DNA of 38,335 nt from Clostridiales bacterium (GTDB lineage Bacteria > Bacillota > Clostridia > Caldicoprobacterales > DTU083), in NCBI GenBank assembly GCA_012837325.1, contig DURK01000127.1, positions 1 through 38,335 of the forward strand, read 5' to 3'. A model generated the notes under the pieces. It searched no databases and was not told the origin of the DNA. It was given only the letters and a program-made list of their open reading frames with translations. Of this stretch, positions 1-38,335 are shown piece after piece. The position numbers and the translations under genes are program-made. The stretch's first letter is position 1, and the number at the start of each line of letters is the position of its first letter.

Positions 1-82
1 AGACCAAATGGCCCGGCAAGGTTACAGCTATAAAGACATACTTCAGCATTATTACAGAGGTGTGGAAATAACACGCTATTAG
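1..82 (+). CDS. spoIID: SpoIID C-terminal end (partial, cut by window edge)
   Basis: An open frame enters from the left edge and ends with TAG at 80-82. Its last 26 residues contain QMARQGYSYKDILQHYY, which matches the C-terminal end of SpoIID/LytB-domain proteins (compare QWGAFNMANN...DIINHYF in the second SpoIID-like gene of this window). SpoIID is the membrane-anchored lytic transglycosylase that, with SpoIIM and SpoIIP, remodels septal peptidoglycan during engulfment. Its position directly before spoIIQ and spoIIID is the conserved arrangement and supports the call. The catalytic region lies outside the window, so activity cannot be judged. Confidence 0.85.
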   Translation, partial: DQMARQGYSYKDILQHYYRGVEITRY

Positions 83-105
83 CTGTAATATGCCCTTCTC
101 CGCCT

Positions 106-133
106 GTATAAGTGTCCAAAAAATGGCAACAAT
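106..133 (+). promoter_or_regulatory. Candidate sigma-F promoter of spoIIQ
   Basis: GTATA at 106-110 and GGCAACAAT at 125-133 fit the sigma-F elements GYWTA and GGNNANANT. The spacer is 14 bases, about one shorter than usual. The site lies about 20 bases before the spoIIQ start. spoIIQ is a classic sigma-F gene in Bacillus subtilis; use of this site here is inferred. Confidence 0.5.
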
Positions 134-154
134 ACAGGTGGAGGTGTTAAACAA

Positions 155-1081
155 ATGGAAAAAGATATGTGGAAACAAAAGCTGAAAAAGGTATTCAACA
201 GGAAAAGCATGAAAGGGTTCATGGATAAGTTTGGATTTTATTTCATTTTACTTGTTTGTTTGGGGATCATAGGTGTGACAGCCTGGTTAACAAGAGATGG
301 AAGGGAAGACCAGCTGATCGGGGGGGAAGACAACGGCCCGGCAAACATTCAGGCAGAGGGACAAGATTTGGGTATTCCATCCCCGGATGACATTGACATT
401 ACCATCAAGGACATAACAAAGGGGAAGACGGAGGCTTTACCAACCGTCTCACCCGGCGGTTCACCAGCCGAAGACACCGTAAAAACACCGGATAAAGAGG
501 ATCAGGGCTCAGCAGAACAGCAGAAAGAACAGGTAAATGAGCAGGAGGATGCCGATTCTGCTTCCTCAAAGGAGCAAGAAGGCAGTTCGGATTCTGATCC
601 CGCTGACAATGTGGAGAAGCCGACTGATGAAGCCGTTCCTGCTTCTGCCGGCAGCCCTTCCAACCCAGCGGTTGAAATGATCATGCCCGTGAGTGGTCAG
701 GTTATCCGGCCTTATTCCGCTGATGAGCTGATCTATTCTCAAACCTTGAGGGAATGGACCACTCATACCGGGATTGACATAAAAGGCACGCTGGGAGAAG
801 AAGTCCGGGCTGCATTGGACGGCGTGGTTGAAAGCATCGTAGAGGATTCTCTTCAGGGAATTGTCATTACATTGGCTCATGAAAATGACTTGAAAACGGT
901 ATATACAGGATTATCTACCGGGGATATGGTGAAGATGGGGCAGTCGGTCGAGATCGGGCAGGTGATCAGCGGGGTTGGCAGAACAGCAGCTTTTGAAATA
1001 ACAGATGACCCTCATCTGCATTTTGAGGTGCTTCTCAAAGGGCAGCACCAGGATCCTTTCAATTATCTGAAGAAGGACTGA
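155..1081 (+). CDS. spoIIQ: Stage II sporulation protein Q, M23/LytM-domain protein
   Basis: This 308-residue protein has a basic N-terminus, one membrane segment (about residues 27-45), a long acidic Ser/Glu-rich linker (about 50-170) and a C-terminal LytM/peptidase M23 domain (about 175-305). SpoIIQ is made in the forespore and binds SpoIIIAH across the two septal membranes, forming the channel and ratchet needed for engulfment and late forespore gene expression. Both zinc-binding motifs are complete: HTGID (H204, D208) and HLH (H287, H289). B. subtilis SpoIIQ has lost a zinc ligand, whereas several clostridial versions keep the site, so this one may bind metal and cleave peptidoglycan. The ATG follows a GGTGGAGG ribosome site. 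It lies between the spoIID end and spoIIID and is followed by a strong terminator. Confidence 0.92.
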   Translation: MEKDMWKQKLKKVFNRKSMKGFMDKFGFYFILLVCLGIIGVTAWLTRDGREDQLIGGEDNGPANIQAEGQDLGIPSPDDIDITIKDITKGKTEALPTVSPGGSPAEDTVKTPDKEDQGSAEQQKEQVNEQEDADSASSKEQEGSSDSDPADNVEKPTDEAVPASAGSPSNPAVEMIMPVSGQVIRPYSADELIYSQTLREWTTHTGIDIKGTLGEEVRAALDGVVESIVEDSLQGIVITLAHENDLKTVYTGLSTGDMVKMGQSVEIGQVISGVGRTAAFEITDDPHLHFEVLLKGQHQDPFNYLKKD

Positions 1082-1120
1082 TAAACCGGAGAGACGCGCT
1101 GGATAAAAAAAGCTATGCCG

Positions 1121-1146
1121 GGACGCTGCAGGCAGCGTCCTTTTTT
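1121..1146 (+). terminator. Intrinsic terminator after spoIIQ
   Basis: A perfect inverted repeat, GGACGCTGC-AG-GCAGCGTCC, is followed at once by six T residues. It sits 40 bases after the spoIIQ stop and separates spoIIQ from spoIIID. Confidence 0.88.
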
Positions 1147-1323
1147 CATGCCCTTCCCTTCCTGTCCCCTTTTCACCGGGGAGGCTTTAATTTTACTTAT
1201 TCCATTCTATATTTTTCCCTTACTGCATAAGCATTTAAATAAAGAAAGCTGCAGAACCGGAAAACCAGCAAAACATGGGCTGACAAAAATTCCGGCGCTG
1301 GTATTGTTAGGGGGGAATCGATT

Positions 1324-1584
1324 TTGAAGGATTACATTGAAGAAAGGGCAATCGAAATTGCAAACTACATTATCGAATCGAAGGCTACCGTGCGGGAAGC
1401 CGCAAAGGTGTTTAAGGTGAGCAAGAGCACAGTACACAAGGACGTATCGGAACGCCTTCCGAAAATAAACCCCAATATTTCAGAAGAGGTTAAAAAGGTA
1501 CTCAATCAAAACAAAGCTGAAAGACACATAAGAGGCGGCAGAGCAACCCGCAACAAATATAAAGCATCCTCATTAACGGATTGA
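1324..1584 (+). CDS. spoIIID: Sporulation transcription factor SpoIIID
   Basis: This 86-residue protein is a mother-cell DNA-binding regulator that activates or represses many sigma-E genes and helps turn on sigK. The helix-turn-helix is clear: REAAKVFKVSKSTVHKDV (about residues 24-41) followed by ERLPKINP, a run nearly identical to the B. subtilis protein. The basic C-terminal tail (HIRGGRATRNKYK) is the family's second DNA-contacting element. The start is TTG at 1324, behind the purine-rich AGGGGGGAA; no ATG gives the conserved DYIEERA N-terminus. It follows the spoIIQ terminator and precedes the mbl-type gene, the same order as in B. subtilis. A clear sigma-E promoter was not found. Confidence 0.95.
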   Translation: MKDYIEERAIEIANYIIESKATVREAAKVFKVSKSTVHKDVSERLPKINPNISEEVKKVLNQNKAERHIRGGRATRNKYKASSLTD

Positions 1585-1663
1585 TCATCCCCTTACCAGC
1601 CTTTTGGACCATCAAAGTAAAGCTTTATAAAGCAGAAAAAAAGAAAACATGGTTTGACCGGAT

Positions 1664-1693
1664 TTGACAGTTGAATCGTGTTTTTCTTATTAA
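1664..1693 (+). promoter_or_regulatory. Possible sigma-A promoter of the mbl-type gene
   Basis: TTGACA (1664-1669) and TATTAA (1688-1693) are separated by 18 bases in the 200-base gap before the mbl-type gene. The -10 element is weak and the leader would be about 110 bases long, so this is tentative. Confidence 0.33.
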
Positions 1694-1806
1694 AAAAAGA
1701 GGAATTCCAATAAAAAGATAGAATAATACCATTCATTGGCTTTTCAAATGTCTTGTCAAAGCATGTAAGCTCCATATACGGATGAGGAAAGGTGAGGTTT
1801 TTTTTG

Positions 1807-2838
1807 TTGGGATTCAGAGACATTGGTATTGATTTGGGAACTGCCAGCGTGCTGGTATATTTGAGGGGAAAAGGGATTACCCTGAAGGAGCCGTCCGTCA
1901 TTTCCATTGACAGAAACAACGGTCAGGTATTGGCAGTCGGTGAGGAAGCCCGCTCTATGCTGGGAAGAACACCGGGCAACATCATTGCCATCCGTCCCTT
2001 GTCCGGAGGTGTCATATCCGATTATGAAATAACGGAAAAGATGCTGAAATATTTTCTGCACAAGGCAGCAGGGAAAAGGCTTTTCGGTAAGCCGCGGGTT
2101 GTGATTTGTGTTCCCAGCGGCGTTACAGAGGTGGAAAAGCGGGCTGTGCTGGATGCGGCAGCTGAGGCCGGCGCAGGCAGGATCTTTCTCATAGAGGAGC
2201 CGATCGCCGCCGCGATCGGAGCCAATTTGGATATTTCCAAGGCCTGTGGTCACATGGTGGTGGATATCGGAGGAGGGACAACCGATGTAGCGGTGATCTC
2301 TCTTGGCGGCGCTGTTCTTTCCGAAACCATAAAAACAGCCGGGAATGATTTTGATGAAGCAATCATAAAATATATGCGCAAGAAGTATAATCTGATGATT
2401 GGAGACCGAACCGCAGAGGATATGAAAATCAACATCGGCTCGGCCTATCCCAGAAAAGAACAGGTCAGCATGGATATAACAGGCCGTAATCTGATCTCGG
2501 GTCTGCCTAAAACCGTGACGGTCTCTTCCGAAGAAATGATTGAAGCCCTGGAAGAACCGGTACAGGCGATTGTGGAGGTTGTCCACTCGGTACTGGAACG
2601 AACCCCGCCCGAGCTGGCTTCCGATATCAGCGATCAGGGAATCTGCCTGACAGGCGGCGGAGCCTTGCTGTATGGTTTTGACAAGCTTCTGCAGGAACGC
2701 ACCAAAATAGCTGTTTATGTAGCGGAGGATGCGATTTCCTGTGTTGCCCTGGGTACCGGGAAAGCCCTTGAGGCTTTGGATGTTTACTCCAAAACTGCTG
2801 TATTTGAACATCGAAAAGGAGTGCAGGTTTCCTATTAA
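1807..2838 (+). CDS. mbl: Mbl/MreB-type bacterial actin
   Basis: This is a cytoplasmic actin homologue that forms membrane-associated filaments and guides lateral cell-wall synthesis in rod-shaped cells. The phosphate-1 loop RDIGIDLGTA is at the N-terminus, GRTPGNIIAIRPL follows, phosphate-2 is VVDIGGGTTDVAVIS, and LTGGGALLYG and ALGTGKALE lie in the adenosine-binding half. About 343 residues is normal for MreB/Mbl. A GTG at 1792 would extend the frame, but the ribosome site AGGTGAGG (1790-1797) overlaps that codon and is well spaced for TTG at 1804 or 1807. TTG 1807 gives an N-terminus like that of B. subtilis Mbl (three residues before RDIG). The spoIIID-mbl-fabZ order favours Mbl over MreB, which normally sits with mreCD. 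The call to Mbl rather than another MreB paralogue is by context. Confidence 0.88.
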   Translation: MGFRDIGIDLGTASVLVYLRGKGITLKEPSVISIDRNNGQVLAVGEEARSMLGRTPGNIIAIRPLSGGVISDYEITEKMLKYFLHKAAGKRLFGKPRVVICVPSGVTEVEKRAVLDAAAEAGAGRIFLIEEPIAAAIGANLDISKACGHMVVDIGGGTTDVAVISLGGAVLSETIKTAGNDFDEAIIKYMRKKYNLMIGDRTAEDMKINIGSAYPRKEQVSMDITGRNLISGLPKTVTVSSEEMIEALEEPVQAIVEVVHSVLERTPPELASDISDQGICLTGGGALLYGFDKLLQERTKIAVYVAEDAISCVALGTGKALEALDVYSKTAVFEHRKGVQVSY

Positions 2839-2861
2839 GCTCATGAAGGAGAACAGCCATC

Positions 2862-3299
2862 GTGTTGGACATCAATGAAATCATGAAACGAATCCCCCAT
2901 CGATATCCATTTTTGCTGGTAGACCGGGTTACAGAACTGGTTCCGGGGGTATCCGCCAAAGGGTATAAGAATATAACCAGTAACGAGCCTTTCTTTCAAG
3001 GTCATTTTCCAGGTTATCCGGTTATGCCGGGAGTCTTGATTCTGGAAGCCCTGGCTCAACTGGGAGCGGTTGCAGTCCTTGGCGAGCCGGGCAATCAAGG
3101 CAGGCTTGCGCTTTTTACAGGAATTGACGGCGTGCGGTTTCGCAGGCAGGTTGTACCCGGTGACCGACTGGATCTGGAGATTCAGGTTTTGCGGATGAAA
3201 AGCACGATGGGGAAGGCTGCCGTCAAAGCGACGGTGGAGGGTGAGCTGGCAGCAGAGGGGACCATTCTGTTTGCTCTGACCGATCCATCCGCCAGGTAA
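2862..3299 (+). CDS. fabZ: 3-hydroxyacyl-ACP dehydratase FabZ
   Basis: FabZ removes water from 3-hydroxyacyl-ACP to give trans-2-enoyl-ACP in type II fatty acid elongation. The 145-residue, single hot-dog-fold protein is of standard length. [13 protein letters not shown] near the N-terminus and [19 protein letters not shown] (about residues 48-66) are family signatures; H48 and E62 are the catalytic pair. GTG at 2862 follows AAGGAGAA. It starts 23 bases after mbl, probably in the same transcript, as in B. subtilis where fabZ is downstream of mbl. A terminator follows. Confidence 0.96.
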
Positions 3300-3353
3300 C
3301 CGATAAAGGGCTTCAGGCTGAAAAGAATAATTGATCAAAATCCGATTGAGTAG

Positions 3354-3379
3354 AAAAAGGCAGCATGGCTGCTTTTTTT
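3354..3379 (+). terminator. Intrinsic terminator after fabZ
   Basis: GCAGC-ATG-GCTGC is flanked by an A-run upstream and seven T residues downstream. It closes the mbl-fabZ unit before purR. Confidence 0.75.
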
Positions 3380-3437
3380 GTTTTGTCCGGGCTATATTGA
3401 TAAATATTAGTCAAATATTTATAATTGGTTCTGAAAT

Positions 3438-3450
3438 ATTGTTCGGATTT
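3438..3450 (-). promoter_or_regulatory. PurBox (PurR operator) before purR
   Basis: On the minus strand this site reads AAATCCGAACAAT, an exact match to the Bacillus PurBox consensus AWWWCCGAACWWT. It lies just upstream of the purR -10 element. A degenerate second half (ATTAGTCAAATAT, 3406-3418) is a weak partner. PurR of B. subtilis binds such boxes and represses its own gene, so autoregulation is inferred. Confidence 0.7.
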
Positions 3451-3461
3451 TTCTTCTCATA

Positions 3462-3470
3462 TGGTATAAT
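3462..3470 (+). promoter_or_regulatory. Extended -10 promoter of purR
   Basis: TGGTATAAT is an extended -10 (TGn plus a perfect TATAAT) about 40 bases before the purR start. No good -35 is seen at 17 bases, which fits an extended -10 promoter. The PurBox lies 11 bases upstream. Confidence 0.6.
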
Positions 3471-3509
3471 GAAAAGGAGAAATGAATCTGGGAAGAGGGG
3501 TTGATTTAG

Positions 3510-4331
3510 CTGAGAATTAAAAGGAATGAACGGATTGCGGCTATGACCCGCATTTTGTGCAGCCATCCCAATCAAATTTTTACCTTGCATGATTTCAGCG
3601 AACTTTTTCAATCGGCCAAGTCTACAGTTTGTGAAGATATTGCCATAATTCGCGACACCCTGCTGGAATTCGGTCTGGGTGATCTGGAATCCATAACAGG
3701 AGCAGGGGGCGGTGTTCGGTTTATCCCTCTGGCTGATAACCGAGACAGGGCAGATTACATACACAAGCTGTGTACCACTCTGTGTGATCCCAACCGAATT
3801 TTACCCGGCGGTTACCTCTACATGAGTGATCTTCTCTATGAACCTAAGCACCTCTGCCGCATCGGTGAGATTTTGGCTGCTGAATTTCTCAGTTCCAAGC
3901 CGGATTTTGTGATCACGGTGGAAACCAAGGGTATTCCGGTGGCAATCATGACTGCTTTTGCACTGGGCTGCCCCGTTGTGGCAGCAGGCCGGGATGGTCA
4001 GATAACCGAAGGACCCCTGGTCAGCATCAATTATGTTGCCTCCTCCTCCCGCCGAATGCAGACCATGTCTCTCCCCAAGAGGGCGATAAAGGAAGGCAGC
4101 CGTGCTCTCATCATAGATGATTTTATGAAGGGCGGAGGCACTGCCCGGGGCATGGTTCAGCTGTTGAAGGAATTCAAAGTGGATGTTGCTGGAATCGGAG
4201 TGGTGATTGCCACACGAGAACCACGTGTGAAGCTGGTCAGCAACTATACCTCTTTAATGGTACTGGAGGAGGTCAGCGAAAAGGAAAATCGGATCCGATT
4301 ATCACCTTCTGAATGGATCGCCGTAAATTAA
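3510..4331 (+). CDS. purR: Purine operon repressor PurR
   Basis: PurR represses purine biosynthesis and salvage genes; PRPP binding to its phosphoribosyltransferase-like domain relieves repression. An N-terminal winged helix (including [17 protein letters not shown]) is followed by the PRTase domain with [35 protein letters not shown] and the PRPP loop [17 protein letters not shown]. The first ATG (3543) would drop the first helix: homologues begin about 11 residues earlier with a segment like [12 protein letters not shown], which is encoded here from 3513. The only start-like codon after the in-frame TAG (3507) is CTG at 3510, nine bases after GGAAGAGGGG, so I chose CTG, giving 273 residues. 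It heads the purR-spoVG-glmU segment. Confidence 0.9.
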
Positions 4332-4355
4332 ATGGAAGAATTTCAAAAAAACAGA

Positions 4356-4380
4356 AGGAGTATCCATTTTTTTGGCGAAT
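4356..4380 (+). promoter_or_regulatory. Candidate sigma-H promoter of spoVG
   Basis: AGGAGTA (4356-4362) and CGAAT (4376-4380) are 13 bases apart, the same geometry as the well-known B. subtilis spoVG sigma-H promoter (AGGATTT, 13 bases, GGAAT). It lies about 50 bases before the GTG start of spoVG. Confidence 0.6.
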
Positions 4381-4431
4381 AAAGACAATAGAAAAATTGC
4401 AGCTTGCTATTGCTGGAAGGTGGTGAACTGG

Positions 4432-4692
4432 GTGACCTTTACCGATGTCCGAATCCGAAAAATTGGCAGTGAGGGCAAGATGAGGGCAGTGGCTTCCGTG
4501 ACCTTCGACAACGAATTTGTGGTACATGACATCAAGGTAATAGAAGGGCAAAGCGGGTTATTTATTGCCATGCCCAGCCGAAAGACCCCGGACGGGGAGT
4601 ACCGGGATATTGCCCACCCAATCAATTCAGAAACGAGAGAAAGACTGCAAAATCTAGTATTGGAAAAGTACAACGAGTTGGGTGATGAATGA
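4432..4692 (+). CDS. spoVG: Regulatory protein SpoVG
   Basis: SpoVG is a small, very conserved nucleic-acid-binding protein affecting septation, spore cortex formation and, in other Firmicutes, virulence and cell-wall genes. The 86-residue product contains [50 protein letters not shown] and [10 protein letters not shown], matching the family end to end. The frame is open further upstream to a TTG at 4372, but that codon lies inside the candidate sigma-H promoter and homologues begin at the GTG chosen here. That GTG follows AAGGTGGTGA at good spacing. The gene is monocistronic by the sequence: its own promoter before it and a strong terminator that overlaps its stop codon. Confidence 0.96.
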
Positions 4693-4730
4693 GCTTTAAA
4701 GGAGAGGAAACTCTCCTTTAAAGCTTTTTT
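4692..4730 (+). terminator. Strong intrinsic terminator of spoVG
   Basis: A perfect 15-base-pair stem (4692-4706 with 4711-4725) closes on a GAAA tetraloop and is followed by T residues. Its first base is the last base of the spoVG stop codon. Confidence 0.93.
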
Positions 4731-4774
4731 CCGTCAAATCATTTCTTTGTTTCAAATCATATGGAATTTCATTT

Positions 4775-4803
4775 TTGAATATGTATAATGATAGTGATAT
4801 AAT
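4775..4803 (+). promoter_or_regulatory. Sigma-A promoter of glmU
   Basis: TTGAAT (4775-4780) and TATAAT (4798-4803) are 17 bases apart, about 43 bases before the glmU ATG. A second TATAAT lies at 4784-4789. TTCGACA (4807-4813), the complement of a Spo0A-box core, follows the -10. Confidence 0.6.
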
Positions 4804-4845
4804 ATGTTCGACATTCCATTTCATCCATTTTAAGGAGCGAAGTAT

Positions 4846-6138
4846 ATGGAAAAATCGATTTCTGTTATTATACCGGTTTTGGGCAGCCAGTCCTCCGCAA
4901 TGCGCTCGGATATTCCGCTGGTTCTGCATGCCGTATGCGGGCGCAGCATGCTGGATTACACAATGGATACGGCGCGCTGTCTTACCGATAACATTGCTGT
5001 TTTGACAGCAGGCGGATGCGGGGAAAGCATGCATGGGCATGGGGTGGAACCCGGATTCATTCATCCATTGGCGGATGATCAGAATTCAGCCTATGCTTTT
5101 TTACAGGCTGCAGTGCAAGTAAGCGGTGATTCCGAGTATTTCATTCTACTCCCTGGAAACCTGCCTCTTGTTACGCTGTCCACCTTGCAGGATCTGCTTC
5201 AATTTGCCGGCAGTCAGCAGTTGGACGCAGTTTTGCTGGCAGCAGGTCACACTGCATTACCCGAGTTCGCGGGCCAGGTGATTTGTGTTCGTGTGAAATG
5301 GCTTGCTGACCTCCTGACAATGCATCAAAGCAAGCTGAAGGCCATTCCTATGCAGACTATGGATCTATGGCATCTATTGACTGCAGAACAGGCAAAAAAG
5401 AAGCTTTTTCATCCTGTCCACCCTGAGGAAACGATGGCAGTAACCGATCGGATTACTCTCTCCGAGGCAGAAAGAGCAATGCGGAATCGAATCAACCACA
5501 AGCATATGCAAAACGGGGTTACCTTAATCGACCCGTCCCAAACCTATATCGGGCCTGACGTATGCATTGAGCAGGATACCGTCATCTACCCGGGCAATGT
5601 TCTGGAAGGCAGCACTGTCATCGGCCGGGGCTGCACCCTGTATCCCAATAACAGGCTGAAGGATGTCCGGCTGGGGGAGGGAGTAACCCTGCAGTCTTCC
5701 GTCATTCTGGAGAGCAGCATCGGCGATAAAACCACCGTTGGGCCTTATGCCTATATCCGCCCGGGCAGTGAGATTGGAAGCGGTGTCCGCATCGGTGATT
5801 TTGTTGAGATCAAAAAATCGGTTATCGGCGAGGGAAGCAAGGTATCTCACCTGACCTATATTGGAGATGCCCGGCTGGGCAAAGATGTCAATGTAGGCTG
5901 CGGGGTGGTATGCGTCAATTACGACGGGAAAAGAAAACAAAGGGTGACCGTTGGCGATCATGCTTTTATTGGCTGCAACGTGAACCTGATCGCACCAGTG
6001 GAAGTGGAACATGATTCCTATATTGCCGCCGGCTCTACCATTACTGACAGGGTTCCGGCCAAAGCCCTGGCGATTGCCAGAGCCAGGCAGGTCAACAAGG
6101 AAGGCTGGGTAGACAAAAGAGAAAAGCAGGACGGCTGA
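4846..6138 (+). CDS. glmU: GlmU-like protein with intact acetyltransferase and degenerate uridyltransferase domain
   Basis: Normal GlmU acetylates glucosamine-1-P and then uridylates it, giving UDP-GlcNAc for peptidoglycan. Here the C-terminal left-handed beta-helix (about residues 230-420) is complete: RPGSEIG (R305), EIKKS (K323), SHLTYIGDA (catalytic H335, Y338) and VNYDG (N358, Y359). The N-terminal Rossmann half is recognisable (SDIPLVLHAVCGRSML) but lacks the LAAGxGTRM loop (IPVLGSQSSAM instead). The PK lysine is L25, the QxGTGHA motif is QNSAYAF, and the metal-binding GD is GN (N105). The half is also about 25 residues short for the family. Uridyl transfer is therefore very unlikely. 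The frame is intact, so this is not a recent pseudogene. It has its own promoter and precedes pth; prs, the usual next gene, is missing. UDP-GlcNAc synthesis would need another uridyltransferase. Confidence 0.9.
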   Translation: MEKSISVIIPVLGSQSSAMRSDIPLVLHAVCGRSMLDYTMDTARCLTDNIAVLTAGGCGESMHGHGVEPGFIHPLADDQNSAYAFLQAAVQVSGDSEYFILLPGNLPLVTLSTLQDLLQFAGSQQLDAVLLAAGHTALPEFAGQVICVRVKWLADLLTMHQSKLKAIPMQTMDLWHLLTAEQAKKKLFHPVHPEETMAVTDRITLSEAERAMRNRINHKHMQNGVTLIDPSQTYIGPDVCIEQDTVIYPGNVLEGSTVIGRGCTLYPNNRLKDVRLGEGVTLQSSVILESSIGDKTTVGPYAYIRPGSEIGSGVRIGDFVEIKKSVIGEGSKVSHLTYIGDARLGKDVNVGCGVVCVNYDGKRKQRVTVGDHAFIGCNVNLIAPVEVEHDSYIAAGSTITDRVPAKALAIARARQVNKEGWVDKREKQDG

Positions 6139-6156
6139 CGGAAAGGACAAAAGATT

Positions 6157-6717
6157 ATGTTTATCATAGCAGGGCTGGGCAATCCGGGGGAAAAATACCA
6201 TGGCAGCCGACACAATATCGGCTTTTATGTGTTGGATCTCCTGGCTCAGGCTCACGGAATCCGATTGAATAAAATCAGGCATAAGGCGGTACTGGGAGAA
6301 GGCTGGATCGGTGATCAAAAGGTAGTGCTTGCAAAGCCGCAGACCTTTATGAACAACAGCGGGGAAAGCCTGCTGGCCTTAAAGCAGTGGTACAAACCAG
6401 AGATGGGGCATATCATTGTCATCTATGACGATGTGGACCTGGATCCCGGAGTGGTTCGGATACGAGCATCGGGCAGTGCAGGCACCCACAATGGCATGCG
6501 CTCCATTCTTTATCTGCTTCAGGAATCTGATTTTCCCCGGGTGCGGGTGGGCATCGGCAGGCCTCCGGAAGGCTGGGAGCTGGCAGATTATGTACTGAGT
6601 CGTTTCCGTGAGGAGGAAATTGAGATTGTAAAAAAGGCTTGCAGCCGCGCAGCAGAAGGGGTGGAGTGCATTCTTTCCCAGGGAGTGGAGCAAGCTATGA
6701 GCAGGTACAACGGATAG
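6157..6717 (+). CDS. pth: Peptidyl-tRNA hydrolase
   Basis: Pth (SpoVC in B. subtilis) releases tRNA from peptidyl-tRNAs that drop off the ribosome. The 186-residue length is standard. FIIAGLGNPGEKY opens the protein; SRHNIGF carries the catalytic histidine (H19); KPQTFMNNSG, YDDVDLDPG (catalytic aspartate near residue 92) and GSAGTHNGMRS complete the active site. ATG follows GGAAAGG 18 bases after glmU, so the two are likely cotranscribed. The B. subtilis gene lies in the same glmU-to-mfd interval. Confidence 0.97.
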   Translation: MFIIAGLGNPGEKYHGSRHNIGFYVLDLLAQAHGIRLNKIRHKAVLGEGWIGDQKVVLAKPQTFMNNSGESLLALKQWYKPEMGHIIVIYDDVDLDPGVVRIRASGSAGTHNGMRSILYLLQESDFPRVRVGIGRPPEGWELADYVLSRFREEEIEIVKKACSRAAEGVECILSQGVEQAMSRYNG

Positions 6718-6728
6718 GAGAGGCTTGC

Positions 6729-7133
6729 TTGGTTCTGCTTTTTTCTCTGACAGCCCTGGTGTTGTCATACCTGGTTAATAAATGGATGCTTAAGCTCTTC
6801 AAGGAGTACGCTGTCATATTTGGCGCACCCGTGATGGAAGAACTGCTTAAAACACTGCCGGCCTATTATTGGAATAGGTCTGTTTTTCATGTGCATTTTC
6901 TCTTTGGGCTGGGGGAAGCCCTGTATGATTATGCAGCTGCCGGCAGCAAGGATTCCGGCAGGCGGGCGGCTGTTTTCAGCATGATCAGTCACAGCTTTTT
7001 TGGAGCCGTAACCGTTCTCATTCTTGGACAAACAGGGCTCATCCTGCCTGCCATGGTCGGAGCCGTTACAGTTCACTGCGTCTGGAATGCTGTGATCATG
7101 AGATGGGGAAAAAGAGAAGGAAAAGGTAGTTGA
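6729..7133 (+). CDS. Small PrsW/CPBP-like putative intramembrane protease
   Basis: This is a 134-residue, strongly hydrophobic protein with about four membrane segments. It carries, in order, the motifs of the PrsW/CPBP glutamic-type membrane protease superfamily: MEELLK (E37, E38, K41), FLFGLGEALY (E63), SHSFFGA (H88) and HCVWN (H116, N120). PrsW of B. subtilis cleaves the anti-sigma factor RsiW; the substrate here is unknown. The protein is short for PrsW and lacks a soluble domain. The frame is open back into pth, but TTG at 6729, five bases after AGGAGAGG, is the likely start. It begins 11 bases after pth and ends 4 bases before mfd, so it is part of the pth-mfd operon; B. subtilis has an unrelated small gene, yabK, in this slot. 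The family assignment rests on motif spacing only. Confidence 0.72.
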   Translation: MVLLFSLTALVLSYLVNKWMLKLFKEYAVIFGAPVMEELLKTLPAYYWNRSVFHVHFLFGLGEALYDYAAAGSKDSGRRAAVFSMISHSFFGAVTVLILGQTGLILPAMVGAVTVHCVWNAVIMRWGKREGKGS

Positions 7134-7137
7134 TGAT

Positions 7138-10100
7138 ATGAATCCAATTTGGCTCAAACCAATGGAAAGGTGGCCTCAGTTTCAAAAGATAAGAGAATCG
7201 GTGCAAACCATGAAGGGAATCACCTCCTTCACCGGTGTGATCGACGCCCAGAAATGTCATCTGACAGCCAGCATGCTGTATCCCTGGGATCGAACCTGCA
7301 TCTTCATTACCTATGATGAACTGCAGGCCAACCGTCTGTTGGATGATATGAGGCTCTTCTGTCCGGACAGGCTGGTTCTGTTTCCCGCCGGTGAAATCAT
7401 GCTGTATCATGCCGCCGCCCACAGCCGCGAAGTAACGGGCAGGCGGCTTTCGGTGCTGGAGCGGCTTGCAGCAGGGGAAAAGCTGGTTGTGATTACATCG
7501 GTGGATGCACTGCTGCAGCCCAGTCTTCCCTTTTCTGTATTTTCCGACTCCATGCTGGAGGTCGTCGAAGGAGAGGAATACTCTCTTACCGATCTTGCAG
7601 CCAAAGCGATTCAGCTGGGGTATGATCGAATCGATACCATAGAAGGCCCGGGACAGTTCTGTGTACGGGGAAGCATTTTTGATATTTTTCCCCTTACAGC
7701 AGAAAAACCCTATCGAATCGATTTCTTTGATGAATTTGTCGATTCCATCCGCACCTTTGACTTGATGAGTCAACGCTCAGAGAACCGGCTTGCATCTGTC
7801 CGGATCCCGCCTGCCCGTGACTTGATTCTGACAGCAGAGCAGCTGGAGGAAGGAAAGGCAGGAATTGAGAAAAGCTTTCACCGTCTGATGCAGAAAATGA
7901 GAAAGGATGAAGGCTTTGATAAGGCGCATCTTCAGAGCAGGATGGACAGCCTGCTGGAACAGATGGATCATGGTGTTCTGGAAGACAGGCTGGTGAATTT
8001 TTATCCCTTCTTTTTTGAAAAACCTGGCAGCCTGCTGGATTATGCAGGCAGGGAAGCCGTTGTGGTTTTAGATGAACCGGTCCGAATACGGGAACACAGC
8101 AACCGGACAGCAGAGGAGTTTGCCGAGCACTTTCGGGATTTGCTGATGAAGGGAGAGGTGCTGCCCGAACAGGCCGCCCTTCTGGGCAGCTATGATGCCT
8201 TTCTGGCAGACATGGACAATTACAGGGGGATGGCTCTGCTGTCTCTGCCCAGAAGCAATCTGGGCTTTGAACCCAGAAGAATTTATCCGATTGCCGCCCG
8301 CAGCATACCGGCCTACCTCGGAAAATGGGAGCTGCTGGCAGAGGATCTTCGTTATTGGAAGCAGCATGATTATTCTATTCTGCTTTTATCCGGCAGCCGG
8401 AGCAAAGCGGAAGGGCTGGCAGACGGACTGATGGAGGCTGGATTGGAGGCAGTCATCCGATCCGATGCCAGGGGAGAGATTGCAAAGGGGCAGATTGTCA
8501 TTGCACCTGGCAGCCTGAGCAAGGGCTTTGAGTATACGGAAGGGCGCTTTGTTCTCGTTGGCGACAAGGACATCCATGGAACTCAAAAGCGCAGCACCAG
8601 GGCAAAAAAGCGGAAAAGAAAACTGGATCCCTTTACGGATTTAAAGACCGGCAGTCTGGTGGTACACGAAAACCATGGAATCGGTAAATACCTTGGCATA
8701 GAAAAGCTGACGGTAAACGGGCAGGAACGAGACTATCTGCTCATCCGATATGCCGGCACGGACAGACTGTATATTCCCACCGATCAAATGGATCTGATTC
8801 AGCCTTATATTGGTATGGATGAAAAGGCACCTCGGCTGTCCAAGCTGGGTGGAAGCGAGTGGCAGAAGGCCAGAAGCCGGGTCAGGGAATCGGTTAAGGA
8901 GCTGGCCTTTGATCTGTTGAAGCTTTACGCTGCCAGGGAAGCAGTAAGGGGATACGCCTTCTCCCAGGACAGCCCCTGGCAGAGGCAGTTTGAAGACAGC
9001 TTTCCTTACGAGGAGACACCGGATCAGCTGCAGTCCCTTTCTGAAATAAAAAAAGACATGGAATCCTCCAAGGTCATGGACCGGCTGCTCTGCGGTGATG
9101 TAGGCTATGGAAAGACCGAAGTGGCCATCCGTGCTGCCTTCAAGGCGGTGATGGATGGAAAGCAGGTTGCCGTTCTGGCACCCACCACCATATTGGCGCA
9201 GCAGCATTATCACACCTTTGTCAGCCGTTTTGGAGATTTCCCCTTTGCCATTCAGGTTCTCAGCCGCTTCCGTACACAAAAGGAGCAGAAGGAGATCATC
9301 AAGGCACTCAAAGAGGGGAATGTGGATGTGATTATCGGCACCCACCGGCTTTTGAGCAAGGACGTGAAATTCCGTGATCTGGGGCTGCTGATAATAGATG
9401 AAGAGCAAAGATTTGGGGTAGGACACAAGGAAATCATCAAGGTGATGAAGAAAAACGTTGACGTACTGACCCTGACGGCCACCCCTATCCCCCGCACCCT
9501 CCACATGTCCCTGGTGGGTATTCGGGATATCAGTGTGATCGAAACCCCTCCCGAGGACCGGTTTCCTGTTCAGACCTATGTGGTGGGGTACAGTGATTCC
9601 CTGGTCAGGGATGCCATCATCCGGGAGGTGCAGCGGGGAGGTCAGGTATACTTCGTTTACAACCATGTCAAGCTCATGGAAAAGATGGCGGAAAGACTGC
9701 GACGACTGGTACCGGAGGTGCGGATCGCCGCAGCCCATGGTCAAATGGGGGAATCTGCCCTGGAGAAGGTCATGGTTTCCTTCTACCAGCATGAATATGA
9801 CTTGCTGCTGTGTTCCACCATCATCGAAAACGGCCTGGATATTCCCAGCGTAAACACTCTGATTGTCTACGATGCGGATTATTACGGCTTGTCACAGCTC
9901 TACCAGCTGCGGGGAAGAGTAGGCCGCTCGAATCGGGCAGCCTATGCCTACCTAACCTACAAGCGGGATAAGATCCTGAATGAAACTGCGGAAAAAAGGC
10001 TGCAGGCCATCAAGGAGTTCACGGAGTTCGGTTCCGGCTTCAAGATTGCCATGCGGGATCTGGAAATCCGTGGTGCCGGCAATTTACTTGGTGCGGAGCA

Positions 10101-10662
10101 GCATGGCCAGATGGCGGCAGTGGGCTATGACTTGTACTGCAAGATGCTGGCGGAGGCAGTGCAGGAAATGAAGGGAGAAGAAATTACCCGGCCTGTAGAA
10201 ACAACGGTGGACTTCAAAGCAGATGCCTTTATCGACAGCAATTACATCACAGGAGAAAGCCACAGGCTGCAGATGTACAAGAGGATTGCAGCCATAGAAA
10301 GCCTGGACGACAAATATGATGTAGAGGATGAAATGATCGATCGTTTCGGGGATATACCCGGCCCTGCTCAAAACCTGATTCAAATCGCCTATATACGGGC
10401 TCTGGCGGGGCAACTGGGATTCACCGAACTCATCCATAAGGGGAAGGAAGTAAGAATGAAGCTTCGGGACAGCCGGGCCCTTGCCCCCAGAGCTTTGATG
10501 ATCGTCGTGAATGAGAATCGAAAGACCTTGCGGCTGGTCGGCTCCAACCCTCCTGCTCTGATTCTGCATGCAAAGGATGACACGGGAACGGAAGCCATGC
10601 AGGCTGCTCAGAAAATACTGGAAACAATAAATGATTTACAAGGGAGCGAGATACCGGTATAA
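7138..10662 (+). CDS. mfd: Transcription-repair coupling factor Mfd
   Basis: Mfd removes RNA polymerase stalled at DNA lesions and recruits UvrA for repair. The 1174-residue length is normal. The UvrB-like N-terminal module (about 1-400) contains GPGQFCVRGSIFDIFP; the RNA polymerase-interacting domain (about 500-570) contains LVVHENHGIGKYLGIEKL and DYLLIRYA. The RecG-like translocase has Walker A GDVGYGKTE (about 652-660), the DEEQRFGVGHKE box (about 754-765), TATPIPRTLHMS, and the motif VI region QLRGRVGRSNRAAYAYL, then EFGSGFKIAMRDLEIRGAGNLLG. The C-terminal TRCF domain covers about 1030-1130. ATG at 7138 overlaps no other gene and lies 4 bases after the PrsW-like gene. A promoter for the next gene is embedded in its last codons. 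Confidence 0.98.
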   Translation: MNPIWLKPMERWPQFQKIRESVQTMKGITSFTGVIDAQKCHLTASMLYPWDRTCIFITYDELQANRLLDDMRLFCPDRLVLFPAGEIMLYHAAAHSREVTGRRLSVLERLAAGEKLVVITSVDALLQPSLPFSVFSDSMLEVVEGEEYSLTDLAAKAIQLGYDRIDTIEGPGQFCVRGSIFDIFPLTAEKPYRIDFFDEFVDSIRTFDLMSQRSENRLASVRIPPARDLILTAEQLEEGKAGIEKSFHRLMQKMRKDEGFDKAHLQSRMDSLLEQMDHGVLEDRLVNFYPFFFEKPGSLLDYAGREAVVVLDEPVRIREHSNRTAEEFAEHFRDLLMKGEVLPEQAALLGSYDAFLADMDNYRGMALLSLPRSNLGFEPRRIYPIAARSIPAYLGKWELLAEDLRYWKQHDYSILLLSGSRSKAEGLADGLMEAGLEAVIRSDARGEIAKGQIVIAPGSLSKGFEYTEGRFVLVGDKDIHGTQKRSTRAKKRKRKLDPFTDLKTGSLVVHENHGIGKYLGIEKLTVNGQERDYLLIRYAGTDRLYIPTDQMDLIQPYIGMDEKAPRLSKLGGSEWQKARSRVRESVKELAFDLLKLYAAREAVRGYAFSQDSPWQRQFEDSFPYEETPDQLQSLSEIKKDMESSKVMDRLLCGDVGYGKTEVAIRAAFKAVMDGKQVAVLAPTTILAQQHYHTFVSRFGDFPFAIQVLSRFRTQKEQKEIIKALKEGNVDVIIGTHRLLSKDVKFRDLGLLIIDEEQRFGVGHKEIIKVMKKNVDVLTLTATPIPRTLHMSLVGIRDISVIETPPEDRFPVQTYVVGYSDSLVRDAIIREVQRGGQVYFVYNHVKLMEKMAERLRRLVPEVRIAAAHGQMGESALEKVMVSFYQHEYDLLLCSTIIENGLDIPSVNTLIVYDADYYGLSQLYQLRGRVGRSNRAAYAYLTYKRDKILNETAEKRLQAIKEFTEFGSGFKIAMRDLEIRGAGNLLGAEQHGQMAAVGYDLYCKMLAEAVQEMKGEEITRPVETTVDFKADAFIDSNYITGESHRLQMYKRIAAIESLDDKYDVEDEMIDRFGDIPGPAQNLIQIAYIRALAGQLGFTELIHKGKEVRMKLRDSRALAPRALMIVVNENRKTLRLVGSNPPALILHAKDDTGTEAMQAAQKILETINDLQGSEIPV

Positions 10663-10663
10663 T
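10635..10663 (+). promoter_or_regulatory. Sigma-A promoter before the PrsA-like gene
   Basis: TTTACA (10635-10640) and TATAAT (10658-10663) are 17 bases apart and overlap the end of mfd. It would transcribe the PrsA-like lipoprotein gene independently of mfd. Confidence 0.6.
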
Positions 10664-10723
10664 AATAGGAATTGCTGTGATTGTAAATAAAAGTGATGTT
10701 CCATACAGAAAGGATGAAGGAGA

Positions 10724-11869
10724 TTGAATAACAGGAAGGGAATCAAGTTCCTTATACTGATTCTTGTATTGGCCGCAATCATGTCCGGCTGTGTACAGGT
10801 GAATGAGGAAAAAGACAGAAGCCTTGTCATTGCTGAAGTGAATGGAGAGCAGATCAAAAAGGGAGAAATCCTTGACCAATATCACAGGGGCTACGGTGAA
10901 CCGGAAGAATACGATGAAGAAATCATGCTGAACATTTTAAACAGCCTCATTGAAAACAAGCTGGTGAAGCAAAAGGCCGCATCCGCCGGGCACATCGTTG
11001 ATGAGGATGTCCGGAAGAGAGCTCAGGAGGATTACGATCAGACAATCCGAACCTATGGGGAAACACTCAGGCAGCAAGCCGGTGAGGATGCAGATCCGGA
11101 TACGGATTATGAGCAGAAGGCCAGGGAGGAATTGAAGAAAATCATTACCGAATCCGGCCAGACCGAAGAGGGTTATCTGAACCTTCTGGCAGAAAACATT
11201 GCCATTTTGGACTTTTTAGATGAGCTGCTGACAGATCTGAAGGTAGAAGACAATGAAATAGAGGAGTACTATCAGGAAGAGCTGGAGTTCCAAAGGGACT
11301 ATCCCTCCATGGCTGCCTATTATTCCTCTGTAAAAATCGTAACGGAGCCTGCCAGCAGGCTGGTCAAGCATATCTTAATAAAGCTTGCCGATGAAGATAC
11401 CCAGGGCATCGATGCCTTACGCAAGGAAGGCAAGGAAGAGGATGCTGACGCCCTGCGGGAGGAGAAACTGAAAACCATTGAATCCAATGCGAAGAAGGTT
11501 TTGGATCGGGCAAATGCTGAAGAGGATTTTGAAGCACTGATCGATTTGTTTGGAGAAGATCCGGGGATGGAGCTGGAAGAATACAAGGACGGTTATTCCA
11601 TGCTGCGGGATGAGAGCATGATGCCGGAATTTCTGGAAGCCTCCTTCCAATTGCAGGAAGGCGAGATTTCCGACCTGGTGCCCACCGACTACGGTTATCA
11701 TATTATCAAGGTTTATAAGGCTACCGAAGACATCATTGCCCCCCTGGAGGACGTAAAAGAAGAGATCCGCTCTGTGTTATTGAACCAGAAAAAGAGCCGG
11801 AAGACCGGTGAATTAATTGACCAATGGCTGGAGGAAGCGGATATCAAAAGGTATGAAAAACGGCTGTAA
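10724..11869 (+). CDS. PrsA/SurA-like peptidyl-prolyl isomerase lipoprotein
   Basis: This 381-residue exported foldase begins with NNRKGIKFLILILVLAAI followed by the lipobox IMSGC (lipid-modified C23), so it should be anchored to the outer face of the membrane. A SurA-like N-terminal helical region (about 35-200; VNGEQIKKGEIL, LIENKLVKQKA) leads to a parvulin/PpiC domain (about 205-325). That domain has VKHILIKL, an inserted Lys/Glu-rich helix, then LFGEDPG, FQLQEGEISDLVPTDYGYHIIKV. A C-terminal helix completes the chaperone fold. The start is TTG at 10724; AGGATGAAGGAG precedes it, though the nearest purine block is very close. It occupies the mfd-spoVT interval, where clostridia often carry such a gene. 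Client proteins are unknown; no gene symbol is safe because several prsA paralogues usually coexist. Confidence 0.88.
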   Translation: MNNRKGIKFLILILVLAAIMSGCVQVNEEKDRSLVIAEVNGEQIKKGEILDQYHRGYGEPEEYDEEIMLNILNSLIENKLVKQKAASAGHIVDEDVRKRAQEDYDQTIRTYGETLRQQAGEDADPDTDYEQKAREELKKIITESGQTEEGYLNLLAENIAILDFLDELLTDLKVEDNEIEEYYQEELEFQRDYPSMAAYYSSVKIVTEPASRLVKHILIKLADEDTQGIDALRKEGKEEDADALREEKLKTIESNAKKVLDRANAEEDFEALIDLFGEDPGMELEEYKDGYSMLRDESMMPEFLEASFQLQEGEISDLVPTDYGYHIIKVYKATEDIIAPLEDVKEEIRSVLLNQKKSRKTGELIDQWLEEADIKRYEKRL

Positions 11870-11910
11870 ACATGAAATCCAAACTTTTGCTTTCGTCCCT
11901 TCAAACACAT

Positions 11911-11940
11911 GCATAAAAGCAAATCCTCAGTAAAATAATA
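11911..11940 (+). promoter_or_regulatory. Candidate sigma-G promoter of spoVT
   Basis: GCATA (11911-11915), exactly 18 bases, then AATAATA (11934-11940) fits the sigma-G pattern GHATR-N18-CATNHTA with one mismatch at the first -10 base. It lies 50 bases before spoVT, a known sigma-G gene in B. subtilis. Confidence 0.55.
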
Positions 11941-11989
11941 GTTGTGTAAGTATGGTTTTGCGAGCAATGCAGATTAAGGAGGGATGAAT

Positions 11990-12547
11990 GTGAAAGCGAC
12001 TGGGATTGTCAGACGAATAGACGATTTGGGCAGGGTTGTCATTCCCAAGGAGATTCGTCGGACACTGCGGATTCGAGAAGGAGATCCCCTGGAAATCTTT
12101 ACAGACCGGGAAGGAGAGGTCATACTTAAAAAGTATTCCCCTATCGGAGAACTCGGAGACTTTGCAATGGAGTATGTGGAATCGCTGCATCAGAGCGTCG
12201 GACATATCTCTTGCGTAACCGATAAGGATTCCATTGTTGCTGTTGCAGGCGGTGCAAAAAAGGAATTCATGGATAAATCCATAAGCAGTGATTTGGAAAG
12301 TGCTATGGCAGCGAAAAAACCCATTGTGGCCAATCGCGGGGAAGAAGGAAAGATGTACAGCATTGTTGATCATGATGAGGATCAGGCCAAGTATTCCGCT
12401 CAGGTGATTGCACCGATCGTTGCAGATGGAGACGCCATCGGTGCAGTGGTTTTGCTGTCCAAGGACCCCAATGTCAGCATGGGCGAAATGGAGATGAAAA
12501 TAGCGGAGACGGCTGCCGGATTTCTGGGCAGGCAGATGGAGGAATAA
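11990..12547 (+). CDS. spoVT: Stage V sporulation protein T
   Basis: SpoVT is a tetrameric regulator that adjusts sigma-G-dependent gene expression in the forespore. The N-terminal AbrB-type swapped-hairpin DNA-binding domain, KATGIVRRIDDLGRVVIP then KEIRRTLRIREGDPLEIF, is almost identical to B. subtilis SpoVT and is followed by a GAF-like domain (about 55-180) ending in ETAAGFLGRQME. An ATG at 11984 is in frame but directly abuts the ribosome site AAGGAGGG (11976-11983). GTG at 11990, six bases downstream of that site, gives the family N-terminus MKATG and is preferred (185 residues). A sigma-G-like promoter precedes it and a terminator follows. Confidence 0.97.
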   Translation: MKATGIVRRIDDLGRVVIPKEIRRTLRIREGDPLEIFTDREGEVILKKYSPIGELGDFAMEYVESLHQSVGHISCVTDKDSIVAVAGGAKKEFMDKSISSDLESAMAAKKPIVANRGEEGKMYSIVDHDEDQAKYSAQVIAPIVADGDAIGAVVLLSKDPNVSMGEMEMKIAETAAGFLGRQMEE

Positions 12548-12577
12548 TAAAGACTTTATAAGGATGAACAGGTTGCA

Positions 12578-12615
12578 AAGGCATTGGGCAGAAGCGTCAA
12601 TGCCTTTTGTTTTTG
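12578..12615 (+). terminator. Intrinsic terminator after spoVT
   Basis: AAGGCATTG and CAATGCCTT form a 9-base-pair stem with an 11-base loop, followed by TTGTTTTT. Confidence 0.75.
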
Positions 12616-12637
12616 CGTAAAATATTATCATCAATGG

Positions 12638-12664
12638 TTGTTATTTTGAAGGAGATGGTATAAT
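12638..12664 (+). promoter_or_regulatory. Extended -10 promoter before the SpoVB-family gene
   Basis: TGGTATAAT (12656-12664) is an extended -10; TTGTTA (12638-12643) lies 15 bases upstream as a weak -35. Confidence 0.45.
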
Positions 12665-12736
12665 ATTCATTAGTAGCAAGTGATCACTTACTGATTCATT
12701 TTGCAGCGGATCAAGAGGCCATATAAGGAGGTAAGC

Positions 12737-14353
12737 ATGACCAAAAAGTCCTTTGTGAAGGGAGCAGCAATTCTGGCTGCAGCGGGTTTACTATCAAAGC
12801 TTATCGGTGCCCTTTTCCGGATCCCGATGATGAATATCATCGGTTCCACCGGTATGGCCTATTATCAAATGGCTTATCCCATCTATTCCTTTTTGCTGAT
12901 TATTTCTACAGCCGGCATTCCAACGGCTATTTCCAAAATCGTGGCGGAAAATATCGCTCTGGGCAATTACCGGGATGCCCATAGAGTGTTTCAGCTGTCT
13001 GTCCGGCTGATGCTGATCACCGGTGTGACCTCTTTTCTGATCTTTGCCGCATGCAGCAAGCTGACAGCCCGGATTATGGGAGCGGAGGGAGCCTATTACT
13101 CCATTCTTGCCATTTCACCGTCTTTGATCTTTGTTACCCTTCTCTCTTCTTTTCGCGGCTATTTTCAGGGAATGCAATATATGACCCCCACCGCCTTGTC
13201 CCAGATTCTGGAGCAGCTGGGCAAGCTGGTCCTGGGGCTTTTGTTTGCCTCCATGTACATATCAAAGGGTCCGGAATACGGTGCGGCAGGCGCCGTGATC
13301 GGTGTTACCCTAAGTGAAGGAGCCGCTCTGGCCCTGGTGATGGGCATGTATCGACGAAAAAGGAAGGAAATGGTGCATCAAATAAAGCATTCGCCCAGAC
13401 AGCGCTTTCGGTTGAGCAACCGTTCCATCCTGTCCCGATTGATTCTCATTTCCTTTCCCATCACCATTGGTGCATCCATCATGCCCTTGGTCGGCGTAGC
13501 AGACTCCCTGATCGTGGTGAATCGCTTGATCCAGATTGGATTTGGCAAGGAACAGGCGACAGACCTGTATGGCTTGTTGACCGGCGGTGCCAACCCGCTG
13601 ATTAATTTTCCTGCCGTTTTGACCATAGCCATGGCCATGAGCCTGGTACCGGCGATTTCAGAGTCCTATGCAAGCAAGGACTACAAAAGCATCAGTCAGA
13701 AAACCGAAACAGGCATCCGGTTGACCCTGCTGCTGGGTTTACCCGCTGCAGCGGGCATAGGGGTACTGGCCAGACCCATCAGCGCCCTGTTGTACGGCAG
13801 CCTGCCGGAGGCGGAGATTACAGCAACGGGGGAGATTCTGGCCATTCTGGCCATAGGTGTTGTCTTTCTGACACTGGTTCAAACCCTGACGGCCATTCTT
13901 CAGGGAATGAGCAAAATGACCATCCCGGTACGCAACCTTGCCATCGGTGCCCTTTTTAAGGTGGTTGTTACTTACGTTCTGGTGGGAAACCATCAGTTCC
14001 ATGTAAAGGGTGCAGCCATCGGCACGGTGATCTGCTATGGCATTGCTGCTCTGCTCGACCTGGCTGCCGTGATCCGTTACTCCAGACTGAAGATGCGGGT
14101 TGTGGATTTTATCGTCAAGCCTGTCATAGCGGTTGTCGTTATGGCAGGGGCTGTCTATTTTTCCTATGGATTTTTGGAAAATCTGTTGGGCGGCAACAAG
14201 GCTACCCTGCTGGCAGTCGTTGCAGGCGTGGTGATCTATGCTCTTGTTTTGCTGGTGATTGGTGCAGTCAACCGGGATGATTTTGAAACCCTGCCTGGCG
14301 GCAGCAGACTGGGCAGAGCGCTGTCCAGGCTGAATCTGATACGTGACCGGTGA
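12737..14353 (+). CDS. SpoVB/YabM-family polysaccharide (lipid-linked precursor) flippase
   Basis: This 538-residue integral membrane protein of the MOP/MVF exporter family has about 14 membrane segments spread along its length. Members move undecaprenyl-linked sugars across the membrane: SpoVB acts in spore cortex synthesis and MurJ-type proteins in lipid II flipping. The N-terminus KSFVKGAAILAAAGLLSKLIGALFRIPM is diagnostic, with SSFRGYFQGMQYMTPTALSQILEQ in the middle and a GLPAAAGIGVLARPISALLYG stretch later. ATG at 12737 follows a perfect AAGGAGG; an upstream in-frame ATG has no ribosome site. The slot between spoVT and the MazG fusion is that of B. subtilis yabM, so orthology to yabM is likelier than to spoVB itself. 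The exact substrate is unknown. Confidence 0.9.
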   Translation: MTKKSFVKGAAILAAAGLLSKLIGALFRIPMMNIIGSTGMAYYQMAYPIYSFLLIISTAGIPTAISKIVAENIALGNYRDAHRVFQLSVRLMLITGVTSFLIFAACSKLTARIMGAEGAYYSILAISPSLIFVTLLSSFRGYFQGMQYMTPTALSQILEQLGKLVLGLLFASMYISKGPEYGAAGAVIGVTLSEGAALALVMGMYRRKRKEMVHQIKHSPRQRFRLSNRSILSRLILISFPITIGASIMPLVGVADSLIVVNRLIQIGFGKEQATDLYGLLTGGANPLINFPAVLTIAMAMSLVPAISESYASKDYKSISQKTETGIRLTLLLGLPAAAGIGVLARPISALLYGSLPEAEITATGEILAILAIGVVFLTLVQTLTAILQGMSKMTIPVRNLAIGALFKVVVTYVLVGNHQFHVKGAAIGTVICYGIAALLDLAAVIRYSRLKMRVVDFIVKPVIAVVVMAGAVYFSYGFLENLLGGNKATLLAVVAGVVIYALVLLVIGAVNRDDFETLPGGSRLGRALSRLNLIRDR

Positions 14354-14386
14354 AATACATTCCATCCACATTGGAAAGGAGTCAAG

Positions 14387-15856
14387 ATGAAATCAAGGAT
14401 AACCATAGTGGGTCTGGGAACAGGCAATCGTGATGAATTGACCCTGGGTGCCGTGGAGGCTCTAAAGCAGGCAGAGCAGGTCATCCTGCGCACCGGGAAA
14501 CACGGTGCAGCCCTTTACCTGCAGGGGCAGGGGATTGCCTATTCCACCCTGGATGATATTTATGAGGCAAGTGAAACCTTTGACGAACTGTATCCCGAAA
14601 TGATAAAACGAATTACTGCTGCAGCCGGGCAAGGCGATGTGGTTGTAGGGGTGCCGGGCCACCCCATGGTAGGTGAGCGGCTGACCTATGAGCTGCTGGA
14701 TGAGCTGGAAAAGAGTGCTTATCATATCGAAATCCTGCCAGGAATCAGTCAGACAGCTTCCTTTACCGCAGCCCTGGCAAAGGGAGGCGTGGAAGGTCTG
14801 AAAATCCTGTCTGCCGCAGAATTGCCCGCCTCACAGATGGATCCCGGCCTGCCCTCTGTTATCGTCGGGCTGGACAATGAGGTTCTGGTTTCGGATATGA
14901 AGATTCGGCTTCTTGAGGTTTACCCGGCTGATTTAATCGTTACGGTCAGCAGTCTTGACAAGGACGGGCTTCCTCAGCTTGAGGACATTCCCCTGTACAC
15001 TTTGGATCATTCCCGCAGTTTTGACCATACCAGCTGCCTGTATCTGCCGAAGGTGGAGCTTGGAGAGCTGGCCGGCTACCGCTTCCGGCATCTGGTTGAG
15101 GTCATGGAAATGCTGCGCTCCCCGGACGGTTGTCCCTGGGATCGGGAGCAAAGCCATGAATCGTTGAAGCAATATCTCATTGAAGAAACCTATGAGGTGT
15201 TGGAAGCCATTGATTTGCAGGATATGGACAAGCTGGCAGAGGAACTGGGTGATGTTCTGCTGCAGGTGGTATTCCATGCCCAGATCGCAAAGGAACATGG
15301 TGAGTTTGCCATAGGTGATGTCATCACCGGCGTCTGCAAAAAAATGATCCAGCGTCATACCCATATCTTTGGGGATGTCCGGTTGGATACTGCGGAAGAG
15401 GTGGTAGGGAACTGGGAAGCCATTAAGAAAAAAGAAAAGGGCTTAAAAAGCCATACCCAGGTGCTTAGGGACATTCCGACGATTCTGCCTGCACTGATGC
15501 GCAGCTACAAGGTGCAGAAAAAGGCTGCCCTGGCCGGCTTTGACTGGGACAAGCCGGAGGATGCCATGAAAAAGGCGGAGGAAGAGTTCCGGGAGCTGGA
15601 GGAGGCATACCGATCAGGCAGGGAGGAGGATGTTCGGGAAGAACTGGGAGATCTCCTTTTTGCCATCGTCAATGTAAGCCGGTTTCTGAAGCAGCAGCCG
15701 GAGCTGGCTCTGACTGCGGCCACGGAGAAGTTCATCCGGCGTTTTGCCTACATCGAAGAATGTGCAGACCGGCCTCTCGAGCAAATGACCCTGGAGGAAA
15801 TGGACCTGCTGTGGAATCAGGCCAAATGCGTATTTCAAGGCAAAAACAGGGTATAA
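14387..15856 (+). CDS. mazG: MazG-type nucleotide pyrophosphohydrolase fused to a tetrapyrrole methylase-like domain (YabN)
   Basis: The 489-residue protein joins an N-terminal SAM-dependent tetrapyrrole methylase-like domain (about 1-215; TIVGLGTGNRDELTLGA, GVPGHPMVGER, ILPGISQTA) to a MazG domain pair (about 230-485). MazG hydrolyses non-canonical or excess NTPs to NMP and PPi. LRSPDGCPWDREQSHESL opens the MazG part; EETYEVLEAI with EELGDVLLQVVFHAQIA supplies the metal-binding EExxE and ExxD motifs. A second copy is seen in EEEFRELEEA and REELGDLLFAIVNVSRF. The architecture equals B. subtilis YabN, whose gene has the same neighbours. ATG follows GGAAAGGAG. It lies 33 bases after the flippase gene. 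Confidence 0.95.
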   Translation: MKSRITIVGLGTGNRDELTLGAVEALKQAEQVILRTGKHGAALYLQGQGIAYSTLDDIYEASETFDELYPEMIKRITAAAGQGDVVVGVPGHPMVGERLTYELLDELEKSAYHIEILPGISQTASFTAALAKGGVEGLKILSAAELPASQMDPGLPSVIVGLDNEVLVSDMKIRLLEVYPADLIVTVSSLDKDGLPQLEDIPLYTLDHSRSFDHTSCLYLPKVELGELAGYRFRHLVEVMEMLRSPDGCPWDREQSHESLKQYLIEETYEVLEAIDLQDMDKLAEELGDVLLQVVFHAQIAKEHGEFAIGDVITGVCKKMIQRHTHIFGDVRLDTAEEVVGNWEAIKKKEKGLKSHTQVLRDIPTILPALMRSYKVQKKAALAGFDWDKPEDAMKKAEEEFRELEEAYRSGREEDVREELGDLLFAIVNVSRFLKQQPELALTAATEKFIRRFAYIEECADRPLEQMTLEEMDLLWNQAKCVFQGKNRV

Positions 15857-16006
15857 TCCATGTAAAAAATGGAAAACATATAGCTGAAATTCCCTTGGTT
15901 CCTGAAATTTGCTAAAAAATCAAATTTTCTCCGGAAATAAGCAGGAATTTCAAGAAAAATAGCGAATATGCTATGAAGACTTCATATTTTTAAGGAGGGT
16001 TCGATA

Positions 16007-16279
16007 GTGAACAAAGCTGAATTAATCTCTGCTGTTGCTGAAAAGAGTGAGCTGACCAAGAAGGATGCCGAAAAGGCGGTAAACGCTCTTGTAACCGTTA
16101 TCAGTGAAGCCCTGGCTGCAAATGAGAAGGTACAACTGGTTGGTTTCGGTACATTTGAAGTTCGGGACAGAGCAGAAAGAAAAGGCAGAAATCCCCAGAC
16201 AAAAGAGGAAATCACCATACCTGCTTCCAAAGCTCCTGTGTTTAAGGCAGGCAAAGCTTTGAAGGATGCCGTACAATAA
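16007..16279 (+). CDS. hup: HU family DNA-binding protein
   Basis: HU is a small histone-like dimer that bends and compacts DNA. The 90-residue protein has the full signature: [20 protein letters not shown] at the start, [24 protein letters not shown] (DNA-binding arms) and the [19 protein letters not shown] end. GTG at 16007 follows AAGGAGGG. The 150-base gap before it must hold its promoter, but no clear consensus pair was seen. Clostridia commonly carry hup between mazG and the S4 gene. A strong terminator follows. Confidence 0.97.
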
Positions 16280-16286
16280 AGCAAAG

Positions 16287-16316
16287 ACCGGGGGCAATCA
16301 CCCCGGTTTTTCTTTT
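16287..16316 (+). terminator. Intrinsic terminator after hup
   Basis: ACCGGGG and CCCCGGT form a GC-rich 7-base-pair stem with a 7-base loop, followed by TTTTCTTTTT. Confidence 0.9.
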
Positions 16317-16384
16317 TAAAGGCGGATCGCAAGCGTGGGAACAAAGGCTGCTTTTTCAGCAGCTGAATGGATATGGGGGATGAA

Positions 16385-16630
16385 TTGAATTTGCGTTTGG
16401 ATAAATTTCTAAAGGTGTCCAGAATTATCAAGCGAAGGACCGTGGCCAATGAGATCAGCAGCCAGGGAAGGGTGAAGATTAACGACAAGACAGCCAAGCC
16501 CGGCAGCGAGGTAAAGCCCGGCGATGTCATCAGCATCCAATTTGGTGACCGAACTCGTCAATACCAGGTGCTGGCTGTCAGTGATCATGTATCCAAAGAG
16601 GATGCAGGGCAAATGTACCGTGAAATCTGA
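16385..16630 (+). CDS. rqcP: S4-domain ribosome quality control protein RqcP (YabO)
   Basis: RqcP/YabO binds stalled 50S-peptidyl-tRNA complexes and works with RqcH to add C-terminal alanine tails. The about 81-residue protein is one S4 RNA-binding domain: LRLDKFLKVSRIIKRRT, then ISSQGRVKINDKTAKPGSEVKPGDVI, as in B. subtilis YabO and the related Hsp15. The frame opens at an ATG at 16367, but GGGGGA (16375-16380) points to TTG 16385; TTG 16391 would give the exact B. subtilis N-terminus MRLDKFLK. The position between hup and the yabP-yabQ pair is conserved. Confidence 0.93.
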   Translation: MNLRLDKFLKVSRIIKRRTVANEISSQGRVKINDKTAKPGSEVKPGDVISIQFGDRTRQYQVLAVSDHVSKEDAGQMYREI

Positions 16631-16743
16631 AAACTCTGGTATTGCTTCCCGCCATTCGGCAGATACTATCCTTGTACTCAAGAAATGTTGTCAAACAGGA
16701 AGGCAGACTTTTAACCAGGATAGAAGGAGGCGTACCATCAGAT

Positions 16744-17829
16744 ATGTTCTTAAATATTCGCAGAAGGGCTGCAGCTGTCTTTGCCATCATGCTTCTTTTC
16801 CTTCTCGTCTCAGCCTGTACAGGGCAGCGTGACCCGCAGGATCAAGGTCCTGCAGATAATATCCGGCAGCAGGGAAGGGTGGAACCCCGCTCCGACAGGA
16901 AAGAAAGCACAGAAAAGTCCGATGAAGAAGGGAAAAGGGATGAAAAGCAGGTCAAGAAGCCGGATCTTCCCCGAGCCATTGCCGCCGGGCAGGATCAGGA
17001 ACCCAGCCTGAAGGTTTATATCGTACAGGACCAACAAGTCAAAGACATGCCCTTTGAAGAGTATGTCGCCGGGGTGGTAGCAGGGGAAATCAAAAACGAC
17101 TGGCCTATGGAAGCCATTAAGGCCCAGGCTGTCATCGCCCGTACCTTTGTGCTTCAATTTATCAGTGAAAAGGGTCATTCCAAATACGAAAATGCACATG
17201 TATCCACCGATATTGAAGAAGCACAAGCCTGGAATGCCAAGGCCGTCAATGATCGGATCCGCCAGGCAGTGGAGCAGACCCGCGGCCAGGTTATCGTATA
17301 CCAGGGCGAGTTCGCCCGCACCTGGTTTCATTCCAACGCAGGCGGCAAAACCGCCACTCCCAAAGAAGGCCTGAACTATAAGGATGAAGAGCCGCCCTAT
17401 ATACAAGTAGTGAATTCACCCGATACCAATGAAGCTGTGGAAGCCGATGCAAAAAACTGGTCCGCTTCCTTTACCAAAGAAAAGATAATCGCTGCTTTCG
17501 AGAAGGCCGGCAAGCCCATCAAGGATTTCAGCAAAATTTCCATCGGGCAGAAGGGCCCCTCAGGGAGAGCGCTCACCATTCAGGTGGACGATGCCGAGAT
17601 TTCAGCCGCCGAGCTCAGGCTGGCCCTGGGAACCACGGACATGCGCTCAACCTTGATTGATGAGATTGCGTTGAAGGATGGCAGCGTGTCCATGTCCGGC
17701 AGAGGGTATGGTCACGGAGTAGGGATGTCTCAATGGGGTGCCTTTAATATGGCCAACAACGATAAATCAGCCAAGGATATTATCAATCATTACTTTAAGG
17801 ATGTGGACATTGTTACCATGTGGAAGTGA
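16744..17829 (+). CDS. SpoIID/LytB-domain lipoprotein (second SpoIID-like protein)
   Basis: This 361-residue protein has a basic N-terminus, a hydrophobic stretch and a lipobox LVSAC (C25), then a charged Lys/Glu/Gln-rich linker (about 30-85) and a full SpoIID domain (about 88-358). Seen motifs are PFEEYVAGVVAGEI (E115 aligns with the catalytic glutamate of SpoIID), MEAIKAQAVIARTF, TRGQVIVYQGEFARTWFHSNAGGKTA, and SGRGYGHGVGMSQWGAFNMA. SpoIID proteins cut peptidoglycan strands stripped of stem peptides. Unlike classical SpoIID, which has a membrane anchor, this one should be lipid-anchored. It is additional to the spoIID fragment at the left edge and lies between rqcP and yabP, where B. subtilis has no such gene. 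ATG 16744 is 13 bases after AAGGAGG, somewhat far; an upstream start would not give a signal peptide. It may act in germination or sporulation; role unproven. Confidence 0.88.
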   Translation: MFLNIRRRAAAVFAIMLLFLLVSACTGQRDPQDQGPADNIRQQGRVEPRSDRKESTEKSDEEGKRDEKQVKKPDLPRAIAAGQDQEPSLKVYIVQDQQVKDMPFEEYVAGVVAGEIKNDWPMEAIKAQAVIARTFVLQFISEKGHSKYENAHVSTDIEEAQAWNAKAVNDRIRQAVEQTRGQVIVYQGEFARTWFHSNAGGKTATPKEGLNYKDEEPPYIQVVNSPDTNEAVEADAKNWSASFTKEKIIAAFEKAGKPIKDFSKISIGQKGPSGRALTIQVDDAEISAAELRLALGTTDMRSTLIDEIALKDGSVSMSGRGYGHGVGMSQWGAFNMANNDKSAKDIINHYFKDVDIVTMWK

Positions 17830-17844
17830 AAAACATGAAGGAGC

Positions 17845-17893
17845 AAAAGCACCTTATTTCAGCAGAACTTTGCCGAAACAAGGTGCTTTTCTC
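17845..17893 (+). terminator. Probable terminator after the SpoIID-like gene
   Basis: AAAAGCACCTT and AAGGTGCTTTT form an 11-base-pair stem with a 24-base loop, ending in TTTTCTC. It separates the SpoIID-like gene from yabP. Confidence 0.65.
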
Positions 17894-17901
17894 ATTTCCG
17901 A

Positions 17902-17930
17902 GCATATCCAGGGTGTGGCAGGCATATTAT
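17902..17930 (+). promoter_or_regulatory. Candidate sigma-E promoter of yabP-yabQ
   Basis: GCATATC (17902-17908), 14 bases, then CATATTAT (17923-17930) matches sigma-E elements GMATATT-N14-CATACAAT at 6/7 and 6/8 positions with exact spacing. It lies between the preceding terminator and yabP; B. subtilis yabP-yabQ is sigma-E controlled. Confidence 0.55.
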
Positions 17931-17968
17931 CAAATATGGTATTTGCGTCAATGGAAGGAGGAGAGGAC

Positions 17969-18271
17969 ATGGTGCGCGAACTGGATGATAAGAAGCTTGT
18001 CAGAGGCAGAAGCCACAGCATACTGATGGAAAATCGGGAGAGGGTAACCATTACCGGAGTACAGGATGTGGACAGTTTTGATGAAGGTTCGGTTTTACTG
18101 GTCACCGATTTGGGATACATTGCCCTGCATGGAATCGATCTGCATATCAGCAAACTCAATCTGGAGGATGGACAGTTAATCGTTGAAGGAGAAATCATCG
18201 GCATTGAATACAATGATCATGATGGATTGGGCGGCAAAAGCGGTGGATTCTTTAAGAAGCTGTTCAGATAA
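17969..18271 (+). CDS. yabP: Sporulation protein YabP
   Basis: This 100-residue protein of the YabP/YqfC family has LVRGRSHSILMENRERVTITGV, the block SVLLVTDLGYIALHGIDLHI and the end GGFFKKLFR, all matching YabP. Its biochemical role is not known; it is made in the mother cell under sigma-E, and B. subtilis yabP is required for efficient sporulation together with yabQ. The frame is open far upstream into the previous gene, but ATG 17969 follows GGAGGAGAGG and gives the family length. It is followed after 15 bases by yabQ. Confidence 0.93.
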   Translation: MVRELDDKKLVRGRSHSILMENRERVTITGVQDVDSFDEGSVLLVTDLGYIALHGIDLHISKLNLEDGQLIVEGEIIGIEYNDHDGLGGKSGGFFKKLFR

Positions 18272-18286
18272 GGAGGCATCTGCCTA

Positions 18287-18781
18287 ATGCTTTCCACATT
18301 CAATCAAGCCTATGTATTTCTGTTCACCGTCTATGCCGGGTTTATCATAGGCTTTCTTTATGACTGCTGCAGGATGGTACGAAAAATGATCCATGCAGGG
18401 GTGTTTGTTACCGGAGTATTGGATCTGCTGTTTTGGTCCATGATAGGCATGCTTTCCTTTCTCGTTATATTTTACGTAAACAACGGCGATGTCCGGCTTT
18501 ATACCATTTTGGGTTTTGTAATCGGATGGATTCTGTATATTCTGACCCTGAGTCCCTTTGTAATGAAGGCCTTGAACTGGATTTACCGGGCATTGGCTGC
18601 CATGATTCAATGGCTGGTAAAAATTTTGCTTTGGCCTTTTCGTATGCTTTGGAAAGCCGTCAGCAGGCCTTTGGCCTTTATTAAGCGGAACTGGAACAGG
18701 TGGTGGACAGAGCGAAGAAGGAAATTCCTGTCATGCCTCAAAAAAACAGTTAAAAAAGGAGAGGATGAAAAGGAATTCTGA
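18287..18781 (+). CDS. yabQ: Spore cortex biosynthesis protein YabQ
   Basis: This 164-residue membrane protein has about three to four hydrophobic segments in residues 1-110 (TFNQAYVFLFTVYAGFIIGF, then VLDLLFWSMIGMLSFLVIFY and the following helices). A strongly basic tail (KRNWNRWWTERRRKFLSCLKK) completes it. It matches the YabQ family, which localises to the forespore outer membrane and is needed for cortex formation in B. subtilis. ATG 18287 is 9 bases after AAGGAGG. It pairs with yabP under the likely sigma-E promoter and precedes the divIC-like gene. Confidence 0.92.
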   Translation: MLSTFNQAYVFLFTVYAGFIIGFLYDCCRMVRKMIHAGVFVTGVLDLLFWSMIGMLSFLVIFYVNNGDVRLYTILGFVIGWILYILTLSPFVMKALNWIYRALAAMIQWLVKILLWPFRMLWKAVSRPLAFIKRNWNRWWTERRRKFLSCLKKTVKKGEDEKEF

Positions 18782-18836
18782 TTTCTATGTCGAATACATA
18801 TGAATGGAAGCATTGCAAAGGAAAGTAGGGTATACT

Positions 18837-19124
18837 ATGGCAAAGAAAGGTTATGTGTTGAAGTTTCGCACCAAACTATTATTAACCCTGCTCTTTTTGA
18901 GCTATTTCCTTTTTTTGCTTTTCCAGCAATCCTTTGAAATGCAAGCCCAGCAGGCAGCCATTTCCCAGCTCCAGCAGGCCATTTCTCAGGCACAGCACGA
19001 AAATGAAGTGCTCCTCCGCCAGATTGAGCACACCAAATCCCAGGAGTATATCGAGCAGGCCGCTCGAGAAAGGCTGGGCTGGGTCAAGGAAGGCGAAACC
19101 ATTTTCATCGAAAAAAAAGATTAG
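18837..19124 (+). CDS. divIC: Septum formation initiator, DivIC/FtsB family
   Basis: This 95-residue bitopic protein has a short basic cytoplasmic N-terminus, one membrane segment (LLLTLLFLSYFLFLLF, about 15-31) and an external coiled coil rich in Gln/Ala (about 35-70). It ends in the FtsB/DivIC signature ARERLGWVKEGETIFI. Such proteins form the FtsL-FtsB/DivIC-DivIB complex that activates septal wall synthesis. An ATG at 18804 is in frame, but ATG 18837 with TAGGG six bases upstream gives the normal length. The position after yabQ and before the S1 gene is that of B. subtilis divIC. Confidence 0.93.
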   Translation: MAKKGYVLKFRTKLLLTLLFLSYFLFLLFQQSFEMQAQQAAISQLQQAISQAQHENEVLLRQIEHTKSQEYIEQAARERLGWVKEGETIFIEKKD

Positions 19125-19141
19125 GAGGATGCAGGTTTTTT

Positions 19142-19555
19142 ATGGCGGTCGAGGTAGGACAAATAATAGAAGGTACCGTATCGGGTATTACGAATTTTGG
19201 TGCCTTTGTAGAGCTTGGTGAAGGTAAAACCGGTATGGTGCACATATCCGAAATTGCAGACGCATATGTTAAGGATATTCACGCTTATCTGAAGATTAAT
19301 GACAAGGTCAGGGTCAAGGTGCTGTCTGTTGACGAAAAGGGCAAGATCGGCCTTTCTGTTCGTCAGGCTGCAGTGGTGAAGAAATCCACCAGGCCGGCCG
19401 ATGTGGACTGGAGCAAGGAAGCGCGAAGCCAAAAGTGCGAATCCTTTGAGGAAACCCTTTCAAAGTTCATGAAAGACAGCGAAGAACGATTGCTGGATAT
19501 TAAGCGCAATCGAGAATCCAAAAGAGGCGGCGGATACTCTCGCGGAAGAGGGTAA
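19142..19555 (+). CDS. yabR: S1 RNA-binding domain protein (YabR-like)
   Basis: The 137-residue protein is one S1 domain (about 1-75; VGQIIEGTVSGITNFGAFVEL, GKTGMVHISEIADAYVKDI, LSVDEKGKIGLSVRQA) plus a charged tail ending in an RG-rich segment (KRGGGYSRGRG). It resembles B. subtilis YabR and other general stress S1 proteins that bind RNA or ribosomes; its role is undefined. ATG follows AGGAGGATG at proper spacing, 17 bases after divIC, so these are cotranscribed. Confidence 0.92.
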   Translation: MAVEVGQIIEGTVSGITNFGAFVELGEGKTGMVHISEIADAYVKDIHAYLKINDKVRVKVLSVDEKGKIGLSVRQAAVVKKSTRPADVDWSKEARSQKCESFEETLSKFMKDSEERLLDIKRNRESKRGGGYSRGRG

Positions 19556-19603
19556 CGGCCTGCCTGTCTTGTTGCGGCGGCTAAAAATTCCATCAAATAA
19601 TGG

Positions 19604-19632
19604 TTGACTTCTTATTTAGTTTATTATACAAT
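19604..19632 (+). promoter_or_regulatory. Sigma-A promoter of the tRNA cluster
   Basis: TTGACT (19604-19609) and TACAAT (19627-19632) are 17 bases apart, about 40 bases before the first tRNA. The leader contains a small hairpin TTGCGG-A6-CCGCAA. Confidence 0.6.
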
Positions 19633-19672
19633 ATGTCTTGTCGTTGCGGAAAAAACCGCAAGGCAGGAATAT

Positions 19673-19749
<77 letters not shown>

Positions 19750-19752
19750 TAT

Positions 19753-19829
19753 GGCGGCGTAGCTCAGTTGGCTAGAGCATTCGGTTCATACCCGGAGTGT
19801 CAGCGGTTCAAATCCGTTCGCCGCTACCA
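19753..19829 (+). tRNA. Elongator tRNA-Met (CAT)
   Basis: The cloverleaf folds with acceptor GGCGGCG/CGCCGCT, D-stem GCTC/GAGC, anticodon stem TTCGG/CCGGA around TTCATAC, T-stem AGCGG/CCGTT and encoded CCA. It begins 3 bases after the fMet tRNA. The body matches B. subtilis elongator Met rather than the CAT-anticodon Ile tRNA modified by TilS, though CAT alone cannot separate them. Confidence 0.9.
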
Positions 19830-19832
19830 AAA

Positions 19833-19863
19833 CAGAGGTCAGAGGTCAGAAGTCAGAGGTCAG
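19833..19863 (+). repeat. Short tandem repeat between tRNAs
   Basis: The 7-base unit CAGAGGT is repeated four times (third copy CAGAAGT), followed by CAG. It lies between the Met and Val tRNAs and has no coding potential of its own. Confidence 0.8.
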
Positions 19864-19893
19864 CGTTTAAGAGGGACATTAAGTCCAGCTTGA

Positions 19894-19926
19894 ATCCGGC
19901 TTCAGATTTCCGACATCCGGCTTCAG
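19894..19926 (+). repeat. 12-base direct repeat before tRNA-Val
   Basis: ATCCGGCTTCAG occurs at 19894-19905 and 19915-19926, with a 21-base period. Together with the adjacent tandem repeat it fills the spacer between the Met and Val tRNAs. Confidence 0.7.
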
Positions 19927-19931
19927 CACCT

Positions 19932-20007
19932 GGGAGCATAGCTCAGCTGGGAGAGCACCTGCCTTACAAGCAGGGGGTCATTGGTTCGAGCCCAATTGTT
20001 CCCACCA
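19932..20007 (+). tRNA. tRNA-Val (TAC)
   Basis: The 76-base cloverleaf has acceptor GGGAGCA/TGTTCCC, D-stem GCTC/GAGC, anticodon loop CTTACAA (anticodon TAC), T-loop TTCGAGC and encoded CCA. It is last in the cluster, before a terminator. Confidence 0.95.
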
Positions 20008-20011
20008 ATCC

Positions 20012-20041
20012 AAACCGAATTCATACGAATTCGGTTTTTTT
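20012..20041 (+). terminator. Terminator of the tRNA cluster
   Basis: AAACCGAATTC and GAATTCGGTTT form a perfect 11-base-pair stem with an ATAC loop, followed by T residues. Confidence 0.88.
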
Positions 20042-20187
20042 GATAACCATATCACAATCTTTTGTGAATTTCTACAGGATTTGTATGCCGCCTCCAGGCC
20101 GAATCCGGGGCCGCCTTGTCAGATTCTTTGTTTCTTCTATCATTGCATGGTTTTTTGTCGTAAAGTTTATTTTTCATCTCCTGCTAT

Positions 20188-20196
20188 ATTGACAAA
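20188..20196 (-). promoter_or_regulatory. Spo0A-box-like site over the spoIIE -35
   Basis: ATTGACAAA matches the reverse of the Spo0A box (TTYGACAAA) at 8 of 9 positions and overlaps the -35 element. Spo0A~P activates spoIIE in B. subtilis from boxes in this region; binding here is inferred. Confidence 0.5.
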
Positions 20197-20221
20197 TAAT
20201 TTGGACAAGCTTTGCTATAAT
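20189..20221 (+). promoter_or_regulatory. spoIIE promoter with 21-base spacer
   Basis: Perfect TTGACA (20189-20194) and perfect TATAAT (20216-20221) are 21 bases apart. This over-long spacing is the known peculiarity of Spo0A-activated sigma-A promoters such as B. subtilis spoIIE and spoIIG. Confidence 0.72.
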
Positions 20222-20275
20222 GGCATCACTCTCCCTTTTAAAGGGTTTACATTATTTGTACAGGTGGTGTTGAGA

Positions 20276-22672
20276 TTGGTTCAAAAGGATGCCTTGCTGC
20301 CTCTGAACGGATGGCTGAATCGAAGTGGTGCCAAAAAAAAGACCTCTGCTTTTCCGACAGGCTTTCTCATACAGGAAATATTGACGATACTGGTCTGTTT
20401 TCTCATTGGACGAGCGGTGCTGCTCCATCAGATTGCTCCTTTCGGCATTGCGCTGTTTGCTGTTCTCCTATCCAGACGCAAGGGAGGGCTTGGCGCTTTT
20501 CTGGCTGTCGTTGCCGGACTGCTCAGCAATGGATTCGGACTGGCGGCAGTCCGTTCGATAGCAGTCATGCTGCTTTTTTCCGCTCTATGCACCTATATGG
20601 GAAAAAAGTCCGGGAGGCTGACCGTTTTTCGGACTGCGGCTGCTGTCCTGTTTACTATGCTGGCGGTGAATACGGCATGTTTTCTTTTGAACGGATTGAT
20701 TTTGTATCAGGCCCTGCTTGGTTTGTTTGAAAGCATTGTGGGGTTTGTTATGGTTTATATCTTTTCCCGTTCCATAGATGTTCTCTGGGATCAAAAGAGA
20801 AGGCAGATTCTATCCGGAGAAGAGATGATTTGTCTGAGCCTTTTTCTATCCCTGCTGATCATTGGAATCTGGGATATCACCATCCTGTCGGTTTCCCTGC
20901 GTAGCAGCTTAACCATCCTGCTCATTTTGTTGTCTGCCTACATGGGCGGAGCGGGTACAGGAGCGGCAATCGGCATTACCACGGGTTTTATGCTGTCTCT
21001 CTCCTCTACGCCTGATCCGGCGCTGATGGGCAGCCTTGCCGTATGCGGCTTGCTGGCAGGCACCTTTAGGGAGCTGGGACGGCCGGGCTCCAGCATCGCC
21101 TTTTTCCTGGCCAATATTCTCATGACTTACTACATTAATCGGTCCACCTATGTCATATTACCCTTTGGAGAGATTGCAGGGGCTGCGTTCCTGTTTCTGA
21201 TTCTCCCTCAAAAGTCCATCCGGTTTTTGGAGGGATTCATACATTCCAGCCGGGTTCGTGCAGACGACCGGCGAACCTACGGGAAAAGGGTACAGGAGCT
21301 GACAGTAAGCAGACTGAATGAGTTTGCTCATGTGTTCCGCCATTTGTCCAAGGTGTTCGGAAGAATTTCCGGACGGGGCGTTTCAGCCGAACAGGAGGAA
21401 TTGTCCGGATTGTTTGAAAAGGTGGCTGCGGAAACCTGCAAAGGGTGTCCCTTGTATCGCAGCTGCTGGGAGCGCGACTTTTATCAGACCTATACCAATA
21501 TGTTTGAAATGCTGTCTGCATGTGAAGAAAAAGGCTGCATAGAAGAAAAGGACATACCAGTCAGCATGAAAAAGCGCTGTCTGAATGCAGGTAATCTGAT
21601 GGAAGATATGAATCTCATCTATCATACCTATTGCACCAACCTGAAATGGCAGAAGAGGCTGGGAGACTGCAGGCAGCTGGTAGCGGAGCAGCTGGAGGGG
21701 GTCAGCCAGGTGGTTACCGACCTTGCTGCCGAGCTGGACATGGATGTCCGGTTTCGATCCGGAATGGAGGATGCAATCCGACTGGAGCTGGACAAGAATG
21801 GCATTCAGACAGGTGAAATTCTGGTATTGGAAAAGCCCGGCGGCAAAACCGAGGTCAGCATTCAAAAACCGGTATGCGGAGGCAGCAAAGAATGCCTGAA
21901 GATGGTGGAGCCCATCGTAAGCCGGGTGTTGGGAAAACCCATGAGTCGTCAGCATAAGGATTGCACCCGGGCAGGCAGAAAAGACTGCACCCTGCATTTA
22001 TCGGAAACCCGGCAGTTTGAGATTATCACCGGAGTTGCAAGACAAGCCCGGCAGCAAAACACCACTTGCGGGGACAGCTATTCCTTTGCCTCGGTAAGGG
22101 ACGGCAAATACATGCTTGCACTAAGCGATGGAATGGGTTTTGGTGCTCGGGCGGCGGAGGAAAGCAGTGCGGTGATTTCCCTGCTGGAGAATTTTCTGGA
22201 AGCTGGTTTCGATCAGAGCATTACCATCAAGACCATTAACTCGATCCTGATGCTTCGTTCCAGAGAAGAAATGTTTGCAACGGCTGATCTTTGTATTATG
22301 GATCTGGTAGACGGGCAGGCGGAATTTATAAAAATAGGCGGAGCATCCAGCTTTCTGCGCAGAGACGGAGAAGTGGAAATTATCCGCCAGCCTGCCCTCC
22401 CCATAGGGATTCTGGAGGATGTTCAATTGGAGAGCATCTTTGTACCGATTCAAGATGAGGATATGATTGTCATGGCCACCGACGGCATTTTGGATGCATT
22501 TGCCGCAGCAGGGGATGGTGAGCAGGCTCTTGCGGCCTTTATCACAACGCTGAACACTGCCAATCCGCAGGAATTGGCGGAATCCATTATGGAGGAGGCC
22601 TTGTTTCATGCCGACGGGGCAGCGGAAGATGATATGACCGTGATGGCCGGCCGGGTATGGAAGCCATTTTAA
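20276..22672 (+). CDS. spoIIE: Stage II sporulation protein E, serine phosphatase
   Basis: SpoIIE dephosphorylates SpoIIAA~P, freeing sigma-F in the forespore, and also takes part in polar septation through FtsZ. The 798-residue protein has a hydrophobic N-terminal region with about ten membrane segments (about 25-325), a central regulatory and FtsZ-binding part with a Cys-rich patch (ETCKGCPLYRSCWERDF), and a C-terminal PP2C domain (about 575-795). Metal-binding aspartates are in CGDSYSF (D600), ALSDGMGFG (D618) and ATDGILDAF (D736). The frame is open upstream through the promoter, so a start there is impossible; TTG 20276, eight bases after AGGTGG, is the most likely. Position after the tRNA cluster is conserved. 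A strong terminator follows. Confidence 0.96.
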   Translation: MVQKDALLPLNGWLNRSGAKKKTSAFPTGFLIQEILTILVCFLIGRAVLLHQIAPFGIALFAVLLSRRKGGLGAFLAVVAGLLSNGFGLAAVRSIAVMLLFSALCTYMGKKSGRLTVFRTAAAVLFTMLAVNTACFLLNGLILYQALLGLFESIVGFVMVYIFSRSIDVLWDQKRRQILSGEEMICLSLFLSLLIIGIWDITILSVSLRSSLTILLILLSAYMGGAGTGAAIGITTGFMLSLSSTPDPALMGSLAVCGLLAGTFRELGRPGSSIAFFLANILMTYYINRSTYVILPFGEIAGAAFLFLILPQKSIRFLEGFIHSSRVRADDRRTYGKRVQELTVSRLNEFAHVFRHLSKVFGRISGRGVSAEQEELSGLFEKVAAETCKGCPLYRSCWERDFYQTYTNMFEMLSACEEKGCIEEKDIPVSMKKRCLNAGNLMEDMNLIYHTYCTNLKWQKRLGDCRQLVAEQLEGVSQVVTDLAAELDMDVRFRSGMEDAIRLELDKNGIQTGEILVLEKPGGKTEVSIQKPVCGGSKECLKMVEPIVSRVLGKPMSRQHKDCTRAGRKDCTLHLSETRQFEIITGVARQARQQNTTCGDSYSFASVRDGKYMLALSDGMGFGARAAEESSAVISLLENFLEAGFDQSITIKTINSILMLRSREEMFATADLCIMDLVDGQAEFIKIGGASSFLRRDGEVEIIRQPALPIGILEDVQLESIFVPIQDEDMIVMATDGILDAFAAAGDGEQALAAFITTLNTANPQELAESIMEEALFHADGAAEDDMTVMAGRVWKPF

Positions 22673-22715
22673 CTTCCGGAGGATTGATGGGTCAAAACCA
22701 GTTCGTATTCTAGCA

Positions 22716-22758
22716 AAGCCTGCAGCATGTTTCAAATGCTGCAGGCTTCTTTGATTTT
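22716..22758 (+). terminator. Intrinsic terminator after spoIIE
   Basis: AAGCCTGCAGCAT and ATGCTGCAGGCTT form a perfect 13-base-pair stem with a 7-base loop, then CTTTGATTTTT. Confidence 0.85.
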
Positions 22759-22776
22759 TCATCCTGTTGATTTTTC

Positions 22777-22805
22777 TTGAAAATTAATGGAAAAAAGGCT
22801 ACAAT
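22777..22805 (+). promoter_or_regulatory. Sigma-A promoter of tilS
   Basis: TTGAAA (22777-22782) and TACAAT (22800-22805) are 17 bases apart, about 57 bases before tilS and directly after the spoIIE terminator. Confidence 0.62.
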
Positions 22806-22862
22806 GATACTATTCTTTCCTTGTACTTATTTTTACTGCACGAAGAAGCAAGGTGAATGTAC

Positions 22863-24278
22863 ATGCTGCAAAAGGTCAAACAATATATTGAGCAATATCG
22901 TATGATTGCACCAGGGCAGAAGGTTGTAGTGGGCTTTTCCGGCGGGGCGGATTCCGTTGCCCTGCTTCATATTTTGAAGGAACTGAAGCAGTCTTTGCAG
23001 ATTGATTTGTTTGCCGCCCACGTCAATCATGGTCTGCGGGGGCAGGCAGCCACAGAGGATGCAGAATTTTCTGAGAAACTGTGCAATGCATGGGGCATTC
23101 CCTTTTTCCTGAAAGAGGCAGATATCCGTGCTCTGGCCCAAGAGCTGCAGCAAACCGAAGAGCAGGCAGGCCGATCGGTTCGATATGATTTTTTTAATGA
23201 GGTGATGGAAAGAGTAAGAGGTGACCGAATTGCTACCGCTCATCATAAAAATGATCAGGCGGAAACCATTTTGCACCATGTCATCCGGGGAAGCGGCCTG
23301 CAGGGTCTGACGGGCATCCGGCCCAAGAGGGATGAGGTTCTCATTCGCCCATTATTGGATGTTTCCCGGCAGGAGATTGAAGATTATCTGCAGAAGCGGG
23401 GAATTCCCTATCGTGTGGATGCTACCAATGCAGATTCCGCCTATACTCGGAATCGAATTCGAAACCAACTGCTGCCCGCTCTGATGCAGGACTACAATCC
23501 GAATATCGTAGAAAGCCTTTGCAGAATGGGGGACCTTCTTCGAACAGAGGATGATTTTTTATCTGGCTGCTGCAGCAGCTTATACAAGGAAATGGCCTCT
23601 TTTACAACGGGTCAGGCAGCATTGGATTTGAAGAAATTCAACGACTGTCACCCGGCACTAAAGAGAAGGCTGGTGCGTCTGGCCATTGAAGAGGTGAGAG
23701 GGGATCTGGACGGGGTAGGCCTCAGCCATATGGAAGCGGTCATCCAGCTGGCCGCACACTCCGCCACGGGCTCGAGAATCATGATCCCTGCAGGCAGCTT
23801 GAACAAAAGCCGGATTGTGGCAGAGGTCGGTTATCAAACCCTGATTTTTCAAGAGCAAGGCAGGGAAGAGTCGTTTGCAGCCTTTAGGAAGGCTCTTCCT
23901 GTTCCGGGTCATGCAATCCTGGAGGAGCTGAACCTGCAAATCAACTCCGCCATATGGGATAAATCCGAAGGTTATTCCTTCTCCCCCCGGTGTATATATA
24001 TTGACAGGGACAAGATCAGGGGCAGCCTGTTTCTGCGGCAGCGCAGAGAAGGAGACCGTTTCAGACCTTTGGGCATGAAGGGCAGTAAAAAACTTAAGGA
24101 TTACCTGATCGATAAGAAAATCCCCCGAAGGGAACGAGACGGGATTCCCCTGTTGGTTGATGAAGAAAACATCATCTGGGTGGTCGGCTTACAGATGAAT
24201 CACGATTATCGGATTACAAGCGGAACAAGGAATGTTGTAAAGATCAGCATACACGAATACAATACTGATGGAGGTTAA
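22863..24278 (+). CDS. tilS: tRNA(Ile)-lysidine synthase
   Basis: TilS attaches lysine to C34 of the CAT-anticodon tRNA-Ile, so that it reads AUA codons and is charged with isoleucine. The 471-residue protein has the N-type PP-loop GFSGGADSVALLH (about 24-36), AAHVNHGLRG, ATAHHKNDQAET and NADSAYTRNRIRNQLLPAL. The middle TilS substrate-binding domain follows, and the C-terminal domain has RREGDRFRPLGMKGSKKLKD. Of the two in-frame ATGs, 22863 has AAGGTGA six bases upstream, while 22857 abuts that site. hpt begins 3 bases after its stop, as in B. subtilis. Confidence 0.96.
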   Translation: MLQKVKQYIEQYRMIAPGQKVVVGFSGGADSVALLHILKELKQSLQIDLFAAHVNHGLRGQAATEDAEFSEKLCNAWGIPFFLKEADIRALAQELQQTEEQAGRSVRYDFFNEVMERVRGDRIATAHHKNDQAETILHHVIRGSGLQGLTGIRPKRDEVLIRPLLDVSRQEIEDYLQKRGIPYRVDATNADSAYTRNRIRNQLLPALMQDYNPNIVESLCRMGDLLRTEDDFLSGCCSSLYKEMASFTTGQAALDLKKFNDCHPALKRRLVRLAIEEVRGDLDGVGLSHMEAVIQLAAHSATGSRIMIPAGSLNKSRIVAEVGYQTLIFQEQGREESFAAFRKALPVPGHAILEELNLQINSAIWDKSEGYSFSPRCIYIDRDKIRGSLFLRQRREGDRFRPLGMKGSKKLKDYLIDKKIPRRERDGIPLLVDEENIIWVVGLQMNHDYRITSGTRNVVKISIHEYNTDGG

Positions 24279-24281
24279 AGC

Positions 24282-24818
24282 ATGTTGGATCAAGTGGAAA
24301 AGATACTGATAGATGAGGAGAAGCTGAAGGCCCGGATTCAAGAATTGGGAAAGCAGCTTACCGAGGACTACCGTGGTAAGGATCTGATTGTGATTTGTAT
24401 CCTAAGAGGTGCAATTTTGTTTACATCTGATCTGGTAAAGGAAATCAAGCTGCCCTTGTCCATTGACTTCATGGCAGTTTCCAGCTACGGAAGCTCCACC
24501 AAGTCTTCCGGTGTCGTTCGAATTTTGAAGGATTTGGATGAGGAGATTGAAGGACGGCATGTCCTGATCGTAGAGGATATTGTGGATACCGGTCTGACCC
24601 TGCATTACCTGAAGGAAAACCTCCTGTCCAGAAAGCCTGCCTCACTGAAGGTCTGCTGCTGTCTGGACAAGCCCGAAAGAAGGCAGGCTCCTGTTGATGT
24701 GGATTACGTAGGCTTTAATATTCCCGATGAATTTGTGGTAGGCTATGGATTGGATTATGCCCAGAAGTATCGAAACCTTCCCTTCATTGGTGTATTGTCC
24801 AGGGAGGCATATCAGTAA
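24282..24818 (+). CDS. hpt: Hypoxanthine phosphoribosyltransferase
   Basis: Hpt converts hypoxanthine or guanine and PRPP to IMP or GMP in purine salvage. The 178-residue length is standard. IVICILRGAILFTSDL, FMAVSSYGSSTKSSGVVRI (flexible loop) and the PRPP loop VLIVEDIVDTGLTL (E98, D99, D102) are seen, then the base-binding VDYVGFNIPDEFVVGYGLDY. ATG follows TGGAGG. It forms the tilS-hpt-ftsH block typical of Firmicutes. Confidence 0.97.
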   Translation: MLDQVEKILIDEEKLKARIQELGKQLTEDYRGKDLIVICILRGAILFTSDLVKEIKLPLSIDFMAVSSYGSSTKSSGVVRILKDLDEEIEGRHVLIVEDIVDTGLTLHYLKENLLSRKPASLKVCCCLDKPERRQAPVDVDYVGFNIPDEFVVGYGLDYAQKYRNLPFIGVLSREAYQ

Positions 24819-24875
24819 CAGTCCATGCAGTCCGGCTTACAGCAGTATCAAGCCGGTTTTCTTTCATGCCGTTCA

Positions 24876-24904
24876 TTGCTTTTCAGGCATAGGTATGATA
24901 AAAT
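24876..24904 (+). promoter_or_regulatory. Possible sigma-A promoter of ftsH
   Basis: TTGCTT (24876-24881) and TAAAAT (24899-24904) are 17 bases apart, about 38 bases before the ftsH start. Both hexamers are imperfect. Confidence 0.4.
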
Positions 24905-24941
24905 AAAGAAATGTGAAATAAATGAAAAAGGAGGGCTGGGG

Positions 24942-26804
24942 TTGAGGAGATTTATAAGAGGCCCGGGCTTCTATCTGATACTTTTAATTGTGATCATACT
25001 CGTTGTTGCCATGTCCGATATCGGGGGCGTGGAGGAACGATTGCCATATCCCAAGCTGTTACAGGAAATTCGGGAGGGAAAAATAACCCATTTGATGAGC
25101 ACCGATCGGGTCATTGTCGGTCTTCGAAAGGGTTCTTCCATTCCGGTCGAAAGCTTTCCCCAAAAATATGACTTCGAATCCTATGCACCGCACAGCACCA
25201 TATTTGAAAGGGATGTCAGAACCATCGAGGCGGAACGCCTGGGGATGGATGCAGAGGAAATCACTTCTGATCAATTTCGATTTGAGTGGGATCCGCAGCC
25301 GATTCCCGAAACACCCTGGTGGGTAAGCCTGCTTCCCTTTGTCTTCATGATTGTTGTTTTCGTCATATTCTGGTTTGTCTTCATGCAGCAGGCGCAGGGC
25401 GGCGGCAACAAGGTGATGTCCTTTGGTAAGAGCCGGGCCCGGCTTCATCAGGATGAGAAGAACAAGATTACCTTTGACAATGTAGCAGGTGCCGAAGAAG
25501 AAAAAGACGAGCTGAAGGAAATTGTTGAGTTTTTAAAGAATCCAAGAAAGTTTATTGAGCTGGGTGCACGCATCCCAAAGGGCGTGCTGCTGGTAGGCCC
25601 TCCGGGAACCGGTAAAACCCTGCTGGCCAAGGCAGTTGCCGGCGAGGCAGGTGTGCCCTTTTTCAGCATCAGCGGTTCGGATTTTGTTGAGATGTTCGTA
25701 GGTGTAGGCGCTTCCCGTGTTCGTGATTTATTCGACCAGGCCAAGAAGAGCTCTCCCTGTATCGTATTCATTGACGAAATTGATGCAGTAGGCCGCCACA
25801 GAGGTGCAGGTCTGGGTGGAGGCCACGACGAAAGGGAGCAAACCCTCAATCAGCTCCTGGTTGAAATGGATGGCTTTGCAGTAAACGAAGGCATCATCAT
25901 TCTGGCAGCCACCAACCGGCCCGACATCCTGGATCCTGCCTTGCTCAGACCGGGCAGATTCGACCGAAGGGTAGTGGTCGGAGTTCCCGATGTGAAAGGC
26001 AGGGAGGAAATCATCAAGGTACACTCCCGGGGCAAACCCCTCCACAGGGAAGTGGACTTAAAGGTTTTGGCCAAGCGTACCCCCGGCTTTACCGGTGCAG
26101 ATATTGAAAACATGATGAACGAGGCAGCCATTCTGGCAGCCCGAAGAGACATCAAGGAAATCGGCATGGCGGAAATAGAGGAAGCCATTACCCGGGTGCT
26201 GGCCGGTCCGGAGAAAAAAAGCCGGATCGTTACCGACAAGGACAAAAGATTGGTTGCCTATCATGAAGCCGGACACGCTGTGGTGGCAAAGCTGCTGCCC
26301 AATGCAGACCCGGTTCACCAGGTTTCCATCGTACCCCGGGGACAGGCAGGCGGTTATACACTGACCCTGCCCAAGGAGGACAAAAACTATGTTTCCCGCA
26401 CCGAGCTGGAAGATGAGATTACCATGCTGCTGGGCGGCCGGGTTGCAGAACATATTGTACTCAAGGACATCAGCACAGGCGCTTCCAGCGACCTGCAAAG
26501 AGCCACCCAGATTGCCCGTAAGATGGTTACCGAATACGGCATGAGTGATGACCTGGGTCCCATTACCTACAACAACCAGGAAGAGGTTTTCCTTGGAAGG
26601 GATTATGGACACACCCGCAGCTACAGTGAAGATATCGCTTCACTCATTGACTCCGAAATCAAAAGGCTGGTGCAAAGCGGCTTTGACAAGGCTGAAAAGC
26701 TGCTGCTGGAAAACATAAGCCGGCTTCATAAAGTAGCGGAAGCGCTGCTTGAGAAGGAAAAACTGGAGGCCGAAGAGTTCGAAGCAATTTTTGCGGCAAA
26801 CTGA
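24942..26804 (+). CDS. ftsH: ATP-dependent zinc metalloprotease FtsH
   Basis: FtsH is a membrane-bound hexameric AAA+ protease that degrades damaged membrane proteins and regulators. The 620-residue protein has two membrane segments (about 8-25 and 127-147) around an external domain. The AAA module follows, with Walker A GPPGTGKT (219-226), Walker [12 protein letters not shown] and the second region of homology [20 protein letters not shown]. The peptidase motif HEAGH is at 441-445. The frame extends upstream to 24825, but TTG 24942 behind AAGGAGGG gives the expected N-terminus. It follows hpt; a terminator overlaps the gap before recX. Confidence 0.97.
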
Positions 26805-26812
26805 CAGATCTG

Positions 26813-26840
26813 GGGATGGCTTGAAAAGGCCATCCCTTTT
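26813..26840 (+). terminator. Intrinsic terminator after ftsH
   Basis: GGGATGGC and GCCATCCC form an 8-base-pair stem with an 8-base loop, followed by TTTT. Confidence 0.7.
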
Positions 26841-26859
26841 CAATGAGAGGATTGATAAA

Positions 26860-27501
26860 ATGAGCGTCATTCTGGCCATTGAACCTCAGCCTCGTAAGAA
26901 AAACCAGTATATCCTGACCCTGGATGACGGCAGAAGCTTCTCAGTCCACGAGGAGGTCATCGTCAGACATCGGCTGCAATCCGGTATGGAGATTGATGAA
27001 GCCCGGCTGCGCAGCCGAATCCGGGAGGCAAATGTAAAGACAGCCGGCGATTTGGCTCTCCGCTATCTGGAATACCGCACCCGTACAAAAAAACAATTGC
27101 ATGACTATCTTATTGGTAAGGGTTTTGAGCCAGAGGTGGTGGAGGAAACTGTTCGAAAAATGGAGGGCTACCGTTTCCTGGATGACAACGAATATGCCCG
27201 GCGCTGGGTGCAAAGCAGAAAAACCGGCAAGCCGACTGGGCGCAGGAAAATTGCCCATGAGCTCAGGAGCAAGGGAATTGAGCAGGATACACTGGAATCC
27301 GCCCTTGCAGGCCTGACAGAGGAGGAAGAGCAGCAGCAGGCTCGCTTGCTGGCTGAAAAGGCTGCACTCAAGTACAAGCACCTCCCCCATCGGGAGCGGA
27401 TGGCAAAAATCAGCCAGACCCTTTTGCGAAGAGGCTTTGATTGGGAAGTGACAGGCTGGGTTCTAAGGCAGCTTTCCTCAGATGAATGGCTGGATACCTA
27501 A
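26860..27501 (+). CDS. recX: RecX family regulator of RecA
   Basis: RecX binds RecA filaments and inhibits or tunes recombination. The 213-residue protein has an N-terminal beta-rich part (YILTLDDGRSFSVHEEVIVRHRL) followed by RecX three-helix repeats: ALRYLEYRTRTKKQLHDYLIGKG, then FLDDNEYARRWVQSRK and GRRKIAHELRSKGI, and a last one with ISQTLLRRGFDWEVTGWVL. The frame runs back into ftsH, but ATG 26860, nine bases after GAGAGG, gives the normal N-terminus. The gene lies between ftsH and the ctsR operon and has its own terminator. Confidence 0.93.
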   Translation: MSVILAIEPQPRKKNQYILTLDDGRSFSVHEEVIVRHRLQSGMEIDEARLRSRIREANVKTAGDLALRYLEYRTRTKKQLHDYLIGKGFEPEVVEETVRKMEGYRFLDDNEYARRWVQSRKTGKPTGRRKIAHELRSKGIEQDTLESALAGLTEEEEQQQARLLAEKAALKYKHLPHRERMAKISQTLLRRGFDWEVTGWVLRQLSSDEWLDT

Positions 27502-27566
27502 AATGGAAAGCTGAAGGAAGAAAAGCTTGGACAAACATTCAAATAGAACAGGTAGAACGACATTAG

Positions 27567-27592
27567 AAAAGACATTCAAATGTCTTTTTTTT
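27567..27592 (+). terminator. Intrinsic terminator after recX
   Basis: AAAAGACATT and AATGTCTTTT pair around a CA, followed by eight T residues in total. It lies just before the ctsR promoter. Confidence 0.72.
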
Positions 27593-27603
27593 GTGTAAAC
27601 TAT

Positions 27604-27631
27604 TTGCAAATTGTGTAAAATAGGTTATAAT
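27604..27631 (+). promoter_or_regulatory. Sigma-A promoter of the ctsR operon
   Basis: TTGCAA (27604-27609) and TATAAT (27626-27631) are 16 bases apart. The CtsR box starts 8 bases after the -10, over the expected transcription start. Confidence 0.65.
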
Positions 27632-27639
27632 AAGACTAA

Positions 27640-27656
27640 GGTCAAAGAAAGTCAAA
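27640..27656 (+). promoter_or_regulatory. CtsR operator
   Basis: GGTCAAA-GAA-AGTCAAA is an exact match to the CtsR heptad repeat RGTCAAA-NAN-RGTCAAA. Its place just downstream of the -10 fits repression by blocking RNA polymerase, with ctsR repressing its own operon. Confidence 0.9.
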
Positions 27657-27677
27657 ATACAAACGGGAAGTGATGAG

Positions 27678-28151
27678 TTGGCAAGATTAAGCGATGTCAT
27701 TGAAGAATTTATCAAGTCCCTTCTTCGGGAAAGCGAAGGGCAGCTGGAGCTGCAACGCAATGAGCTGGCTGATTATTTTGAGTGTGCTCCTTCTCAGATT
27801 AATTATGTCCTGGCAACCAGGTTTTCTCTCAACCAGGGATACCATATTGAGAGCAGACGAGGCGGCGGCGGATATATTCGGATATTGCGTCTGGATGTTG
27901 ATAAAAATGATTACCTCCATTACCTGCTTTCAGAGGGAATCGGAGCAAAAGTCTCTGAACAGGCTGCGCTGCAGATCATCAACAGAATGAAGGAGCAGGA
28001 GTATATTACACAAAAAACGGCTTATCTGATGAAGTCGGCAGTTCTGGACAAGGCCATCGGCATGCCGTCCAGCCTGAAGGACAATATTCGGGCCGGTATT
28101 CTGAAATCCATGATTACAGCCATTTTGGCCTGGGACAGTCGAAATGCGTGA
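27678..28151 (+). CDS. ctsR: Heat-shock repressor CtsR
   Basis: CtsR represses clp genes at normal temperature and is inactivated by heat and by the McsB/ClpC system. The 157-residue protein begins ARLSDVIEEFIKSLL, followed by a helix-turn-helix (LADYFECAPSQINYVLATRF) and the glycine-rich wing ESRRGGGGYIRI, which carries the thermosensing glycines. A helical dimerisation domain follows. TTG 27678 is preceded by GGGAAGTGATG; there is no better start. It is first in ctsR-mcsA-mcsB-clpC, directly behind a perfect CtsR box. Confidence 0.97.
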   Translation: MARLSDVIEEFIKSLLRESEGQLELQRNELADYFECAPSQINYVLATRFSLNQGYHIESRRGGGGYIRILRLDVDKNDYLHYLLSEGIGAKVSEQAALQIINRMKEQEYITQKTAYLMKSAVLDKAIGMPSSLKDNIRAGILKSMITAILAWDSRNA

Positions 28152-28197
28152 GGATCAGCTTTCATCTGGTTATCTATTATAGAGGAGGTAGAGAATC

Positions 28198-28716
28198 ATG
28201 ATATGCCAGGAATGCGGGCAAAGGCAGGCAACCGTACATTTGACGAAAATTATAAACAACCACAAAACCGAGCTGCATCTATGTGAGGAATGTGCCCGGC
28301 AGCGGGAGGATTTTATTCAGATTCCCTCCTTTTCCGTCAACGACCTGCTTGCAGGCTTCATGGACCTGGGGCATTCACAGCCTGCCGTTGAAAAACCGGT
28401 TTCCTCCCAATGTGCCGCCTGTGGGATGAACTATAATCAATTTAAGAAAATCGGACGGCTGGGTTGTCAGCAATGCTACCAATACTTCGGAAATGAACTC
28501 CACCCGGTGCTTCGAAGAATTCAGGGCAATACCCAGCACGCGGGGAAGGTTCCGAAAAGATCCGGTTCGGGTCTGTTGATCAAGAAGCAGATTAACCAAT
28601 GGAAGGCCGAGCTGAAAAGAGCAGTGGAGCTGGAGGCCTTTGAAAGGGCAGCGGAACTGAGAGATAAAATCAAGGAGCTGGAGCAATCCCAGTTAAAGGA
28701 GGGGGATCGGAAATGA
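28198..28716 (+). CDS. mcsA: McsA, zinc-finger activator of the McsB arginine kinase
   Basis: McsA binds and activates McsB. The 172-residue protein has four CxxC pairs: CQEC, CEEC, CAAC and CQQC, forming two zinc sites (about residues 3-95). A C-terminal UVR motif follows (LKRAVELEAFERAAELRDKIKELE), similar to the UvrB/ClpC interaction helix. ATG follows GAGGAGG. Its stop overlaps the mcsB start (ATGA), consistent with coupled translation and a stable complex. Confidence 0.96.
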   Translation: MICQECGQRQATVHLTKIINNHKTELHLCEECARQREDFIQIPSFSVNDLLAGFMDLGHSQPAVEKPVSSQCAACGMNYNQFKKIGRLGCQQCYQYFGNELHPVLRRIQGNTQHAGKVPKRSGSGLLIKKQINQWKAELKRAVELEAFERAAELRDKIKELEQSQLKEGDRK

Positions 28717-29771
28717 GCTGGATCAATGAAAGCGGTCCCGCCCGGGACGTTGTCTTAACCAGCAGGATTCGCATAGCCAGAAATATTGCGGCTGTTCCTT
28801 TTCCCTCCATCATGCAGCCTCACCATGCTGCCGAGGTTGCCGAAAAGGTTAAGAAAAGCTTATACAACAAAAAAGCTGAGGCGGGCTCCACCTTTGCATT
28901 TATGTACATAAGGGATGTACCTGCGGTGGAAAGGCAGATTCTGGTGGAAAAGCATCTGGCCAGTCAGGATTTGATGGAAAGCTACGAGACCTCAGCCCTT
29001 TTGTTGGATTCAAAGGAAAAGATTGCGGTCATGATCAATGAAGAGGATCATATCCGCATGCAATGCATTCTGCCCGGCTTTCAACTCAATCAGGCCTGGG
29101 AGAAGCTGAATCGTGTGGATGACATGATAGAAGCTGATCTGGAGTATGCCTTCCACGAACAGCTGGGCTATTTGACCTGCTGCCCCACCAACGTGGGCAC
29201 CGGAATGCGCTCCTCTGTGATGATGCACCTCCCCGCCCTGACTGTGAACAAGCAGATGAATGCCATTCTGCATACCATATCCAAGATTGGTTTAACTGCC
29301 CGGGGTATTTACGGTGAGGGCAGTGAGGCGGCAGGAAGCATCTATCAAATATCCAACCAGATTACCCTGGGACCGTCGGAGGAGGAACTGATCAACAACC
29401 TGACCATCACCTGCCGGCAGATTATCGAGAAGGAGCGAATAGCAAGAAAAGCCCTTCATAAGACAACCGGCATCCAGTTTGATGACGCGGTCTGGAGGGC
29501 GTATGGCGTGCTGAGAAACGCCAGGACGCTGGACATAAAGGAGTTTATGGCTTATATTTCACAGCTGCGCCTGGGTGTCAGCATGGGGCTGATCCCCGGC
29601 TTCAGTCTGGAGGATGTGGACAGCCTGATGACAGCAGGACAGCCAGCAGGGGTCATGAAGAAAACCGGGCAGATCATACAAGGCAGAGACATTGATGAAG
29701 CCAGAGCAACTGTTATAAGAGATGCTGTGGATGAATTACTAGAATCAAGGAAAAACCGTAAGGAGGGTTAA
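28713..29771 (+). CDS. mcsB: Protein arginine kinase McsB
   Basis: McsB phosphorylates arginines on unfolded proteins, marking them for ClpCP. The 352-residue phosphagen-kinase-fold protein contains [19 protein letters not shown] (ATP-binding arginines), [11 protein letters not shown] (catalytic glutamate near 110-111) and [21 protein letters not shown] (conserved cysteine at 156-157). [19 protein letters not shown] follows. Near the C-terminus IDEARA (about 327-332) aligns with the phosphoarginine-binding RDxxRA motif but seems to lack its first arginine; this alignment is by eye. It overlaps mcsA by 4 bases and precedes clpC by 4 bases. Confidence 0.96.
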
Positions 29772-29775
29772 TATA

Positions 29776-32205
29776 ATGGCTTTTTTTGGAAGATTTACTG
29801 AACGTGCACAAAGAGCGCTGATATATGCCCAGGAAGAGGCAAGAAACCTGGGTCACAATTATGTAGGCACCGAGCATTTGCTGCTGGGCCTTTTACGGGA
29901 AGGTGAGGGAGCGGCAGCCCAAGCGCTGAAAAGCCTGGGAATGGATATCAATCAGATTCGGGAGCAGGTGGAAAACCTGGTGGGCAAGGGCAGCTATAAT
30001 TTTACCGAAGGCTTCGGATATACCCCCCGCACCAAAAGGGTGATGGAGCTCAGCTTCTATGAGGCAAGAAACCTTGGCCACAACTATGTAGGCACCGAAC
30101 ACCTGCTTTTGTCTCTGATCCGGGAAGGCGAAGGAGTGGCAGCCCGGATCCTGAAGGATTCCGGGGTGGATATGCAGCATATTCGGGAGCAGGTGATCAG
30201 GAGTCTGAAGGAGGAAGGGACAGAGAACTACCCGAACAAGGGCAGGGCAAAATCCGAAACCCCTACCCTGGATCAATACGGCAGAGATCTGACCTATATG
30301 GCTTCCGAAGGGAAACTGGATCCGGTTATCGGCAGGGAAAAGGAAATTGAACGGATCATACAGATTTTAAGCCGCCGGACCAAAAACAACCCGGTGCTGA
30401 TCGGAGAAGCCGGCGTAGGAAAGACTGCGGTTGCAGAAGGCCTGGCTCAGAAGATTCAGGAAGGCAATATCCCTGAGCTGTTAAAGGATAAAAGAATCGT
30501 TACCCTTGACCTGGCTGGGATGGTAGCCGGTGCAAAATACAGGGGCGAGTTTGAGGAAAGACTGAAGAGCATCATGCAGGAAATCAAAAAGGACGGCAAT
30601 GTCATCTTGTTCATTGACGAGATGCATACCATAATTGGAGCGGGGGCAGCGGAAGGCGCGATCGATGCTTCCAATATCCTCAAGCCCGCACTGGCCAGGG
30701 GTGAAATCCAGGCAATTGGTGCCACCACCCTGGATGAGTATCGAAAGCATGTGGAAAAGGATCCTGCATTGGAGCGAAGATTTCAGCCGGTTATGGTGGG
30801 AGAGCCTGCCAGGGAAGAAACCGAGCAGATTCTCTTCGGCCTGCGGGACCGGTATGAAGCCCACCACAAGGTGCGCATTACGGATGAAGCCATTAAAGCG
30901 GCTGTCGACTTGTCAGACCGCTATATTACCGATCGTTTCCTGCCGGACAAGGCAATTGATCTGATAGACGAAGCCGCCTCCCGGGTACGTCTGCAGTCTA
31001 TCACCGCACCTCCTGACCTGAAGGAATTGGAAGACAAGCTGGAAGACTTGATGAAGGAAAAGGAAGAAGCGGTGATGAACCAGAATTACGAGAAAGCCGC
31101 TAAAATCCGGGACGAAGAACAAAGCATCAAGGAACAGATCGAAGAGAGAAAATCCAACTGGAACAAGCAGTCCACAGCCCATACCGAAATGGTGGGGGAA
31201 GAGGAAATTGCTCAAATCGTAGCCAGCTGGACCGGAATTCCGGTCAACAAGCTTACCGAAGGGGAAACCGAAAGGCTGCTGAACATGGAGCAGGTCCTGC
31301 ATAACCGGGTCATCGGGCAGAGTGAGGCGGTCAATGCGGTATCCAGAGCCATCCGCCGTGCTTATGCAGGTCTGAAGGATCCCAAACGGCCTGTCGGCTC
31401 CTTTATCTTCCTGGGTCCCACCGGGGTGGGCAAGACCGAACTGTGCAGGGCTTTGGCAGAAGCGCTTTTCGGTGATGAAGAAGCCATGATTCGAATTGAC
31501 ATGTCGGAATATATGGAGCGGCATACGGTTTCCAGGCTGGTCGGTTCTCCTCCCGGCTATGTGGGCTATGAAGAAGGCGGTCAATTGACGGAAAAGGTTC
31601 GCAGAAAGCCTTATTCGGTTGTTCTGCTGGATGAAGTGGAGAAGGCTCATCCGGATGTATTCAATATTTTGCTGCAGATACTGGAGGACGGGCGGCTGAC
31701 GGATTCCAAGGGAAGAACCGTTGATTTTCGAAATACGGTTTTGGTCATGACCTCCAATGTGGGAGCCCATACCATCCGTAAGCAAAAAACCCTTGGATTT
31801 ACTTCCTCCGACATCATGGCAGCCAGTGAATACGAAAAGATGAAGGACAATATCATGGAAGAACTGAAAAAGACCTTCCGGCCTGAGTTCCTGAATCGCA
31901 TAGACGAAACCATCGTATTCCATGCGCTGGATGAAGAAGACTTAAGAAAGATTGTACGCCTCATGCTGGACAGCGTGGCCAAAAGACTGGCCAAGCAGAA
32001 TATTTTCCTGGAGGTAACCGAAGCGGCACAGGAGCATATGACCAGGGAAGGCTTTGATGTGACCTATGGAGCCAGGCCCTTGCGCCGTGTCATTCAGCGT
32101 ACCATTGAGGACAATCTTTCTGAAGAAATTCTGGCCGGCAGGATAAAAATCGGCGACAAGGTGAAGGTGGATTACAGGGACGACAAGCTGGTATTTGAAA
32201 AGTAG
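29776..32205 (+). CDS. clpC: AAA+ unfoldase ClpC
   Basis: ClpC unfolds arginine-phosphorylated or adaptor-delivered proteins and feeds them to ClpP. The 809-residue protein has two N-terminal Clp repeats (each with [16 protein letters not shown]; about 1-145) and a first AAA domain (Walker A GEAGVGKT 210-217, [12 protein letters not shown]). The UVR-containing middle domain (about 420-460; [20 protein letters not shown]) is characteristic of ClpC rather than ClpA or ClpB. The second AAA domain has GPTGVGKT (547-554), [12 protein letters not shown] and [15 protein letters not shown] follows AAGGAGGG. It is the last gene under the CtsR box before radA. Confidence 0.98.
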
Positions 32206-32287
32206 GCATTTTTCCACCATTCATGTAGAAATAACGATGATGACGAAACGCGATGGAAGGGCTTAATGAAACGACAAGGAGAAAAAG

Positions 32288-33673
32288 ATGGCAAAAAAGA
32301 AGAACACCGCCTGGATCTGTCAATCCTGCGGAGCCAGGTCCTATAAGTGGGCTGGTTATTGTAACAGCTGCGGTGAATGGAACACCATTGCAGAGGAGGT
32401 CATCAGAAGTGATGAGCCTGCCAGAGGTATTGGGGCTGCAGAAGGGTTCTCTGTCAAACCGACAGCCATCGGGAAGGTCAGCTTTACCGAGACTCCCAGA
32501 TTTCACAGCGGTTCTTTAGAACTGGACAGGGTGCTGGGCGGGGGCATTGTACCGGGCTCCTTTGTCCTGGTAGGAGGAGATCCGGGTATCGGCAAGAGTA
32601 CCCTGCTGACCCAATTGGCGGGCAGGGTATCGAAAACCAGAGGGAAGGTGCTGTATGTCAGTGCCGAGGAAAGCCCGCAGCAGGTTCGAATCCGGGCGGA
32701 GCGTCTGAAGGCCATGACCGAGACCTTTCTGGTGGTATCCGAGGCAGATATGCAGCGAATTGAGGGATACTGCAGGGACATTCAGCCTGCGGTGCTGGTT
32801 ATTGACTCCATTCAAACGGTATACAAGCCGGATATCCCATCTGCTCCGGGCAGTGTGGTACAGGTCCGGGAATGCGCGGCACAGCTATTAAGAATGGCAA
32901 AAAATACGGAAACCGCCATCTTTATTGCAGGTCATGTTACCAAGGATGGTGCCATTGCCGGACCCAGAGTACTGGAGCATATGGTGGATACCGTATTGTA
33001 TTTCGAAGGCGAGAGGCATACCCAGTATCGAATCCTGCAGGCGGTAAAAAATCGATTTGGTGCTTTGGAGATTGGTGTATACGAAATGGATGACGGAGGG
33101 TTGCACGATATTCCCAATGCCTCGGAATTGTTTCTCTCCGAGAGACCGGTGGGAGCCAGCGGCAGCGTGGTTGTACCCGTTATGGAGGGTACCCGGCCTG
33201 TTTTGCTGGAGGTACAGGCGCTGGTAGGCTCAGCAGCCTATCAGAATGCCCGGCGGACTGCCAATGGCATTGATCTTAACCGCCTCCAGCTCTTGATCGC
33301 CGTGCTGGAAAAAAGAGCAGGCCTGCCCATGGGAGGCAGCGACGCCTTCGTCAAAGCCACGGGCGGAGTAAAAATAGACGAACCGGCTGTGGATCTGGGA
33401 TTGGCCATGGCATTGGCTTCCAGCTATTGTGACTGTCCGGTTGATCCTTATACGGTTGTTATCGGTGAGGTCGGTCTGGCAGGGGAAGTGCGGGGGGTAT
33501 CCCAAATGGAGCACCGCATCAGAGAATCTCAGAAGATGGGGTTCAGGCAGGCCGTTGTTCCCGCTCATTCCGGCAGGATTAAGGCAGCGGCGGGCTTTCA
33601 ACTGGTAGGCGTACATACCCTGGTGGAAGCCTTGCAGGCAGTGGGCATCGGGAAATATAAAAAACAGCATTGA
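32288..33673 (+). CDS. radA: DNA repair protein RadA
   Basis: RadA (Sms) is a RecA-like motor that speeds branch migration in homologous recombination. The 461-residue protein has an N-terminal C4 zinc finger (CQSCGARSYKWAGYCNSCG), Walker A in GGDPGIGKST (about 96-105), the RadA-specific KNRFG motif (254-258) and a C-terminal Lon-like domain (about 285-455) with GLDLGLAMALASS-like sequence. ATG 32288 follows AAGGAG. The order clpC-radA is conserved. disA, which normally follows radA, is absent here. Confidence 0.98.
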   Translation: MAKKKNTAWICQSCGARSYKWAGYCNSCGEWNTIAEEVIRSDEPARGIGAAEGFSVKPTAIGKVSFTETPRFHSGSLELDRVLGGGIVPGSFVLVGGDPGIGKSTLLTQLAGRVSKTRGKVLYVSAEESPQQVRIRAERLKAMTETFLVVSEADMQRIEGYCRDIQPAVLVIDSIQTVYKPDIPSAPGSVVQVRECAAQLLRMAKNTETAIFIAGHVTKDGAIAGPRVLEHMVDTVLYFEGERHTQYRILQAVKNRFGALEIGVYEMDDGGLHDIPNASELFLSERPVGASGSVVVPVMEGTRPVLLEVQALVGSAAYQNARRTANGIDLNRLQLLIAVLEKRAGLPMGGSDAFVKATGGVKIDEPAVDLGLAMALASSYCDCPVDPYTVVIGEVGLAGEVRGVSQMEHRIRESQKMGFRQAVVPAHSGRIKAAAGFQLVGVHTLVEALQAVGIGKYKKQH

Positions 33674-33690
33674 TGCATATCAATGCTGTT
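33657..33690 (-). terminator. Terminator between the convergent radA and minus-strand gene
   Basis: AACAGCATTGAT and ATCAATGCTGTT form a perfect 12-base-pair stem with a GCAT loop, overlapping the radA stop. Six A residues on its left give a T-run for the minus strand; the plus-strand T-tract is weak. Confidence 0.75.
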
Positions 33691-33720
33691 TATCTGTCTG
33701 GTTTTTGGTTCAAGCCGGGC

Positions 33721-34128
33721 TTACCGGAGTTGATATTTTCCAAGGGCGGACATCTTCTTCTCTTCTTCAAGGATAATGTCGTACAGGCTGAGATCCAGTG
33801 TGTTGGCCAGGCTGGCCATGTAGAACAATTGATTGCCCAGCTCGGCTTCAATGACAGATCTGCAATGAGGACACAGGCTGCCGGTAATATGAGAATCCAT
33901 ATAGTCAGCCAGGGTGGCCAGGGAGACATCTTCCGGTATTTCCTGCTTTTTCGCATGAATTTCAATACAGCCGCAGCTGGTCGCAGCCTTGACCACCGAA
34001 CGGTTGACCTTGGCGACAGCGTCCTGATACTTGGATAGAATATCCAGAATGCTGCGATTGCGGATTAATTGCTCCTGCACCTTGTTTTGATAGTTCTGAA
34101 ACAACATGTCCTTCATATCCTCATGCAC
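33721..34128 (-). CDS. Small conserved clostridial protein, DUF1573-like by recollection
   Basis: This is the only minus-strand gene, of about 131-135 residues. The start is uncertain: GTG 34128 is very close to AGGGG, and ATG 34116 gives MKDMLFQNYQ, which resembles homologues I recall. The protein is soluble and mostly helical, with a conserved-looking VNRSVVKAATSCGCIEIHA stretch and a CPHC pair in GSLCPHCRSVIEAELGNQLFY, suggesting a metal or redox site. Similar proteins occur near radA and carD in clostridia, often labelled DUF1573, but I cannot confirm the family. No signal peptide is present. It is convergent with radA and divergent from carD. Function unknown. Confidence 0.7.
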   Translation of the reverse strand: MHEDMKDMLFQNYQNKVQEQLIRNRSILDILSKYQDAVAKVNRSVVKAATSCGCIEIHAKKQEIPEDVSLATLADYMDSHITGSLCPHCRSVIEAELGNQLFYMASLANTLDLSLYDIILEEEKKMSALGKYQLR

Positions 34129-34280
34129 ACCCCTATAACCTCATAATCTAATTTCATTATGATGGAATCCACTGCATTTGTCAAGGAAACCAGAAAAGCT
34201 TGTTTCATGGAAAAGAAACATCTGTATTTTACTGAAAATGGTACAGTCATATATATATTTTTAAATATTCCATTTTACCA

Positions 34281-34310
34281 TTGACAACCAAGTTTGACTT
34301 GTGTTAGAAT
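34281..34310 (+). promoter_or_regulatory. Upstream promoter of carD (P1)
   Basis: Perfect TTGACA (34281-34286) and TAGAAT (34305-34310) are 18 bases apart in the AT-rich 250-base gap before carD. Confidence 0.55.
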
Positions 34311-34318
34311 AACCATTT

Positions 34319-34347
34319 TTGACTTTTATCCTGTTTTATGTTATAAT
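34319..34347 (+). promoter_or_regulatory. Downstream promoter of carD (P2)
   Basis: TTGACT (34319-34324) and perfect TATAAT (34342-34347) are 17 bases apart, 30 bases before the carD start. It forms a tandem with P1. Confidence 0.7.
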
Positions 34348-34377
34348 TGAACCATTCGATGAAAGGAGGCATCATGG

Positions 34378-34872
34378 ATGTTTGAGATCGGTGACAAGGT
34401 AGTCTATCCGATGCACGGTGCCGGCATCATAGAAGGGATAGAAGTAAAAGAAATTCTGGGCGAAAAGCAGCAATACTATATACTCAACTTCCCTATGGGG
34501 GGTATGAGAGTCATGATTCCAACTAAAAATGTAGATGAGATCGGGGTCAGGGAAATCATACCCCGTTCCGATGTCAACAAGGTGGTTCAGATTTTGAGTC
34601 TTCCCTGCGGCAATCTGCCCGACAACTGGAACAAACGATACCGGGCCAACCTGGACAAGATCAAAACAGGCGATATCTTCGAGGTCGCCAACGTGGTGCG
34701 AGACCTGATGATCCGCGATCGGGACAGAGGCTTATCCTCTGCAGAGAAGAAAATGCTCAGCAATGCGAGGCAGATCCTGATCAGTGAAATGTGCATGTCC
34801 ACTTCAGCCGATGAGGAAGAAGTTGCATCAATGATAGACAATATCACCTTAAATGAAACAGCGTCAGATTGA
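34378..34872 (+). CDS. carD: CarD/CdnL family RNA polymerase-binding regulator
   Basis: CarD-type proteins bind the RNA polymerase beta subunit and stabilise the open promoter complex, notably at rRNA and growth-linked promoters. The 164-residue protein has the N-terminal RNA polymerase-interacting domain shared with Mfd (FEIGDKVVYPMHGAGIIEGI, YYILNFPMGGMRVMIPT) and a helical C-terminal DNA-binding domain (NWNKRYRANLDKIKTGD, RGLSSAEKKMLSNARQIL). Two start-like ATGs overlap; 34378 is in frame and follows AAAGGAGG. It has tandem promoters and its own terminator, so it is expressed alone and probably strongly. Confidence 0.95.
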   Translation: MFEIGDKVVYPMHGAGIIEGIEVKEILGEKQQYYILNFPMGGMRVMIPTKNVDEIGVREIIPRSDVNKVVQILSLPCGNLPDNWNKRYRANLDKIKTGDIFEVANVVRDLMIRDRDRGLSSAEKKMLSNARQILISEMCMSTSADEEEVASMIDNITLNETASD

Positions 34873-34883
34873 CGCTTTTTTAT
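34860..34883 (+). terminator. Intrinsic terminator after carD
   Basis: AGCGTCA and TGACGCT form a 7-base-pair stem with a GAT loop, then TTTTTATTTT. It overlaps the last codons of carD. Confidence 0.82.
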
Positions 34884-34914
34884 TTTCTTTACCTGTTTAT
34901 TCCTTATAAATTTC

Positions 34915-34923
34915 TGGTATAAT
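34915..34923 (+). promoter_or_regulatory. Extended -10 promoter before the PIN/TRAM gene
   Basis: TGGTATAAT is an extended -10 about 27 bases before the start. No convincing -35 is present. Confidence 0.5.
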
Positions 34924-34949
34924 GATAATAATATCTGATAGGAGGTGAT

Positions 34950-36047
34950 ATGGTGCGGAGACTATTGCGTTTCCTGCTCACATTGATGGGCTTGGCTCTG
35001 GGCATCGGTGTTGCCCTGGCTGCAAAACAAGGGCTGGACCATTTTCAAATCACACTGATCCCGGTTTATCAAGACATCATACTATTTGGTTTTTCCGGCC
35101 TTGCCTTTGGAATTATTTTATTTTTTCTGTCACCCGGTATCATAAAAAATTTTTTTGCCTTTTTGAATTGGGCCGAGGGAAAATTGAGCGAAGTGCCCAT
35201 GCCGGATATCATGTCCGGGTCAATCGGGCTGATTATTGGCCTGGTCATTGCTTTTTTAATCTCCGATCCCATCAGCCGCATGAAGCTGCCCTGGCTGTCT
35301 GTCATCTTAACCATCACCATCTATTTCGTTCTGGCTTATCTGGGTATTAACATCGCCACCAAAAGACGGGAAGAGATGAGCCACTTTTTTCCCTTCCGAC
35401 GCACCCTCAAGGAAAAACCCAACAAGGAATCGGAGTCCACGGCGAAAATCCTGGATACCAGCGTCATCATTGACGGGCGTATTTTTGACATCTGCAAAAC
35501 CGGTTTTATAGAAGGTCCTTTGATCATTCCCTCCTTTGTATTGAATGAATTGCGCCACATTGCGGATTCATCCGATGCCTTAAAGCGCAATCGCGGCCGG
35601 CGCGGTCTGGATGTGCTGAATAAAATTCAGAAGGAGCTGGACATAGAAGTAAAAACCTTCGAGCAGGATTACAACGACATTGCAGAGGTAGACGCCAAGC
35701 TGTTGAAGCTGGGTCAGCAGCTGCATGCCAAGGTCATTACCAATGACTACAATCTGAACAAGGTGGCAGAATTTCAAGGAGTTTCAGTATTAAACATCAA
35801 TGAGCTGGCCAATGCCGTAAAGCCGGTGGTGCTGCCCGGCGAGGAGATGGTGGTTCAGGTGATCAAGGACGGTAAGGAGACCGGTCAGGGAATCGCCTAC
35901 CTGGATGACGGCACCATGATCGTAGTGGATGGCGGCAAGAAGCATGTAGGAGAGACCATTGACGTGATGGTAACCAGCGTCCTGCAAACGGCAGCAGGCC
36001 GCATGATTTTTGCCAAGCCCAAGTCCATTGAAAAAGTGGTTTCATAA
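34950..36047 (+). CDS. PIN/TRAM domain membrane protein (YacL-like)
   Basis: The 365-residue protein has four N-terminal membrane segments (about 5-22, 30-55, 85-107 and 112-132), a PIN-type nuclease domain (about 165-285) and a C-terminal TRAM domain (about 290-350). The PIN acidic residues are in KILDTSVIIDGRI, IIPSFVLNELRHIAD, EVDAKLLKLG and VITNDYNLNK, so a metal-dependent RNase activity is plausible. TRAM (GEEMVVQVIKDGKETGQGIAYL) is an RNA-binding fold. The architecture matches B. subtilis YacL, whose gene also sits before ispD. No substrate is known. ATG 34950 follows AGGAGGTGA. Confidence 0.92.
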   Translation: MVRRLLRFLLTLMGLALGIGVALAAKQGLDHFQITLIPVYQDIILFGFSGLAFGIILFFLSPGIIKNFFAFLNWAEGKLSEVPMPDIMSGSIGLIIGLVIAFLISDPISRMKLPWLSVILTITIYFVLAYLGINIATKRREEMSHFFPFRRTLKEKPNKESESTAKILDTSVIIDGRIFDICKTGFIEGPLIIPSFVLNELRHIADSSDALKRNRGRRGLDVLNKIQKELDIEVKTFEQDYNDIAEVDAKLLKLGQQLHAKVITNDYNLNKVAEFQGVSVLNINELANAVKPVVLPGEEMVVQVIKDGKETGQGIAYLDDGTMIVVDGGKKHVGETIDVMVTSVLQTAAGRMIFAKPKSIEKVVS

Positions 36048-36086
36048 GGTGAAACGAATGATATTTTGTACAGGACCAAGATTGGA

Positions 36087-36114
36087 AAGGCTGGCTGAAA
36101 GCCCAGCCTTTTCT
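36087..36114 (+). terminator. Intrinsic terminator before ispD
   Basis: AAGGCTGG and CCAGCCTT form an 8-base-pair stem with an 8-base loop and a short T-tract. It ends 18 bases before ispD. Confidence 0.68.
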
Positions 36115-36131
36115 GCATCAGGGGGATTGGT

Positions 36132-36830
36132 ATGGAACACTCGGTTGCTGCAATTATTTTAGCTGCAGGCAAAGGCCTGAGAATGGGCGGAGACCTGCCC
36201 AAACAATATATGGTTCTGGCGGGTCGTCCTGTTCTGGCTCACACCCTTGCGGCTTTTGATCACGCACCATCTGTCGACGCGCTGGTGATCGTTGCTTCTG
36301 ATGAGTCATATGTCAAAAAAGAGGTGCTGGCGTCCTATCCGGTGAGAAAGCCTGTTTTCTTTGTCGAGGGAGGCAGGGAAAGACAGGATTCCGTGGGCAA
36401 TGCCCTGCGTATCCTTGATAATTGTGAGCTTGTAGTCATTCACGACGGAGTGCGCCCATTGATCAAGGTGGATGTGATTGAAAAGTCCATTGCCGCCGCC
36501 CGCCTTTACGGTGCCTGTGCGGCAGGTATGCCATGCAAGGACACCATCAAGGAGGCAGATGAAGAAGGCTTTTCCATCCGGACCCCCGATCGAAGCAGGC
36601 TGTGGACCATTCAAACTCCGCAAACCTTTCAGCTGTCGCTGCTGAAAGAGGCTCATGCAAAAGCACAAGAGGACGGATACCTGGGAACGGATGACAGCTC
36701 TCTGGTGGAAAGGCTGGGAAAACACCCAGTCAAGCTGATTGAGGGCGGCTATGACAATATCAAGATCACCACACGGGAGGATCTGGAGCTGGCAGCCGGG
36801 TATCTGAAGTACAGGAGGGGACAGTTATGA
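36132..36830 (+). CDS. ispD: 2-C-methyl-D-erythritol 4-phosphate cytidylyltransferase
   Basis: IspD joins CTP and MEP to give CDP-ME, the third step of the non-mevalonate isoprenoid pathway. The 232-residue protein has the nucleotide-binding loop [46 protein letters not shown] and TIQTPQTF near the middle, and [11 protein letters not shown] with [11 protein letters not shown] at the end. ATG follows GGGGGAT. It overlaps ispF by 4 bases (ATGA). Confidence 0.97.
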
Positions 36831-37303
36831 GGATTGGTATTGGGTATGACGTGCACCAGCTGGTGGAAGGACGCAGGCTGGTAATCGGCGGCGTGGAGAT
36901 CCCCTGGAGCAAAGGGCTGTCAGGTCATTCCGATGCAGATGTGCTGCTGCATGCCATCATGGATGCTTTGCTGGGGGCTGCCGGACTGGGTGATATCGGC
37001 AGACACTTTCCAGACAACGATCAGGCTTATCGCGGTGTGTCCAGCCTTCTTCTGCTGGAGCAGGTCAGAGAGATGCTGAGCCAAAGCAGGGTTGAAGTGA
37101 TGAATATCGATGCTGTGATCATGGCTCAGAATCCAAAGATGCTCCCCTATATTCCCCAAATGGAAGATCATATTTCTTCCGTGTTGCGCATAGATAAGAT
37201 TTATATTAATATAAAAGCGACTACAACGGAAGGACTGGGTTTTATCGGCAGGGAGGAGGGAATCGGAGCCCAGGCGGTTGCATTGATTAAGAAGAAATCC
37301 TAA
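36827..37303 (+). CDS. ispF: 2-C-methyl-D-erythritol 2,4-cyclodiphosphate synthase
   Basis: IspF cyclises CDP-ME-2-phosphate to MEcPP with release of CMP. The 158-residue trimeric enzyme has metal ligands in GYDVHQL (D8, H10) and the [20 protein letters not shown] block (H42 in GLSGHSDAD). [11 protein letters not shown] and the nucleotide-site [16 protein letters not shown] complete it. ATG 36827 overlaps the ispD stop, after AGGAGGGG. ispD and ispF are separate here, as in Bacillus, not fused. Confidence 0.97.
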
Positions 37304-37344
37304 TGGAATATAGAACAGTAATTGAGATTCAGGGAGGTTAGAAT

Positions 37345-38226
37345 ATGAAAAGGAACCTGAAAAAAATCGTTGTTTTGTTATTGACGGTTTTGTACATAAC
37401 ATGCTTTTCCACCATCGCTCTGGCTGAGCAGTCCAAAAAGGTGGTCAGCCTGGGTGCCAACCTCAGCGATGAGCAGAGAACTGAAATTCTGGCTTTGTTC
37501 GGCGTGGAGGAAGGCGAAGCGATCATGCTGCAGGTCACCAATCAGGAGGAACGGGATTATCTGGAGGGCCTGGTGTCCGATGAAAAAATAGGAAAAAGGG
37601 CCATGTCATCTGCATATGTTGAAATATTGGAGGATGGCGAGGGCATATCGGTGGAAACCCGCAACATCAACTGGGTCACCAAGGAAATGTATGCCAATGC
37701 CATGGTTACTGCAGGCGTGGAAAATGCAAGGGTGATTGCGGCGGCTCCCTTTGAGGTATCCGGCACCGCAGCTTTAACCGGCATCATGAAGGCTTTTGAG
37801 GAGGCCACCGGCGAAGAGCTGTCAGAGGAAGCAAAACAAACGGCAAACGAAGAAATGGTAACCACCGGAGAGCTGGGAGAGGACATCGGACAGGATAAGG
37901 CTGCATCCCTGGTTCAGGAAATCAAGGAGCGGATTATCAGGGAAAAGATTACCGATCCGGAGCAGATCCGGAAGATCATCATTGAGATCGCCGCCGATTT
38001 GAACATTACCATCACCCAGGAGCATCTTGACAAGCTGGCGAATTTGATGGAGCGCATCAGCAAACTGGATCTCAGCGTGGAAAAGGTGTCGAAGCAGCTG
38101 GAAAATATCAACAAAGGCCTGGAAAAGGTAAGGGAGACCCTCGAACAGAACAAAGGGTTCTTTCAACGGATATTTGATGCAATCAGGAGATTCTTTGCAT
38201 GGCTGGCTGAAATCCTGAGAGGTTGA
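37345..38226 (+). CDS. Secreted DUF1002 protein (YpuA-like)
   Basis: The 293-residue protein has a typical signal peptide (KRNLKKIVVLLLTVLYI core, likely cleavage after ALA at residue 27). A DUF1002-type region follows: VVSLGANLSDEQRTEILALFGV near the start, SSAYVEIL and ITWVTKEMY-like NINWVTKEMYANAMVTAGVENARVI after it. The C-terminal third is a heptad-like helix (about 235-280) ending in an amphipathic aromatic segment (FQRIFDAIRRFFAWLAEIL) that may touch the membrane. The function of the family is unknown. ATG follows AGGGAGG. It is 41 bases after ispF and possibly cotranscribed. Confidence 0.88.
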   Translation: MKRNLKKIVVLLLTVLYITCFSTIALAEQSKKVVSLGANLSDEQRTEILALFGVEEGEAIMLQVTNQEERDYLEGLVSDEKIGKRAMSSAYVEILEDGEGISVETRNINWVTKEMYANAMVTAGVENARVIAAAPFEVSGTAALTGIMKAFEEATGEELSEEAKQTANEEMVTTGELGEDIGQDKAASLVQEIKERIIREKITDPEQIRKIIIEIAADLNITITQEHLDKLANLMERISKLDLSVEKVSKQLENINKGLEKVRETLEQNKGFFQRIFDAIRRFFAWLAEILRG

Positions 38227-38255
38227 ATGCCCGGGTTCTTCGTGTCAATAATCTA

Positions 38256-38305
38256 TGAAAATGTCACCTAAAAGCGAGTGGTTTTAATCAGTGAAAATGT
38301 CACCT
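38256..38305 (+). repeat. 14-base direct repeat at right edge, possible mobile element end
   Basis: TGAAAATGTCACCT occurs at 38256-38269 and again at 38292-38305, 36 bases apart. Repeated motifs of this kind resemble the multiple terminal repeats of IS21-family elements, but no transposase or full terminus lies inside the window, so this is a guess. Confidence 0.5.
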
Positions 38306-38335
38306 TTACACCAAAAAATATACTAAGTAAAATCT

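Follow-up and report, generated by a model that had tools for sequence, protein, structure and literature searches.

Can a cell that builds a wall manage with only half of GlmU? With its two activities, GlmU is generally regarded as essential and as a drug target. At the glmU locus of an uncultured Clostridiales genome, however, lies a gene that appears to encode only one of its two activities. The window, i.e., the whole stretch of 38,335 nucleotides that we analysed, belongs to a genome (G000) of 2.2 Mb in 203 contigs with an estimated completeness of 96.7%. Its gene order, purR-spoVG-glmU-pth-mfd, is the usual Firmicutes arrangement, and locus and fold both identify the gene as the glmU ortholog (Table 1). 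The gap between glmU and pth (6138-6157) is only 18 bases and prs is missing from it; prs occupies this position in the eight other relatives with the same lesion in which the locus was read, and is also found in G006 and G008. The best family models for the protein were all GlmU, yet the scores fell under the curated cut-offs, with 341.9 against 366.85 bits for the whole protein in the equivalog model TIGR01173 and 413.2 against 450 in NF010934. These shortfalls are due to the degenerate N half: in a genome-wide search with TIGR01173, the C half scored 298 bits over positions 169-451 and the N half only 42 bits.

Table 1. Features of the glmU locus, in window coordinates.
Feature	Position	Strand	Remarks
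purR, conserved neighbour 5' of glmU	3543..4331	+	
spoVG, conserved neighbour 5' of glmU	4372..4692	+	identical order in relatives
glmU-locus gene, 430 aa	4846..6138	+	predicted monofunctional GlcN-1-P N-acetyltransferase with pseudo-uridyltransferase N half
Degenerate uridyltransferase half, residues 1 to about 200	4846..5445	+	residue table; raised omega; alpha/beta fold kept in model
Former nucleotide-binding loop, residues 13-24, GxGTRM lost	4882..4917	+	alignment; structure model
L25 replacing the catalytic lysine	4918..4920	+	
N105 replacing the metal-binding aspartate	5158..5160	+	
Approximate site of the ~40-residue deletion (sugar-binding segment, G140/E154)	5245..5262	+	alignment
Acetyltransferase half (left-handed beta-helix), active-site residues intact	5446..6135	+	
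pth, neighbour 3' of glmU	6157..6717	+	

To call individual residues, we used E. coli GlmU numbering anchored on an alignment of 34 GlmUs at the E. coli active-site positions. All 15 uridyltransferase positions checked (L11, G14, G16, T17, R18, K25, Q76, G81, T82, a residue near Y103, D105, G140, E154, N169, and N227) were changed or deleted in the window protein, although position 103 and T17 carry little weight because they also vary among intact GlmUs. SQSSAM replaces the GxGTRM loop and QNSAYA the GTGHA loop, R18 has become Ala, Q76 Leu, and N227 Thr, and a sugar-binding segment of ~40 residues with G140 and E154 is deleted. K25, Q76, and D105 are described as absolutely required in H. influenzae GlmU (PMC10128056). 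On this alignment, the N half has lost the means of binding UTP, metal, and sugar. All eight acetyltransferase positions were kept (R305, K323, H335, Y338, N349, N358, K364, and R412, equivalent to E. coli R333, K351, H363, Y366, N377, N386, K392, and R440), and given this complete active site, the C-terminal beta-helix should still make GlcNAc-1-P. An earlier note on this DNA had described a frame without lesion, the loss of GxGTRM, the Lys25, GTGHA, and Asp105 replacements, and the retention of R305, K323, H335, Y338, and N358; the open reading frame has no internal stops, and every one of these residue calls was borne out by the anchored alignment.

To determine how far this lesion extends, we sampled 30 genomes of the order in four families, 13 of them in the window's own GTDB family (f1) and 17 in the others. 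Nine of the ten f1 genomes that carry GlmU have a dead N half (G000-G004 and G009-G012, in six genera), and five of the nine are on record under names as uncultured assemblies (L088-L092). These nine proteins share the deletion and the replacement of Asp105 by Asn (His in genus g9). Families f2 and f4 have intact GlmUs, and family f3 shows a graded decay of the uridyltransferase site. Within f3, GlmU is intact in G023; in G020 and G021, the loop reads GDDARM and Asp105 has become Asn while R18, K25, and Q76 are kept; G025 has further losses (R18G, Q76L, and no GTGHA); and G022 has lost most of the site along with a long segment. Asp105 is lost in every broken lineage, nearly always to Asn. For comparison, we fetched 75 GlmUs of other Clostridia by similarity; each of them retains the 13 positions examined in that set, 11 of which lie in the uridyltransferase half. 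We also observed that the otherwise intact GlmU of G026 (L203) lacks ~16 residues, roughly one beta-helix coil, from its acetyltransferase half.

On the tree of full-length GlmU, three changes are required, and well-supported branches force each of them; the tree of the C half alone likewise requires three, of which two are forced. Assuming that loss is irreversible, the uridyltransferase half would therefore have been lost at least three times: in the f1 core, in G022, and in the group of G020, G021, and G025. Taken together, these comparisons confirm that the glmU-locus gene represents a real, clade-wide, and repeated loss of half of an essential bifunctional enzyme. Sequencing error and a pseudogene are ruled out by the open frame, the occurrence in nine genomes, and an N-half omega below 1, and chance and a single-genome oddity by the nine genomes and the 75 intact GlmUs of other Clostridia.

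Loss has also run in the opposite direction within f1. In G008 (L170:2562-3698), the uridyltransferase half is intact and the reading frame ends at FAYIDPGR, ahead of the acetyltransferase residues. The next gene, prs, is at most about 100 bases away, and none of the forward frames contains a readable acetyltransferase remnant. In G006 and G007 (L216 and L217), prs comes immediately after spoVG with no glmU left at the locus, and we did not find GlmU elsewhere in either genome. Neither glmU nor purR was found in G005. Thus, the two GlmU halves are lost separately inside one family, and the reverse lesion and glmU-less loci are what one would predict if both functions are replaceable. A possible replacement for the acetyltransferase half is a stand-alone beta-helix acyltransferase of archaeal type in G006 (L171:3691-4374) and G005 (L172:3629-4294), adjoining a glmM-like gene in the latter. 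Like the window protein, it would presumably supply the acetyltransferase step only, but it has no N-terminal domain, its sequence is archaeal-GlmU-like, and it is absent from the window genome. As an explanation for the window genome, it was rejected because it occurs in G005 and G006 only.

These results point to a monofunctional protein with a dead N half, and we regard this part of the interpretation as very probably correct. The earlier note had offered the same reading and had recommended aligning close relatives; residue loss, spread through nine f1 genomes with repetition in f3, at least three losses, and a relaxation of selection in the N half only all speak for it. Compared with canonical bifunctional GlmU (TIGR01173, whose solved structures include those of S. 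aureus, S. pneumoniae, and E. coli), the window protein is alike in locus, architecture, and acetyltransferase site, but its uridyltransferase site is destroyed. Our search of the open-access literature turned up no account of a GlmU reduced to its acetyltransferase and carrying a pseudo-uridyltransferase half. Our full explanation, to which we give a probability of roughly 0.85, is that the glmU product would act as a monofunctional glucosamine-1-phosphate N-acetyltransferase, that its N half would persist as an eroding scaffold domain, and that a separate enzyme, most likely a nucleotidyltransferase encoded on contig C163, would carry out uridylyl transfer to UDP-GlcNAc.

The need for a separate enzyme, also anticipated in the earlier note, follows from the loss of the N half: because the catalytic residues are gone, these cells must make essential UDP-GlcNAc with some other candidate enzyme. 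Genes for sporulation and cell shape (mbl-like, spoVG, spoVT-like, and spoVB-like) lie in the window itself, so UDP-GlcNAc should indeed be needed. The genome search that the note had proposed found neither a second GlmU nor a stand-alone GlmU N half in the window genome, and left a family-specific nucleotidyltransferase as candidate. There was no PF01704 (UAP1-type) match in the window genome, a weak negative since the control genomes gave none either, and no GalU among the PF00483 matches. Those matches were glgC, glgD, an 803-aa Mpg-type fusion, a 458-aa archaeal-GlmU-like protein, and the 244-aa stand-alone protein on C163, which scored 121.7 bits against a cut-off of 21.2 and has a complete nucleotidyltransferase signature (LAAGYATRLYPLT..PKALL and GDN motifs).

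The distribution of the C163 protein is what draws attention to it. It occurs in 12 of the 13 f1 genomes at 64-86% identity, and the one without it has a completeness of 71%. The 17 genomes of the order outside f1 all lack it and have nothing closer than paralogues at 26-32%. Its gene adjoins ddh in 11 of those 12 genomes, in most with a tadA-type gene beside it. Among the nucleotidyltransferases profiled across the order, a set that left out a protein on contig C26, it is the only one that tracks the f1 loss. Although it belongs to the same family as the PF00483 sugar-1-phosphate nucleotidyltransferases (RmlA, GalU, AglF, and archaeal GlmU), it falls far below the cut-off of every curated subfamily, with AglF the best at 90 of 400 bits. 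In G005, the start of a C163 paralogue (L246:1495-3407) overlaps a galactokinase-family gene; the two are likely a sugar-1-phosphate salvage pair, and the overlap fits a sugar-1-phosphate substrate.

Judging from this distribution and the paralogue's neighbour, the C163 protein is a credible candidate for the replacement uridyltransferase, though the odds are somewhat short of even. Many genes are family-specific, so that its match with the loss may be coincidence, and in G008 it coexists with an intact uridyltransferase half. Moreover, it is absent from f3, where the N half has also been lost, which means that f3 needs another replacement. If the candidate is correct, the f1 ancestor would no longer have needed the uridyltransferase half of GlmU once this protein had arrived. 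A bolder version, which we advance more tentatively, is that the GlmU N half and GlmR, the two routes known in Firmicutes, are both gone from the window genome and that the C163 protein represents an unrecognised third UDP-GlcNAc synthase, the arrival of which allowed GlmU to decay both ways, with the N half dead in most genera, the C half deleted in one, and the whole gene lost from the locus in another.

Another nucleotidyltransferase could instead supply the missing step, which we consider unlikely. Three proteins with nucleotidyltransferase domains, all present in the window genome, come into question: a 265-aa MobA-like protein encoded on C26 between ispE and a spoIIR-like gene, the Mpg-type fusion on C14, and the archaeal-GlmU-like protein on C183. 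The last is nearest in architecture to archaeal bifunctional GlmU but was seen in the window genome alone, and the Mpg fusion does not track the loss, since f2 and f4, whose GlmUs are intact, have it as well. Two side observations concern these genes. The C183 gene (L169:1213-2589 in G000), a nucleotidyltransferase/beta-helix gene, sits in a cluster that also encodes a GH84-type glucosaminidase, an ABC transporter, and a ROK-type regulator and that may serve GlcNAc salvage. In the C14 fusion of a nucleotidyltransferase and a phosphosugar mutase (L002:13-2424), FTEVGNT stands at the expected position of the catalytic serine loop, and the mutase half may thus be inactive.

GlmR (YvcK) is a proven accessory uridyltransferase of Firmicutes (PMC10128056; PMC13046274), cited for B. 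subtilis and S. aureus (PMC10128056), and on one medium B. subtilis reportedly cannot do without it (PMC13046274). As a second, non-GlmU enzyme able to make UDP-GlcNAc (PMC10128056), it is the kind of backup that loss of the N half requires; it differs from the candidate above in being unrelated to the PF00483 nucleotidyltransferases. GlmR is present in G004, which has a dead N half, in G006 and G007, from which glmU is gone, and in G008, and model TIGR01826 also finds it in all f2 genomes and in G029. However, there was no TIGR01826 match in the window genome, in seven of the eight other f1 genomes with a dead N half, or in any f3 genome, with the qualification that this search can miss members, as it did the known carrier B. 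subtilis in our control set. In G009, which has the same lesion, a murB-rapZ-glmR-whiA cluster was not met in the 65% of the single contig that was read in stretches, and the dnaE neighbours differ from those in two other families, where the rapZ-whiA cluster lies near dnaE. GlmR is therefore likely absent from the window genome, and that it became the sole uridyltransferase there seems rather improbable.

A separate question is why the N half has been retained. For G009 and G010, an unsaturated pair, omega was 0.39 in the N half (bootstrap 0.23-0.67) and 0.09 in the C half (0.04-0.17), and pairs of intact GlmUs from f2 and f4 gave values of about 0.06-0.12 in both halves. The N half of G020 and G021 is still constrained (omega 0.08), consistent with recent or partial loss. 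An AlphaFold model built with 24 sequences (mean pLDDT 74.7, pTM 0.58) keeps both the alpha/beta N domain and the beta-helix, and its longest run of pLDDT below 50 is residues 13-24, the old nucleotide loop. Top Foldseek matches were all GlmU. We infer that the N half is a pseudo-enzyme domain kept for folding or assembly.

It could also have been put to another use, for instance in regulation or in binding a partner, and an omega below 1, the survival of the domain undeleted in nine genomes, and the alpha/beta fold in the model are all compatible with a new role. Still, the N half evolves at ~4 times the rate of the C half, we identified neither a new domain nor a catalytic motif that has become invariant, and constraint from folding or trimer assembly is the simpler account. 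The regulatory N half that had been raised as an alternative is unsupported, an omega below 1 fits a structural role too, and we consider repurposing improbable. It is scarcely credible that uridyltransferase activity survives in the N half on catalytic residues that have shifted, because the window protein has lost the arginine, lysine, and glutamine along with both metal ligands and the sugar-binding segment and nothing in it favours this reading, with R18, K25, Q76, and a constrained N half kept only in the early-decay G020 and G021.

An acetyltransferase-only GlmU with an eroding N half would mean that a cell-wall-making lineage has lived with a dead GlmU uridyltransferase half repeatedly and over a long time. 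Sister genomes that carry the complementary lesion or have no glmU at the locus offer a natural dissection of a bifunctional enzyme, and the stages of active-site decay are visible from the intact G023 through G020/G021 and G025 to G022. The annotation "bifunctional GlmU" would overstate what such genes do, and the loss of the N half predicts an unrecognised UDP-GlcNAc pyrophosphorylase in these bacteria.
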